DNA of 64,000 nt from Persicaria tinctoria. Taxonomy: Eukaryota; Streptophyta; Magnoliopsida; Caryophyllales; Polygonaceae. Below are positions 1 through 64,000 of the stretch, piece by piece. The stretch's first letter is position 1, and each line of letters starts with the position of its first letter. The notes under the pieces were generated by a model. That model ran no database searches, was not told the origin of the DNA, and saw only the letters and a list, made by a program, of their open reading frames with translations. Location of the stretch: NCBI GenBank assembly GCA_037127255.1, contig JBANSL010000004.1:50789702-50853701 (forward strand). The letters are read 5' to 3'. The position numbers were made by a program, and so were the translations under genes.

Positions 1-1266
1 CAATCGCTTTATGGGGGATTAAAGGTTTCAGCAACCACAATGGAACCAGGGTACCCCTAGGAACCCCCCGCCATACAGAGCTCTAGGACATCCAGAAAGG
101 GACCAGTGGAAGGATGACCTACAACTTATCCTTGACGAAATGCGCCGGAATTAGGGCACCATCAACAATCAATTCCAGAACATCAATACAAAACATGGAG
201 AAATCGATGTCTGGAGGAAATCAATTGATACACAGATTGGCCAGCTGGCAGAAGGCGTCCCCAGACAGTCAGGTACGCTCCCTGGAATTTTAGAACCAAA
301 TCCTAAGGGGAAGACCGGACACGTCGCAGCCGTAAAGCTCAAGAGCGGACGCGAACTGCACGAAACAGAGACCGGAGAAGCAATAGACGGTATTGTAGAG
401 GAGGTCGATATCGACCAACACCTAGTCGATATTGACCACCCTCAGGTCGATATCGACCCATCTAGACCAGCAAACTCGAAACCGACTCCAACAGTCGATT
501 TCGACCAACCACCGGAAGATATCGACCATAATGCAGTCGATATCGAGTCCCCTCCAGTCGATATTGACTCATCTGTAGCACCTCCGACATCTGTTCTGGC
601 TCCTAACCAGAAAAAGAAGCTGTCTTTCCCCACAAAATCTCCAAAGGATCCAGCAGAGAAGAAATTCCAACGCTTCATCAAGATGCTTCAGAGGTTCAAT
701 GTCACCATACCTTTCACAAAAGCTCTTAATGAAACGCCATCATATGTCAAGTTCCTCAAGGAGATCCTAAGCAAAAAGCGGTCAATGGCAGAGATCGCAA
801 CCATATGGACATACTTGGGAAAAGGCCAGATCCAGGTAAGTTCGCTATAATCATAGGATTTGGTCAATATAAATTTAATGCTTTATGTGATCTTGGAGCT
901 AGTGTAAGTATAATGCCTCTATCAATATGGTCCAAGATTAAGATATGTGCCCTAGAGCTTGTGGATGCTAAGCTTTATATGGAAAACAACACAGTGGTCA
1001 TCCCAACAGGCATGGTGGACAATGTGCCAGTGTAAGTAGGTAAGTTCTTCGTCCCTGTTGATTTCTTAGTTATTGATATGGCGGAAGACCCTGCTTGTCC
1101 AGTTATTCTAGAAAGACCCTTCTTGGCGAGGGTGGATTCCAACATAAGCGTAAGGAAGGGAGTGCTCACTTTCAACATCAGCGATGAGGTAATTGATTAT
1201 TCCTTTAATAAAACTGGAAGGCATACAGGTCCCATGGAAGAGGTAAAGTCTATATCAGCTGGTTAA
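1..1266 (+). pseudogene. Element A gag C-terminus, VDID linker and retroviral-type protease (broken)
   Basis: The first 120 bases encode the gag tail (PYRALGHPERDQWKDDL), which matches the tail of element B's gag. One frame with a stop near 150 runs through the VDID linker to a conserved block before the protease (FQRFIKMLQRFNVTIPFTKAL). The protease holds the plant Athila/Tat active-site form CDLGASVSIMPLS at about 885-925, the flap-side block DAKLYMENNTVVIPTG, and VILERPFL near 1110, usually ILGRPFL. Stops near 850, 1033 and 1264 and a frame change near 830 break it. Its role would be to cut the Gag-Pol polyprotein inside the virus-like particle. Confidence 0.75.
404..565 (+). repeat. Coding palindrome repeats (VDID/VDIE)
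   Basis: At least seven near-copies of GTCGATATCGAC occur in 160 bases. In the gag-pro frame they read VDIDQ, VDIDH, VDIDP, VDFDQ, EDIDH, VDIESP and VDIDS. Each DNA copy contains the palindrome TCGATATCGA or a one-base variant. The same block is found at the same place in element B, with the form TCGACGTCGA. Confidence 0.85.
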
Positions 1267-2152
1267 ATTACTTGCGGGGAGCCTAAGGTAAGAAATAGGA
1301 CTCCCGAAGAGCTAGAAAAGAGGGATATGGAAGCCCAGGTGGAGAAGATCATGGCTTTCCTGAACGAAGAAGCTGAGAATCCACTCGACATAGATCCAGG
1401 TACGTCGATTTGGACTAACTATTTTTTGGATACTTTGCCAGGTCTTAAGTATGGGGTCAATATCGACCCGGCGAAGTCGACAAAGCCACAAAGGCACTCA
1501 ATATTGACTACCACAGGTCAATATAGACCTCCCTATGCCGAGAAAGCCCCACCAGATATCAAGCAGAGGAATGTCGAGGAAAACGACTCGATATCGACCA
1601 CCTTTGGTCGATATCGACCTGCATCTGCTGAGTCGATTTCTTTTGTTGAGCCAAGCCAAGCCGATTTGGAGTAGCACCACCTGATATCGACTTGCCCAGG
1701 TTGATATCGACCAACCTTTGTCGAGTCGATTCCTCCTGTTGAGCAGAAGCCAGCCAATATTGAGCCAGTCAACTCAATATCGACTTCACAAAATCGACCC
1801 ATCTCCCTCCATATCGACTGAGAGTCCACCTGAAGAGCAACACAAATCGATATCGAGTAGTCTTACTCGAAATCGACTAGACCCTCAGGAGCTTCCGACA
1901 TCCGATTCTACAAAGGTAAGCCAAGGTATCGATCTTTCCTCTCCTATTTCAATTAAAGATCTATCTATACATGGGAGATGTTTGACTTGGTTTGTGCGAT
2001 TGTGCAGGATTTCCAATGATGAGCCTAAGGAGTATGAAGTTGGAGACAAGCTCTATGTTTCCAAATCAAATGATCATTGGTTTCCTAACAAATTCAACAA
2101 GAAGAAGATGGGGCCTTTCACGGTGAACAAGATCCATTCAGGAGGATTGTAG
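1267..2152 (+). pseudogene. Element A post-protease region with integrase C-terminus-like end
   Basis: Open stretches at 1327-1674 and 1718-2152 fill the place of RT and integrase. They are dominated by the palindrome (for example TCGATATCGACC near 1590, 1608, 1683 and 1700) and by low-complexity peptides such as SISTTFGRYRPASAESIS. The last part (about 2032-2149) reads YEVGDKLYV, then KKKMGPFTVNKIHSGG. This resembles the end of Athila integrases (GPFTV followed by hydrophobic and glycine residues). No RT motif (F/YxDD), RNase H motif or integrase DDE residue is visible. I read this as an old deletion joining protease to the integrase tail. Confidence 0.55.
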
Positions 2153-3705
2153 CTAATGGACAAGAATGGAGTCTTATTTGAAGCCCAAGCTACATGGGCC
2201 CTGCAAATGCCACCTTGAGCTTACTGGAGAAGTCGGCCTAGCGACTATAAAATCTAGAGCTTGTAAATAAACATTTATTTTTGGGATTTTTAGACATTGT
2301 TGCTTTTGTTTTTTGGTTTTGAACTTTTAGTTTTTCTATTGTGGGTATTTCTCTTCTACATTTTTCAGGTCCATGGGGAAAGAAGCAAGCTAAAATCGGA
2401 TTAGGCCCAGCAGCATAGCACCCGATTCTGACGATTAGCACACATGTCTAGTGAGTTTCTTTCTTTACCCTTGTTTTTATGCAGTGAGGACACTGTAATG
2501 TTTAAGTATGGGATGGGGGAAGGGCTTACTTTGTGCATATTTGATTTATGTGACATTATTTGTGCATTATTTCTTGAATTGCTTATGCATGGCTATTTTG
2601 GAATTCATTATTGATTTATGTGCTTACATCCATGTTTTCCAAAGTTTGTAAAAATGACCCCCATTGAAAATTTTGATAAATGTCATGGAAGCTTTAAATG
2701 AACTCGACGATGCAAAATTAGATTCATTAGAGGTATATCATGAAATTGCCTAGTAAAGGAAAGTCACAATGATGTGCATATTTTATTGAAACCATGAAAT
2801 GAGGTAAAATTTGAAGTTGCTTTTGACATGTTGCATAATAAGAGGATGGAGGACTTTATATTTCCATATAATGCTCATATATTTATATTCCTTAGCCATA
2901 CCTATGCTTATGCATCACAAAAGCCATATTGAGCCTTATTTCATATATTGCTCCACATGTTCTAAATATTGTCATTCTTTACCTTATTTCCTATCCGGGG
3001 ATTTGAGAATGATGTCACATTATGGAGATTATTATATTGTTGTTGTGTTGTTATTATCATATTTGGAGTTTGGCAGGAATGTTTGAAATATATGGAAAAT
3101 TGAATGAGTGAAAGAAAATCCAATCACCTTAGAAGATATAGGTAGATTGACCGTGCTCGCTAAGATAATAGTTTGGCGAGATGGGACGCACAGGTGAGGA
3201 GTCCAAATCACTAAGTATCAGGGGTCATTCATGACACCCATGTTTGCGACTCGCGAGAAGGCAGTGATGAGGTTAGAGAGGTAAAAGCATTATTATTATT
3301 ATTAACAAAAGCATTATGGAAGGTGATGAATCTTATGAAGAAGGAATGTGGAGAATTCCAGTTTGGGAAATACTCCATTTCCCCGAATTATTAGCACCAC
3401 ATTGCCAAAAATTGCACACCTTTAGCCTTTTGCCAATCTACTCCTTATTGAGCTTAATTAAAGTCCTCTTGATTATTAATGCATTGTCACATATGGATTG
3501 TTTTTGCATAACCCTCCTTTTGTGAGTAGATGTTGCTTTTTAGTTGCATATGCATGGATTTGTGAAACTAGTACCTTTTCGATGATGGTAATTGATTGCA
3601 GGGACATATGACAATGATTCTAAGATGTTGAAAGTTTTGATTTCTTTTCCTGAATGACAATTAAAAGTATTGCTTGAGGACAAGCAAGCTTAAGTATGGG
3701 GTGTT
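2153..3705 (+). other. Element A 3' UTR and polypurine tract
   Basis: This is non-coding and AT-rich. Near-identical blocks occur in inverted orientation in element B at 4891-6570, for example the GAAGTCGGCCTAGCGACTAT block at about 2229. It ends with the Athila/Tat-type signature GAGGACAAGCAAGCTTAAG and then TATGGGG (about 3676-3701), which I take as the polypurine tract just before the LTR. No gene is seen. Confidence 0.65.
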
Positions 3706-4354
3706 TGTTGTGAGCCTAAATTTCCATGTTTTACACTTACTTTTATATCGATTTCTGCATGCATTTCATACATTTGGGTTAAAGTAATACAGAATCTGTG
3801 TAGTTTACACTTATTTGCCAAATTATGGAGTCTACACAAGTTTTTGTTATATTTCGCAGAAATCTGACGCACTTTGAAGCTTAAAGGAAAGTCATGAAGA
3901 AGCCAAGGATGGTGCAGCTGGCGAAAAGCCCATTTTTCACCATCTATCATTTCGAATCAAGTTTTGAAGTCTTCATGAGAGTTGTATCCCTCGGAAAGAG
4001 CTTTCCAATGCATGCTCATATGCGTCAATCCGACGAACGAGGACTCGGGAAAGTGCGTTTTAAGAACAGAGCAGGATGCTGAGAAGGCTTGTCGTTATCG
4101 ACCAAGCACACTCAATATCGACCAAGTTTGTTGTCTTTGCTTTCTTTTCTGCTTTTCTCTGTTGTTTCTGTCTGTCTGTTTGATTTTCTGTATGTGAGAT
4201 TTATCGCTACCTGAGATCCGCTGACGTGATTCCTCGAGGATCGATCCTAACTTCTCGCTGCTACATCAGGAGGAGGTCTTGTAATTATTTGCGTGGGCCT
4301 AAATCTGGTTTGATCTATTTCATTACATTTTAAAGTCGATTTCCTCCTACAACA
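3706..4354 (+). repeat. 3' LTR of element A
   Basis: It starts TGTTGTGAGCC directly after the polypurine tract and ends TACAACA, so the termini are inverted (TGTTG/CAACA). The last 150 bases match the end of B's 5' LTR: CCGCTGAC, CGATCCTAAC, GTCTTGTAATTATTTG. At 649 bp it is much shorter than the 1.66-1.77 kb LTRs of its relatives, so it has an internal deletion and shows no clear TATA box. Confidence 0.8.
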
Positions 4355-4870
4355 TCCACACTTTCTCGGAATGGCCCAATACGTCATCGGCCCAAAAATA
4401 GTGGTAGTCGACGTCGAGTAGTCTTCTCGATCTCAGGTACTCTTCATGGCTCCTCGAGTAGTTTTCTTCTCGCCGAGCTCGAGTAAGTTTTCAACAATGG
4501 TCGACGTTGAGTAACTTATTCGACATCGAGTAGTCTTCGAGCTTGAGTGTCTAACTTTAGTCTAACTTTAGTCTTCGAGCTCGTCTTCGAGCTTGTCTGC
4601 ATTCCTTAGTCGTTCTGGCATCTAACTTTAGTCGACGTCGAGTAGCCTTGTCGACGTCGAGTGCGTTCCTTCATTCGTCTCCTTCTTTTGGTTTTGTCCC
4701 GGAATGGCTCCAAATTCTGCAAAATTAAACCAAAACTCGTGTATACCTCTATTTCTGGCAAATAAGCTCCTACTACACAAATTCAACATATTCCCAACCA
4801 AAAATATGCAATATACTTAGAATAAGGAACGAAAATGCGCGTAAAAACATGGTTACATTGGTGGACATCA
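4355..4870 (-). repeat. Partial 3' LTR of element B
   Basis: This is the first part of the LTR in element orientation, starting TGATGTCCACC at 4870 and matching about 10768-11238 of the 5' LTR. It carries many copies of TCGACGTCGAG, as GTCGACGTCGAGTAG near 4408, 4632 and 4650. It is cut at 4355 by element A. Confidence 0.8.
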
Positions 4871-7010
4871 AATCACCCCATACTTAAGCTTGCTTGTCCC
4901 CAAGCAATAACTTGGATGGTCATTCAGGGGAAACCTGCAAAAACTCTCAACATAGTGAATTCATTGTTATATTACCCAACACTCAATTGCCATGCTTGAA
5001 AAGGTACTTAATGTCTTCAAGTTTTTGCCTGTGAATGAAAAGAAATTTCTCTGCACTTAAGGGGGTTATATAAAACAATTTTTCCTATGATAAAGCAACC
5101 ATAATCAGGAGGACTTTATGCAAGCTCAAAAAGGAGTAGATAGGTAAAAGGCTAAAGGTGGGCAATATTTGGTCATGTGGTGTTAATAATCTGGGGAAAT
5201 GGAGTACTTTCCAAAATGAATTACCACATTCCTTCTTCATAAGATTTCTCACCTTTCGCTCATTCGCTCATTTCTTTTTTCAATATTAAGCTTTTACCTC
5301 TCTAACCTCAGCAGTGCCTTCTCGCGAGTCATAAACATGGGTGTCAAGAATGGCCCCGGATACTTAGTGCTTTGGACTCCTCACTTTGGTATCCCATCCT
5401 GCAGAACTATTATCTCGACGCAGGGAGGGTCGATCTACCTTTATCTCCTGAGGTGACCGAATTTTCTTTCACTCATTAAATTTTCCATAGATTTGAAACT
5501 CTTCTGCCAAACTCCAACAATGATAATATAACAACACAACAACCATATAATATCTCCAAAAATGATTTCCATTCTCAACATAATCCCTGGATAGGGTATA
5601 AGGTAAAAATGGGCAATATGTAAGGCATATGTGGAGAAATAATGATATAAAGACAAGTAAGGCTTATAATATGGCTTTTGTGATGCAATTAGGCATAGGT
5701 ATGGCTAGGAATATGAATATGAGCATATATGGAAAATATAAAGTCCTCCATCCTCTTATTGTGCAATATGTCAAAAGCAACATCAAATTTACCTCACTTT
5801 TGTGGTTTTACCTAGAAGATTCGCACTTTATTGAGACTTCCCTTTCCTATGCAATCTTGTGCTATATCTCTAACAAATCCACTTTTACATCATTGAGTCC
5901 TGCCTTGACTTCCATGACTCTTTTCTTTTTAGCAATTTACAAGCTTTGGGAGATGTCATATAAAACAAATTTTGGGCTAAACAATTAAGCATAAAAATTA
6001 AAAAATTTACCCAAAACCCAAAATTCACCATGCATAACCAAAATCATATAAATAAATAGTATTAAGCTCTTCCCACACCCCATACTTAAAATCTACAGTG
6101 TCCCCACTGTATAAATCAATATAAAACAAGGGTAAAGGAAGGAGCTCACCAAATAATGCGTCGAGGAGTCAAATCAAGTGATGTCGAGTAGAGTGGAGGT
6201 ATTCGACGTCGAGTAAAGTACTCGACATCGAGTACAATCTGCAATGTCGAGTGGAAGTCTAAAGTCGATGGTCCTCCTGGGTGGTCGACGTCGAGTGGCC
6301 TACTCGACGTCTAGTAGATCTGTGTGCTCAACGCTCCTTGTAGTCGATCTCGACTTGGACTTAGTCGATTTTGACTACTTTTTTAGGGACTTCGTCTTCC
6401 CTTCTTCGCGATCCTTTATGCCCATAGCCTGAAATTTGTTAGTTTTCGCACAAAGACAAAACTTTCCACATGAAGTATTCAAAAAAAAGTCCAAAACAAA
6501 CTCTAAAAGTAAAAAGTCCTAAAATTTAAAGTTTTTTTATGTACATGCTCTAGATTTTATAGTCGCTAGGCCGACTTCTTCTTTTCTTGCTCAAGAACCC
6601 TTAATGGGGGGCCCTCTTGTGCCTGGCCCTTCTCCTGGATCATCTAGGTTCTGATTGTAGTATTCAAGCTCTGCTGATAAGTTGTTGCTCTTATAGGATC
6701 CGTTAACCTCATGTTTCTTCTTCTTTCCAGCCTGATTCCTGCATAGGTTAGCTTGCCACGGGGCATGGTCCCCTCTAAAATTCTTTTTATTCTTATGCAT
6801 GAATGGATGAGAGGTAGGAATCATACTTGAACTTACCTTTTCGTGCCAAAAACAGCAATCTTCGGCCTGAAAGTTAGTCGACGTCGAGTACAAGTAGTCG
6901 ACGTCGAGTACAGGGACCCCATACTTAGGCTTTCGGCTGGTCTGGAGCTCGTCATAGGAATTCGATATCGAGTGGGAGTACTCGACGTCGAGTTTCGTAG
7001 TCGACGTCGA
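4871..7010 (-). other. Element B polypurine tract and 3' UTR-like region
   Basis: The complement of 4871-4910 reads TTGGGGACAAGCAAGC followed by TTAAGTATGGGG, the same tract as in element A. The rest is AT-rich and repeat-like, with palindrome clusters at 6180-6370 and 6878-7030 that fit between short open stretches. A minus-strand open stretch at about 6590-6893 is rich in Lys and Asn and is not recognised. Nothing here matches RT or integrase. Confidence 0.6.
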
Positions 7011-7820
7011 TCAGGTGTTGTCGATGTCGAGTCGCTTTTTGGCGCTTCCCTCCGTTGTTGTTTGCTCATCCCCGTGGTTTCCTATGCTCTTTACCTCCAG
7101 CCATGGAACTTCCTCTTTTGGGGGCCCGAAAGTGAATTCTAAGACCTCGTTACCTATCGTGAAGTTGAGCAATCGTTTCCTGACGCTAATGTTAGCATCT
7201 GCTGTAGCTAGAAAAGGTTTACCAAGAACAATAGGGCAAGCAGGATCTTCCGCCATATCTATAACAAGGAAATCTACGGGAATACAGAACTTACCAACCT
7301 GGACAGGGACATTATCAACCATACCTGTAGGGATGACCACTGTATTGTTTGCCATGTATAGCTTGGCATCCAAAGGCTCTAGTGCTAATAACTTCACCTT
7401 TGACCAGATTGATAAGGGCATGATGCTCACGCTTACTCCTAGTTCACACAGTGCCTCATATCTATGTTATCCAAATCCCACAGTAATAGAAAACTTACTA
7501 GGGTCAGGTATTTTCTCAGGGAAATCCATCCTTTTGCAGTCGTTGGCGATTTTTGTGATTGATCGCTTATTTCTAAGGATTTCCTTGAGCAACTTGACAT
7601 ATGCAGGCATCTCCTGAAGAGCTTCTGTAAAAGGAATTGAAACGTTTAGTTCTTGGAGCATCTTAACAAAGCGTTTAAACCTACCTGCAGTGGGATCCTT
7701 CAGCGCCTTGAAAGGGAACAGAAGCGTCTTCTTTGGTTTCGGAGCCAGAATATCTTTCATGGGTGATGCAGAGTCCTCAATGTTGAGTGTAGAGCCCTCG
7801 ACATCGACTATAGGAGTCAA
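7011..7820 (-). pseudogene. Element B protease with conserved pre-protease block (inactivated)
   Basis: One minus-strand frame from 7820 to 7011 contains the VDVE linker end, the block FVKMLQELNVSIPFTEALQE, then YEALCELGVSVSIMPLS, DAKLYMANNTVVIPTGMVDN and PIVLGKPFL. A single TAA at 7464-7466 splits it. The catalytic motif, CDLGAS in element A, reads CELGVS here, so the catalytic Asp is Glu and the following Ala is Val. This should kill protease activity. The fold is otherwise well kept. Confidence 0.8.
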
Positions 7821-7970
7821 CGTCGAGTGTTGTTGATGCGCAGAAGTTTCCTCGATGTTGTGTGGCTGGTCGACGTCAGGTGAATCTACTCGACGTCGAG
7901 TAGACTGGTCGACGTCGACTGGAGTCTGCTCGGTGTCGAGTGGATTTTCAGCTTCGTCTTTCTCCTTTTC
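7821..7970 (-). repeat. Palindrome cluster in gag-pro linker of element B
   Basis: TCGACGTCGAG and variants occur about every 25 bases (about 7869, 7889, 7908), at the same place as the VDID cluster of element A. In the reading frame they give Val-Asp-Val-Glu or Thr-Ser-Thr-like repeats. Confidence 0.75.
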
Positions 7971-8240
7971 GACCTATGGCTCGTGTAGTTGGTGCCCGCT
8001 TTTTAACTTTAGAGCAGCGACGTGTCCGGATTGCCCCTTAGGATTTGGATTTGTATGCCCAGGGAGCTTTCCAGATGGTTGTGGAATCTGTGTCGCGAGT
8101 TGACCCACTTGGGTCTCTATGTTCCACTTTCAGATGTCCATCTCCCCAAATCTCGTGTTGAGGCTATGAAGTTGAGTTTGGACGGAGCTGGTGGATTGCT
8201 CTTGCTTAGCTTGATTCCTCCTCATCTCGTATAGGATTAT

Positions 8241-9496
8241 CTATAAATCATCCTTCCGCTGGTCCCTCTCTGGATGTCCTGGAGCTCTGTATGGTGGGGG
8301 GGGGGGGTTCCTAGGGGCATCTTGATTCAATTGTGGTTGATGGAACCGTTGGTCCCCCATATAGCGATCGGGACCCCCTGCGTAAGCTACATGCTCATGA
8401 ATTTCTGCCAACCCGACTTGCTTTGTATGTGGGCACTCAGGGGCAGTGTGCCGCTGTGCACCACATTCAATACAAGGTTGGTTAACAGATAGGAATTTGA
8501 CTTGTTTAAGTAGCTTACGATTTTGGTCCTTGTAGAACTGCTCCTTGACATCATGATCAATCTCCTTAGAAGGCTCATATAGGGGCATGGATGGGGCTGG
8601 CCTTGCATGGGTGTTATCGTCGTCATTCGCAGGAGCCCCATAGGTGTTATCGAAGTTGGTGAGTCGTTCGATGGATGCCCACGCCTCTGCTAGTGTTTGC
8701 GTGAGGTATTCGTATTGCGTGTATTGATTGATCCTCTTCTTGCTGGGTAGATCAAGAGAATTGTAGAAAATCACCTAAATTACATTTGGTAGCTGCCCAT
8801 GAGTAGGGCAGGATCGCAACAGATCCTTGTACCGATCCCATGCTGGTGCTAGTGGTTCCCCAGACTTTTCTTTGAAAGCTGTAATCTTCTAGTGTAGGAG
8901 CGCTATCTTGGTAGAAGGAAAGAATTTGTTAAGAAACACATTCCTTACCTCAGCCCATGTTGTTAGGGATCGCATCGGTAGTCCTTCCAGCCACTTCAAT
9001 GCTGGACCTGCAAGAGACCAATGAAAAGCTTTCATTCTGACATATTCAAGAGTAGCAGCTTTAGCAATAGTTTGGCACATATTAGCGAAGCTGCGAAAGT
9101 AGTAATATGAGCGAGAGGGCATTCATTAAATCTCTCTTCAAATGCATTATTTTTAATTTCAGTAAGAAAGGCAGTGCGAATTTCAAAGTCATTAGGAGGG
9201 ACTAGAATAGCCGATTCAGGCATGAAAAGAGTCGGGTGCATGTAATCCTTAGAAGTGGTTAGATATAGGGCAAGCTCAGCCTCCGCTTGTCTCCTTTGTT
9301 CTGCTTCCCATTCAACGTGTGCTCTCTCAGCGACGAGAGTAGCATAGTTGGCTGCTAGCTCCCCTTGAAGCCTCTGGATCATCTCAGCTTGTATTTCTAT
9401 GGTCGACATGATCATTTTCAATCTAGAGTGGATGTGTATAAGACGTTCCGGATCGTCTAAGGCGTCAAACTCAGGTGGTTGACCAGAACGGCGCAT
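8241..9496 (-). pseudogene. Element B gag (capsid and nucleocapsid), frameshifted
   Basis: The N-terminus is at 9496 (MRRSGQPPEFDALDDP), followed by a long helical, Gln- and Ala-rich segment. The capsid core follows with MKAFHWSLAGPALKWLEGLP and LNKFFPSTKIALLH (about 9030-8880), which is the Retrotrans_gag pattern. The nucleocapsid knuckle CIECGAQRHTAPEC (CX2CX4HX4C, all residues kept) lies near 8435-8475. The tail reads YRAPGHPERDQRKDDL. Frame changes near 9120 and stops near 8885 and 8775 break the gene. Gag would form the particle that packs the element RNA. The start is the first Met, 65 nt after the PBS. Confidence 0.8.
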
Positions 9497-9560
9497 ACAC
9501 TTGCAAAAGAAAACACAAGGGAAACGTGAAATCTAGCTATCTAAGGTGGGAATGATTGCC

Positions 9561-9578
9561 TCCCCGGCAATGGCGCCA
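9561..9578 (-). other. Element B primer binding site
   Basis: The complement reads TGGCGCCATTGCCGGGGA, three bases from the LTR end. It matches, with one change, the Athila/Tat-type PBS TGGCGCCGTTGCCGGGGA, generally assigned to tRNA-Asp. It starts minus-strand DNA synthesis. Confidence 0.85.
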
Positions 9579-9581
9579 ATT

Positions 9582-11238
9582 TGTTGTGGGAGTAAATCGA
9601 GACTTGCAATTAAAATATAAATAAAGTAAAGCAAACCGATTCCGTTCCGAGCAAATAATTACAAGACTCCATCCCGTTGTAGTAGAAGGTAGTCAGGATC
9701 GATCATCGAGGAAGCGTGTCAGCGGTTCTTAGATAGCACGTGAATCACGTCCAGAAACCAACTCAGAGTACTCGAACTCGACTAGGGTGTAGTCGACAGG
9801 GGCCTCGTACAATCGATTTCGAGCAGAAATAAGAAATCCAGGCAGAGGATGTAGTCGACGTCGACAAGCTCTCCTCGACGTCGAGGGGGTTGGCTTCGTC
9901 GAGTACCTGCAGAGACAAAAACAAGCAACAATCTCGAGCATAATCTCTTGATCGAGTATTAGTGCTCCACGTCGACCATGTTTAGTCGATGTCGAGTAGC
10001 TGCGTAGAAACGTAATAAAAGCTGAAGTTCGCAGATCTCAAAATAGACTATATATGAAAGAAAACTTCCAAGATTGGGTTTTGTCACAACGATAACCAAA
10101 CATGCATAAGGCAAGATAAATAGAGATAATCATGCAAATCACATCAAGGATCAAGCTTTCACCTTTTCCAACAATTAGACAACTCTTTCGAGAAACCCTA
10201 ATTGTATCTACCAATTTTATGTTTATAATCCAAGTGGTTAACCTGAATCTTTATCAATTAGGCAATAAACATAACACAGATAGTGGACGATCAAAACATG
10301 ATAAAAGTCGAATCTTTACCTCAAGCATGCATGGCTATCGTCGGGCTCACCCCGACCCTAGAAGTGGGTAGACTACCCGCTCATCGCCATTGGAATTATC
10401 ATTGAAAGAAATAAACTTTGCATTAAACTAAATTCTTGACCTTTACAGTCCCGGCACTCCAACTTTCACAAAAGCGCCAAAACTCTAAATGCCTTGAAAT
10501 CCTAAACTCTCTACTTGCTATGAATTGTCCCTCTCTGAAATTGAATGTATAGAAATCAGCCCCCCCCATGAGCTTTATTTATAGGGTTTAATCCTTGCTA
10601 ATCAAGGAAAGCATATTCTATCTATTCCTAAAGATATAAAACTTGATAAATAAAACATTAATCCTAAAAGGTAAATATCTAAATCTCCATGTGGTAACAA
10701 AAGTCTTCTCTCCATAGATAGATCTTGATAAAATCGGATAGAAACCTCTTTGCTTCATGCCCAAGTAGTCCACACTTGCTCGGAATGGCCCAATACGTCC
10801 TCGGTCCAAAAATAGTGGTTGTCGACGTCGAGTAGTCTTCTCAATATTGGGTACTCTTCATGGCTTCTCAAGTAGTTTTCTTCTCGTCGAGCTCGAGTAA
10901 GTCTTCAACAGCGGTTGACATCGAGTAACTTACTCGACATCGAGTAGTCTTCGAGCTCGAGTGTCTTGCGACTGCATTCCTTAGCCGTTCTGGCATCTAA
11001 CTTTAGTCGACGTCGAGTAGCCTTGTCGATGCCGAGTACGTTTCTGCATTCATCTCCTCCTTTCGGTTTTGTCCCGGAATGGCTCCAAATTCTGCAAAAT
11101 TAAACCAAAACTCGTGTAGACCTCTATTTCTGGAAAATAAGCTTATACTACACAAATTCAACATATTCCCAACCCAAAATATGCGATATACTTAGAATAA
11201 GAAATGAAAATACGCGTAAAAACATGGTTAATTTAGTG
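9582..11238 (-). repeat. 5' LTR of element B
   Basis: It ends (minus strand) in CCCACAACA at 9582, three bases from the PBS. A TATA box, CTATAAATAAA, lies at 10574-10584 in minus orientation. The same TATA and downstream AAGC/AAGCC are in the LTRs at 12436, 14522 and 55511. Palindrome clusters lie at 9770-9990 (downstream of TATA) and 10820-11040 (upstream). The outer TGATGTCC end is missing a few bases at the junction with element C. Confidence 0.8.
10574..10584 (-). promoter_or_regulatory. TATA box of element B 5' LTR
   Basis: The complement reads CTATAAATAAA. It is conserved in position and sequence in four LTRs of this family in the window, so it is the likely core promoter of the element RNA. 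Confidence 0.7.
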
Positions 11239-13450
11239 GAAATTAGAGAGGTAAAAACATATAAGTGAAAAAAGCAAAGTGATTTATGAGAGGATGAGTG
11301 ATGTGGAAATCATGAAGGAGAAAGTGCATAAAAGCAAGAAAGAAATTTTGAAGAATTCTCCCTGAATAATTTAGCACCACATTACCCAAATATAGCCCAC
11401 CCCTTTACCTTTCACCTTTTCTTCACCATGAGCTTAAATTAAAGTCCTATTGATTATTAATGATTTGTCATATGAATTGTATTTGCATAACCCTTCTTTT
11501 ATGTGTTGATGTTGCTTTTATTCACAGGCATGGATTTGGTGACATTAGTACCTTTTCAAGGATGATAATTGATTGCAGGGTCATATGAGAATGGATCTAA
11601 TATGTTGAGAGTTGTAATTTCTTCCCCTGTATGACCATTAAAAGTATTGCTTGAGGACAAGCAAGCTTAAGTATGGGGTGTTTGTTGTGAGCCTAAATTG
11701 CCATGTTTTACACTTACTATTATATCGATTTCTGCATGCATTTTATACATTTGGGTTAGTTTGTAAAAAATCTGTGTAGTTTATGCTTATTTTACAAATT
11801 ATGAAGTCTACACTAGTTTCTCTTTAATTTCGCAGAAATCGAGGCAATTTACAGCAATTCGAAGAAAGGCTGAAGAGCTCGAAGTCAACTACAGAAAGTC
11901 CAAGGTCAAGAAGCAGCTGAACCAGGACAAATCGAGCAGAAAACATGAAAATATCAACTCGACAAGGCCATTCGATATCGAGTAACTCTAGTCGATATCG
12001 AGCACTTCCGAGCCCAATTCACACGAAGTCGAGCAAAGTCACTCGAGGAGCCCAGAGCTACTCGACGTCGAGTAACTCTACTCGATGTCCAGTACATGTC
12101 GAGTGTCCAGAAGGTGCCCGAGGTCAAGTGCACACGAGGAGGAGAATGTCGTACTCGATGTCGAGTAACCTTGTCGATGTCGAGTACTATCCAGCGTCAG
12201 TCCGAGTCCGAGATCGAGTGGAGTCCAAGCATGAGGATTACTAGCAAGTGAAGATATGTGGAATTCTATCCATCCACATCAAGATCTATCAAGAGGTGAA
12301 GGGATTTATCAACTATAATTACTTTCCATTATAGATTTATTTCCTTTATGCATTAAACTTTATCTTATGTTTTTAGATAGATAATTTTAGATATATATAT
12401 AGATTGTTCTTTCCTAGATTAGCGAGGATTGAACACTATAAATAAAGCCTTAGGGGCTGAGATTTAGAACATCTTTCAACACACCATTCATAGCAAATAG
12501 CGAGTATGAGAGTTACGAGAGAGAGCTTGAAGCCGAGTGAAGTTGTAAGAGGGGAGAGCGGATTTGGCTTCGTTCGGTTGTAAGCTCTATTTTAGTTTAT
12601 TAATGCAATTTAGTTCCCTTTTATTATTGATGAGTTTATGGATGATGAAGAGTGAGTAGTCGCCCACCTTCTAGGGTCGGGGTGAGCCCCACGGTAGCCA
12701 TGTAAGGTAAGTGCGATAAAGGTACAATCTTTTGATGCAATTTCGTCTTCTATCCCTATGAGCATGATTCTTTTGCGAAAGTTGAAGGTGATCCTTATTT
12801 GTATTATTAAAGAAAAAGTGATCTTAATGCAAACTTGGATTAATTATGTGAAAAGGGTTAGTAACAATTAGGGTTTATGCGAAAGCCTCTATATTTCTAC
12901 TTCTTAATAACGAAAGTTATTTGATGAAAAACATGATCTTTCATACCTTTGTGCATTATTTTATATGGTTATCGTTGTGGTGTCGATGCCCTGATCTTGG
13001 AAGTCTTTAGTTTATTGATTTATTTCCCACCAATTTCGTATTTATATCTTTATTTCGTTGCGAGAAAGGTAAGATTTTTGACGCTACATTACTCGATATC
13101 GACGACACTAGTCAACATCGAGTACCACCTTGTCGACATCGAGAACCTTTACTCGACATCGACTAGCTTTTTGCTTACGTTTTCGCTTCTCTTCTTTGTT
13201 TTACAGTTTCTGTCGATTGAGGTTAGTCGAGATCGAGTACCCCTACTCGAGATCGAATACTTCTGCTGGTCGAGACGAGAGTTTTCTGGACTGGCCGGAA
13301 AGGTGAGCGCTGACAAGTTTCCTCGTGGATACGATCCTGAATACCCTACTACTACAGCAGGAGGGTTTCTTGTATTTTATTTGCTGAGACAGGGAGTCGG
13401 TTTGATTTTATATTTCGATTTATTTTTATACTTGATTTCCCTCCGCATCA
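11239..13450 (+). mobile_element. Element C: 3' end of an Athila-like element with its LTR
   Basis: Positions 11239-11682 match the last 450 bases of element A's 3' UTR, including the polypurine signature GAGGACAAGCAAGCTTAAG at 11653-11671. The LTR 11683-13450 follows. Internal coding DNA is missing at the junction with B's LTR. The right end TGATTTCCCTCCGCATCA lies inside a protease fragment of another element (D), which it interrupts. Confidence 0.75.
11683..13450 (+). repeat. LTR of element C (palindrome family)
   Basis: It starts TGTTGTGAGCC after the polypurine tract and ends GCATCA. TATA is at 12436-12445 (CTATAAATAA). Palindromes cluster upstream of TATA at 11970-12190 (TCGATATCGAG, TCGACGTCGAG, TCGATGTCGAG) and again near the 3' end at 13090-13260. 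Its length is 1768 bp. Confidence 0.8.
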
Positions 13451-13761
13451 ATTTCTTTGTCTTAGATATGTAACAAGGAGTACCAAAAACACCAATCATC
13501 TTAGGAAGACCATTCTTGAGGAATGCGAAGACCGAAATTGATTGTTGTGAAGGTTTTTTAACGACGGAGTTTGACGGAAGAAAGGGTGAGTATTCTCTTT
13601 TCAATTCTATAAAACTTTCTTCTGACCATCCTTTAGATATGTCAAATTCTAACCAAATTGATTGCAACAATGGTCCATATATAAGATTTGTTAGAAGTTC
13701 CTAAGGTCGAGAATTCATTTGATTCTAATTAATTTGTTTAACAATTTGCAGTAGTTTTTTA
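13451..13761 (+). pseudogene. Element D: Athila-like protease C-terminal fragment
   Basis: One frame reads FFVLDM, a TAA stop at 13471-13473, then KTPIILGRPFLRNAKTEIDC and EGFLTTEFDG. This is the C-terminal third of a gypsy protease (ILGRPFL block). It differs clearly from the proteases of A and B. It is cut on the left by LTR C and on the right by LTR E. Confidence 0.75.
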
Positions 13762-15288
13762 TGAGAGGATTTCTCGACCGAAATTTTTTTTAGTAAAGAC
13801 ACCGCTATAGCATAGTGGAGTAAGGTTCGTCCTCAGGAGAGAAGTCATCAGTTCTAGTTTAGTGTTTTGGGGTTTAGGGAGTAGCGGGAGAAGGGTGGTT
13901 GTCGACGAGGATCAAGCAGTCGATGTCGAGCGGCTAGGTCAATGCCAAGAAGATTTGGTCGACGTAGAGGGATGGAGAAGGAGTGGTGGTCGATGTCGGG
14001 TGTGTGCGGAATATAAATAAAGAAATAAAACAAATTAAAGTGCAAACTCCCAAGGTTAGATATCACCACAATAATAAACATATGTGTAACTCATGAATTA
14101 CATAAAGAAGCATGTTTTACATTAAAGAATCAACTCTCGCAAATTCCAACAATTTAGGCAAGTTGACTCTCGAAAATAAACCTAATTATTGTTTCTACCT
14201 TTTCTTAATTAGGATTAATAATCTCGCGAATAAAAACCTTAATTACTATCCATGTTTGCAACATGAATTCCTTGAATACTCATCCAAGGGTTAAGTATAG
14301 AGGTAGAAGAGGGGAATTATGAATTCATTGATTAAGAGGGGGATTAGAAACAAAGCACGATGAAAGCAAACAACTTTAATATTAAACTAAAACTTAGACT
14401 TATAAAACCTTCCAATCGTTTCTCTCTCTCTCTCTCCCCCCCCCCCCCCCTTCCCTCCCTCCTAACTACTTGCGTTCGAAGACGACTTGGCTTGAATGAA
14501 TAAAATCCTAGGCCTAATGCCTTTATTTATAACAAACCTAATCCTTGCTCACCAAGGGGAACTAATAATAAAATAATAGAAATAAATATATTTTTTCATC
14601 TAAATCCCATCGATCTAAAGAGTCTATCTAAGTCATAACAAAAGGTATATAAAAGATGCAAAGATAGATAAAGGATTTTGTGCTTAATAATCCTTGAAAG
14701 ATTCGGCCCAATCCGTTAAGCATCTGTTGCGTGTCTGATCCAGTCGACATCGACAGAGTGGTCGACGTCGAGCACTCATCAGCTATGGTCTCGAGCAATG
14801 GTTGACATCGAGTAAAAAGTGGTCAACGTCGAGTGGAATGGTCGATGTCGAGTGAAGACATGTCGATGTCGACCTCTTTTCAACTTTTACAGCATTCAAC
14901 TCTGTTGAAACGCACTTTCCCGAATCCTTATTCGTGTGATTGATGCATATGAATATGCTTTGGAAAGCTCTTTTAGAAATGAAGGCATAAAACTTGATTC
15001 AAAATGATGAATGGCGAAAATAGGTCTTTTCTCCAGCTACACCATCATGCGCTCTACCTTAGCTTCTCCATTGCCTTCATGACTTTTCTTTAAGCTCCAA
15101 AGTCCGTCCAAGATTCTAAAAATCAGCTCTAAATACCTGAAAATCACACCAAACTTTGTGTAGACTCCATATCTTTTAATTAATCAATAACTACACAATT
15201 TTCTTACTTTTCAACACAAAATGTGCATAAAAGACATTAAATATGACTATAAACATGATTGTAAACAAGAACAAAAATGAGGACATCA
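13762..15288 (-). repeat. LTR E (palindrome family), probably solo, inside element D
   Basis: In minus orientation it starts TGATGTCCTCA at 15288 and ends near TCCTCTCA at 13762. TATA GTTATAAATAAAG is the complement of 14521-14532. Palindrome variants lie at 13900-13990 and 14750-14875. No PBS or polypurine tract adjoins it, so it looks like a solo LTR. Flanks read TTTTA on the left and ATTTT on the right, so I cannot claim a target duplication. It also holds a C-rich run at about 14435-14450. Confidence 0.65.
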
Positions 15289-15592
15289 ATTTTCACTAAA
15301 GAAAGAAGCCAAGTTTGACGTTTAAAGCTCTAATTATCCACAACCCATACATTTGCCTTATGAGAAATTATTTGTAAATAGTGTGCCATTTTTGGTGATT
15401 ACAGGACAATCTCCAAGACTAGCTCAAGATCAAGAGAAGAAGTAAATTGAGGAATTAGATGAACACTTGGATAACATGATGCATCATGCAAGTGTGCCTG
15501 CACTTGTCAAGAAAAGGAAAGGCTTGGATGACTCGGGTGGTGGAACTTATCTAAAGAAAGCAAGCACGTCGGGCCGACAAGGTGGAACATAG

Positions 15593-15615
15593 GCGCTTCC
15601 TGGGAGGCAACCCAA
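15593..15615 (+). other. Conserved Athila pol-env spacer motif (possible hairpin)
   Basis: The block contains GCGCTTCC and GGGAGGCAACCC. GGG and CCC can pair around AGGCAA. The same block is at 43750-43772 in element G, at 21 of 23 positions, while nearby spacer DNA is not alignable by eye. Confidence 0.6.
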
Positions 15616-15892
15616 GTTAATTAGTTAGATTTCAATTTTGCATTTGTTTTTCAATTCAATAAAGTAGGATAGGTATTTTTTTTTGTTTTGTTTCGGTATA
15701 TTATTTCTCAGGACTAACCCGCAGAAGAGTTTGGTTAAGAAAAGAAACGAAGACGGAAATGTAGGATTAATGGTGACCGCCGCTCTCCAACCGGTGCCTA
15801 CTGCTTTTGCTTGATGTCCCAAATCCGAATTTGGAACAAGGGAGAAAAACAATGATCACTTTATATTTTATCTTTTATCCCATCCTCCCTTC

Positions 15893-15903
15893 CATATAAA
15901 TAC
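15893..15903 (+). promoter_or_regulatory. TATA box upstream of env-like ORF of element D
   Basis: CATATAAATAC is followed at a suitable distance by a pyrimidine-rich start-like region and a long leader free of large ORFs. It lies about 350 bases before the first in-frame ATG of the ATHILA ORF. This suggests an internal promoter for the env-like gene; it is inference. Confidence 0.45.
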
Positions 15904-16192
15904 CCAAATTCATCTTCTTTCTTACATCTCTTCAAACTTTTAACCCAAGCAAACACAAAAACCCCTAAACGCTCATACTCCAATATTCAAATCCATCATT
16001 CCCTATTTAAAATCCAAACTAAAAGCCCTACTTTTTAGATTTCCTATCACCAATTCACACTATTTCCACTTCCAAATCATCACTTTCATCACTTTCACCC
16101 ATCCTCCATTCAAATCCAATTCAAACCCACAACCCATCACCAAATCCATTATTTTTGAATCACACACTCACCCTTTCCACCCATCAAGGTTT

Positions 16193-16700
16193 TTGGATCA
16201 CGTTTCGTGCATAAAGGAAGCATTTGGAGGGAGTTTCGACGTCATTCCAATGACGTTGAAATTCGGAGTTTTCAGCCCAGAGAAAAACCGGCGCCCACCG
16301 CTTGAGACCAACGCCCGCCATTCGTATAACCCGTTAGACCGGCACCTGCCGTTTGTCACCGGTGCCTACCGCTCTCTGCATCATGACTTTTTTTCCAACA
16401 TGGTCAGGCCGAACTATCTTATGGAAGCTCAAGAAGATCGCTGGATCAACTTATGGGGAAGGAAATACTTTTCGATGATGTTTTTCGACTTGGAAACATT
16501 ATACCATCTTAGTTTGTTCGATCATGTTTCTTTGCTCCTTGTTCGGGGTGGTTTGGGAGACTTCATCGAGTTCAGCGCACCTTCCTACCTAGCATTGGTG
16601 CAAGAATTTCTGGCCACCCTGGATTTTTGTTTTGACAAGGAAATACGTTTATGCGTGCGAGGGAAGGAATTTCTGGTAACTAAAGACACGATAGCTCGGG
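16193..16700 (+). pseudogene. Env-like ATHILA ORF of element D, N-terminal part
   Basis: One frame reads from an ATG at 16250, and is open upstream from at least 16193. It contains RWINLWGRKYFSMMFFDLET, LLVRGGLGDFIEF, PSYLALVQEFLATLDF and VRGKEFLVTKDTIARAI. This order is typical of the ATHILA ORF found 3' of pol in Athila elements, often called env-like, of unknown function. The early part (16280-16370) encodes Arg/Pro-rich repeats from GC-rich DNA of the form CCGGYRCC. The ORF stops being recognisable at about 16700, where it joins the inverted gag start of element F. Confidence 0.65.
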
Positions 16701-17167
16701 CTATTAGAATCACCACTGCAGCGCATTGTGCAACCTCATCTCCCTCCAATTTTATCCTTTCAATCTCCGCACGGAGATTCTCCATCTTCGACATCTTATC
16801 CTTGAGCATTTCTCTTAGTCGTTCATCCAAAACACGTTTCGGTTCGTCGAATGGCTCATGGTTAAGAGAATGGTCAGCTCTTCGCATAAACCTTCAAATC
16901 ACAAACAAAAAAAAAAAAAAAACAAAGAGGGGATGGGCTATTCCTAACCGTGAAACAACTAGACTAGGCGTGATTGACAACTCCCTGAAAACGACGCCAA
17001 TTTGTTGTGATGAGGAATGTTAGATGTCTATGATCAACACTCAAATATATTTATACTCGAAATCCCTCTATAGTATAGTGGAATTCAAAGTCGATCCAAG
17101 AGAGTTAGTCAGCGGTTCTATCCTAGTTGCTTTTTGGTTGAAAGTAGGGGAAAGGGATGGGTGTTGA
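16701..17167 (-). mobile_element. Element F: 5' end (LTR piece, PBS, gag start)
   Basis: On the minus strand there is an LTR piece ending CATCACAACA at 17003, a PBS-like site at 16982-16999 (TGGCGTCGTTTTCAGGGA), an A-rich tract, and a gag start at 16887 (MRRADHSLNHEPFDEPKRVL) followed by a charged helix to about 16705. The gag starts MRR, as element B's does. The PBS differs from the tRNA-Asp type at several positions. The LTR piece is cut near 17160. Confidence 0.65.
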
Positions 17168-18032
17168 TGATAATGCATATTTCACATAGGCATTATAGGT
17201 ATTTCTTATGGCATTTAGATAGGATTTTTGCATGTGTTTTAGTCTAGTTTCATATCTTGCTTGTGAAGTATTCGAGTTCGAAATAAACGTGTTTTTAGTG
17301 TTTATTATGCAGTACGTTTTACATTCTGACCATGGATGGGATCTTGGAAGAGCTTAGAAGACATGTTTTGAAGCATATGGAGGCTGAGAAAGGACCAAAG
17401 AAGCAAGGAAGTACAACATTCAAAGGAAAGAAGAAAGTTGGCCACTGCATAGGGCGGCACCCGCCGCTATCCCGTGTTCAGCGATTGTGATTTGGATCCG
17501 AAGAATCTTATTTATTATTATATTTCCTAGGGTTTGCACGTTCTATTTAGGTTTTATTCTTCCACAATAAGCCTTATGTTGACATTAGGGTTTTCAATGA
17601 ACACTTTTAGAGAAAAGAGAGGTTTTTGGCCTATGAGTTACTAAACTCATAGTTTCGCTTGTGATTCGAAGACATGGTTGAATAGATCGTGAGGATTTGA
17701 TTTCCATTAGTTATTTATGAGTATATTTATCATCTTGTGTCTATTGATTATATTTGTGTTTCTTTCTATGATTGATCACCATGTTATGAATTGCATCTAA
17801 GTTATGAATTCGTTATTGTTTTCTTGATAGCAACCAAAGGTTTTGAAGTAGTGATATTTCTATTTCTTTGTAGTGGATGATTTCGATTGATCTATGTCAT
17901 TAGAGGTTGATTATGTCGATTTGGGTTGTTCCAATTGTGTCTTAATTGCATTGAATCGATGTGCCAATTGGTCTAAGAACTTGAGTGTTTAATGCTATTC
18001 TTTATTGATATTGAATAAGATGATTGTATCCC
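17168..18032 (+). repeat. LTR-like repeat F1 (TGATAATGCATATTT family)
   Basis: It starts TGATAATGCATATTTC and aligns over most of its length with the repeat at 18033, for example CTTGTGAAGTATTCGAGTTCG and AGTGGATGATTTC. It carries a family-specific GC-rich block, GGCGGCACCCGCCGCTATCCC, at about 17454. No clear CA end is seen at 18032, so the copy may be truncated. No gene. Confidence 0.55.
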
Positions 18033-18737
18033 TGATAATGCATATTTCGTATAGGCATTATCGGTGTTTCTTATTGTAACTAGATAGTGGTTTTCCTATG
18101 ATTTGAGTCTAGTTCCGTATATTGCTTGTGAAGTATTCGAGTTCGGAATCTACTCCTTTTTAGTGTTTATTCTGCAGAATTACATTCCGACCTTGAATGA
18201 ACTTTGGAAGAGCTTAAGACGCATGTTTTGGAGCATATGGAGGCTAAGGATGAGCTAGAGATGAGCAAGGAAGCACGACATTGGAATTTATTGAAGACAA
18301 TTGAGGAACCCGCCACCATTTGCACGGCGCCCGCCGTTACCCTACTTTCCGGATACGCGGTTTGGGATCTGAAGACATTATTTTATATTATTATATTCTA
18401 TTTCCTACTAGAGTTTTGCCGACTCTTTAGAGTTTTATTACGTAGTTTTAAGTTCTATTAGAGAGAGAGAAGTTGATTATTGTGAGACTATGACCACAAT
18501 TAGAGAGAGAGATAGAGAGAGAATTGTCCTATGAGTTGCTAAACTCATTTTATTATTCATGTTCTTAGTTATCATCTTGTGCTTAATTTATATTTGTGTT
18601 CCTTTCTATGCCTGATCAACATGTTAGAAATTACATCTTAGCTACGAATTCGTTGTTGTTTTCTCGATAGCAAAAAAAGGTATTGATGACAGTGAGGTCT
18701 CTTTGTCTTTGTAGTGGATGATTTCAATTGATCTATG
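18033..18737 (+). repeat. LTR-like repeat F2, in tandem with F1
   Basis: It starts TGATAATGCATATTTC directly after F1 and has the matching GC-rich block (GGCGCCCGCCGTTACCC) at about 18328. Similarity to F1 ends near 18737. The 62 bases from there to 18799 are the left flank of element G and were joined to 51225 onward before G inserted. Confidence 0.55.
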
Positions 18738-18799
18738 TTGAGGATATTCGATTGGGGCTATGTTCGGTATGCTCCGATTAGGGCTGATTTCAATTGACT

Positions 18800-20269
18800 G
18801 ATGTCATCATAATTTGCATTATTTAGGACATACATTTAGCATAGGTTTGTGTCATTTGTCATGTGGTTTATGTGTTTTTATAGCTTTTTCGTTTAGTTTC
18901 TAGGATAGAGATCTACTGTCTTTATGGTGGTGTTTTCAGGAGTTTTCGAGAGCTAAGAGGAGATTGTTAGAGGACATGTGAGATGGGTAGAGAAGCGAAG
19001 AAGAGCCAAGCGAAAATCATATAGGTGGAACGAGGATAAAAGGCGAAGAAGCAAAAGCATAAGGAGCAAGGCGGCCGTGCATCAAAGACTTCACTGCAAA
19101 ACAGAAGTGCACGGGCGTGTACCTCTTCCGCATGGGTGTGCAGATGCTCGATCAGGGAAACAAGCCTTCAGAGGAGAAGTGCACGGGCGTGTGCCCCTAC
19201 CGCGCGGGTGTGGACCTAGGGCGCGTGGGCGTGCACTGTTCAGCTCGGACAGAATCGCACTGGCTTCGACCTGGACCTTTTAGCATTACTTTATTATTAT
19301 TTAGGGGGTTTAATAATATGATATTAGGGGATTGTCCCAGACTATTTATGGGGCAGAAACATATCTTTGAAGCTCTCTCGAAAAACCCTCGTTTGAACGT
19401 TCCTTTTCAAGACCTTTTGTGGAGTTAGATTTGGAGAACCCTACGAAGATTTACTTGGAGATTTTCATTGTTTCAATTCAAGATTGGTATTTCTTCTTTA
19501 GTCTTTTCTTTTCTTTTGAATTCCATGCTTCAATTTATTGATTTGATGATGAATTCTTCCATTCTTGGCTAAAATCTCCGTTCTAGGGTTAGAGTGAACC
19601 CGAGAATGTCGCAAATTGTTTGATTTCGATGGTTGCTTGACTTTGTCTGAATTTTATGAATTGATTTGATCCTAGTTGCTTAACCTAATTGATGTGAATC
19701 GATTAGAATCCTTTTTAGATTCAAGATGCTACCGCTAAGAATTGAAATTGGATATTTGGATGGATTTCATGAACCCGAAAGGGGAATTGTGTCTATTGGA
19801 ACAATAGGATTGAACTTGAGGAATCAACAATTGTTATTGTGACATTTAAACAATTCTTGAGGACTCTTGAGGATTAATAAATTATCGTAGATTCTTAGGT
19901 TTTAATCTGTTAGGCGGAACGCGACAGCGAAAGTTTAATTGATTTTCTCCTAAGGTCTATAAAGAACTTAAAGAGTCTAGATTTTGTTAATTTAGACACA
20001 ATCACTACAACATGTGATAGCTGAGTAGTGATGACTTTAGATAATTTACCTTCAATTTAAAATATTAAGAAGATGAAGTTCGAGTGAACATCGGGTTGAA
20101 TTCTTTCTCATATATATTTTATTCATAAATTTTACTTGTTTTTCTTAATTTATTTGAAAATCAAATCTCTCCCATTTGGCTTAGCTTATTAGTTCTAGAT
20201 AACGTTTGATACATATATAATCCCCGTGATCGATACTCGTATACTGTAATTGATCTCGTATTCTTGCGA
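18800..20269 (+). repeat. 5' LTR of element G, first part
   Basis: It aligns with 49721-51224. A TATA-like CTATTTATG is at 19342-19350. A GC-rich block at 19098-19240 carries repeats of the form TGCACGGGCGTGTGC. The LTR is interrupted at 20269 by the CACTA element and ends at 23925-23972. Confidence 0.85.
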
Positions 20270-20711
20270 CACTACTAGAATTGTGTTAATAGTCATCGGA
20301 TGATTTATATCGGTCAGAAAAAGGCATGATGCTAAAAGTATTTATAACATCAGTTTAAAAATTATTGATGTGATTGAAATCAGAAACACCGGTTTAACTT
20401 CTTGAACGATGTTAAAAGCGCGTTGAACCAGAAATTTCAAAAGCGCGTTGAATACACTAAGTTAAAATTTTAAGCGAAATAACTCGGTTCCCAATCACTT
20501 GAAAAAAACAGTAGCATTCAGATTTTTTTGAAAAAAAAGACCCAAAGCCCGGGTTGAAATTTTACTAAAAGTAAAAGCGGTAAAAGTACCGCTAATTTGA
20601 AGTTTGGATTTTGCCTTAGAAAAAAACCATATGAGCAATCCAAATGTCCCAAATAACTCATTCTCCATTCACATTCAGATTCACCGACATCTCTCTCTCT
20701 CTCTCTTTCAA

Positions 20712-20941
20712 CGCGATAACCATGTTCGTTTGTATTGATCCCTCCCTCAGTCCCTCATCGACCATGTCCACCGCGGCACCGCTTCACCTCCCGCCCCCCT
20801 CACGTCTTCTTCGACCGCGACGTCATCTTCTGCAGATACCCTTTCTGATCTCCGAAGAATTTCTGGTACATCGCGAGGCTGGAGGGAGGAGGCTAGGCGG
20901 AGGCGCTTCGCTGCTGCTCTGCTTCTCCAGATGCTGCAAGG
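20712..20941 (+). pseudogene. Exon-like captured fragment 1 in CACTA element
   Basis: GC-rich coding-like DNA stands out from the AT-rich surroundings. From about 20757 one frame reads DHVHRGTASP, then a Ser/Thr-rich stretch, ADTLSDLRRISGTSRGWREE and ARRRRFAAALLLQML. It ends in CAAG before GTACTT, a weak plant 5' splice site, followed by T-rich intron-like DNA. A longer overlapping frame starts at an ATG at 20644 but has less protein-like composition. I do not recognise the protein. Confidence 0.35.
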
Positions 20942-22332
20942 TACTTCACTTCTTCTCTCTTTCTCTTATTCCCCTTCTCCTCAATTCAGATCCAGGGTTT
21001 TGTTTTGATTAATTATTTTCCGATCTTGGGTTTACTTTTCGCTCTTCACTTCTCTAAACACAATCTCTCTCCTCCACAAGCAAGGTACTTCTTCTTTTCG
21101 CTTTCTCTTGTTACCCTTCTCCTGAAATCAGATCTAGGGTTTTTATTTTGGTTAATTATTTTTCGATCTAGGGTTTGCAATTTCGATCTTGAGGTTTTGT
21201 TTTAGGTTGTGTTATTAAGATGCATCTGTTATGTTATTAAGATGCATCTATTGTGTTCAATTTCGATCTTGAGTTTTCATCCGCTTCAACTGTTGGGTTT
21301 CTCAGTTTTTATCTAGCAGTTGATATTTCTAATACTATTGGAATTCAATTACTACTTTGTTATGAAAAGATACCTCTTTCTTTTGAGGTTGCATTCAATT
21401 ACTGAAAGGTGTCTTAAGGTCTTTCTATGAAAACCTTAACAGCAATTGAGTCCTATCCTATGGAGATATTACTTAGAAGCTGGCCTTTCTATGAAAACCT
21501 TGATTTAATAAAATCTAGCAGATGTTGCTAGTTGTAATCATTGCTGTTCCAATTAGCTTCGTGGTTAATATAATCTCCTGTTAACTTGAATTAACTTAGA
21601 GTATCCAATTGTTTATGATTCTTGAGTTTCAAAATATATGGTTGTGAATGTGAAGTATGTTGTAATCTAGAAAAGGTGCGAATCAGAGAGTGTATAACTT
21701 TGTTATAAGAATTACTGAACGTCAGTAATCCTGATGTTTTCTATAATTGTCTTAAACAGCCAATATGTGATTCATACTAGTTCATCATGGGAGGGGGGTT
21801 CAGAGTGATGCGTTTTGACAGACCTTTCTTTGCATTTCTACAGGAAGTCCAGAGTGGCTTTTGTTGCTTTGTTGTCTTGTCATTAATGGTTATTTTTTTT
21901 TGCTTCCTTGTGATTGTTGGTTGGGATTCTTTATTTTAGTTGCTGGTGTTAATGAAGTTACTGATTTTTTTTGGATTTGTTTCCTTTTAATTGTTGAAGG
22001 CCTCGTGCTGATTTTTTTGCCCTTGTGTTGCTACTATATAGTATTTTGACTATAGTGGCTGGTTTTTTGCATTTTGATTCTAATAGGCCTTGCAACCTTT
22101 CTTCATTTCTAATCCCCAAAATTATTGGGGCTTTTATGCAGTTCTTCTGTTGAAATGGGAATTAGGAGGTTATTTAGCCTTGCCATGGTTAGTTATTTGA
22201 ACTTAATTCCACCTGCCATATCCTTGTGGGCAGTTCGAGGGTTTCAGCAAAGGTGTGTAATGTTAATATATCCTTACGTGGCAATACAAATGCAGAACAA
22301 GCTAAAATTTGTTTCTTCTTTTATTTGATCAG

Positions 22333-22617
22333 ATTAATGAGCTTGAGAAAAAGTTAAAGTAGAAAGAACAGTTCGAAGAAGAGTTTTCTAAACTCGTCAA
22401 AAGGCACCGTATATATGTATTTGCATGAAACAAAATTTGGTTAGTTCTATTAAACAAGGTAATTTGGTATTTTGGTTTTAAAGGTACATGATGGATCATA
22501 TCTGCTCTAAAGGCTAAATTTTCTTTCTTCTTTTATCTGATTAGATTAATGAGCTTGAGGCAAAGTTAAAGCAGCAAGAACCATTTGAAGAAGAGTCTTC
22601 TAAGCTTTGTCAAAAGG
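22333..22617 (+). pseudogene. Duplicated coiled-coil exon in CACTA element
   Basis: Two exon-like copies lie at about 22331-22400 and 22543-22617. Each follows a TTTATYTGATYAG acceptor-like sequence. The second reads INELEAKLKQQEPFEEESSK and LCQK; the first reads INELEKKLK, a stop, then EQFEEEFSK. Heptad-like spacing suggests a coiled coil. The duplication within the captured segment, and the stop only in copy 1, point to decay after capture. The source gene is not identified. Confidence 0.4.
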
Positions 22618-23924
22618 TATCGGTATTTCTACATATTTACTTGCTTCTGTGGCATTTCAACCCTTCTTAGTTGAGCTAGGACCTGGAATTGTGGAAAATA
22701 TTATTTACGGTATTCAAGTTTGTACTTTGATAGTTGATCAATATCTTTGTTCAAACTCAATGCTAATGGAGCTAGATTTTATTTCTAATTTTTTAATACT
22801 GACGACAGTCTTGTCTTTGGTAGTTGGATGAGTTATCAACATTCAGTCTCACACCGTTCAGGTATTGAAAACACTCTCCTTTAAATAGCCTACTAATCTT
22901 TTTGGTTTTATGTTTTGCTATTAATTTATGAAGATAAAAGAAATTTTATGCCAAGAGAAATGAAATCAAGAGTAGCAGACAACGATGATTCTGCTCAATA
23001 CTAACTATTACTCCTCAATAACTCACACATACTTTCCTTTGTTCAGAAATGATGATTCTACTCATGTTTTGAGGATTTACGACGATAAAGCTCAAGCAAT
23101 GAAGTCTGCCCGTAATTCTGGCCGGACGATGGAAGAAAGCTTATTCAACTAAAGTCGTTATCTTTTCTTTTAGTTTGTGTAATACTAAGCAGAAAATATA
23201 TGCATGTAGATAATTTGAACAAATACAAGTAGATAGAAAATTATTGAATGCTTTGACATATTTTGATTATTTGAGAAGTAGCCTATTAATGGATACAGGC
23301 ATATGGATACAAACCGGCAATCAGACATCATTTAATAGAATAAAAAGAGATTTTAAAATGTCTTGAAACCCAACAAAACGATTAATAAAACTGATGTCTT
23401 TTGCGAAATTATACATTATTATTCATAAAGAAAATGACGTTGTAATCTTTTTAGACATCATTTCTTTAAAATATATTGATTTAAATATATACATATAACA
23501 TTGTTCTTATAAATATTGAATGTTGTATACTATTTTTCAAATGAAATAACAAGACAAAATACAAAGGAAAAGTTAATAAACATGAAATGAATCACCTATG
23601 CCTGGTGTAAATAAGATATTGCAACATTGTTTTTGGAAAAAATATCGATGTTAATGTGAATATTTTTGTTGCTCTACATATCTTTAGATAGCTAGAAATG
23701 CAAAATAATAATGTTTTAACAGTAGGTGAATCAATCAAAATGTAATTGTATTCATGCATTTCAGTCGATATTTCAAAGAGAAACGATGTTATAAATCGTT
23801 ATAGACATCGGTTATAAACCGATGTGGTAAAGTTTGGATTCTTAATGCCTCCCACTAACATGTTGAATTTTTTTTTATTAACATCGATTTATACCCGATG
23901 TCTATGAACATAATTCTAGTAGTG

Positions 23925-23972
23925 GGGGTTGGTTTAGGCTACACTATTCTTGTGTTGGTTTAGACCACATCA
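23925..23972 (+). repeat. 5' LTR of element G, last part
   Basis: GGTTGGTTTAGG to GACCACATCA matches the end of the 3' LTR at 51178-51224. It resumes directly after the CACTA terminus. Confidence 0.85.
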
Positions 23973-23977
23973 AGTTT

Positions 23978-23995
23978 TGGCACCGTTGCCGGGGA
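23978..23995 (+). other. Element G primer binding site
   Basis: TGGCACCGTTGCCGGGGA lies five bases after the LTR end. It has one difference from the tRNA-Asp-type Athila PBS. Confidence 0.85.
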
Positions 23996-24111
23996 TTGTT
24001 GATAGTATTGATTGTTTCTATGAACTAGTTCTGCTAGGCCTTTCTATTTATTTTGATTTGTTTCTTGCTTGTTGGTGATTTCAGGTGACTCTTTAAGTCT
24101 ATGTGAAGAGG

Positions 24112-25600
24112 ATTACGTTCTAGAAAACTCAACGATTATGATCATGAGCCTGAACGTAATTTTCATAAGAGACTAAGGGAAAATCTTGTGATTGCTAGAC
24201 AAGAAATGGCGGATGATAACGATGATGTTGCTCAGATGTGCCAATAGTTAAATGGTCTTGCTGCTCAACTCCAACGTGAACGTGATAATCAAGGGCAAGG
24301 TATGCATGCGCTTGAGTATGCTCCCCAAACTCTAGGGGACTATATGATACCGCCATGCTCTGGTCCACTTTCTGGTGTGGTCCTCCCCGAGTTGCAAGCT
24401 CGTAACTTCGAGCTAAAGTCTAGACTTGTGAATTTGATCCAGTCTAATCAGTTTGGTGGATCGCCATCAGAAGATCCTCACCAACACATGGAGACGTTCC
24501 TCGATCTAATGAGTACGGTGCATATGGAGAACGTTTCTCAGGAGGCCATCCGTCTATATGCCTTCCGCTTCTCTCTGCACGGGAAGGCTAAAGCTTGGTA
24601 TAGATCATTACATGAGAACTCCATTACAACATGGAACCAACTATATGAGGCATTCATGAGCATATACTTTCCACCCAAGAAGATATCTGAGATGAGGGCG
24701 AAGATCAATGACTTTGCTATGCAACATGGAGAGACCTATCATGAAGCCTGAGAGAGGTTCAAGGATTTGCTGATTCAGTGACCACATCACGGTCAAACCA
24801 AGTATGTTCTCCTTCAAATCTTCTATCAAGGAGTTGATGATGCTACTAGACTGCTTATAGATACCTCTTCTAATGGAGGTTTTATGGAGATGAGTTTAGA
24901 TGATGCTTGGGCTTTGATTGAGAAGACTGCTCTTCATGCTGCGAGGTACTCTAATCATCGCTCTTCTATTTCTACTGCTAAGAGGTCTGTAGGTCTCTAT
25001 GAGGTTGATGCTGAAACTAACAAATCAGCCCATTTGGAAGCTCTATAGCGTGACATTGCATTATTAAAGAAGGAGTTTCTTGCTAAGCCACTCTCATCTA
25101 GTGCGGTAGGGGTGCCTCCCCCCGTTGTTGAATGTCAATATTATGGTATGCTGAACCACACATTATCCAGTTGCCCTACTTTTCTAGAAACACAGTCGGG
25201 AATGGCTCAAGGGGAAGTAAACTTTACTAGAGACAACTACAGAAACCCCAAGAATGACCCATTCTCCTCTACTTACAATCCTGGTTGGAGGAATCACCAG
25301 AACATCAGGTATGGGAACAATTCTAATGTGCAGAATCCACAGTCATTCCAGAACCAAGCATCATATGGAAATGGAGTCCCACCTGGATTTCATAATGCAC
25401 CGAATCAGGGATACCAGAATAGGGAGAATCAGCCTCCGTCCGTGGCTCCTAAGAAATCACCTGAACTTATTGCTATTGAGAATCTAGTTTTTGAATTCAA
25501 AGCTATGGATACCAAGATACAAATGATTGAGGAGGAACAAAAGATTCAAGCTAATCAGTTGGCTCAACAAGCCGTCAATGCTCCTAGACTGTCAGGTTAA
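24112..25600 (+). pseudogene. Element G gag
   Basis: A leader with stops precedes the capsid part at 24302-24751, which has NFELKSRLVNLIQSNQF, then GGSPSEDPHQHMETFLDL, LYAFRFSLHGKAKAWYRSL and IYFPPKKISEMR. This is Athila-type Retrotrans_gag. After stops at 24749, 24778 and 25046 the nucleocapsid part reads VECQYYGMLNHTLSSC, a knuckle where the second Cys is Tyr. A long Asn/Gln-rich tail follows (to 25600). It would have formed the particle shell. Confidence 0.8.
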
Positions 25601-25645
25601 GTTCCAGGCTGACCTGATGAGAATCCAAAAGGACAAATTTATGTT

Positions 25646-27348
25646 GTGTCTTTAAGGAATGGTAAACAGTTAGAGAAGGTAAAGAAGCATGAACCTCCTA
25701 AAGCTAAAGGGCAAGCTGCTACACTAGAGTTTGAGACTGAGGCAACAGATGAGCCTGAGAAGGAAACGATATATGTTCCCCCACCGCCATATCAACCTCC
25801 TCTTCCGTTACCACAGAAGAAGAATCAGGCTATGTTGGAGAAGAAGTTTGGGAATTTTGTAGAGATCTTGAAGAAGTTGCATATAAACATCCCATTCACC
25901 GAAGCTCTCAAGGAGGTGCCGACATATGTCAAGTTCTTGAAGAAGATCCTCTCCAATAAGAGGAAGCTTGATGAATGTCAGACAATAGTTCTTAGTAAGG
26001 AGTGCATCGCTTTGATCCAAAACAAGCTACCACCTAAGCTCGAGGATCCAAGTAGTTTCTTTGTCCCTATTAACTTTGGCAATCAGCATGATTACAACGC
26101 TCTTTGTGATTTGGGAGCTAGTGTAAGCTTGCTTCCTCTATCAATTTGCAATAAGCTTGATTTAGGAGAGCTTAGGCCAGTGAGGATGCAACTATTTATG
26201 GCGAATAGGTACATTGCCCACCCAGCTGGTATTTTAGAGGATATCCCTATTAAAGTGAGAAATTTTTTTGTGTCAGTAGACTTTGTAGTGTTGGATATGG
26301 ATGCTAATATGTTTGTCCCTATTATTCTTGGAAGGCCTTTCTTGAACACTACAGGTACTGTGATTGATGTAAGAAAAGGGACTCTCTCCTTCGACATTGA
26401 AGATGAGAAAATAGAATTTAACCTTATTAAAGTTATGAAAACCCCTTCTTTTGAGAATGATTATTTCAAGGAAGATGTGATGGAAAGGACAAACAAGGAG
26501 CAAATGATGTCTATTGTCATTAGGGACCCCTTGGAGCTTTTCTTGACTACTAGTGTGATGACGAGGGGAGAATGTCCACCACTTGCTAAAGTTGTTGCTG
26601 ATTTAGAGTTGTCACTGGAAGCTCCTACCTTCCCTAAGTCCAGGGTCGAACTTCTAACCACGGATGATGTTCCTGAAGTGCCTAAGCTAGACATGAAGCC
26701 ACTCCCATCTTCTTTGAGGTATGAATTCCTTGGACCCAACTCTATATGGCATGTGATTGTGAATGCTAATTTGAGTGATGATCAAGTTGAGAAGCTTTTA
26801 ATTGTCATTCGAAATCATAAAAAGGCCATAGGGTATTCAACAGATGATTTGAAAGGGATTTCACCTTCTTTGTACATGCATCGTATTTTCATGGAAGATG
26901 ATCATAAACCCACCATAGAATACCAAATGAGACTTAACCCAAACATGAAAGAGGTAGTTAAAAAAAAGTCATGAAATTGTTAGATGCATGGATTATTTTT
27001 CCTATTTCCGATAGTAAGGGGGTAAGTTCGGTTCACGTTGTGCCTAAGAAGGGTGGGTTAACGATTGTAAGAAATTAAAATAATGACATAATTCCCAATA
27101 GAACGGTCACCGGGTGGAGAATGTGCATAGACTATAGAAAGTTGAACACCGCCACTAGGAAAGACCACTTCCCTCTTCCATTTATTGATGATCAAATGCT
27201 AGAAAGGTTGGCTAAGCATTCATACTTTTTCTATCTAGATGGGTATTGTGGGTTTTGGTAAATTCCTATTCATCCCGATGATCAGCAAAAGACTACATTC
27301 ACTTGCACGTATGCACCCTTTGCATACAGAAGGATGCCTTTTGGCTTG
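25646..27348 (+). pseudogene. Element G protease and RT N-terminal half
   Basis: The first frame (25646-26974) has a polyproline linker, IPFTEALKEVPTYVKFLKK, the protease motif ALCDLGASVSLLPLSICNKL, FVVLDMDANMFVPIILGRPF, then the RT lead (YEFLGPNSIWHVIVNANLSD). After a frameshift at 26961 the RT continues with VMKLLDA, SDSKGVSSVHVVPKKGG, WRMCIDYRKLN, HFPLPFIDDQMLERLA, PIHPDDQQKTTFTC and RRMPFGL. A Gln codon in the GFWQI block is TAA. The RT is split at MPFGL by element H and resumes at 41415. Confidence 0.85.
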
Positions 27349-28224
27349 TGATGAAACCGGACTTGAAAAGCGCACACATATCCCCCCACGTGACCGTGGA
27401 GGGATAAGCATGCAGAATCCTTTCCACTTGGGATGGGTGTCGCGGGCTTACCTGACGCCCTCGCAACCCCGGCCTGACACCCGATGTGGATGACAGAGCC
27501 GGGGCTACGAGAACCCCAACCTGTGCCGCGCACTCCAAAGGATCATGCGTATGGACTTACCCTCCCCCGCGATCCTCATCAGTCGTGAGGATTTCGAGGT
27601 TGGTGCCGCGGAGCCCTACGAGGAGGCTCGCGTCGTTAACTGAACGGGTTCATCGAGTGACCCAATGGCGAAGAGGACATGACCGCCGACTCAGTGAGAG
27701 TTGACGAAGGACCGGTTTACGTTTTCCCCCTAGCTCTCCTATCGCACGCCCTACTACCTGCGCAGCTTTGGTCGCCGTTAGCTAAGTGCTACAGGCGTCC
27801 GCGGATGTGACGGTTCTCCACCGAATGGAGATGGTCTAGGTGTGGAGATTTCTCTGACGTAATTCCTTCCTTCCTTCTCTCTCTACTCAAGACGTCAGTC
27901 CTCTCCTTTCTCTCTCTTCCAAAAAAGTCCTTTCTCTCCCCCTTTTATACTGTGTTCTGTCTCGTTTGAACAGGGGGACGTTCCCCTCTTTTGGCCATTT
28001 GTCGGCGTCATGAGGCCAAGTGTTGGGGGTCGTGAGGACACTTGGTCAGGCGGCATGTTCGACACCTGTCCCTTTTCTCGCCACCTGTCGCTCTGAACGT
28101 GGACACTCTTTGTTCGCGGACGGGAGACCTTTACGGTTTTTGACCTTGGGGTTTATTACCTTTTTGCCCCCCTCTGCGCTCTTACGCGGCTTTCCGGGCC
28201 CCTTTTATCTCTTGGGCGTCATCA
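27349..28224 (-). repeat. 3' LTR of element H
   Basis: It starts (minus) TGATGACGCCC at 28224 and ends GGTTTCATCA at 27349. A TATA box GTATAAAAGG is the complement of 27941-27950. Two CACCTG motifs lie at 28063-28068 and 28082-28087. About 99% identical to 40527-41414. Confidence 0.9.
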
Positions 28225-28426
28225 CAGCTCCTCGGACCGCGGGGGATCCGGTTAGGATCCTTCGAGGTTCGAAGAACACCTACCGCTGGGGGTAGTTGTT
28301 CCCAAGGCGACGAGATAAACACGGGTAAAACCCTTGGGCTTTGGAGTGGAGGGGCCCATTTTGAGTTTTGCTGGGCCGATGTGGGTTGCGGCCCATTACT
28401 TCTGATTGATGGGGGTCCGTTTTCCT

Positions 28427-28483
28427 GACACGTGTCTTGAGGTGAGGAGGCGAAACGTCGTGGATTGTAGTGCCTATAAATAG
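28427..28483 (+). promoter_or_regulatory. Promoter of the antisense ORF of element H
   Basis: A perfect palindromic G-box GACACGTGTC (28427-28436) is followed 37 bases later by a TATA box CTATAAATAG (28474-28483). The antisense ORF starts at 28752, about 240 bases beyond the expected RNA start. The direction is opposite to the LTR promoter. G-boxes bind bZIP and bHLH factors in plants. The call rests on motif quality and spacing only. Confidence 0.6.
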
Positions 28484-28751
28484 GAGCCCTGACCCCCTCT
28501 CATTTTTACCGTCCCCGTTTTTTACCGTTCTCTCGACCAAGACGTCTTTGAGGTAAACTTTGACCCTTTACTTCTTTCTTTCCGCGACTTTAGCTTTGGT
28601 TTCCTTGATCCTAGTTCCCTTGTAACTTCTTGGGCTCCGGTCGTTGTGCGGGCCTTCCCTTGTGTTGGTGTTGGCCGCGGTTGATCCTTAGGTATCTTTC
28701 TAGACCCTTCTCCCCGTCATTCCTTTCCTTGTTGGTCCTGCTGCCTCTACT

Positions 28752-30233
28752 ATGTCGTCCCCTTCGAGTAGTTCGAGGAGCATGCAAACTTTGACCGATC
28801 CCCCACCCCCCAGCCGCCCTGGAGGAAAGCTGCGGATGGGTGACATCGAGGTGCCTGAGGACGTTACCTTTAGGCAGCCTAAAGATCTTGAGGATCCCTC
28901 TTTCTATGCTTCCCCGGGTCGCGAAGTGGAGGGGGATTCTTCCCCAATCGAATCCTCTTCTTCGCGGTCGACCGGCGGAGGTTCACCATCAGACTCGGAC
29001 TCGATACTGGAATCACCAGAATCCCAGCACTCTTATAAGGAGTGGGATTCTCACACCGGCTTGCCTTCTGGCCCTGTCTTCATGGCAAAGGAGCGGCGTT
29101 CGTCATCCGTATTAGGAGACTTCTGGCCGGTGTTGTACAACGAGAAGGTGTTAGAGACCTGTCTTTTTAGAGGGGATTTTAAACCTTCTGTCGCGGGCCC
29201 GATACCGGTGATCTCCTCTCAGCGTGTGATCCCCATCGCTCCCCCAAATGCTCAGAGCCGCGGAGGGGGAACCTTCACCACGGTGGAAGACCTGGACGTG
29301 ATTGCCCGCGTTTTCCCTTGGCCTGAGGGGGTTGTGTTGTGTTTACCGGCCGAGGGGGGAGCAAGTTTAGACGCTTACCCGGGCTGCTTAATGGTATACA
29401 TCGAGAGTTTGGTGCAAGGATTCCGTCTTCCTTTGCCTAGTTTGTTTAAACGCTATCTAAAAGCCTGTGGTTTGAGCCCTGCTCAGCTGGTGCCAAACAG
29501 TTGGCTTTTCCTGACTTCATTCGTGATGCGCTGTCTGGAAATCGGGGTTCAACCCTCTCTCGGGCTATTGAACCAAATGCTCACTCTGGGTCATGGGGTA
29601 ATGTTCAAAAGCCTTTATCAGGCCAAGCTTAGCGTTCCCATTGTGGATCGGAATACTAGTAAACCGGAATGGCGACACAAGTGGTTCTTGGTTAGGGATC
29701 CTTCGCGCAAGATTTTGAATTTCCACACCGAGCCCCGTCTGTATGTGAGGCCAGAGAGGAAGACGTACCCGGGCCTCAAGGAGATAGAGCAAAGATTCGT
29801 CGTGGAGACGAAACCGTCCTGGAAAGATATGGTTTCTCCCCTTCAGCTAGAAATGGCGGGATTGAGTCTTCCTCACCCTCGCATAGGTTGTAGCTCCAAT
29901 TCAGAGATTGCCTTAGCCTCTCGTTTGTGTGGTGACGGTTTGTTATGTCGTTTCTCTGATCCTTTTTTCTTCGATTTTGCGTGGTGTTGTGTAGGTGCGG
30001 TGGAGTTGAAATCTATGGTGGACGCGGCTAAAATGTCCTCGGCCCCTCCGTCAAAAAGGAAGATCCCGTCCGATGTTCTGAGTGCTTTGAAACGTCCCAA
30101 GACTTCTACCTCCCAGGCCAAAGGGAAAGCGGCTGTGAAAGAGACGACTATCGTCGCGGCTTCCCTCCCCTCGGGATGTCCCCGCGGAAACAAATCCCTC
30201 GATCATACTAATCGACTCCCCTCCTGCTGTTGA
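28752..30233 (+). CDS. Antisense ORF of Tat element (gypsy-type transposon domain), 493 aa
   Basis: The protein has a Ser/Pro-rich, acidic N-terminus (about 1-110), then a globular part. At about 207-280 it reads YPGCLMVYIESLVQGFRLPL, then LKACGLSPAQLVPNSWLFL, the pattern of the Pfam family called putative gypsy-type transposon (PF04195, Transposase_28). A Lys-rich nuclear-signal-like stretch (PSKRKIPSDVLSALKRPK) lies near 435. Tat elements are known to carry such an ORF on the strand opposite pol, between integrase and the 3' LTR; its function is unknown. It is preceded by its own TATA and G-box. Near 30195 the frame appears to slip, because a neighbouring frame continues with similar composition. 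Confidence 0.7.
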   Translation: MSSPSSSSRSMQTLTDPPPPSRPGGKLRMGDIEVPEDVTFRQPKDLEDPSFYASPGREVEGDSSPIESSSSRSTGGGSPSDSDSILESPESQHSYKEWDSHTGLPSGPVFMAKERRSSSVLGDFWPVLYNEKVLETCLFRGDFKPSVAGPIPVISSQRVIPIAPPNAQSRGGGTFTTVEDLDVIARVFPWPEGVVLCLPAEGGASLDAYPGCLMVYIESLVQGFRLPLPSLFKRYLKACGLSPAQLVPNSWLFLTSFVMRCLEIGVQPSLGLLNQMLTLGHGVMFKSLYQAKLSVPIVDRNTSKPEWRHKWFLVRDPSRKILNFHTEPRLYVRPERKTYPGLKEIEQRFVVETKPSWKDMVSPLQLEMAGLSLPHPRIGCSSNSEIALASRLCGDGLLCRFSDPFFFDFAWCCVGAVELKSMVDAAKMSSAPPSKRKIPSDVLSALKRPKTSTSQAKGKAAVKETTIVAASLPSGCPRGNKSLDHTNRLPSCC

Positions 30234-30733
30234 TGTCCAGCCTCTTCCTCTGGCCCTTCCGGCGAAGCGTCAGGTCACGTCCCCTGGTGATGCAGGTCCT
30301 TCCAAATCTAGGTCGAAGAAAAGGAAGACGCGATTGTATCCGCCTTGGGAAGGCGTGAATTGGGATGTGCCGGTTTTCCATGTTGATGCCAACGGCCGAC
30401 CCGCGTATCGGATGCCCGGCTTCCATTCCGACACTCTTGAGAGACTGGCCTTTCCTCCGGAGCTGGGGAAAGCGGAACTTCGTTACTTAGATCATTTGAC
30501 TGACGAGGAATTCACGCTTGAGCAGGAACGATGGTGCAACTGGGTAAGTGAGTGGTGTTTTGTTTTTGTTTGTTCCATCTTTATGTGTGCCTCGTATTCT
30601 CAGCGAGTTATGCGTTTTATTTTTCACGGATAGGGTCACGTCTTCACCCACAGCGGCTGGGGCCGATATCTTCGCTTGGGCCAACATGCCGAGGAACTGG
30701 AAAAGAAACTGGAGCAGGTGGAGGAGAAACTCT
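30196..30733 (+). pseudogene. Continuation of the antisense ORF after frameshift, with splice-like donor
   Basis: From about 30196 a shifted frame reads ILIDSPPAVDVQPLPLALPA, a basic run KSRSKKRKTRL, then YPPWEGVNWDVPVFHVDANG and acidic text to EQERWCNW at 30542. GGGTAAGTGAG at 30541 is a strong 5' splice site. After a T-rich stretch ending ACGGATAG (30634), the next frame reads GHVFTHSGWGRYLRLGQHAE and then ELEKKLEQVEEKLS, a short coiled coil ending near 30733. So this is probably the C-terminal part of the same protein. Confidence 0.45.
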
Positions 30734-30769
30734 CAGGGCCGATATCTTCGCTTGGGCCAACATGCCGAG
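30660..30769 (+). repeat. 34-bp direct repeat in tail of antisense ORF
   Basis: Identical 34-base copies lie at 30660-30693 and 30736-30769 (core CCGATATCTTCGCTTGGGCC). The second copy is followed by GTAAGTGAGTGGTGTTTTT, the same sequence as the splice-like donor at 30543. This looks like a small templated duplication. Confidence 0.75.
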
Positions 30770-31058
30770 TAAGTGAGTGGTGTTTTTGGGATGTTGTTTC
30801 TTTTGGGACGATGGGGATCCAAACTTCGCGACGGGAAGTGATGGAAAGAAAAGACTTGATCCGCGGTTGTTTTTTGGGGATGGTCCTTGCCTCTGGTTCC
30901 GCGGATGGGCCAAGCGAGGGAAAACAAATTTGCGACTTTTGTTACTAATGGTTTTCTTTTGACGCGCAGTTGTCTGATTGATTCATTGCATAATTCTAGT
31001 TATTACAAGTTCTCTACTTGTCCGGTTACCTTGCTGCCTAGCTCGGAGTACCCTCTTC
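30770..31058 (+). other. Spacer in element H
   Basis: T-rich, intron-like DNA with no supported coding frame. A possible 3' splice site, TTTTGACGCGCAG, ends at about 30969. Confidence 0.3.
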
Positions 31059-31367
31059 TTAGGGGGAATCATCGCTATCCTCGCCCTCCGGGGTGCTTTC
31101 TCCCGAGGGTATGTAAGTCGCCTTGAAGCGCGAGTCGCCCAAGTATTTGAAGACCACAGCCCCTCCCACATGCACATTTCGGTATCGGGTGAATGCTCTC
31201 CATCCTTGGGTAAGCCAGAGCACCCCAGCGTCGTCCCTTTCTATTGATACGCGCGTGCCTCTCCTCCCCAGTCCGTTAGTTAAGATAATTCTTTCAACGC
31301 CAAACAACCCGAACTCTTCTTCGAAAGACGCCGGTAAAGGCTGGGGCGGTTCAAAGGAGACGATCAA
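31059..31367 (-). CDS. B3-domain protein 1 of element H (pol strand), about 102 aa
   Basis: The protein reads PPQPLPASFEEEFGLFG, then ERIILTNGLG, VSIERDDAGVLWLTQGWRAF, VHVGGAVVFKYLGDSRFKAT and an acidic tail. This is the plant B3 DNA-binding pattern: LP.xF start, central (V/L)xLTQGWxxF, then a GxxxxFxYxGxSxFxV block. The first Met is at a TTG or nearby codon, and an in-frame TAG lies 13 codons upstream. The other frame just upstream holds KHFYYFLTID, a good B3 first strand, so a one-base frameshift near 31355 probably separates the two. It lies downstream of integrase on the same strand. B3 domains bind DNA in the major groove. The role here is unknown. Confidence 0.65.
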   Translation of the reverse strand: MIVSFEPPQPLPASFEEEFGLFGVERIILTNGLGRRGTRVSIERDDAGVLWLTQGWRAFTRYRNVHVGGAVVFKYLGDSRFKATYIPSGESTPEGEDSDDSP

Positions 31368-31379
31368 TCGTAAGAAAAT

Positions 31380-32154
31380 AATAGAAGTGCTTAACTAAAG
31401 GATTTCTCAGGAGAGTATTATCATTCTTTGCAAGAAGGAGGCATTCTGGACCAAACGGATGAAATCTCTCCGGCGGCCTCCACCTGATGCCATGTCTTTT
31501 CCGGGGCTTTTTTAGGTGATCTTCCTGTCCGATGGGTGAATGTTTCTTTACCGGGCTATCAGATCCCATGCTTTTATAGAGGAGTGATGAACCTTGATCT
31601 CTACTGTAGGAGATCTTTAATATTTAATGCTTCCGATATTCGAGTATCTTTTCTGAACCGTCTCTTCCCCATGTTTCTAGGGAAGGAAACTCGGCCAGTA
31701 AAAGCAAAGGCAGCTTTATTGGTTCTCGAATCAAAGAAAATAGAAAAAGGAAAAACTTTTACTTGTTTCTTATGCGCCTCGGTATCCGTGGACTTGCTTT
31801 CTCGAGTGTTCGGTACCCTGGCGTCTCTGGTGGCTCATGGTCAGGGCTTTTCGAGCGACCACGGAAACCTCGTATAGGAGAACTCATACGAGATGGGTGA
31901 TTCATGGGGCGTCGGCTGGCCGCCCGTGGGTATGCTTGATGATTTGTGAATCGTGAAAACTCTTTGGCCGCTTCTATGTGCGCGACTGTGTTTTTATGAA
32001 TTATCTCCCTTTCTGGGACGCTTGATCCTTTTATTATTTAGGGAAAAGTAGCCGGGAACTGATATTCCCCACAGCCAGCTTCGTTACGTCTGGCATATTA
32101 AAAACTGTAAGGGATACAAATTACAGAAATGATGGAACCAAGGATGGCTTGCCC
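31380..32154. other. Spacer between B3 ORFs 1 and 2
   Basis: A + strand open stretch at 31536-31877 (113 codons, ending in Ser/Val-rich text) and other short frames lack recognisable domains. I see no feature to name. Confidence 0.3.
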
Positions 32155-32472
32155 TCATGCTTCTTCGCTGTCGGGATTGATGATGTCCACTTCAAAGATG
32201 GAATCCCCCCTGTAGGCGAAGATCAAAGCGGACCCGACTGTTACTCGGTTTGCCTGAACAAAGTGGTGCCAACCCTGGGTTAGCCAGAAAAGGCCGTTGC
32301 TATCCCTTTCAACCTTCACCTCGTGTTCCTGGTTGGAGCGAGACCAAAGACGGGCTTGCGATTCTGTGTCCTCGTCTATCAAGACATACACAAGTGGGAG
32401 GCGGAGTATCTGGAGTTGTTCTTCCCTCATGATGACGCGACAGAAAACCTTGGGGGGCATCTCTGGGTTCAT
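32155..32472 (-). CDS. B3-domain protein 2 of element H (pol strand), 105 aa
   Basis: It is intact from ATG at 32472 to the stop. It begins MPPKVFCRVIMREEQLQILR and LP, the usual first strand and loop of a B3 domain, then EVKVERDSNGLFWLTQGW, HHFVQANRVTVGSALIFAYR and GDSIFEVDI. The whole protein is essentially one B3 domain with a short acidic end (NPDSEEA). ERDxxGxxWLTQGW is shared with protein 1, so the two are paralogues. It is on the same strand as gag-pol and downstream of the 71-bp array in element orientation. No transcription signal of its own was found. Confidence 0.75.
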   Translation of the reverse strand: MNPEMPPKVFCRVIMREEQLQILRLPLVYVLIDEDTESQARLWSRSNQEHEVKVERDSNGLFWLTQGWHHFVQANRVTVGSALIFAYRGDSIFEVDIINPDSEEA

Positions 32473-32820
32473 CGTCGTTGTTGGAGGGCGTTGGATCCCT
32501 CAATTCGTCGGGCCTATCCTTGGTTTGGTCGCCCCTGGGGAGAAGAACCACGTTCACGGGTCTCCTTTCTTCCCCTCTGTCATTTCCTTTTGGTGGCGCA
32601 GGCTGTGATTAGCATGCGCTGTCCTCTCTGACGTACATCTGTCCGCCATGCTCAGCCTGGGGCAGTGATGCCTTGACTACCCTCGGTTTCCGCCCTGGTT
32701 TCTTCTTCAGTTTTTTAATTTATCGAGGGGGCGCCTATGCAGCCCGTGACCTTTGATGGTTCCCTTTAAAGGTCGAGGGCTGCTCGGCCTCTTTATTCCG
32801 TAAAGGAGACCCGCCATACG

Positions 32821-33333
32821 ATGTCATCTTCAACCCCCACTACATGGGCCTTCTTTCGTTCTCTGGATTTCCCGGAACAGATGTATCACCTCGTATGTTG
32901 TTGTAGTGATTTTAGCCGTTTCGCTTTCTTCCTTTGCTAATTAGTCTTTCCTTGTCTATCTGGGGTGTCTGGGCAGCGGCTGCCTGCCCGCTTTGAGCTC
33001 AAGTATGGCCCCGATCTTCCTGAGTGCGTCCTGCTATCGTCGAGGATTCTACGGGAGTTCCCTGTGACGGTGTACAGAGGTGACTACCGGGTGCTCTACT
33101 TGGGGCAGGGCTGGAATCATTTTGCCAGCACCCATGGCGTCGACATAGGATCCGTCATCACCTTCCTGCACAAAGGGGACGCTCGGTTCCAGGTTTATAT
33201 CTTGTCTGCGAATGGTAGTGAAGTCGACGCGGAATGGCGAGAGCCTCATCCTGAGGGTCCTCTTCCCAACGGAACCCGCCTGTGTGCGGACCGAACCCGC
33301 CTGGTTTCGGGTCATCCTCGGGATACTCCTTGA
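32821..33333 (+). CDS. B3-domain protein 3 of element H (antisense strand), 142 aa, one intron
   Basis: Exon 1 is 32821-32892 (MSSSTPTTWAFFRSLDFPEQ and MYHL). The intron is 32893-32976 (GTATGTTG ... TCTGGGCAG, 84 nt, phase 0). Exon 2 is 32977-33333. The join gives FFRSLDFPEQMYHL followed by RLPARFELKYG, which is exactly the spacing of a B3 first strand and LP.xF loop. Exon 2 continues with VTVYRGDYRVLYLGQGWNHF, HGVDIGSVITFLHKGDARFQ and VYIL. It faces opposite to proteins 1 and 2 and in the direction of the antisense ORF. The intron call rests on consensus ends and the restored domain. Without splicing, exon 2 alone lacks the first strand. Confidence 0.7.
32893..32976 (+). other. Predicted intron in B3 ORF 3
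   Basis: GTATGT donor, T-rich body and CAG acceptor, 84 nt, phase 0. It has in-frame stops, so splicing is needed for a full B3 domain. Confidence 0.6.
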
Positions 33334-33568
33334 GTAGTCTGCGCGTTCCTTTTGAGTTACCTCTTCTCTTTTGCTGGTCTTAGTTTCTTCGGGCATTTTC
33401 TGCGTTTCCTGTTTTTTCCTTGGAGGGATATCCCTCTTTGAATGTTAAACGCCCAGTTTCTTGGGAGGAGATTTTGGCTCCGGATTTAACGATCACTTTT
33501 CTGGCATGCCCTATACTGGAGTATTAATAGATTAACGACGTACCCGGACGCCCGTCCACCGGACGTTC
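33334..33568. other. Spacer before tandem array
   Basis: No coding frame is supported. The last 28 bases (33541-33568) are a decayed start of the 71-bp repeat. Confidence 0.4.
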
Positions 33569-34793
33569 GACGTGGAGCAAGCTCCAGCATCCTGGGACGC
33601 AGTTCCAATCTGGGAGCTCAATGCATCCACCAGAGACCCGACGCGGAGCAAGCTCCAGCGTCTCGGGGCGAGGTGTCGATCTGGGAGCTCAACGCGTCCA
33701 CCAGAGATCTGACGCGGAGCAAGCTCCAGCGTCCCGGGACGAAGTGTCGATCTAGGAGCTCAACGCGTCCACCAGAGATCCGACGCGGAGCAAGCTCCAG
33801 CGTCTCGGGGCGAGGTGTCGATCTGGGAGCTCAACGCGTGCACCAGAGATCTGACGCGGAGCAAGCTCTAGCGTCTCGGGACGAAGTGTCGATCTGGGAG
33901 CTCAATGCGTCCACCAGAGACCCGACGCGGAGCAAGCTCCAGCGTCTCGGGGCGAGGTGTCGATCTGGGAGCTCAACGCGTCCACCAGAGATCTGACGCG
34001 GAGCAAGCTCCAGCGTCTCGGGACGAAGTGTCGATCTGGGAGCTCAATGCGTCCACCAGAGACCCGACGCGGAGCAAGCTCCAGCGTCTCGGGGCGAGGT
34101 GTCGATCTCGGAGCTCAACGCGTCCACCAGAGATCTGACGCGGAGCAAGCTCCAGCGTCTCGGGACAAAGTGTCGATCTGGGAGCTTAATGCGTCCACCA
34201 GAGACATGACGCGGAGCAAGCTCCAGCGTTTTGGGACGAAGTGTCGATCTGGGAGCTCAACGCGTCCACCAGAGATCCGACGCGGAGCAAGCTCCAGCGT
34301 TTTGAGACGAAGTGTCGATCTGGGAGCTCAACGCGTCCACCAGAGATCCGACGCGGAGCAAGCTCCAGCGTCTCGGGGCGAGGTGTCAATCTGGGAGCTC
34401 AACGCGTCCACCAGAGATCTGACGCAGAGCAAGCTCCAGCGTCTCGGGACGAAGTGTCGATCTGGGAGCTCAATGCGTCCACCAGAGACCCGACGCGGAG
34501 CAAGCTCCAGCGTCTCGGGGCGAGGTGTCGATCTGGGAGCTCAACGCGTCCACCAGAGATCTGACGCGGAGCAAGCTCCAGCGTCTCGGGACGAAGTGTC
34601 GATCTGGGAGCTTAATGCGTCCACCAGAGACATGATGCGGAGCAAGCTCCAGCGTTTTGGGACGAAGTATCGATCTGGGAGCTCAACGCGTCCACCAGAG
34701 ATCCGACGCGGAGCAAGCTCCAGCGTTTTGGGACGAAGTGTCGATCTGGGAGCTCAACGCGTCCACGAGAGACCCGACGCGGAGCAAGCTCCC
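33569..34793 (+). repeat. Tandem repeat array: 17 units of exactly 71 bp plus a partial unit
   Basis: GACGCGGAGCAAGCT (first unit GACGTGG) recurs at 33569, 33640, 33711, 33782 and so on to 34776, so 17 units fit without any indel. Units mostly alternate between two versions (GGGGCGAGGTG and GGGACGAAGTG), a 142-bp higher-order pattern. A six-unit block (426 bp) is repeated: TTAATGCGTCCACCAGAGAC occurs at about 34184 and 34610. It lies between integrase and the B3 ORFs in element H. Tat elements often carry such arrays in this region. Confidence 0.95.
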
Positions 34794-34901
34794 GTGTCTT
34801 TATAAATCTTTTCAAAGAAGGTCTAAAGCACCCACTAACCGCCTTGATTTATTTACGAGTGGCGGGGGTGACTGGAATAAACGTCAGAGCAAACTCGGAA
34901 A

Positions 34902-35726
34902 TTACACGTAGTACTTCTTTAGGTGTTCGGCGTTCCACGTCTTTCGAAGGATAACACCCTCAGGGGTCTGCAACTTGTATGCTCCGACCTGAACACGCTC
35001 GGCGATGATATAGGGCCCTTCCCACTTGGCATCCAGCTTTCCTCCAGCTAGGGCCAGACGCAGGACTAGATCTCCCTTCTCGAAGCGTCGCTCTTGTAAA
35101 TGCTGGTCCCTGTGTTTCTGGGTCCTCCTTTTGTATTCTTGGGCATGGATCTCGGCGGTCATGCGTTTCTGCTCCCGAAGGTGCATCTCGACCTCCAGAG
35201 CCTCATCGTTAGCCTTGGACTCGTAAGCTATGACCCGGGCAGAGGGAATCAGGTGCTCCACTGGGATGACCGCGTCTGACCCAAATACCAGAGAAAAAGG
35301 TGATTCCTTAGTTGGGGTCTTTGGTGAGGTGAAGTACGACCAGAGTACCAAGGGGAGAAGTTCCGCCCACCGGCCCTTGGAGGTTTTCCCCAGCTTCTTC
35401 TTGATACCCTCCAAGATTTGGCGGTTTGTAGTCTCCGCCTGCCCATTCGTCTGGGGATGAGCTACTGATGAGAATTTTAGTTTTATTCCGAGGCCTTCAC
35501 AAAAGTCTCGAATGCTCTCGCAATCAAATTGCGTCCCATGGTCGGTGATGATGGCTTCGGGGACCCCGAACCGGCAAACCAGATTCTTCCACAGGAAATT
35601 CCTGACTTTCTCTGCGGTAATCAAGCCCATTGCCTCCGCTTCTACCCACTTGGTAAAGTAGTCCACTAGGACTAGGACATATTTGAGCTGTCTGGGTGCT
35701 GTGGGAAAGGGGCCCACGATGTCCAT
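34902..35726 (-). CDS. Element H integrase catalytic core and C-terminus
   Basis: It continues in frame with the pol ORF after one TAG. The core has the DDE triad: MDIVGPFP (D2), ITDHGTQF, and HPQTNGQAETTNRQ. The GPY/F-like C-terminal part reads FEKGDLVLR, LDAKWEGPYIIAERVQVGAY and ends HLKKYYV. All catalytic residues are kept. Integrase inserts the cDNA into the chromosome. The only lesion is the TAG at 35730-35732 in place of the usual Trp (FALWGMDIVG expected). Confidence 0.9.
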   Translation of the reverse strand: MDIVGPFPTAPRQLKYVLVLVDYFTKWVEAEAMGLITAEKVRNFLWKNLVCRFGVPEAIITDHGTQFDCESIRDFCEGLGIKLKFSSVAHPQTNGQAETTNRQILEGIKKKLGKTSKGRWAELLPLVLWSYFTSPKTPTKESPFSLVFGSDAVIPVEHLIPSARVIAYESKANDEALEVEMHLREQKRMTAEIHAQEYKRRTQKHRDQHLQERRFEKGDLVLRLALAGGKLDAKWEGPYIIAERVQVGAYKLQTPEGVILRKTWNAEHLKKYYV

Positions 35727-35729
35727 TCC

Positions 35730-37958
35730 CTACAATGCGAAAGGGCAAGCTCCGAAGATGCTTTGAAGCGGCTCGGCGGGTACATTTTTCAAGTTCCCAT
35801 GTTTTTGGCAAGCCTCACAACTGCGCACGAAACTCTGCACGTCCGTCCTGATCGTGGGCCAATAGTATCCCAACCTTAGTACCTTGGTAGACAAAGCCCT
35901 CCAGCCTTGGTGGTGAGCGCAAACCCCGGCGTGTAGCTCCTCGGCGATGGTTTGTCCCTCCCGGCTGGACACACACAGCAAGTCCGGGAAATTGAAACCT
36001 TTCTTATACAACTTCCCTCCGCGGATTAGAAATCGGGCCGCTCTGCCCGTTAACTTCTTGGCTTCCGCTCTCTCCTGTGGGAGAGTCCCCTTTTCCAGGT
36101 ATTTAGTGATCGGTGTTCTCCAGTCTTCGGGCCCCTCTGTCTGGACAAAATACACTTCTTGTACCAGCCTTCGCTGGTTCCTTTTTTCGAACTCAAACTT
36201 TCCTTCTGCGTTTGCCGGCATTGCAGCCCCCACTCGGGCCAATAAATCTGCCTGCTCGTTGTCTTCCCTCGGGATGGACTCGAGGGTGAAATGTAAGAAA
36301 GCCTTCCTTAGAGCATTCACTTTTCGCAGGTAATCTGGCAGCAACCCTGTCTTGGCTTCATACTCTCCGTCCACCTGCTTAGCGACAACCTCTGAATCCG
36401 TGTACACGGTGACAGCCCGAGCCCCTCGGGCCAGAGCTAATTCTAGCCCCGCTATCAGGGCCTCATATTCGGCTTCGTTGTTTGTGGTTGGGAAGTTCAG
36501 CTGATGAGAGAAACAAAGCCGATCTCCCCCGGGGTTGGTGAGCACGACCCCCGCTCCACATCCATCCGAGTTGACGGCTCCGTCCACTTTTACCAGCCAA
36601 AACTTCTGTGAGTCTTGCTCCTCCTCAAAACTGGTTTCGGCGATGAAATCAGCTAGTACCTGGGCCAACGCCGCTCTTCGGGGGACGTACGCTATCTCGA
36701 ACTCAGAGAGCTCGATGGACCACTTTGACATTCGTCCGGAGAAATCGGGTGAGTGAAGGATCTGCCTCAATGGTAAATCTGTTAAGACCTCGATCCTGTG
36801 ATCCTGGAAGTAAGGACGTAGCCTTCTTGCCGCGAATATCAGACAAAGAACTACTTTCTCGACTGGCTCATACCGGGTCTCAGCGTCTTGGAGTACTCTA
36901 CTCACATAGTAAACCGGGTACCGCCCTTCCCTGGCGAGAACTGCGCTGATGGTAGTTGTTTTGACCGCGAGGTAAATCTGCAGGTCTTCCGCTTTTTGCG
37001 GCTGCTGGAGAGTGGGCAGGTACTGCAAAAAGACCTTCAATTCATCGAATGCTTGTTGAAGCTCCGTTGTCCACTGTATCGGCCCCTTCTTCTTTAGCAA
37101 AGCGAAGAAAGGCAAAGCCTTGTCTGCTAAGCAGGAGCAGAAACGTCCTAGGTAGTTAACCGCCCCGTTCAACGAATGGACCTCCTTGATGGTCCGTGGA
37201 GGACGTAATTCCTGGATTGCCGTTATCTTTGCCGGGTTTACATCTATGCCCCGCTGGCTAACCATAAAGCCTAGAAATTTTCCGGACTCAACTCCAAACA
37301 CACACTTTTCGGCGTTCAAATTTAGCCCTCCTCGTCTCAGCGAATCGAAGGTTTCTTGCAGATCTGCGGCATGGTCTTCTGCTTTCTGGCTCCTTACAAC
37401 AATGTCGTCCACATAAATGGACACGTTCCGGGACAGCTGTTCGCGGAAGATCTTGTCCACTGTCCTCTGGAATGTCGCTCCAGCGTTCCTCAGACCGAAG
37501 GGCATGACCTTGTAGCGGAAAATCCCCTGATTGGTAATGAAGGTGGTTGCCCTTTGGTCCAAAGGGTCTAGTTTGATCTGGTTGTACCCAGAGTAGGCGT
37601 CTAGGAAACTCAGAGCCTCGTTCCCGGCAGTGATATCTACCAAATCGTCGATCGACGGCAATGGGTAGCTGTCCTTCGGGCAAGCCTTGTTCAGATCTGA
37701 AAAGTCGACACACATCCTCCACTTCCCGTTGGCCTTCTTAACGAGGACCACATTCGAGAGCCATTCTGAGTCCTCTGCCTCCTCAATAAAGCCAGCATCG
37801 AGCAACTTATCCACCTCCTCTTTCGCTGCCCGAGCCTTTTCCGGGGCCATCTTTCTTTTCTTCTGGGCCACAGGCCGCGCATCGTGACAAATTCTGAGTG
37901 TTTGAATTGCGATGGAAGTGGGGACGCCTAGCAGGTCCCTCGGGGACCACGCGAACAC
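35730..37958 (-). CDS. Element H RT, RNase H, archaeal-type RNase H and integrase zinc finger
   Basis: There are 742 codons. RT has GKWRMCVDFSDLNKACPKD (79-97), VMPFGLRNAGATFQ (151-164) and the catalytic IYVDDIVV (181-188). The first RNase H (about 325-440) has lost its first acidic residue (YLAVKTTT), as is common in Tat elements. The second RNase H keeps D459 (KVDGA), E495 (NNEAEYEAL), D521 (YTDSEVV) and D571 (NEQADLLAR). The HHCC finger (LHAGVCAHHQGW ... CEACQKHGN) leads into integrase. The same frame is open upstream to the protease, broken by TGA TAG at about 37968-37973. Its role is cDNA synthesis and integration. Confidence 0.95.
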   Translation of the reverse strand: MFAWSPRDLLGVPTSIAIQTLRICHDARPVAQKKRKMAPEKARAAKEEVDKLLDAGFIEEAEDSEWLSNVVLVKKANGKWRMCVDFSDLNKACPKDSYPLPSIDDLVDITAGNEALSFLDAYSGYNQIKLDPLDQRATTFITNQGIFRYKVMPFGLRNAGATFQRTVDKIFREQLSRNVSIYVDDIVVRSQKAEDHAADLQETFDSLRRGGLNLNAEKCVFGVESGKFLGFMVSQRGIDVNPAKITAIQELRPPRTIKEVHSLNGAVNYLGRFCSCLADKALPFFALLKKKGPIQWTTELQQAFDELKVFLQYLPTLQQPQKAEDLQIYLAVKTTTISAVLAREGRYPVYYVSRVLQDAETRYEPVEKVVLCLIFAARRLRPYFQDHRIEVLTDLPLRQILHSPDFSGRMSKWSIELSEFEIAYVPRRAALAQVLADFIAETSFEEEQDSQKFWLVKVDGAVNSDGCGAGVVLTNPGGDRLCFSHQLNFPTTNNEAEYEALIAGLELALARGARAVTVYTDSEVVAKQVDGEYEAKTGLLPDYLRKVNALRKAFLHFTLESIPREDNEQADLLARVGAAMPANAEGKFEFEKRNQRRLVQEVYFVQTEGPEDWRTPITKYLEKGTLPQERAEAKKLTGRAARFLIRGGKLYKKGFNFPDLLCVSSREGQTIAEELHAGVCAHHQGWRALSTKVLRLGYYWPTIRTDVQSFVRSCEACQKHGNLKNVPAEPLQSIFGACPFAL

Positions 37959-37970
37959 GTCCCTCGACTA

Positions 37971-38741
37971 TCAGATGATCTCCAGGACCCTTTCCCTCTC
38001 CCTCGCTCCGAGGGCTTGGCCCATATAGATTCTTTCCTCGGGATTAAGGAATGGTTGATGAACGGTCCTTGAATCCGCGGTTGGGACCTCTCTTTCGGAG
38101 GGCCGAACCTCGAGCTCAGCTTCCGATCCGCCCTCGTTGGTTATTCTTGCTGTTTCATCCCCGGGTGAAGAGTCTTTCTGGGTGATCGTGGTGCTGCTCT
38201 GAGCCATATCTTCGAGACACATGACCTCCTTCTTTTTCTTCAGCGACGTGACGTAACAACTCCGACTTTCTGGCTGGTGACCGCACACTTCCCCAGTTCC
38301 ACCCCCGGAGACCGGGAATTTGGCTTTAAAATGGTATATGGACACCACCATCTGAAATTTAAAAAGGGAGACCCTTCCCAGGAGCGCGTTGTAGGTGGTC
38401 GGAATCCGGACCACCGTGAAGGTGATGTTCTCCATTCTCCGTAGAGGGGGGGGGGTGGCTAACACCACTGTTAGCTCAATGGTGCCTGCCACCTGTACTT
38501 CATCTCCTGAAAAAGTAACCAAGGTGCCGTGGTAAGGCTTCAAGGCGGTCGCCGACACACCTAACTGGGAGAAGGCCTCCCACGAGAGTATGTCAACTGA
38601 CGATCCTGTATCGATGAAAACCCTCTTTACAGTTTTGGTTGCGATCTGGGCGTGGATCACCAAGGGATCGGCGTGAGGCATGCGGACGTGCTCCGCGTCG
38701 GCCGAGGTAAAAACTACTTCCGGGTGTGGCCTCGAAGCCAT
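37971..38741 (-). CDS. Element H protease
   Basis: The active site is VFIDTGSSVDIL at about residues 41-52, intact. Further motifs are GTIELTVVL and TTYNALLGRVSLFK. It is in frame with gag (TAG between) and with pol (TGA TAG between). Its role is maturation of Gag-Pol. The C-terminal 100 residues are acidic linker with LNPEERIYMGQALGARERER next to the RT. Confidence 0.9.
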   Translation of the reverse strand: MASRPHPEVVFTSADAEHVRMPHADPLVIHAQIATKTVKRVFIDTGSSVDILSWEAFSQLGVSATALKPYHGTLVTFSGDEVQVAGTIELTVVLATPPPLRRMENITFTVVRIPTTYNALLGRVSLFKFQMVVSIYHFKAKFPVSGGGTGEVCGHQPESRSCYVTSLKKKKEVMCLEDMAQSSTTITQKDSSPGDETARITNEGGSEAELEVRPSEREVPTADSRTVHQPFLNPEERIYMGQALGARERERVLEII

Positions 38742-38744
38742 TTT

Positions 38745-40322
38745 CTAACTTGCCAGGGACGGAGGATGTCTCGACTCTCTCTCATAATTCTTCCTCTCTT
38801 GCCGGCTAACTCCTGAGATCGAGGGTCCCCCTGCAAGGGTGTCGATAAAGCCTTCTGGTTCAGGAATCCGGTTGGTTCGTGACCCTTCCGGGCGGTCCTC
38901 TCGGCGTGGAGCCTGATTAACCGATACTTGCGCGGGCTGGCCCCGCCCCCTGCGACCTTCTCTCCACCAACTCCCCCTGCCTCGGCCCCGGTTCCCCGGA
39001 AGGTACCGCCGTGGTTCGTCCCTCCCCCGAGGATCCTCCATTTGAGTGGCATGGGGGTGGTGGCTTCTTCGGTCCTCCGCGAACCCTCGATCCTGGTGAT
39101 CCCGGACCTGCCGGTAGTGACGAGGATCGTCGTCGCGCTCATTTCTTCTGGCCGGAGACACTGGCCCCCTATGCTTGTGCACCTCTTGGTCAGCGCCCTG
39201 ATATCTTGCGTTTGGTTTACCTTTCTCATGGTTGTAATGAACCTCATCTTGTCGGGACGCGGGCGTTCCGCCCGCGGAGTAGTTTCTCTTTGGTTTCATA
39301 GCTCCTTTGTCTTTCCGGAACCTTCCCGCGATCTTCCCAAGAAGGCCGCGCGAACCCTCATTGGCCCTAGAACTAGAGGCTGCAGCTTCTTCTGCCTCAA
39401 TCTGGGCGGACACCAGGTTTCTTAGCGTATCATAGTCCTTGGGCTTCTTTCTGAAAAGCCGGGTCTTGAAACTTCCGTCCGCGATGTTCCCCATCAAGAT
39501 TATGACCGCGGATTCGTGGTTAAAGTTGGGGATCTGGACTACCACAGACGTGAAGCGGGCGAAGAATTGTCCCAGGGTCTCATTGTGCCCCTGCCTGATC
39601 GGGTTGAGGTCTAACATGGTCTTCTTTCTAGACCGCGAGCTTCCAAAATGAGACTTGAAAATCTGGGAGAGTTGGAAAAAACTCGAGACCGAGTTCTGCG
39701 GCAAATTGGTGAACCACGTTAGTGCGATGCCGGTCAGTGTGAACGGGAAAGTCCGGCACAGCATTGCGTCATTGTACTCATTGACCCCCATGACTGTTGT
39801 AAAATGGCACATGTGGTCATCGGGATCCGTGGTGCCATCATACTTCATTAGATTTGCAGCCCTCCACCGCCTGGGTACTGGCGCCAAACAAACCTCGTTT
39901 GTGAACACTGAGGGGATGAGGTCTACCCTTCTCCCACTCTCTCGGGGCGAACCAGTTCGGGTGGATGTGGATATATCAGATGAATGTTCCCCCCTGTGCT
40001 GCTTGAAAGGGCGTCTGCCCTCGCCACGATACTGCGAACCGAAGTCGTCGGTAGTTCTGGGCTGAAACTGATCCTGGTACATGCCCCCGTGCGCCTCGTG
40101 GTGGAAGAATGGGAACGGATTCACCGGCGGAGGCGGGGCATACCCATCATATCCATAGAAGATACCCGGCCCCATGCCCTGGTGAGGGACATAGTGATTC
40201 CTGGGCGTAAAGTAGCCTTGGGCCATCTCGGGTGGGACATACGGCGATACAACCGGATCCTCCGGGGCGCTGAGCTGTCCTGGGGAGTTTACTGGTCCCC
40301 CGGTCCCCTGCGGCCCTTTCAT
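38745..40322 (-). CDS. Element H gag, 525 aa
   Basis: A Pro/Gly/Tyr-rich N-terminus is followed by the Retrotrans_gag core at about 158-300 (YDGTTDPDDHMCHFTTVMGV, TGIALTWFTNLP, FKSHFGSSRSRKKTMLDLNP, LGQFFARFTSVVVQI). A basic, Arg/Gly-rich tail follows. No CCHC knuckle is visible, in line with many Tat elements. The true start may be upstream at 40371 in a neighbouring frame (MSENQGEASPEMMSQ), which would imply a one-base shift near 40320. Its role is to form the capsid. Confidence 0.9.
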   Translation of the reverse strand: MKGPQGTGGPVNSPGQLSAPEDPVVSPYVPPEMAQGYFTPRNHYVPHQGMGPGIFYGYDGYAPPPPVNPFPFFHHEAHGGMYQDQFQPRTTDDFGSQYRGEGRRPFKQHRGEHSSDISTSTRTGSPRESGRRVDLIPSVFTNEVCLAPVPRRWRAANLMKYDGTTDPDDHMCHFTTVMGVNEYNDAMLCRTFPFTLTGIALTWFTNLPQNSVSSFFQLSQIFKSHFGSSRSRKKTMLDLNPIRQGHNETLGQFFARFTSVVVQIPNFNHESAVIILMGNIADGSFKTRLFRKKPKDYDTLRNLVSAQIEAEEAAASSSRANEGSRGLLGKIAGRFRKDKGAMKPKRNYSAGGTPASRQDEVHYNHEKGKPNARYQGADQEVHKHRGPVSPARRNERDDDPRHYRQVRDHQDRGFAEDRRSHHPHATQMEDPRGRDEPRRYLPGNRGRGRGSWWREGRRGRGQPAQVSVNQAPRREDRPEGSRTNRIPEPEGFIDTLAGGPSISGVSRQERKNYERESRHPPSLAS

Positions 40323-40507
40323 GATCCTGGCTCATCATTTCGGGAGAAGCTTCCCCCTGATTTTCGCTCATTTTCCGACCTGCGCAAGCAAGGGAGTGTT
40401 AGCTTAGAGTAATGTTGGGAATAGCACCTCAATGCTTCTTTTTTCTTTCTTCCCCCCCCTTTTTTTTTAAAAAAGAAAAAACTCGGGAACCTCTCAGGGT
40501 GAGAGTG
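40323..40507 (-). other. Element H leader between PBS and gag
   Basis: Short untranslated leader with an A-rich and G-rich run (40443-40490 on the + strand reads C-rich then T-rich, then AAAAAAG). It contains a CTTGCGCAG acceptor-like site. No other feature is seen. Confidence 0.5.
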
Positions 40508-40525
40508 TTCCCACAGACGGCGCCA
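40508..40525 (-). other. Element H primer binding site
   Basis: The complement reads TGGCGCCGTCTGTGGGAA, one base from the LTR end. It is a PBS type common in Tat elements and different from that of the Athila elements in this window. I have not assigned the tRNA. Confidence 0.85.
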
Positions 40526-40526
40526 G

Positions 40527-41414
40527 TGATGAAACCGGACTTGAAAAGCGCACACGTATCCCCCCACGTGACCGTGGAGGGATAAGCATGCAGAATCCTT
40601 TCCACTTGGGATGGGTGTCGCGGGCTTACCTGACGCCCTCGCAACCCCGGCCTGACACCCGATGTGGATGACAGAGCCGGGGCTACGAGAACCCCAACCT
40701 GTGCCGTGCACTCCAAAGGATCATACGTACGGACTTACCCTCCCCCGCGATCCTCATCAGTCGTGAGGATTTCGAGGTTGGTGCCGCGGAGCCCTACGAG
40801 GAGGCTCGCGTCGTTAACTGAACGGGTTCATCGAGTGACCCAATGGCGAAGAGGACATGACCGACGACTCAGTGAGAGTTGACGAATGACCGGTTTACGT
40901 TTTTCCCCCTAGCTCTCCTATCGCACGCCCTACTACCTGCGCAGCTTTGGTCGCCGTTAGCTAAGTGCTACAGGCGTCCGCGGATGTGACGGTTCTCCAC
41001 CGAATGGAGATGGTCTAGGTGTGGAGATTTCCCTGACGTAATTCCTTCCTTCCTTCTCTCTCTACTCAAGACGTCAGTCCTCTCCTTTCTCTCTCTTCCA
41101 AAAAAGTCCTTTTTCTCTCCTTTTTCTCCCCCTTTTATACTGTGTTCTGTCTCGTTTGAACAGGGGGACGTTCCCCTCTTTTGGCCATTTGTCGGCGTCA
41201 TGAGGCCAAGTGTTGGGGGTCGTGAGGACTCTTGGTCAGGCGGCATGTTCGACACCTGTCCCTTTTCTCGCCACCTGTCGCTCTGAACGTGGACACTCTT
41301 TGTTCGCGGACGGGAGACCTTTACGGTTTTTGACCTTGGGGTTTATTACCTTTTTGCCCCCCTCGGCGCTCTTACGCGGCTTTCCGGGCCCCTTTTATCT
41401 CTTGGGCGTCATCA
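40527..41414 (-). repeat. 5' LTR of element H
   Basis: 888 bp, TGATGACG start at 41414, ending next to the PBS. The TATA GTATAAAAGG is the complement of 41132-41141 and should drive gag-pol RNA. CACCTG motifs lie at 41253-41258 and 41272-41277. It differs from the 3' LTR by about nine substitutions and a short T/C-rich expansion before TATA. Confidence 0.92.
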
Positions 41415-42532
41415 GCTTATGTAATGCTCATGCAACTTTTCAACGATGCATGATGGCTATATTTTCTGATATGATTGAGGAGATTGTGGAGGTGTTTATG
41501 GACGATTTCTCCGTCTATGGCACTACTTTTGATGCTTTCTTGTGTAATATTGAAAGAGTTTTAATGACATGTGAAAAGACTAATGTTGTGCTGAATTGGG
41601 AAAAATGTCATTTCATGGTCAATGAAGGAATTGTGCTAGGACATTTAGTCTCTAATAGAGGAATTGAGGTGGATAAAGCTAAAATTGAGATAATTGAGAA
41701 GATGCTACCTCCTACCTCTATAAAAGAGATTAGAAGTTTTCTAGGACATGTTGGTTTTTATAGAATATTCATCAATGATTTTTCTAAAATTGTCAAGCCT
41801 CTGACTAACCTATTGTTGAAGGATGTAGCCTTCGATTTTTCCACAGATAGTTTTGAGTATTTTTGTAGGCTAAAAAAAGCATTAGTGTCAGCCCCCATCA
41901 TGCAATCACCGGATTGGGATCTCCCTTTCAAAATTATGTGTGATGCAAGTGAATTTGTCGTGGGTGTTGTACTTGGGCAAAGAAGGGACAAGAAGCTTTA
42001 TGCTATTTACTATGCCAGCAAGACACTTGATGAGGCTCAGATGAACTACACCACAACAGAGAAGGAGTCGCTTGTAGTGGTGTTTGCCTTTGAGAAGTTT
42101 CGGTCATACCTTGTGGGTTCTAAGGTAATTGTCTTTACTGACCATGCTGTTGTGCGTTACTTGATGCAGAAAAAGGATGCGAAACCACGCCTCATCCGTT
42201 GGATTCTGTTGCTACAAGAGTTTGACTTGGAAATTAGGGACAAGAAAAGGGCTAAGAATGTTGTTGTTGATCACCTTTCTAGGCTTCTTCCACAGCAGAT
42301 TGAGAAGGGAAAAGAAGGATTGCATGTTGATGATGCTTTCCCAGATGACCACTTGTTCCAAGCCACAACCTCGGTCACCTCTTATGTCACCGAAGAGCTC
42401 CTAAACTTCTCCATTGAGGGGCTTCCTTGGTATGCTGATTTTGTAAAGTACCTGGTTTGCAATGAGTTGCCCCTTGGACTGTCATTCAACCAGAGGAAGA
42501 AATTCCTCCATGATGTTAAACAATATTATTAG
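41415..42532 (+). pseudogene. Element G RT C-terminal half and RNase H
   Basis: It resumes from 27348: [30 protein letters not shown] (catalytic FMDD), then the thumb [19 protein letters not shown] and [15 protein letters not shown]. The gypsy RNase H has [25 protein letters not shown] and [11 protein letters not shown], so D, E and D are kept. It ends DHLSRLLP and an acidic linker to a stop at 42530. This stretch is open for over 370 codons, the best-kept part of G. Confidence 0.9.
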
Positions 42533-43700
42533 GATGAACCGCTACTCTTCAAGCTAGGTAATGATGGGATTTATAGACGGTGTGTCTCGGATGATGAGAT
42601 TGAAGGTGTGATTAAGCATTGTCATAACTTGCCTACTAGGGGACATGCTAAAGCTTTCAAGACTACCGCCAAGATCTTACAATCCGGTTTCTTTTGGCTC
42701 ACAATGTTTAAGGATGTGCAGAGGTATGTAAATTCTTGTGATGAATTTCAGCGTTCAGGGAATATATCTTGAAGGAATGAAATGCTACTCACCAAATTTC
42801 AAGAGGTGGAACTTTTTGATATGTGGGGGATCGATTTTATAGGTCCTTTCCCGAGTTCTGAAGTCTACAAGTACATCTTGGTTTCTGTAGATTATGTGTC
42901 GAAGTGGGTGGAAGCAATCGCCACACCCACTAACGACTCTAAAGTGGTAGCAAAGTTCTTAAAGTCTACCATCTTTCCAAGGTTTGGGGTTTCGCGAGTG
43001 CTTATTAGTGATGAAGGATCACACTTGATTGAGCGGAAGTTTGAAGCAATTTTGAAAAAGTATAGGGTGAACCACCGCATTGCTACTCCATATCATCCCC
43101 AAACAAGTGGACAAGTCGAGGTCTCTAATAGAGAAATCAAGAGTATTTTGGAGAAAAATGTATCTTAGACAAGGAAAGATTGGGCACAAAAGCTTGATGA
43201 TGCTTTGTGGGCATACAGAACGGCGTACAAGACTCTCTTGGGCACTACACCATACAGGCTTGTATATGGGAAATCTTGTCATTTACCGGTTAAGTTGGAG
43301 CATAAGGCATTTTGAGCTATGAAGGCGCTGAATTATGACTTGAAAGAAGCCGGTGAGAAGAGAATTCTACAACTTCATGAGCTTGAAGAGTTGAGACTTG
43401 AGGCATATGAGAATGTGCGGATTTAAAAGGAGAGAACAAAACGATGGCGTGACAAGAGGATTGTCCCTAAAAACCTTTTTTGAAGGTGATTTGGTATTGC
43501 TCTATAATTCTAGCCTAAAGCTATTTCCGGGTAAGTTGAAGTCTTGATGCAGTGGTCCTTTAGAAGTCCGAAAAGTTCACCCCCATGGTGCAATAACAAT
43601 TTGGAATGAAAAGTGGGGTGAATTCAAGGTGAATGGACATCTTTGAAGAGGTACTATAGTGGAAACCCGATTGAGAAGGTGAGTCCTACTCACCTCAAGG
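42533..43700 (+). pseudogene. Element G integrase
   Basis: The zinc finger reads IKHCHNLPTRGH and VNSCDEFQRSG, where the last Cys is Phe. After a TGA near 42770 the core reads [35 protein letters not shown] and [16 protein letters not shown]. The D, D and E residues are present. Stops at 43167, 43312 and 43423 and a shift near 43480 break the C-terminus ([27 protein letters not shown]). Confidence 0.85.
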
Positions 43701-43749
43701 ATTCAAGTGTTTAGGAAGAAATGGAAGTTCGGCTCAAGACTCTAAAGAA

Positions 43750-43772
43750 GCGCTTCTCGGGAGGCAACCCAA
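43750..43772 (+). other. Conserved Athila pol-env spacer motif in element G
   Basis: Second copy of the block with GCGCTTC and GGGAGGCAACCC, 21 of 23 positions as at 15593-15615. It lies at the same place, just 3' of integrase. Confidence 0.65.
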
Positions 43773-44962
43773 GGTAAATTTTCTTTTCATGCTTAATAGA
43801 ATAGACTTGTAAATATTTTTTGTTAATTTCTTTCCCTAAAAAAATAAAAAATAAAACCGCACCTAACTTGCTAATTCTTAGGGAGATGGTGACCGGACCT
43901 GCACATTAGGCGCGCGCCCACGTGGATCTCCTTAAAAAAAAGTATTCATAGCTTTCACGTTCCACTTTCCCCTACTCCCATACCGACACACGCCTGCGCA
44001 CCTCTTCACCTTGAACCAGGCACACACCACACCAGCCGCACCTTCCTTCTCGCCCTCGCCTCACCACGCCGCCGAGGCTCCATCGACCCCATTGGCGCAT
44101 CACCATCGGCGCACCGACGAAGGCGGCGCAGCACCACCACCACTCAGCCGAGCCCCGGCTCCCTCTCCTCACTTCCCCCGTTTGCCTTCCCTTGTCTTAA
44201 TCCTCATTCTCCCCCTTGAACTTGAAGAAAATGGGTATGTTTCATCACCTCTCATCTCTTTTACTTCAAGTTTCTTTATCAATTGATAATTTTGTTGGTT
44301 TATTTAGATATTTTAAAATTCTAGGGTTTAAATTGATGGACTTGATTTGGGGAAATCTTGAGTTGTGTAAATTGAGGGTGTTGTTGCATCACATTGTGTC
44401 AAGTTGATGATTATTGATGCTCATGAAATGTAGTTGATGGGTTGGTTGTGATTTATGAGGTGGAATTGAATTTTTGAGAATTTTAGTATATATTCTCATG
44501 GGAGATATGCATAATTCCTAAATAATTTGTTCTATTTGGTTGATTGCTTGGCTTTGTGGTGGTGATAGCTCCTTGAAATTTTTGCAAGTGAAGCTTGAAA
44601 CTTTGATATTTATAACTTGTTTCAAATTTCAAGTATGGGGTTATTTGGGGTTGAATTCATGATGGTATTTGAATTGAGCATATTGCTTTTGTTTGTGTGA
44701 TTAGATGGGTTGGTTTTCTATGCGATGTCTACGAGTTTTGCATATTGGTGAGATTTTGATAAACTTGTGGACTTGGTGAATTTCTAAGTATGGGGTAGTT
44801 GTGTCAGAGGCTTGTGTTAGTTCTTTGAGAGATTTCTTACTTGATATGTGTGTTGTTTGGATTTGAAGGTTCTTGGAATTCACAATTAACTCTTGTGCTT
44901 GCTTGTGTTCGTTCTTGGTTTCTTTTGTGGGTTGTGGTTCCATTGTGCAAGGTAGAGCTACT
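43773..44962 (+). other. Element G pol-env spacer
   Basis: This holds a GC-rich motif block at 43880-43925 (GCGCGCGCCCACGTGG), a Pro/His-rich leader-like segment (44011-44215) and AT-rich DNA. It may act as the promoter and leader of the env-like gene, but no clear TATA box is seen. Confidence 0.4.
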
Positions 44963-46080
44963 ATGGCTAAAGGTAGTGCATCTCGAAAGTGGCGGATAAC
45001 TCAAAGTATGGATAAGGTAGTATGTGAAGAAGGTCAACAGGGTCTCTTTACCAACTTCATGGCTCGGACACATCTTAGTACTCGATGGCCTAGTGTTGTT
45101 TCTCTAGCCCTCTTGGATTTACAAGATGAAATCTTAAAACTGATCTCGAGAATTGGTGCTACATCTTTGTTCCATTTGAGTTGGCACTCTTATCCGATTA
45201 TCACTTCTGAGTTCTTACAAATTTGAGAGAGGTGCTGATGAAGGCTAAGGGACGCTAACATTCCGGATAGGAAACCAAGCTCAGAAAATGACCGTAGTGG
45301 AACTCAATGACGCCCTTAGTTTCCCGGCTCATAAAGGGAGAGTAACGCTCTCCAATGATACCCATAATGCCTTCTGGTATAGGCTCACATGTTATTGGCC
45401 TTATAGATCGCAGAATGCAATTGCTACCTCTATAGTTCATTCTTGCTTCCGGATCCTCCATCGCATCATGGGAAATATTATCTTTGCTCGGGATGAACCT
45501 TCTAAGGTGAAAAGGGGAGAGCTCGAGATGCTCTATGCCATAGCCTATGATCGTCCTTTTGACCTTGGCTATGAGTTAGCTCGCAAGCTGGAGGGAGTAG
45601 CTGAAAGTACATCTTGCATAATTTTCATTCGAGGGATGATCACCTCGCTAGCACATCATTTTGGGGTTGACTTGGAGAGGTACACGCCAATTGAGATGGA
45701 AAGAGAAATTGATGCGAAGCATCTCTTTACTGGTCAAACTTTTAAGAAGGAGCGATGAAGCTTTTGCTATTATCTTTTTCAGATTTCCGCCACTCGCCCA
45801 CTCTTTGGTTCACCGTATATAAGCACGGATGTGGAAGCCAATTGGTATGAGGCTTGGATTGGTGCTCCTCTGTCCACCACACCCCACTGCTGAGAATGTG
45901 GAAGAGGATGAGACTCTTCCCGACGCAACGCCTACCCATATCTATGAGCATGGGGACTCTTCTGGCAGAGCCTATTCTACTAATGATAGAACTTACTTTT
46001 AGATTATGGTGACGTCCCAGCGCAACTATTATCATCTCCATGGATATCACTTCGATCCTTGCGCCGCGTATCCTCCTCCA
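44963..46080 (+). pseudogene. Env-like ATHILA ORF of element G
   Basis: It starts ATGGCTAAAGG at 44963. A first part to 45224 reads LALLDLQDEILKLISRIGAT and LFHLSWHSYPIITSEFL, then a TGA. A second part at 45288-45758 reads LSNDTHNAFWYRLTCYWPYR, VHSCFRILHRIMGNIIFARD, KRGELEMLYAIAYD and LAHHFGVDLERY. This is the ATHILA ORF pattern, with stop codons near 45225 and 45756 and a weak C-terminal tail to 46080 ending in poly-Pro. Function unknown. It is the counterpart of the fragment at 16193-16700 but from a different family. Confidence 0.65.
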
Positions 46081-46699
46081 CCACCTCCACAGTAGTAGTG
46101 TCTTTGTGAGTACCCTCTCATCTTTTATTTATTTTCTACATTGGGGACAATGTAGGGTTAAGTATGGGATGAGATGTTCTTTTTGTGTGTCTGCATTTGT
46201 CATTAGTGTCTTGAGTCTTTCTTTTGGCTTTTTGATGTATTTTGGTAGTCTAGGTTAATAACAAGTGTCCCCTAAACATGTTCTGTAGGCCACAATGATG
46301 GGATAATTGTCTAAGATGCTAGTATTGGCCCTAATCTTTAAGTGTCATCTCTTGAGACAAAATGCCTAGCATGAAGTTCTTGAATGAGTTTGCATAATTA
46401 AGTCCCTAGACAATAACCTTGTGAGATTTTGAGCCTTATGGATAAATCCTGATGAAGCCTTTCATTTCCTATATTGTTTGACACTCACTTTGTGCTTGAT
46501 CTCTAGAACTTTCTTTACACTCTTTAATGAGGCCGTATTACTTGATCTATGCACATAGCTTAAAGATGATTGAGGCAACACTTATTGTTAACTATGTCTC
46601 CCCATGTCTATCCTTATATATGATCATGTGCTTGAAGCAAATTTGAGATTTATTAGCCTATTCATTTGAGAGAAAATGGTATTGGATATACCACTTTGA
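46081..46699 (+). other. Element G 3' UTR, first part
   Basis: AT-rich with TTGGGGACAATGTAGGG at 46140-46156 and TTAAGTATGGGATG just after, an Athila 3' UTR type of sequence. No ORF supported. Cut at about 46700. Confidence 0.5.
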
Positions 46700-46988
46700 A
46701 TGGGCCATTGCAAAAATAACCAACCCCCCCCCCCCCCCCCGGGCCCAAATGGCAAGAATGTCATCTTGGCCCATGTTATTGCAAAAATAATCGGTTGTCC
46801 AAACCTTTTGCAACGGGTAACAATACGGTTAAAAATTGGAAAGAGAAAAGTGAAGAAAGAAGACATCACATCAACGTCTTCGAGTCACAATCAGAATTTC
46901 TCAAACCCGTAGAAATTCAAAGGGGAAAACCGCCATTGACAAAGGTTGGAGGGAAAACCTTGAGGGGAAGTGAGGGACGACGTCGGAA

Positions 46989-46992
<4 letters not shown>

Positions 46993-47031
<39 letters not shown>
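46993..47031 (+). repeat. (GA)n microsatellite
   Basis: About 20 uninterrupted GA units. Confidence 0.95.
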
Positions 47032-47033
<2 letters not shown>

Positions 47034-48057
47034 GCTTCTTGCTGCGACGCCGGAACCTAGAGTGAGAGGGGAAGTGAGGGACGACCCGAGATTGGAGACA
47101 GAGAACCCCCTGGTGCCGATTACACCATTGAAGAGAGGTAATCCCCCGTCCTCTATCTCAAAGCTTTATCCTTTAATGGTAGTTAGGGGGTTTTAAAGCA
47201 TGTAAATACAATTTCTGGCCGGTTGGAAGAATTGGGGGAATGGGGTTCGAAACATGGCAACGGGAAACCCTAACTGTATGTGTGGTCGTCGTTTTTGGGG
47301 ATAGGGATGGAGAGTTTTCATTGATGATAAGTTAGGGATGAAATTGAAGGTCGAAAAAGGGTATAAAAGGTTAGACAACCCCAATGAAACAATGAAATTG
47401 GGAATGGGATAACTCGTCAATGGCGAGCGGGGTCCTTCTTGTGGATAGGGGAAACGATTGAATGGCTAGGTATAGGAAAATCTGGGTAGGGTTTGATTTG
47501 GGGAATTAAGGGAAACGAATAGCATTTTGTAGCATAAAATGAAATCAATGGTGAGATCAATGGTGAGATCCTTATGAATTTAACCTAAAAACAGCATATG
47601 GATATGAAGTTGTTTGAGTTTCGGATCTCTCGTTTATTGAATAACAAAAACAGAGATCTTGAAACCAATGTTGTGGTGTTGGCAATTATAGATGGTTTTT
47701 CAAAGCACTCTTGTGGTGTTGTCAGTTGTTGATGGTTTTTCCAAGCAATTGTGTGGTGTTATCATATGCAAAATGTTAAAATGTCTGGCAGAATAAATAT
47801 TTTCACTGCCTATGCATTTGTATCTACTGGCTAGGATTATTGCTGAAATGGATGTTATTTCACTGCCTATGCATTTGTATCGACCCCTTCGAGCAAGAAG
47901 GTATCGGCTGTAATATCTTATGAGCCAGCAGATTAGGGCCGTTATTTTTTTGTGTTCGTGATGTGAACATCGGTACTCTCTTATGATATTTGTGCATGCG
48001 ACTCTTGCCCTTCCTCTGTCGAAATATTTTAGAGGGAGGTCCAACCAGTTCTCCAAG

Positions 48058-49048
48058 ATGGGTGTACTGACGGGAATGGATGATGGGCTATCTGCAGCTA
48101 ATTGGCAGATGCTCAAGGACAGCAGGCTCGACGGCATTGTCAAGATCGGATCCAATGTGCCCTACTGCTCAGCCCTCATCTATTACTTCCTGGAGAGGCA
48201 GCTCAAGACACTAAAGAAATTTGAGACATAGTATGAGATCCAGGGGCGACTCCTCTGGTTCTTCATCAAGGAATTTTTCCTCGTCACAGGCCTCAAATGT
48301 TGTGGAAGAAATCGGGCATTTGAGGCGGAGGATCACAAAGGCGCAATCCGGAGCTTCTTTGGAAGGGAAAGGGTCAAGGTGTCCGACCTTCCCGTCATTT
48401 GGGAGGTCGCAAAGGTGAAAGAGAGGAGTGAGAGGAAGAGGTTGAAGCTTGCACTCCTGATCATTGTAGAGTGCATCCTGCTGCCAGGGGATGTGGGTAG
48501 GGCAGTGAAAGGGTGGGTGGTCGCCCTCGTGCAATACCTCGACCGATTCTTTGACTACTCGTGGGGTAAGGTATGTTACGAAGCCACACACGAGAGCCTT
48601 GATGGGGCACTGGTGAGGAAGGTTGAGCAGGGAGTCAAAGGTAGGAATGAGAGGTCTGGCCACTCGCTCAATGGATTCCCATTAGCGTTCCAGGTATGAG
48701 TTCAAACCTAATGCTATTTAATACTTGGCTAGAAATTTGTTTGTAAGTCTGTTCCATAACTGAGTATGGCTAAGATTTTCTCTAAACTGGCTAGTAAAAT
48801 TATGATATTCTGGCCGTGTAGATTTGGATATATGAAGCGGTGCCGGGTGTGGACAACCACTTTGCCAATAAGATTCGTGGGGTTATCTTTCCCCGATGCG
48901 TTTGGTGGAACATAACGGAGGCGCACCTCCCTTATGAGAGGGTGAAGATGATGTTGGACATAGAGAATGAGGATGGGATCAAGTGCAACGATGCTCTGAC
49001 GACCCTTGTGCCCGAAGCGGCTGAGCGGGAGAGTTACCTCGGTGCTTA
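48058..49048 (+). pseudogene. DUF1985-domain gene remnant with one intron
   Basis: The frame reads MGVLTGMDDGLSAANWQMLK, a TAG at 48229, then the DUF1985 core QGRLLWFFIKEFFLVTGLKC, KLALLIIVECILLPGD, LDRFFDYSWGKVCYEATHES and GFPLAFQ. The last codon CAG at 48691-48693 precedes GTATGAG; the acceptor is TGTAG at 48817-48821. Exon 2 continues IWIYEAVPGVDNHFANKI to a stop at 49048. Joining the exons restores the GFPLAFQxWIYEAVP block seen in this family. One stop in exon 1 marks it as broken. No Ulp1 protease domain follows. Confidence 0.65.
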
Positions 49049-49225
49049 GAGCTGGTAAAACCCGACCCAAACCCGAAAATCCGACCCGGTCAACTCGAAA
49101 CCGATAATTCTGAACACCGATACAACCCGGCCATTTTGGATCCGAAATCCGAATGAACCGAACTCGATTAACCCAAAACTCATTAAGAACCGAACTCGTT
49201 ATAACCGAAACCCTTTTCCCGGATT

Positions 49226-49720
49226 GAGTTTCTATGAATTGGTTGTTTTTCTTGTTGATTCCTAACCCTTTTCCCGGATTTTAGCACCACGAGCTCAAAA
49301 GTTTCCATACATTGTATTTTTTTCCACCTTGGCCCCATCACAACTATATAGAAGGCCCTCATGATTTTTGTTATGTGCATCATCCTCAACGGTGGAGATT
49401 TAGAATGCTATTGCAAGCCTATGGTAGATTAAGTGAAATGGCTGAGACCGAGCGTAATTCTATACCTTAAACACATTTGAGTGAGTGTTTCATTAAGGGT
49501 AAAAAAACCTTGTGAGGTTTAGGGGCTTTTGATTGTTGCGCATCAATGATAATGAGTAAACATGTGATGATGGCAATTGTCTTAAGGTTGTGATGACAAA
49601 ATATCATTTCAAAAGGGGCTTGAATAAGTTGAGACAATGATCATATCTTGAACTTGTGGCTTTATTACTTAGTGAGTCTCGCCTAGGGACAAGCAAGGAT
49701 CATGTATGGGGTATTTTTCA
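49226..49720 (+). other. Element G 3' UTR, second part, with polypurine tract
   Basis: It resumes with GGCCCCATCACAACTATATAG and ends AGGGACAAGCAAGGATC and ATGTATGGGG (about 49685-49711), the tract before the 3' LTR. No gene. Confidence 0.6.
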
Positions 49721-51224
49721 TGCATTTAGCATAGGTTTGTGTCATTTGTCATGTGGTTTATGTGTTTTTAGAGGTTTTTTGTTTAGTTTTTAGGATAGAG
49801 ATCTACTGTCTTTATGGTGGTGTTTTCAGGAGTTTTCGAGAGCTAAGCAGAGATTGTTAGAGGACATGTGAGATGGGTAGAAAAGCTAAGAAGAGCCGAG
49901 CGAAAATCGTATAGGAGGAACGAGGATAAAAGGCGATGAAGAAAAAGCATAAGAAGCAAGGCGGTCGTGCATCAAAGACTTCACTGCAAAACAGAAGTGC
50001 ATGGGCGTCCACCTTTTTCGCACGGGCCTACATATGCTCGATCAGGGAAACAAGCCATCAGAGGAGAAGTGCACGGGCGTGCACCTAGGGCGCGCGGGTG
50101 TGCACTGTTCAGCTCGGACAGAATCGCACTGGCCTCAACCCGGACCTTTTAGCATTACTTTATTATTATTTAGGGGGTTTAATAATATGATATTAGGGGA
50201 TTGTCCCAGGCTATTTAAGGGGCGGAAACATATCTTTGAAGCTCTCTTGAAAAACCCTCGTTTGAACGTTCCTTTTCAAGACCGTTTGTGGAGTTAGATT
50301 TGGAGAACCCTACGAAGATTTACTTGGAGATTTTCATTGTTTCAATTCAAGATTGGTATTTTCTCTTTAGTCTATTCTTTTCTTTTAAATTTCATGATTC
50401 CATTCATTGATTTGATGATGAATTCTTCCACGCTTGGCTAAAATCTTCATTCTAGGGTTAGGGTGAACCCGACAATGTCGCAAATTGTTTGATTTCGATG
50501 GTTCCTTGAACTTTGTCTTAATTTTATGAATTGATTTGATCCTAGTTATTTAACCTAATTGATGTGAATCGATTATAATCCTTTTTAGATTCAAGATGCT
50601 ACCGCTGAGAATTGAAATTGGATATTTGGATGGATTTCATGAACCCGAAAGGGGAATTGTGTCTATTGGAACCCTAGGATTGAACTTGAGGAATCAACAA
50701 TTGTTATTGTGACATTTAAACGATTGTTGAAGACTCTTGAGGATTAATAAATTATCGTAGATTCTTAGGTTTGAATCGGTTAGGCGGAACACGACAGCGA
50801 AAGTTTAATTGATTTTCTCCTAAGGTCTATAAAGAACTTAAAAGGTCTAGATTTTGTTAATTTAGACACAATCACTACAACATGCGACAGCTGAGTAGTG
50901 ATGAATTTAGATAATTTACCTTTAATTTGACATATTAAGAAGATGAAGTTCGAGTGAACATCGGGTTTAATTCTTTGTGGCATTGTCGTCGGAATCCTTA
51001 ACCCTGGAATTATTTCTCATATATATTTTATTCATAACGTTTGCTTGTTTTTCTTAATTTTGTTGAAAATCAAATCTCTCCCATTTGGCTTAGCTTATTA
51101 GTTCTAGATAACCATTGATACATATATAATCCTCGTGATCAATACCCGTATACTGCAATTGATCTCGTATTCTTGCGAGGTTGGTTCGGGCTACACTATT
51201 CTTTTGTTGGTTTAGACCACATCA
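49721..51224 (+). repeat. 3' LTR of element G
   Basis: It aligns with 18830-20269 plus 23925-23972. The first about 35 bases of the 5' LTR (TGATGTCATCATAATTTGC...) are missing here. A 39-bp stretch at about 50971-51009 is absent from the 5' LTR. TATA-like CTATTTAAGG is at 50211-50220. It ends GACCACATCA followed by the TTGAC target duplication. Confidence 0.85.
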
Positions 51225-52654
51225 TTGACCCATCGACAACGAAGGACGCACCCGCGTCTTCACTACGGTAAAACCTGGGTTTCGCTGCGGCGAGGGTCAC
51301 TCTACACGGCTTCTGTTCTGGATCACCGTGACGAGGCTCATGTTCGAAGTGGCGAAACCTGCATTTACGCTCTTCTCGAGCTTCGTTGGACCTTTCGTTT
51401 TTAACCATGAACTCTTTCGTCCTCACTATAACTTATCCCGACCTCAAGGAAGATATTAGCATCAAAACGGCATCAAAGGAACGAAGGTAAAGAATGTTAG
51501 CTCACCCAGGGTCTTCACTCGTCAGAAAATGCTCGAGATGGCCCGTCTAGCTTTGTCAAAGCTGGATCAAAATCGAGGTTAGCCTGGGAAGCATGTGAGG
51601 GGATTAAAAGTCGGCCTTACTTGGTTTGGAAGTGAAAGAAGGAAGATAGGACCCTTACCGAACTCGAAAAGGGAAAACAGGGGAGGAAGGACGAAGGATG
51701 GCTGCTCGGCTCTCCGAGCTCTCCTGGGTGGCTTCCTTGGGTTTGTCGATGTAGAGGGAGGTGTAGTGGACGCCTGGGCTGGAGTTGTGGTGGCCCCGAC
51801 ATGCTCGAACAATGAAAACAATGGGAGGTGGTTGAGCTTGCTCTCGGTTTCAATGGTGAGGGAGGACGACAATGGGGATGGCAGAGCTGGGAGGTGAAGA
51901 TGAGGGCTAACAAGTGGTGGTGCTCGACGAAAGAAAGGAAGGAGACGGTGGTGGTTTCTCACGGCAAAACAGAAAGGGAGAAAAGAGGATGAAGGAGGGA
52001 GCTTGGGAGGGTTTTGTGTTTGTTTTTGTGAGGTGAGAATGGGTGTGTTTTCAGATTTAAAAGGATGGGGGATGGGGTTGTTTGGGCTGTCGATCGAGTG
52101 CATCAAGAGAGGAGAAAAGGGTTTGTTTGTTTGTTTTCCAAATCAAGAGGGTGCAAGGATGAGGAAGATGAGAGGTGTGAGTGGGTGTTTAACCCAAGAT
52201 GGAAATGAGAAAGGTGCGGAGTAACCTTCTTGAATTCAAATTAGCTCAAGGGGGAGTGGTGGGCTGATATTTTTGCATCAAATGGGAGGAAGAAAACAAG
52301 ATTGGGAAAGGGGGAAACACCGAGGGTATGGTCCTGAAGACGTGAAATTCGAATACCCGAAAAATAAATCACAAAACCCACTCTCTCAACCTTAACCCGA
52401 TTCAAATGAAAATAAAACTTTTAAAATCAAAATAACACTTAAATCCGAGAATATTTAAAGCCCTAAAATAAGAAAGCGGAAATAAATCCATTTTTAAATC
52501 AAAATTCAAAACTATGCCGGAATCCGCTTTAAAGAAATCAAAATAAAATCATTTGATCGAGGACGAGGATTTTTAAAATATCCGAAATCTTAGAAATGGA
52601 ATCAATATTAAATCCATATTTATTAAAATAATATTTAAAAATTAAGGTCCTTAC
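51225..52654 (-). repeat. Chromovirus-like LTR (minus), split by element G
   Basis: In minus orientation it starts TGTAAGGACCTTAATTTTTA at 52654, followed by AT-rich DNA, then a C/T-rich leader-like part (52230-51600). This form resembles LTRs of Tekay/Del-type chromoviruses. The rest probably continues at 18799 and below, because G inserted in it. No PBS or polypurine tract adjoins 52654, so it may be a solo LTR. A Pro/Ser-rich open stretch on the minus strand (52106-51579) is LTR leader DNA, not a gene. Confidence 0.45.
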
Positions 52655-52904
52655 AGTTCTCTCGTGCCCGGTGAAAAATGCAATTGTCACCCTCTAGTCT
52701 CCTTCTCAATAGCCCAAACAGTTGCAGACCTTCATTTCCTTTTTGTCTTCTTAAAGCAATCTTTCCCTTTTGCAACTGTCAAACTCTTCCTCTTTTATGT
52801 TTTTCCCCTTTTTATCTGAATTGGTGTGTCATAAATGGACATCCCTTTTATTTTCTTTTCCCTTTTTCGGTTTTTTTCCTTTTTTTTTTTTTTGATATGG
52901 TAAA

Positions 52905-53380
52905 GATTTGGATGAGGTCAGGCCCTGCTGGACCACCACCTAGGGCATCCTTGCAGATGATTACACGTAGAGAAGGGTCAACGAGGAGGTCCCGCGTGGG
53001 TGTTGTGTGGCTTAGATGTGCGATCCTGTCGGCAGTCGAGTTGACCTCCCGGAAGACATGGCCGAATTATACCCTATCAAAGTGTTGGAGTAGGAGTAGG
53101 GTGTCAGAAATCAGCATCTCGATCTCCCACAGGCAGCACCACAGTCCTCGCAAACAATTAATGACGGTTAGGTTGTCGCCTTCAATCATGATTCTGGGAA
53201 GCCGGAGCTCCTTTGCCTTGGCCATGCCTCCTCTGATCGCCATAGCCTCTGCAGCTAATGCTGAGATGTGTCCACATTTGAAGCCACCACACTCGATGGC
53301 TGCCCCATTGTGGTCCCTAATAATGAAACTTGCAGAAGCTTAACCCGAAGATAGTTTGGATCCATCAAAATTAATTTTGA
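52905..53380 (-). pseudogene. LINE ORF2 RNase H domain
   Basis: On the minus strand it reads KINFDGSKLSSG, SFIIRDHNGAAIECGGFKCG, AEAMAIRGGMAKAKELRLP, MIEGDNLTVINCLRG and GHVFREVNS...AHL. This is the plant RVT_3 RNase H found at the C-terminus of many plant LINEs, with the acidic residues D, E and D present. The poly(A) follows at once. Confidence 0.8.
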
Positions 53381-53471
53381 AAAATCCCTCATCTGGTTTG
53401 CTCCATCTCAAATTTCTTCTTCTTCGTGGTTGATTTGTCCAAGTTTTCTGGTGTTGGTATGTGGCCCCCTC

Positions 53472-54501
53472 TTAAAAGGTCAATTTTGAGGCAGCCCAGT
53501 TCTGTATTTGTTGTTTGGTATAATTCTCCATAGTATGGATGGATGTTGTATTGAGGTTTTCAAATACTTGTCGATTCCTGCTTGTCCATATACTCCACCA
53601 TGTTGTCGCAAGTCTTCCTTTTTGATCGTGGTTGAGTTTATTAAAAATTTCGCATACAATGTTTTTTATTGATTTGTTTCTAGTGTCAATTTCTCGAATC
53701 ACTTTTTCAATGTTTTGGTCAATTTTGTGAATCAATTGTAGGGTGTTGTGGCATTCGGTAAAGAGATGGATTGGACTTTCATCCGTCCGGTCACACAGAG
53801 CGCGAGATAGTGGAACATGAATGCCTTTGTTTGCTAGTCTGGTTCTCGTCGGGATTCCATCTAGTGTAAGTTTCCAGATGAAGTTTTTTACTTTCGGGAA
53901 TGTGTCTAGGTTTCATATCCATGTCGTGTCACAAGTTTCTTCTGTGTTTTACTTTGTGATGTGTGCTAGTGCACTTGTCGTGCTGAACCAACCATTTTTA
54001 CTTGGTTTCCAGTATAATCTGTCTTCTATTTCGTGTTCTGGTATGTAGATGTCATCGATCTTGTTGACCACATTCGTTGGAAGGATGTTAGATAATTCAT
54101 CAATTTTCCATTTCTTGTTGATGTCGATGTATTTTTCCGCCTTTTCATTTTCGTTGATTGTGATGTTTGGATGTTGTCGACCTTGTAATGGTTTTCCATC
54201 TAGCCAGATGTCTTTCCAAAAATTTATCATCTTTCCATTTCCTATTTGCCATATTAGTCCTTTGTAGAATTCTTCTTTTAGTTCCATTAATTTGGCACAT
54301 TGCCAAGATGAATTTCCTTTTCGCTTGTATTCAAGGAGGGGGGTTTCTTTCAAATATTTTCCTTTAATCACTTGGACCCATGGGTTACATGGCTCCGCTA
54401 AGATTTTCCAAAGCAATTTCATTTGTAGTGCTTGGTTCATATCTTTTGTTTTATGTATTCCTACGCGTCTTAATTGTTTCTGCTTACACACCTTGTCCCA
54501 G
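53472..54501 (-). pseudogene. LINE ORF2 post-RT region (zf-RVT)
   Basis: It reads WDKVCKQKQLRRVGIHKTKD, MNQALQMKLLWKILAEPCNP, WVQVIKGKYLKETPLLEYKR, GLIWQIGNGKMINFWKDIWL and then WWSIWTSRNRQVFENLNT. This is the standard order after the RT thumb in plant LINEs. A frame break lies near 53740-53945. The upstream RT core is missing. Confidence 0.8.
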
Positions 54502-54502
54502 C

Positions 54503-56215
54503 TGTTGTGAGCTGAATCTGCCATGTTTTACAGTAACTTTTGTATCGTTTTCTACATACATTTCATGCATTTTGGCTAAGATAGTACAAAATCTATGTAG
54601 TTTATGTTTATTTGCCAAATTATGGAGTCTACACTAGTTTCTATTTAATTTCAAAGAATTCAAGGCAAATTATAGCAGTTCTGAGAAAGGTCGGAAAAGC
54701 TCGGAAATCAACTACAGAAGTCCAAGGTCAAGAAGCAGCGGAACCAGTCGAATCAAGCTAGGACCCAGAGTTACTCGATCTAGAGTACTGCTACTCGATC
54801 TTGACGAAGGTGTCCGAGCACAGGCCTTGTCGACTAAGCACTGATCGAGAAACTGAGCCAGAGACAACCCGACTTCCGGAAGCCAACTCGATCTCGAGTT
54901 TCCTTGTCGAGATCGACAACACCAGGAGCGCCATGTCTGGAGTCGATGAGTTATGCCATGTCGAGAAGCCGAGCAAAACCCTAGTCGATCTCGATGAGCT
55001 TTGTCGAGATCGAGGAACCCATGGCGCTAATCCGAGTCCGTGACGAGCACCATCTACTCGACTACATTAGGCCAGCCCTCATCGATGCACATCCAACTCG
55101 ATCTTGAGTTGCCTAGTCGAGATCGAGGAGCCAAGGAGCACAAGTCCGAGCCATGTCGAGCAGAGCTACCCGACCAAGCCAGCCAGCCCAAGTCGATGAC
55201 CATCCTAATCCATCTCGAGGAGCCCTAGTCGAGATCGACGAGCCATGTCCGAAGCCGCGTTACGCGGTATGAGCAGTCCTACACGTTGTGGGAGTCCTTA
55301 GAGCCGAAGGAGATCGAGAAAGCCGAGATCTATCCTACATCTATCTATCAACTATCCATGGAAGACAGGATCTATCAACAAGAAGATACTTACCTATTAT
55401 ATATTTATTTTTCCCTTTTAGATTTAATTCCTAAATTACATTTATTTATCTTTTAAGCTTTTTAGATATAGATAGATATCTTCTATCCTTGAATAACAAG
55501 GAATAGAAGGCTATAAATAAAGCCTTAGGGGCTGGTTTTTCATCATTCAATTCACAAGTTAGAGAAATAGTTCCATAGAGACGGTTTAGGAGTTCAGAGG
55601 TTTTAAGGTTTTGGCGTTCAACGAAAGTTGGAGTGCCGGGATTGTAAAGACTTTGAATATAGTTTAAAATGCAAGTTTCTTTTTTTACATCAAAGATGTC
55701 TGGTATTGCAATGAAGAGCGAGTAGTCCACCCACTTCTGGGGATGGAGTGAGCCCGACGGTGGCCATGTGAGGTGATGAGATAAAGGTCAGATCTTTTTA
55801 TGCAATTCGTCTTCTATCCCTATGAGCATGATTCTTTTGCGAGAGTTGAAGGTGACCCTTGTTTGTATTATTGAAGCAAAAGTGATCTTAATGCAACTTG
55901 GGTTAATTATGTGAAAAGGATTAGTAACAATTAGGATTTATTCGAAAGCCTCTATATGCCTATTTGTTAATAACGAAAGTTATTTTGATGGAAAGCATGA
56001 CCTTTTATACCTTTATGTGTTACTTTGCATGATTATCATTGTGGTGTTGATACCCTAGCTTTGAACGTTCTTTATATATTGATTTATTTCTGTCAAAATC
56101 TGAGTTCTGTGTTCGAATCTGCAAGTTTACAGTTTTCTGAGTTTTTAGTCGATCTAGAGGAGAGGCTTTGGTCTAGATCGAGTTAGCTTTGGTCTATATC
56201 AAGTTGGCTTTGGAG
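54503..56215 (+). repeat. Family-A LTR (truncated) inside the LINE
   Basis: It starts TGTTGTGAGCTG at 54503 and matches LTR C in order: ATGTTTTACAGTAAC, the palindrome cluster at 54770-55250, TATA CTATAAATAA at 55511-55520 with AGCCTTAGGGGCT, and the AGCGAGTAGTC block. The palindromes here are mostly TCGATCTCGAG and TCGAGATCGA. The LTR end (CCGCTGAC to CA) is missing, so it stops near 56215. LINE sequence adjoins both sides, but the RT core between the two sides is gone. Confidence 0.75.
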
Positions 56216-56233
56216 GGGGTGAATAATTTTTTT

Positions 56234-57001
56234 TTAAATCGGTTTCATCCTTTCTGCAGTGATTTTGTCTATAGCTTTGTAAATCGTTGAGCAAAGGCTA
56301 ATATGTCTGAAGTGGTTTGTCGTTGTTGGGTTGTCACATTTTGGCATCAAAGTAATAAAGGTGTGGTTGATTTGTTTTAGGATTCGACCAGAGTGAAAAA
56401 ATCCGTTAATTTCCTTTATGACTGATGGGCCTACAATATCCCAGTATTCCTGGTAAAATTCCACTGTCATTCCATCAGGTCCTGGAGATTTATCCTTTCC
56501 AATCGAGAAGAACGCATTTTTGATTTCCTGGTTTTATATCTTTTCAGTTAGCTTCGAATTATCATCATCAGTGATTTCTGTATTGATGAGTGAGAGGTAA
56601 TCATTGAGAAGGTTATGGTTGATCGGTTGGATCCTAAACCTTTTCTCGAAATCATTTTTTATTTCTCTTGTAATACTTTCTTCTCCTGTGGCTAATGTGC
56701 CATCCATAGTTTGAATTTTCTTTATGATTTTTCTATTTCTCCTTCCTGATGCCATTCGGTGGAAATAACCTGAGTTTGTGTCAGCCAATTTAAAGTGTTT
56801 TGTTTTGGCTCGTTGGCTCCAATACATTTTATGGTATGATAAGATTTTTTCTCGTTTATTTATAAGTTTGTTCTGCTTTTTGTTGTTGTTGCCATTCTGG
56901 GATATTCCGTTTCTGTTTTGTAAATCGATGAGTGAATCATCGATTTCTTTTAATTGACGGAATATATTTCCAAATGTTTTCTTATTCCATTCTTTAGTCA
57001 A
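56234..57001 (-). pseudogene. LINE ORF2 linker and RT N-terminus
   Basis: MTKEWNKKTFGNIFRQLKEI begins the linker, then WSQRAKTKHFKLADTNSGYF (the conserved WxxRAKxxWLxxGDxNTxFF motif in altered form). A stop follows near 56533. RT starts FYQEYWDIVGPSVIKEINGF, NHTFITLMPKCDNP and FRHISLCSTIYKAIDKITAE. It breaks off after RMKPI at about 56245, next to T-rich junction DNA. Confidence 0.8.
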
Positions 57002-57866
57002 TCACTTAAGTATTTGTGTTTTTTTCACCAGATTGTACATATGTGATCCTCCAACATTTGATCTCCAAGCATGTTGAACCACATGTCGGTAATCTTTTCG
57101 TGTAATCCACATTTTTTCAAATTTAAATGGTTGGGCTTTGAACTGTTCTTGGTTATCTAATTCTGTTACAATGGGACAATGATCTGATGATGTAAGTGCA
57201 TCATTTTTCGTTGTAATGTTGGGGAACCAGGTGAGTATTTGCTCCTATATTAAGGTTCTGTCAAGTTTTTCCATGATGTTATTGTTATTGGATCTATTTT
57301 TCCTCCATGTAAAAGAGTTCCCAAGCGTAGACATTTCTTGTAATAAACATCTATCCTTGAATTCTGTTAATATTCTATATCTGTTCGGATGTGGTTCCAT
57401 CCCTCCTTCTTTTTCTGAGCTATTTTGAATTTCATTTAGATCTTCCATGATCATGAATGGGTAGTCCAATGATTGGACGTAACGTTGTAGTCCAGTCCAG
57501 AAGTTTGATTTTTCGTTCTCATGAGGTGGTCTGTATACGAATACGATATTGATAGTAATGTTTCTATGTTTGTTTTCATATCTGATTGCTATGAATCTTT
57601 GATCCGTATGGACCATTTCTAGGGATTCGTCCCAGAGATTATGGCTTTTCCATAGAACACATAATCTTCCAGCCCTTCCTTGTTGTCGGGGCCCAAATCA
57701 TATGATCAAACCCTGGTTTTTTCAAAACTGTCTCTTTTGGTTGGCGTTCAGTTCTCGTTTCTAGTAATGCAATTACTTGAATTTTCTCAATTTTACAGAA
57801 TGACTCTATTTCCGTCCATAGGTTTCTGCGGCCTATCCCGCATATGTTCCATGAGCATAATCTCAT
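57002..57866 (-). pseudogene. LINE ORF2 apurinic-type endonuclease
   Basis: ORF2 starts ATGCGTTTATGCTC-like at 57866: MRLCSWNICGIGRRNLWTEI, then VIALLETRTE (catalytic Glu). After a shift near 57630 it continues IVFVYRPPHENEKSNFWTGL, DYPFMIMEDLNEI (D and N) and LGNSFTWRKN, and the end region keeps SDHCPI near 57190. These are the EEP endonuclease motifs. The ATG follows the ORF1 stop by a single base. Confidence 0.8.
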
Positions 57867-57867
57867 A

Positions 57868-60120
57868 TTAACCTATTTGATTTGGGGGTTTCTGTTCTAT
57901 AGTCTTTTCGTGGGTCAAACTATTTGTTCGTGATGCAAGTAAAGGCTTCGCACAAAACGTTTTTCCATGAGAGAGGAAATTGAAGTCAAGCCACTTGATG
58001 AAAGAGGACTTACAAATGTCGATCCGGCTAGCGGAATTCAAATCAAACCGATGACAGATAAATACAATGTGTTCGGTTATATTCATATATCTTTTTCCCT
58101 TTTGTAATATTTGTTCAGTTCCTCTGAATTTCACTTTCTTATTCCAATTATTAGTCCACTTCCACAACTTTTCATGAAGGAGCTTGTATTTATACGGTGG
58201 ATACACATATAAATCCCAACCGGAATGCAGTGCTATCTGTTCATCGTTATTGGTTGAAACCACCAACCTGTTCACATAGATAACCATTTCGGAAGACAAA
58301 CCAGCCCTTAGTGAGCATCTGTTCAGGAGGCTATCTCTAGTCATAGATTCTCGTTGAAAGGGTTTTCTTTCAGCTTCACTGTTCAGATCACCAAATTCAT
58401 CCACAAGGAGGAGAGAGATCTCAGTTTCACCTACTTTGCAGGCAAACCTCAATTGATATAAAGAGGGTAGATCAAAAAGAAAACAAATCAAAAAAGATTT
58501 AACGTACACACATACCAAAAAAGCATTCCGAGAATAATAGTCCGCCATTTCCATTATAATCAAGTATGTATTCCACCATTTCAACAGTATTGGATCTTGG
58601 ATCCATGCACACAAATAGCATAGTATTATTTCGGCTCTCATCTCATCACTTTGTTGTTCTAGATTTGTTCTAGCGTTTATTCCTTTGAGGGATGCTCCTT
58701 TCATTTCTTCTATATTATTCCTTATTCCTCTATTCGTAGACTCATTTCTTTTGATCTTCTTTTCCTGGTCACTGCTTAGGTTTCTTTTGCTTCCTTGCTT
58801 GCTTTCTGTACTTAAATTCAGTGAACAAATGTAAAGCTTCAAACCTTTGTTTCTACATGGAGAGACTTCCAGCTGCGAGGTTTTGTTGTTCATTTTCCCT
58901 TCCACTTTTGTCTTCTCTGAGCATGTCCTTTTGTCATGTCTCACGTACTCATAAATCAAATTGATGATGAATTGGATCCTCTTCATCAGGTCATGTTCAT
59001 GGGTGTGTTTCAATATACATCTATTCATATGTATTTCTATTCTACCACTTGTTAAAGCTTGAGAACAATCAAGACAATACATCAAACAGATCACAAGGAT
59101 ACAACCCGTCCATTTCTTATTTCCCATGAAGATGAACCCAACATAATAAGTAGGACAAGTATTAAAGCGAACTTCCAACTCATGAAAATGCACACAGGAG
59201 TAATTTCTATTTCCATCTTTTTTCCCTTTTTCTTTTGGGCTACTAAGCTTATACCATTTCAAGCAAATCATGGTTCTAGAGTATTTAACCATGTGATCGA
59301 TCATAGATTTCAACTCACTTTTATAAGTGCATTTGTAGGGTCTATGTAAGCAGAGTCTGGTGTCGGATCTTATAGCTTGCCAATTCTTGTTGGAAATATT
59401 TAGAAAGAAAAACATTTTATTCCAATCAAACCTAAATTCAGGGTCAATAGTGCATTGAATCACATAACAACATATATTTCCAGAAAGAAGGTTAATAATA
59501 TCAGCCACATTGCGATAGGTACTCAACCATTTCAATAATACTTGGTTTAGAGTCCATACCCATAGATAGCATACTATCATTTCAGCTCTCGTTTTCCTTC
59601 CAAAGATCGTTTCATCACCACGTTGTTCACCTTGGTACACCTGTTCGGGCTTCTTTGTTGTCCTGAGTTCTTTCTTCCTTTCCTTCTCTAGTTGCTTCCA
59701 TTGTACATGTTCTGTGTCAGAAGTTGTGAGAAGATGTCCTGTTCCATTAAATATGAAATCAAGGCAGGTTTTATGTTGAGAGATCCGGCGGAATTCAAAC
59801 CATAAATGATTTTTATTGCCAATTCTAGTTTCATGGTCAAAAGGCTCAAAAGAAGCAATGGAGATTGATTTCAGTTCCAGAGCAGAACGTGCATGCTGTT
59901 TCAAGCTGCAAAAAAGTATTATATCCGGCGTAGGACAATAATGTAGATTTTTAGTTCGGCTGCAGTTACAAGGGTTCAGCAAGAAACCATGTGATCCGAA
60001 GGGGGGAGTCCCTACCCTTCCGATGTGTTTTAGATTCCTATAGGATTTCATTTCAATGTCGATTTCGATTTCATTTCTTTTCATTTCAATATAGTTTGTT
60101 CGCAGGGAGACAAGAAGCAT
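57868..60120 (-). CDS. LINE ORF1, 750 aa, unusual
   Basis: An open frame of 750 codons starts at ATG 60120 and ends in TAA at 57868-57870, one base before the ORF2 ATG. It lies where ORF1 is expected. I see no CCHC knuckle and no clear DUF4283, which plant L1 ORF1 proteins usually carry. It is rich in Cys, Trp and Lys. The two halves are related: AEMIVCYLWVWTLNQVLLKW and AEIILCYLCAWIQDPILLKW, each followed by similar text, give an internal duplication about 313 codons apart. Function unknown; by position, an RNA-binding particle protein is likely. Confidence 0.6.
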   Translation of the reverse strand: MLLVSLRTNYIEMKRNEIEIDIEMKSYRNLKHIGRVGTPPFGSHGFLLNPCNCSRTKNLHYCPTPDIILFCSLKQHARSALELKSISIASFEPFDHETRIGNKNHLWFEFRRISQHKTCLDFIFNGTGHLLTTSDTEHVQWKQLEKERKKELRTTKKPEQVYQGEQRGDETIFGRKTRAEMIVCYLWVWTLNQVLLKWLSTYRNVADIINLLSGNICCYVIQCTIDPEFRFDWNKMFFFLNISNKNWQAIRSDTRLCLHRPYKCTYKSELKSMIDHMVKYSRTMICLKWYKLSSPKEKGKKDGNRNYSCVHFHELEVRFNTCPTYYVGFIFMGNKKWTGCILVICLMYCLDCSQALTSGRIEIHMNRCILKHTHEHDLMKRIQFIINLIYEYVRHDKRTCSEKTKVEGKMNNKTSQLEVSPCRNKGLKLYICSLNLSTESKQGSKRNLSSDQEKKIKRNESTNRGIRNNIEEMKGASLKGINARTNLEQQSDEMRAEIILCYLCAWIQDPILLKWWNTYLIIMEMADYYSRNAFLVCVYVKSFLICFLFDLPSLYQLRFACKVGETEISLLLVDEFGDLNSEAERKPFQRESMTRDSLLNRCSLRAGLSSEMVIYVNRLVVSTNNDEQIALHSGWDLYVYPPYKYKLLHEKLWKWTNNWNKKVKFRGTEQILQKGKRYMNITEHIVFICHRFDLNSASRIDICKSSFIKWLDFNFLSHGKTFCAKPLLASRTNSLTHEKTIEQKPPNQIG

Positions 60121-60123
60121 CAA

Positions 60124-61235
60124 TGAATGGACGAGGTAAGGATCGGACTTAATATTGGTCTTTCGGTTCCTGTTTTCGATTTCTGATCTGAGGACTCTAT
60201 TACAAGTATGTAGTTGTCCTATGTTGCTTGTTTTTTAGTTGTAATTAGAGCATGAATACTTGATTCCGTATATTCTTTTATTTTTTCTTTTCAGTTCTAC
60301 TCATGTACCAATTTATAATGAGGCTTGAGTTCATAAGTTCCACTTCATATGTTTTGCCCCTAGTTTGAACAAATAACTTGTTTTTTCCCCCACTCAATAC
60401 ATTGAAAGTATTCTAGCCCAGGACATGTATGATTATGATCTAGCCAAGCTCGATAGATTATCAAAGTTTTCCATTCCTTTCTCAACATCCAATAGGACAT
60501 CATAGCTTCTCGGTTCTTGTTTATTCCCGTCTGGTGTTGGGATTTAGTCTCAAACAAACAAACCAAGGGGGGCATAGGGGTGGTAAAAGAGGATCGATGG
60601 TGCCTGGATCTTGCCAGTTGCCGTTGTTGTCGGATGTACTGATTATCGACTATTCCCAGATCTGTTCTTTTTTCTCCTAGCAGAAGATCCGAGGGGAACC
60701 CAAGGAAGGGCCAACATAGCGCCTGAGTCGCCCAAAAAAGGGGTTCCGAGCAGGGCATTAGCTCCATTTTTTCTCCTCTTTGTGGAAGGTCCAGCAGGAT
60801 CCTCGTGAACTCGCCAAGGGAGGGAGCACCACCAACGAACTGAAGCCTCCCGACACCTGTCGACCGACAGTGCCGCCCGTCCCGATCCACCCGCCACCAG
60901 CAACAACTCAAATTTCTTTTTCTTTTTCTGAATCGCCACCATCTTCTCCTTTTATTGCCCCATTCCTCCACTTGCGTACGTTTGTGAAACTTTCATCCAA
61001 CGAATTTGCTCCTTTCTCTTGGAATTTCTTGTGTTTCTTTCGAATTTGGGGGTTCTAGCTTTCGATTTTGGGGGATTTGTGGCTCGAGTGTTGCTTCTGG
61101 TGTCTTGATTGTTGCTGCTGGTGACAGATCCGGCTGGTTTGGGAGCGGTTTTGGGTTGTCGGCATTCAGGCAGGTGGCTAGGGTTTAGACGGCTCGCTCT
61201 GTACATGGATGGGTGTTACTCCGTAAAAAAGATTC
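60124..61235 (-). other. Possible LINE 5' UTR
   Basis: Minus-strand open stretches (61206-60952 and 60971-60360) have low-complexity or unrecognised text (Lys/Arg/Ser-rich, then LLDLPQRGEKMELMPCSEPL). The start-like end reads ACCCTAGCCACC near 61190. It lies upstream of ORF1 and could be a leader or ORF1's lost first part. No firm feature. Confidence 0.35.
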
Positions 61236-61345
61236 TTGATTTTTCGTTCTCATGAGGTGGTCCGTATACGAATACGATATTGATAGTAATGTTTCTATGT
61301 TTGTTTTCATATCTGATTGCTATGAATCTTTGATCCGTATGGACC
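61236..61345 (-). repeat. 110-bp duplicate of LINE endonuclease region
   Basis: It is identical to 57505-57614 except one base (TCCG against TCTG), same orientation, 3.73 kb apart. Sequence on either side differs. Confidence 0.9.
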
Positions 61346-61809
61346 TTCCCTCCCCCCCGACGGGCATTTGTCAAATTTTTTTATCTTTCCCCTTTTACAA
61401 ATTTTTTGGGTTGTGGGTTAGTCTTGTAATTTTGGAACTAGTTTTACAAATCGGTCCGAACTGTGGATTAGTAAACCCCATCCTCTCTTTAATTTTTAAG
61501 CCTTTGCAATATAACAGTTTTATTTCATCTACTATAAGTTAGAAATATTGTTTGTAGATAGTAACAAAATTACATAAAGAAAGAGAGATTCGGAGAAGGG
61601 AGTGTTTCAGTTGTAAGTTTGTAAATTGGATTTGGTCAAAGGGAAAGGAGTCATTGTCTTCCTTTACATATCTAACAAATATCAGAAAGTCAAGAAGTAT
61701 GTATTAAATTAGTAAATAGGCATATTTTAAATATTTGTTTCTATTGTTTGGGTGGATTTGATCGGGGAGGTATAATACTAGTTTGATTAGGTTTGTTTGA
61801 TTGGGTCAG

Positions 61810-61909
<100 letters not shown>

Positions 61910-61987
61910 TAGAAGATTTATATAGATTTGTCAAATTCATCATATTTCTATATTTTAAATATATTATTTGAATAATAAAATCTTATT

Positions 61988-62030
61988 AGATACCACATAT
62001 ATATATATATATATATATATATGGTATCTA
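61988..62030 (+). repeat. (TA)n hairpin
   Basis: TAGATACCA at 61988-61996 and TGGTATCTA at 62022-62030 flank a TA run, giving a perfect 9-bp inverted pair with a TA loop. Confidence 0.8.
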
Positions 62031-63189
62031 AAACTATAATTAAATATTTAAGAGGCACGAAGCCTTTTAAGATTTTAAAATTATGTTATATCGAGTAATA
62101 CATTAAGAAAAACATTCGATAAGATTTGAAAACCAATTTCTAGTTAAGATTGTTTTTGAAATTTGAAAGCTACTTTCGGTTAAGATTTGAAAACGGTATG
62201 TGTACGATTAGTTATTATTATATTTCAACAATAACTTATTATTATATTGTATTTGATTAGTTAGATTGGATATGTTTTCAACAATAATTGTAGTACGTAT
62301 ATGATATATTTTATTTGTTACCCGCATGGTTGCATGTTTTGTTAATAAATTATATCTTGTTATATTAATTATATCAAAATATTATATTAGATTATTAATT
62401 GACGTGACTCATCAAAATAGAACCATATATAAATATGTTTAAAAATTTTAATATTTTATATACTGCATCCGTTCAGAAATAAATGTCGTTTAACTTTTTA
62501 GCACGTTTTTAAGGAGATAAACCTTTATAAAATATTAGCTTTTTAAATTTTTTTAAAAATATTTTTAAACTTTTAATAAGTATAAAATTATATAAAAAAT
62601 TAATTAAAAAGTTAATATTTCATATAGTTTTTATCGCTTTAAAAACTGTATCAAAAATTCATACAATACTTATTTATGAATTATATTTAATGGGGTAACA
62701 AAAGAATCAATAAAATGTACAACATCATGGCATTTGCTCCAAAATATCTCTCCGGTTTTTATATAAATAATACTACTTGTACGTAGCAGGGATTTAGAAG
62801 GAAAATTTTAATTTTAATATGTGATAAAATTATGTGAGATATATGTGATATATGTGATAAGATTAATTTTAATTAATTGTGATAATTAAAGAAGGTGGGT
62901 TAGAGGATAAGTCACAAGATGTTATCAAAATTAACCAATCAAGATATGACAATAATTTATTAGTCAAATTAACCGTGAACCAAATATGGGCTTATTGATG
63001 ATCTAATCAAGATATATTGGCTTATTAATAATCTAGAAAGATAATTTTTTCACCTAACTATATTGACTTATTTATTGATGTGGCCCCAAAATATAATACA
63101 ACTTTAATTCAGAAAATTCCACGTATGCAAAAATAATCCCGTTTAATCCGGAAAATGACGTGGCCGCGAGGTCGCTTCAGCGGTCTCTG

Positions 63190-63628
<439 letters not shown>

Positions 63629-64000
63629 TATATATATATATATATATTCCATGGTATTAAAACTGGATTTGGGTTTACAGAAGTGGGCCACGAACATTTT
63701 GGGCTTGAGGCCCATATTTCACTCTTTGTTTAAATGAAACCTTTATTCTTATATCAATAATTTGGTCTTTCACTTTAAATCACCTAAAATCTTCCGTTTT
63801 CAGATTTCATTAATCAGCCCCAACCTCCAGACCACACATCTCTGCCCTCAACCTGGCCTACCTCGTCGGCCTCCGCCGCCTTTCTGCCCACGCTGACGCC
63901 TCTGTTTCCTCTCCTTCACCCTCGTCCTCTCCCACAGCGGCCATAGGAGTGCCTTACCTCCGCCAGCAACGAATCCATGTCTGTCCTCGACATCTCGGCG
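63629..64000 (+). promoter_or_regulatory. Probable host gene promoter and 5' end
   Basis: After 63650 the DNA changes from TA repeats to host-like sequence. GTGGGCCACG, TTTTGGGCTTG and GAGGCCCATA (63684-63716) contain TGGGCC/GGCCCA site II-type motifs, common in plant promoters of housekeeping and organelle genes. From about 63820 the sequence is GC-rich and coding-like, Ser/Pro/Leu/Arg-rich in several frames, with an ATG at 63978 (MSVLDISA). The gene runs off the window and I cannot name it. Confidence 0.35.

Follow-up and report, generated by a model that had tools for sequence, protein, structure and literature searches.

An LTR retrotransposon of the Retand/Tat type in Persicaria tinctoria carries, between its integrase and its 3' LTR, a cluster of small B3 domain genes that is under purifying selection and lies beside a tandem array of a 23-bp dyad. 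That these are B3 genes, and that the element captured them, we regard as nearly certain. Taken as a whole, the best explanation is that the captured and multiplied B3 genes encode proteins that would bind the element's own dyad array and thereby mark the element copies, a reading to which we assign a probability of roughly 45%.

Architecture of the element and its B3 genes

The element occupies the minus strand from about 27348 to 41414 of the window, the 64,000-nucleotide stretch of DNA analysed here. Its features are as follows.

27348..28224, minus: 3' LTR, 97.6% identical to 40526-41414
28752..30233, plus: antisense PF04195 (Transposase_28/TRP28) ORF; E 9.5e-8, 32.6 bits, cut-off 26.2
31059..31340, minus: B3a exon 2 with stop, remainder of the B3 domain; PF02362 1.2e-5, below cut-off; Ka/Ks 0.133
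31422..31493, minus: B3a exon 1, 24 codons, start of the domain; ATG in 17/17 aligned copies, GT donor in 16/17, AG acceptor in 17/17
31571..31579, minus: TATA-like CTATAAAAG, candidate internal promoter about 85 bases 5' of the B3a ATG; sequence match only
32155..32472, minus: B3b, complete intronless B3 domain, sense to pol; PF02362 1.9e-9; Ka/Ks 0.110
32821..32892, plus: B3c exon 1, antisense to pol; ATG in 28/29 aligned copies, GT donor in 27/29, AG acceptor in 29/29
32977..33333, plus: B3c exon 2 with stop; PF02362 1.1e-8; Ka/Ks 0.153
33568..34798, no strand: 71-bp tandem array, 18 copies (0-2 mismatches) of GACGCGGAGC-AA-GCTCCAGCGTC
34902..35726, minus: integrase part of pol; PF00665 5.6e-13; one stop splits it off the upstream frame
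35730..37967, minus: reverse transcriptase, RNase H, second RNase H and integrase zinc finger; PF00078, PF17917, PF13456, PF17921
37974..40331, minus: gag and protease frames; PF03732 4.8e-14; PF13975 0.0098, under its cut-off
40526..41414, minus: 5' LTR, pairs with 27348-28224

Read along the minus strand, the order is gag, protease, reverse transcriptase, RNase H, second RNase H, integrase and the 71-bp array, followed by B3c (plus), B3b (minus), B3a (minus), the antisense PF04195 ORF (plus) and the 3' LTR. The LTRs are 97.6% identical across 889 columns, 12 of which are gaps, with about nine substitutions, so that the description of the element as young in the sequence-only reading was a fair one. 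Directly read from the sequence, the element is flanked by GCTTG and GCTTA, which reads as a target duplication with one difference. The DNA around it is, judging by a reverse transcriptase motif, what we take to be the reverse transcriptase gene of a second retrotransposon, and the element is thus nested inside another one.

Domain content and layout assign the element to the Retand/Tat type. The second RNase H of the reverse transcriptase frame (PF17917 at 325-420, PF13456 at 458-575) corresponds to the aRH described as a Tat feature (PMC6317226). An antisense PF04195 ORF between pol and 3' LTR, typical of Retand elements (PMC11963269) and recorded as Transposase_28 in 23% of the Retand elements of another study (PMC6317226), is present both in the window element and in a distant member of the family (L055), which was chosen among loci already known to hold integrase and B3b. 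With described Retand (TatVI) Ty3/gypsy elements the window element further shares the tandem array next to pol, and its LTR and internal lengths fall inside the reported ranges (PMC11963269; PMC6317226); the region between pol and 3' LTR, at about 6.7 kb with the array at 33568-34798, is slightly above the 2.9-6.6 kb of the survey (PMC11963269). The earlier placement of the B3 ORFs inside a Tat element, between integrase and 3' LTR, was therefore correct. What distinguishes the element from described Retand elements is its B3 cluster, with three to four genes distributed over the two strands. The window element is not an intact copy, because a single stop breaks pol between the frame ending at 35730 and the frame starting at 35726 (reverse transcriptase and integrase, respectively) and because the B3a splice donor is degraded. 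Long open frames across the integrase are present in other copies of the same genome.

Three B3 ORFs, two on the pol strand and one opposed, had been proposed from the sequence, and a search with the Pfam B3 model (PF02362, curated cut-off 30.1 bits) bore this out for two of them, namely B3b (32155-32472, minus; E 1.9e-9, 37.8 bits) and B3c (32965-33333, plus; E 1.1e-8, 35.4 bits). The B3a ORF (31059-31367, minus), scored without exon 1, stayed below the cut-off (E 1.2e-5, 25.6 bits). In a six-protein comparison it aligns to B3b and B3c (32-42% identity, E 1e-12 to 1e-14), and since exon 1 moreover restores the start of the domain, we consider B3a a true B3 domain. In L055, B3b scores above the cut-off (37.0 bits) and B3c below it (24.6 bits). 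The best of five structure models of B3b reached a pLDDT of 75.6, the other four 50-60. In a fold search with this best model At1g16640 (1yel, TM 0.77-0.79) and VRN1 (4i1k) ranked first; the best PDB matches are B3 domains, and B3b is thus predicted to have the B3 fold. A sequence search of the PDB returned At1g16640 as the sole match, a weak one (E 0.026). VRN1 binds DNA with little sequence specificity, a point that weighs against the binding of a defined site proposed below.

The stretch from 32821 to 33333, previously taken as a single ORF, turned out to be interrupted: the ATG at 32821 opens exon 1 (32821-32892), which is followed by an 84-base intron. The introns of B3a and B3c measure 80-87 bases, and their length is not a multiple of three in 9 of the 17 B3a and 10 of the 29 B3c copies. 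Introns diverge about twice as much as the first exons, both in B3a (0.166 versus 0.069) and in B3c (0.224 versus 0.117). The one B3a copy among the 17 that deviates at the GT donor is that of the window. Taken together with the conserved start codons and splice sites, this predicts that B3a and B3c are two-exon, spliced genes. As B3c is antisense, its intron would escape splicing of the genomic RNA. The position of the B3a intron on the sense strand suggests internal transcripts of its own or unspliced genomic RNA. Between the divergent B3b and B3c, conserved blocks are found at 32500-32820 of the window, a stretch that could be a two-way promoter.

Selection and distribution in the genome

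Purifying selection acts on the protein sequence of the B3 genes, sense and antisense alike. For this analysis, pairs were formed among the 30 loci with the best B3b matches, dropping matches of less than 85% coverage and pairs with Ks <=0.02 or undefined. The median Ka/Ks was 0.133 for B3a (16 of the 17 copies found, 117 pairs), 0.110 for B3b (30/30, 429 pairs) and 0.153 for B3c (25/29, 299 pairs), with two, three and four stop-bearing copies in the respective sets. The choice of loci by B3b similarity biases the figure for B3b and leaves those for B3a and B3c unaffected; the latter two are raised because the spans used take in a few intron-coded codons. Variable sites at codon positions 1, 2 and 3 numbered 17, 18 and 53 in B3a, 28, 21 and 78 in B3b, and 37, 28 and 86 in B3c; the same three-phase count in the non-coding DNA between B3b and B3c (25 loci) gave 21, 21 and 21. 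Ka/Ks and the excess at third positions rule out chance ORFs.

Synonymous sites are saturated when the window element is compared with L055, so that Ka is given here and not a Ka/Ks ratio: 0.184 for the integrase, 0.167 for B3b, 0.370 for B3c and 0.592 for the TRP28 ORF. Over this distance B3b is constrained about as strongly as the integrase, and B3c and the TRP28 ORF are less conserved than it. The corresponding identities are 75% (integrase), 74% (B3b), 57% (B3c) and 42% (TRP28 ORF), and the order in L055 is integrase, a 78-bp array, B3c, a second B3c-like domain (42%), B3b, a third B3c-like domain (39%) and the TRP28 ORF.

The sequence-only reading had named as the case against it that B3 ORFs be absent from related elements and part of a later insertion. 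This was looked at within the same genome, which measures 1.68 Gb. The best 150 of 6,566 candidate places were scored for B3b (down to 73% identity) and the best 150 of 6,267 for B3c, the window included in both. For the integrase, 141 matches of 22,043 candidates were scored, and B3 genes were sought downstream within 12 kb in the right orientation. Among the B3 matches listed, B3b and/or B3c follows at least 94 of the 141 integrase matches (B3b at least 68, B3c at least 80), and controls for the wrong place (upstream or wrong strand) gave 0, 1, 0 and 0. The B3 set belongs to the element family, since its order and orientation recur across it; a later unrelated insertion is thereby excluded. 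For 47 of the 141 integrase matches no B3 gene is found among the matches listed (best 150 for B3b and for B3c), which may reflect real absences or an effect of using the best 150.

The composition of the cluster varies. The 30 loci with the best B3b matches were all cut at a distance of about 1.5 kb from B3b; within these limits B3c is present in 29, B3a in 17 and a further B3 gene, B3d, in 12. B3d is 35-55% identical to B3b, open in ten loci and interrupted by a stop in two. In 11 loci it sits at the distance where B3a is usually located; B3a and B3d coexist in one locus (L050), and two loci have neither. Tandem arrays that include element B3 genes were also observed, with B3b occurring at least four times near 62.79 Mb of contig C3 and B3c at least three times near 48.22 Mb of contig C11, both at steps of about 1.2 kb.

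Origin from host REM genes

The origin of the element B3 genes from a host REM-type gene is supported by sequence (the weak match at E 0.026), fold, tree and intron position. The tree comprised 20 element domains, P0001 (a relative from an ENA contig, see below) and 17 domains from eight other loci, 16 of them taken as host genes and one from a MULE-like repeat; two sampled host clusters are presumed to be REM genes on the basis of general knowledge and fold neighbours. It splits the element domains and P0001 from all others with a support of 93.4/95, and the nearest non-element domains are four domains of one REM type. As trimming left 85 columns of alignment and the sampling covered two REM clusters, we treat the tree as moderate evidence. 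A comparison with host REM proteins, as had been proposed, thus places the element B3 genes nearest to REM domains, and the two also share an intron position. The introns of B3a and B3c lie immediately 5' of an R/P-L-P motif in phase 0, where B3b is intronless. In three of seven inspected host REM exons (L024, the type nearest to the element B3 genes) a donor follows the matching exon 1 at the same place. A fourth donor, at L024_6139, is that of an exon lying 923 bases further upstream, and the donor search gave none for the remaining three exons.

Of the earlier suggestion that the element captured a B3 gene once or more, the capture holds and repeated capture fits less well: the tree groups the element B3 genes together, and one capture followed by duplication appears to fit best. 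Accordingly worded as a model, a host REM-type B3 gene would have entered the element between pol and the antisense TRP28 ORF, most probably in a single event and in unspliced form as DNA. It would then have multiplied into the cluster of three or four small genes, each with a single B3 domain, that occupies both strands. The resulting genes share fold and intron position with host REM B3 genes such as At1g16640 and VRN1, but differ from them as single small domains inside a retrotransposon, with one antisense to pol, and in forming a clade of their own.

The genome holds a second B3 capture, by another kind of element. A repeat represented by L009-L022 contains an 85-aa B3 exon (e.g. L011:4906-5160) common to 13 of the 14 loci; where tested it is MULE-like, with a MULE domain in L016, and its B3 groups with a host REM domain (support 84/97). 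These dispersed 85-aa matches were excluded as copies of the element B3 genes, as they belong to the MULE-like repeat and have no DNA match to the element.

All relatives obtained from protein searches are ENA contigs of 614-798 bases (P0001, P0002 and P0003). P0001 and P0003 encode relatives of B3b with 76% and 85% identity, respectively, and P0001 is by eye nearly identical to the B3b of L055. With B3c alone as protein query no relative beyond this genome was found, and none of the four pattern matches from a scan of IMG/VR is a relative.

The dyad array and the proposed function of the B3 proteins

Between the integrase and the B3 genes lies the tandem array, the repeat unit of which holds, in its conserved part, the imperfect 23-bp dyad GACGCGGAGC-AA-GCTCCAGCGTC. 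With up to two mismatches the dyad occurs 18 times in the window, always within the array, and not at all in 100 shuffles. It is absent from the LTRs of the window element, and as it is confined to the array, direct control of the LTR promoter by the dyad is not indicated. In the genome, the dyad pattern with a central gap of 0-2 bases has 25,333 exact matches as compared to none for the reversed control. Some of these matches fall in a subtelomeric satellite; this satellite, near a contig end (L056, contig C1:33000-36500), has a 1637-bp unit with degenerate 76-bp repeats related to the element array and one intact dyad per unit.

Consensus units of the array were obtained from 27 of the 30 loci (three gave none). 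They differ by a mean pairwise 4.2% in a 54-column part and by 30.5% in an 18-column spacer, a contrast that is descriptive because the bounds of the spacer were set after viewing the alignment. In L055 the dyad is kept with one extra central base and much of the remaining unit differs. These figures bear on the view that the array is recombination-driven satellite DNA, its even core reflecting homogenisation and not function. Arrays of Retand elements are indeed said to vary and to have no known function (PMC11963269), and the subtelomeric satellite of the same genome contains related repeats; but homogenisation should level the spacer as well, and the dyad survives in L055 in an otherwise much altered unit. 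We consider this view quite unlikely.

Alternatively, the array might act as RNA, the dyad forming a hairpin in the genomic RNA that serves packaging, export or stability and is unrelated to the B3 proteins. The dyad, as can be read directly, is able to pair in RNA and sits in the 3' part of the genomic RNA. Among 155 units within five substitutions of the dyad, representing 56 distinct forms (none from L046, L053 or L055), 35 changes result in a G-U pair on the sense strand and 37 on the antisense strand, 21 break a pair and none is compensatory. As G-U pairs are not preferred on the sense strand, the dyad is read as a DNA site; with sense and antisense counts alike, the hairpin is not favoured, and a role as RNA seems very unlikely. 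As the dyad is nearly invariant next to a divergent spacer, we read the array as a putative DNA-binding array, which may instead serve TRP28 or another protein.

TRP28 in particular could bind the array, with the B3 proteins regulating something else, e.g. the promoters of the cluster itself. TRP28 is predicted to be DNA-binding, and one survey found it in 97% of its Retand clusters (PMC11963269). However, the arrays are family-specific and TRP28 is general (PMC11963269), and between the window and L055 the TRP28 ORF has diverged far more than B3b by Ka, yet the dyad has been kept. An assignment of the array to TRP28 is in our view unlikely. Equally improbable, as we see it, is an action of the B3 proteins on host DNA, either by steering the integration complex or by disturbing host REM regulators, with the array serving another purpose. 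The derivation of the domain from a host regulator family and the selection on the genes would agree with such an action. Against it stand the conserved array of candidate sites in the element itself, adjoining the B3 genes, and the fact that these are separate genes with no fusion to the integrase.

Because the conserved dyad array adjoins the genes, binding to the element's own DNA is likelier than the control of RNA or the finding of targets that had been suggested from the sequence. In the mechanism that we favour, the B3 genes would have their own internal transcripts, and the proteins translated from these would move into the nucleus and bind the adjoining tandem dyads, probably as dimers or in groups. 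Binding would mark the element's own copies and either counter silencing or raise internal transcription, as VANC does for VANDAL elements. Judged from the sequence features, we hold the chances that the B3 proteins bind the dyad array to be even; anti-silencing or activation as the outcome of binding, which is suggested by analogy, is a more tentative proposal. VANC proteins bind a short motif that is tandemly repeated within the VANDAL elements encoding them, and they lift silencing (PMC5735166). Both systems have a tandem array of a short motif in a non-coding part of an element that encodes a protein of a DNA-binding family. VANDAL, however, is a DNA transposon, its VANC proteins are not described there as B3 proteins, and binding and anti-silencing were demonstrated for it but would be conjectural here (PMC5735166).

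Antisense TRP28 ORFs and tandem arrays are already on record for Retand elements; among the open-licence papers covered, the B3 gene set with its array is new. A 2025 survey scored ORFs of at least 600 bp (shorter for TRP28) and reports no known domain in the sense ORFs of the region, and the term 'B3 domain' is absent from its main text (PMC11963269). The term likewise has no occurrence in the accessible text of PMC6317226 and PMC13317346, and that of PMC7264820 does not name B3. Among the titles listed from the open-licence literature on B3 and retrotransposons, none points to a comparable gene set. The earlier statement that no description is known thus stands for the gene set but not for the domain as such: a B3 domain is listed, in one sentence and a mention in the discussion, for LTR retrotransposon consensuses of Aegilops tauschii (PMC9289625). 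These elements share a B3 domain inside an LTR element, but the accessible report, on one genome and with a five-consensus filter, gives no gene structure, number, strand, selection or array (PMC9289625). Similarly, the AlkB m6A demethylase captured by Gypsy elements of Phalaenopsis is a host-derived domain that became fixed in one lineage of plant Gypsy elements; it is an RNA-modifying enzyme, in contrast to the protein of a DNA-binding family found here (PMC9289625).

What the extra ORFs and arrays in the interval from pol to 3' LTR do has been called unknown (PMC7264820, PMC11963269). In the elements presented here the additional ORFs encode members of a known DNA-binding family, are strongly selected and lie beside a defined 23-bp candidate site, so that the question of array function reduces to a plain binding assay. 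The intron kept in a sense-strand gene, implying internal transcripts or unspliced genomic RNA, has a meaning that can be tested with long reads. By analogy, and as a possibility that we put forward with reserve, a host transcription factor gene may have become a paralogous DNA-binding cluster which, with a co-evolving dyad array, would serve self-recognition and anti-silencing as a B3 counterpart of VANC.
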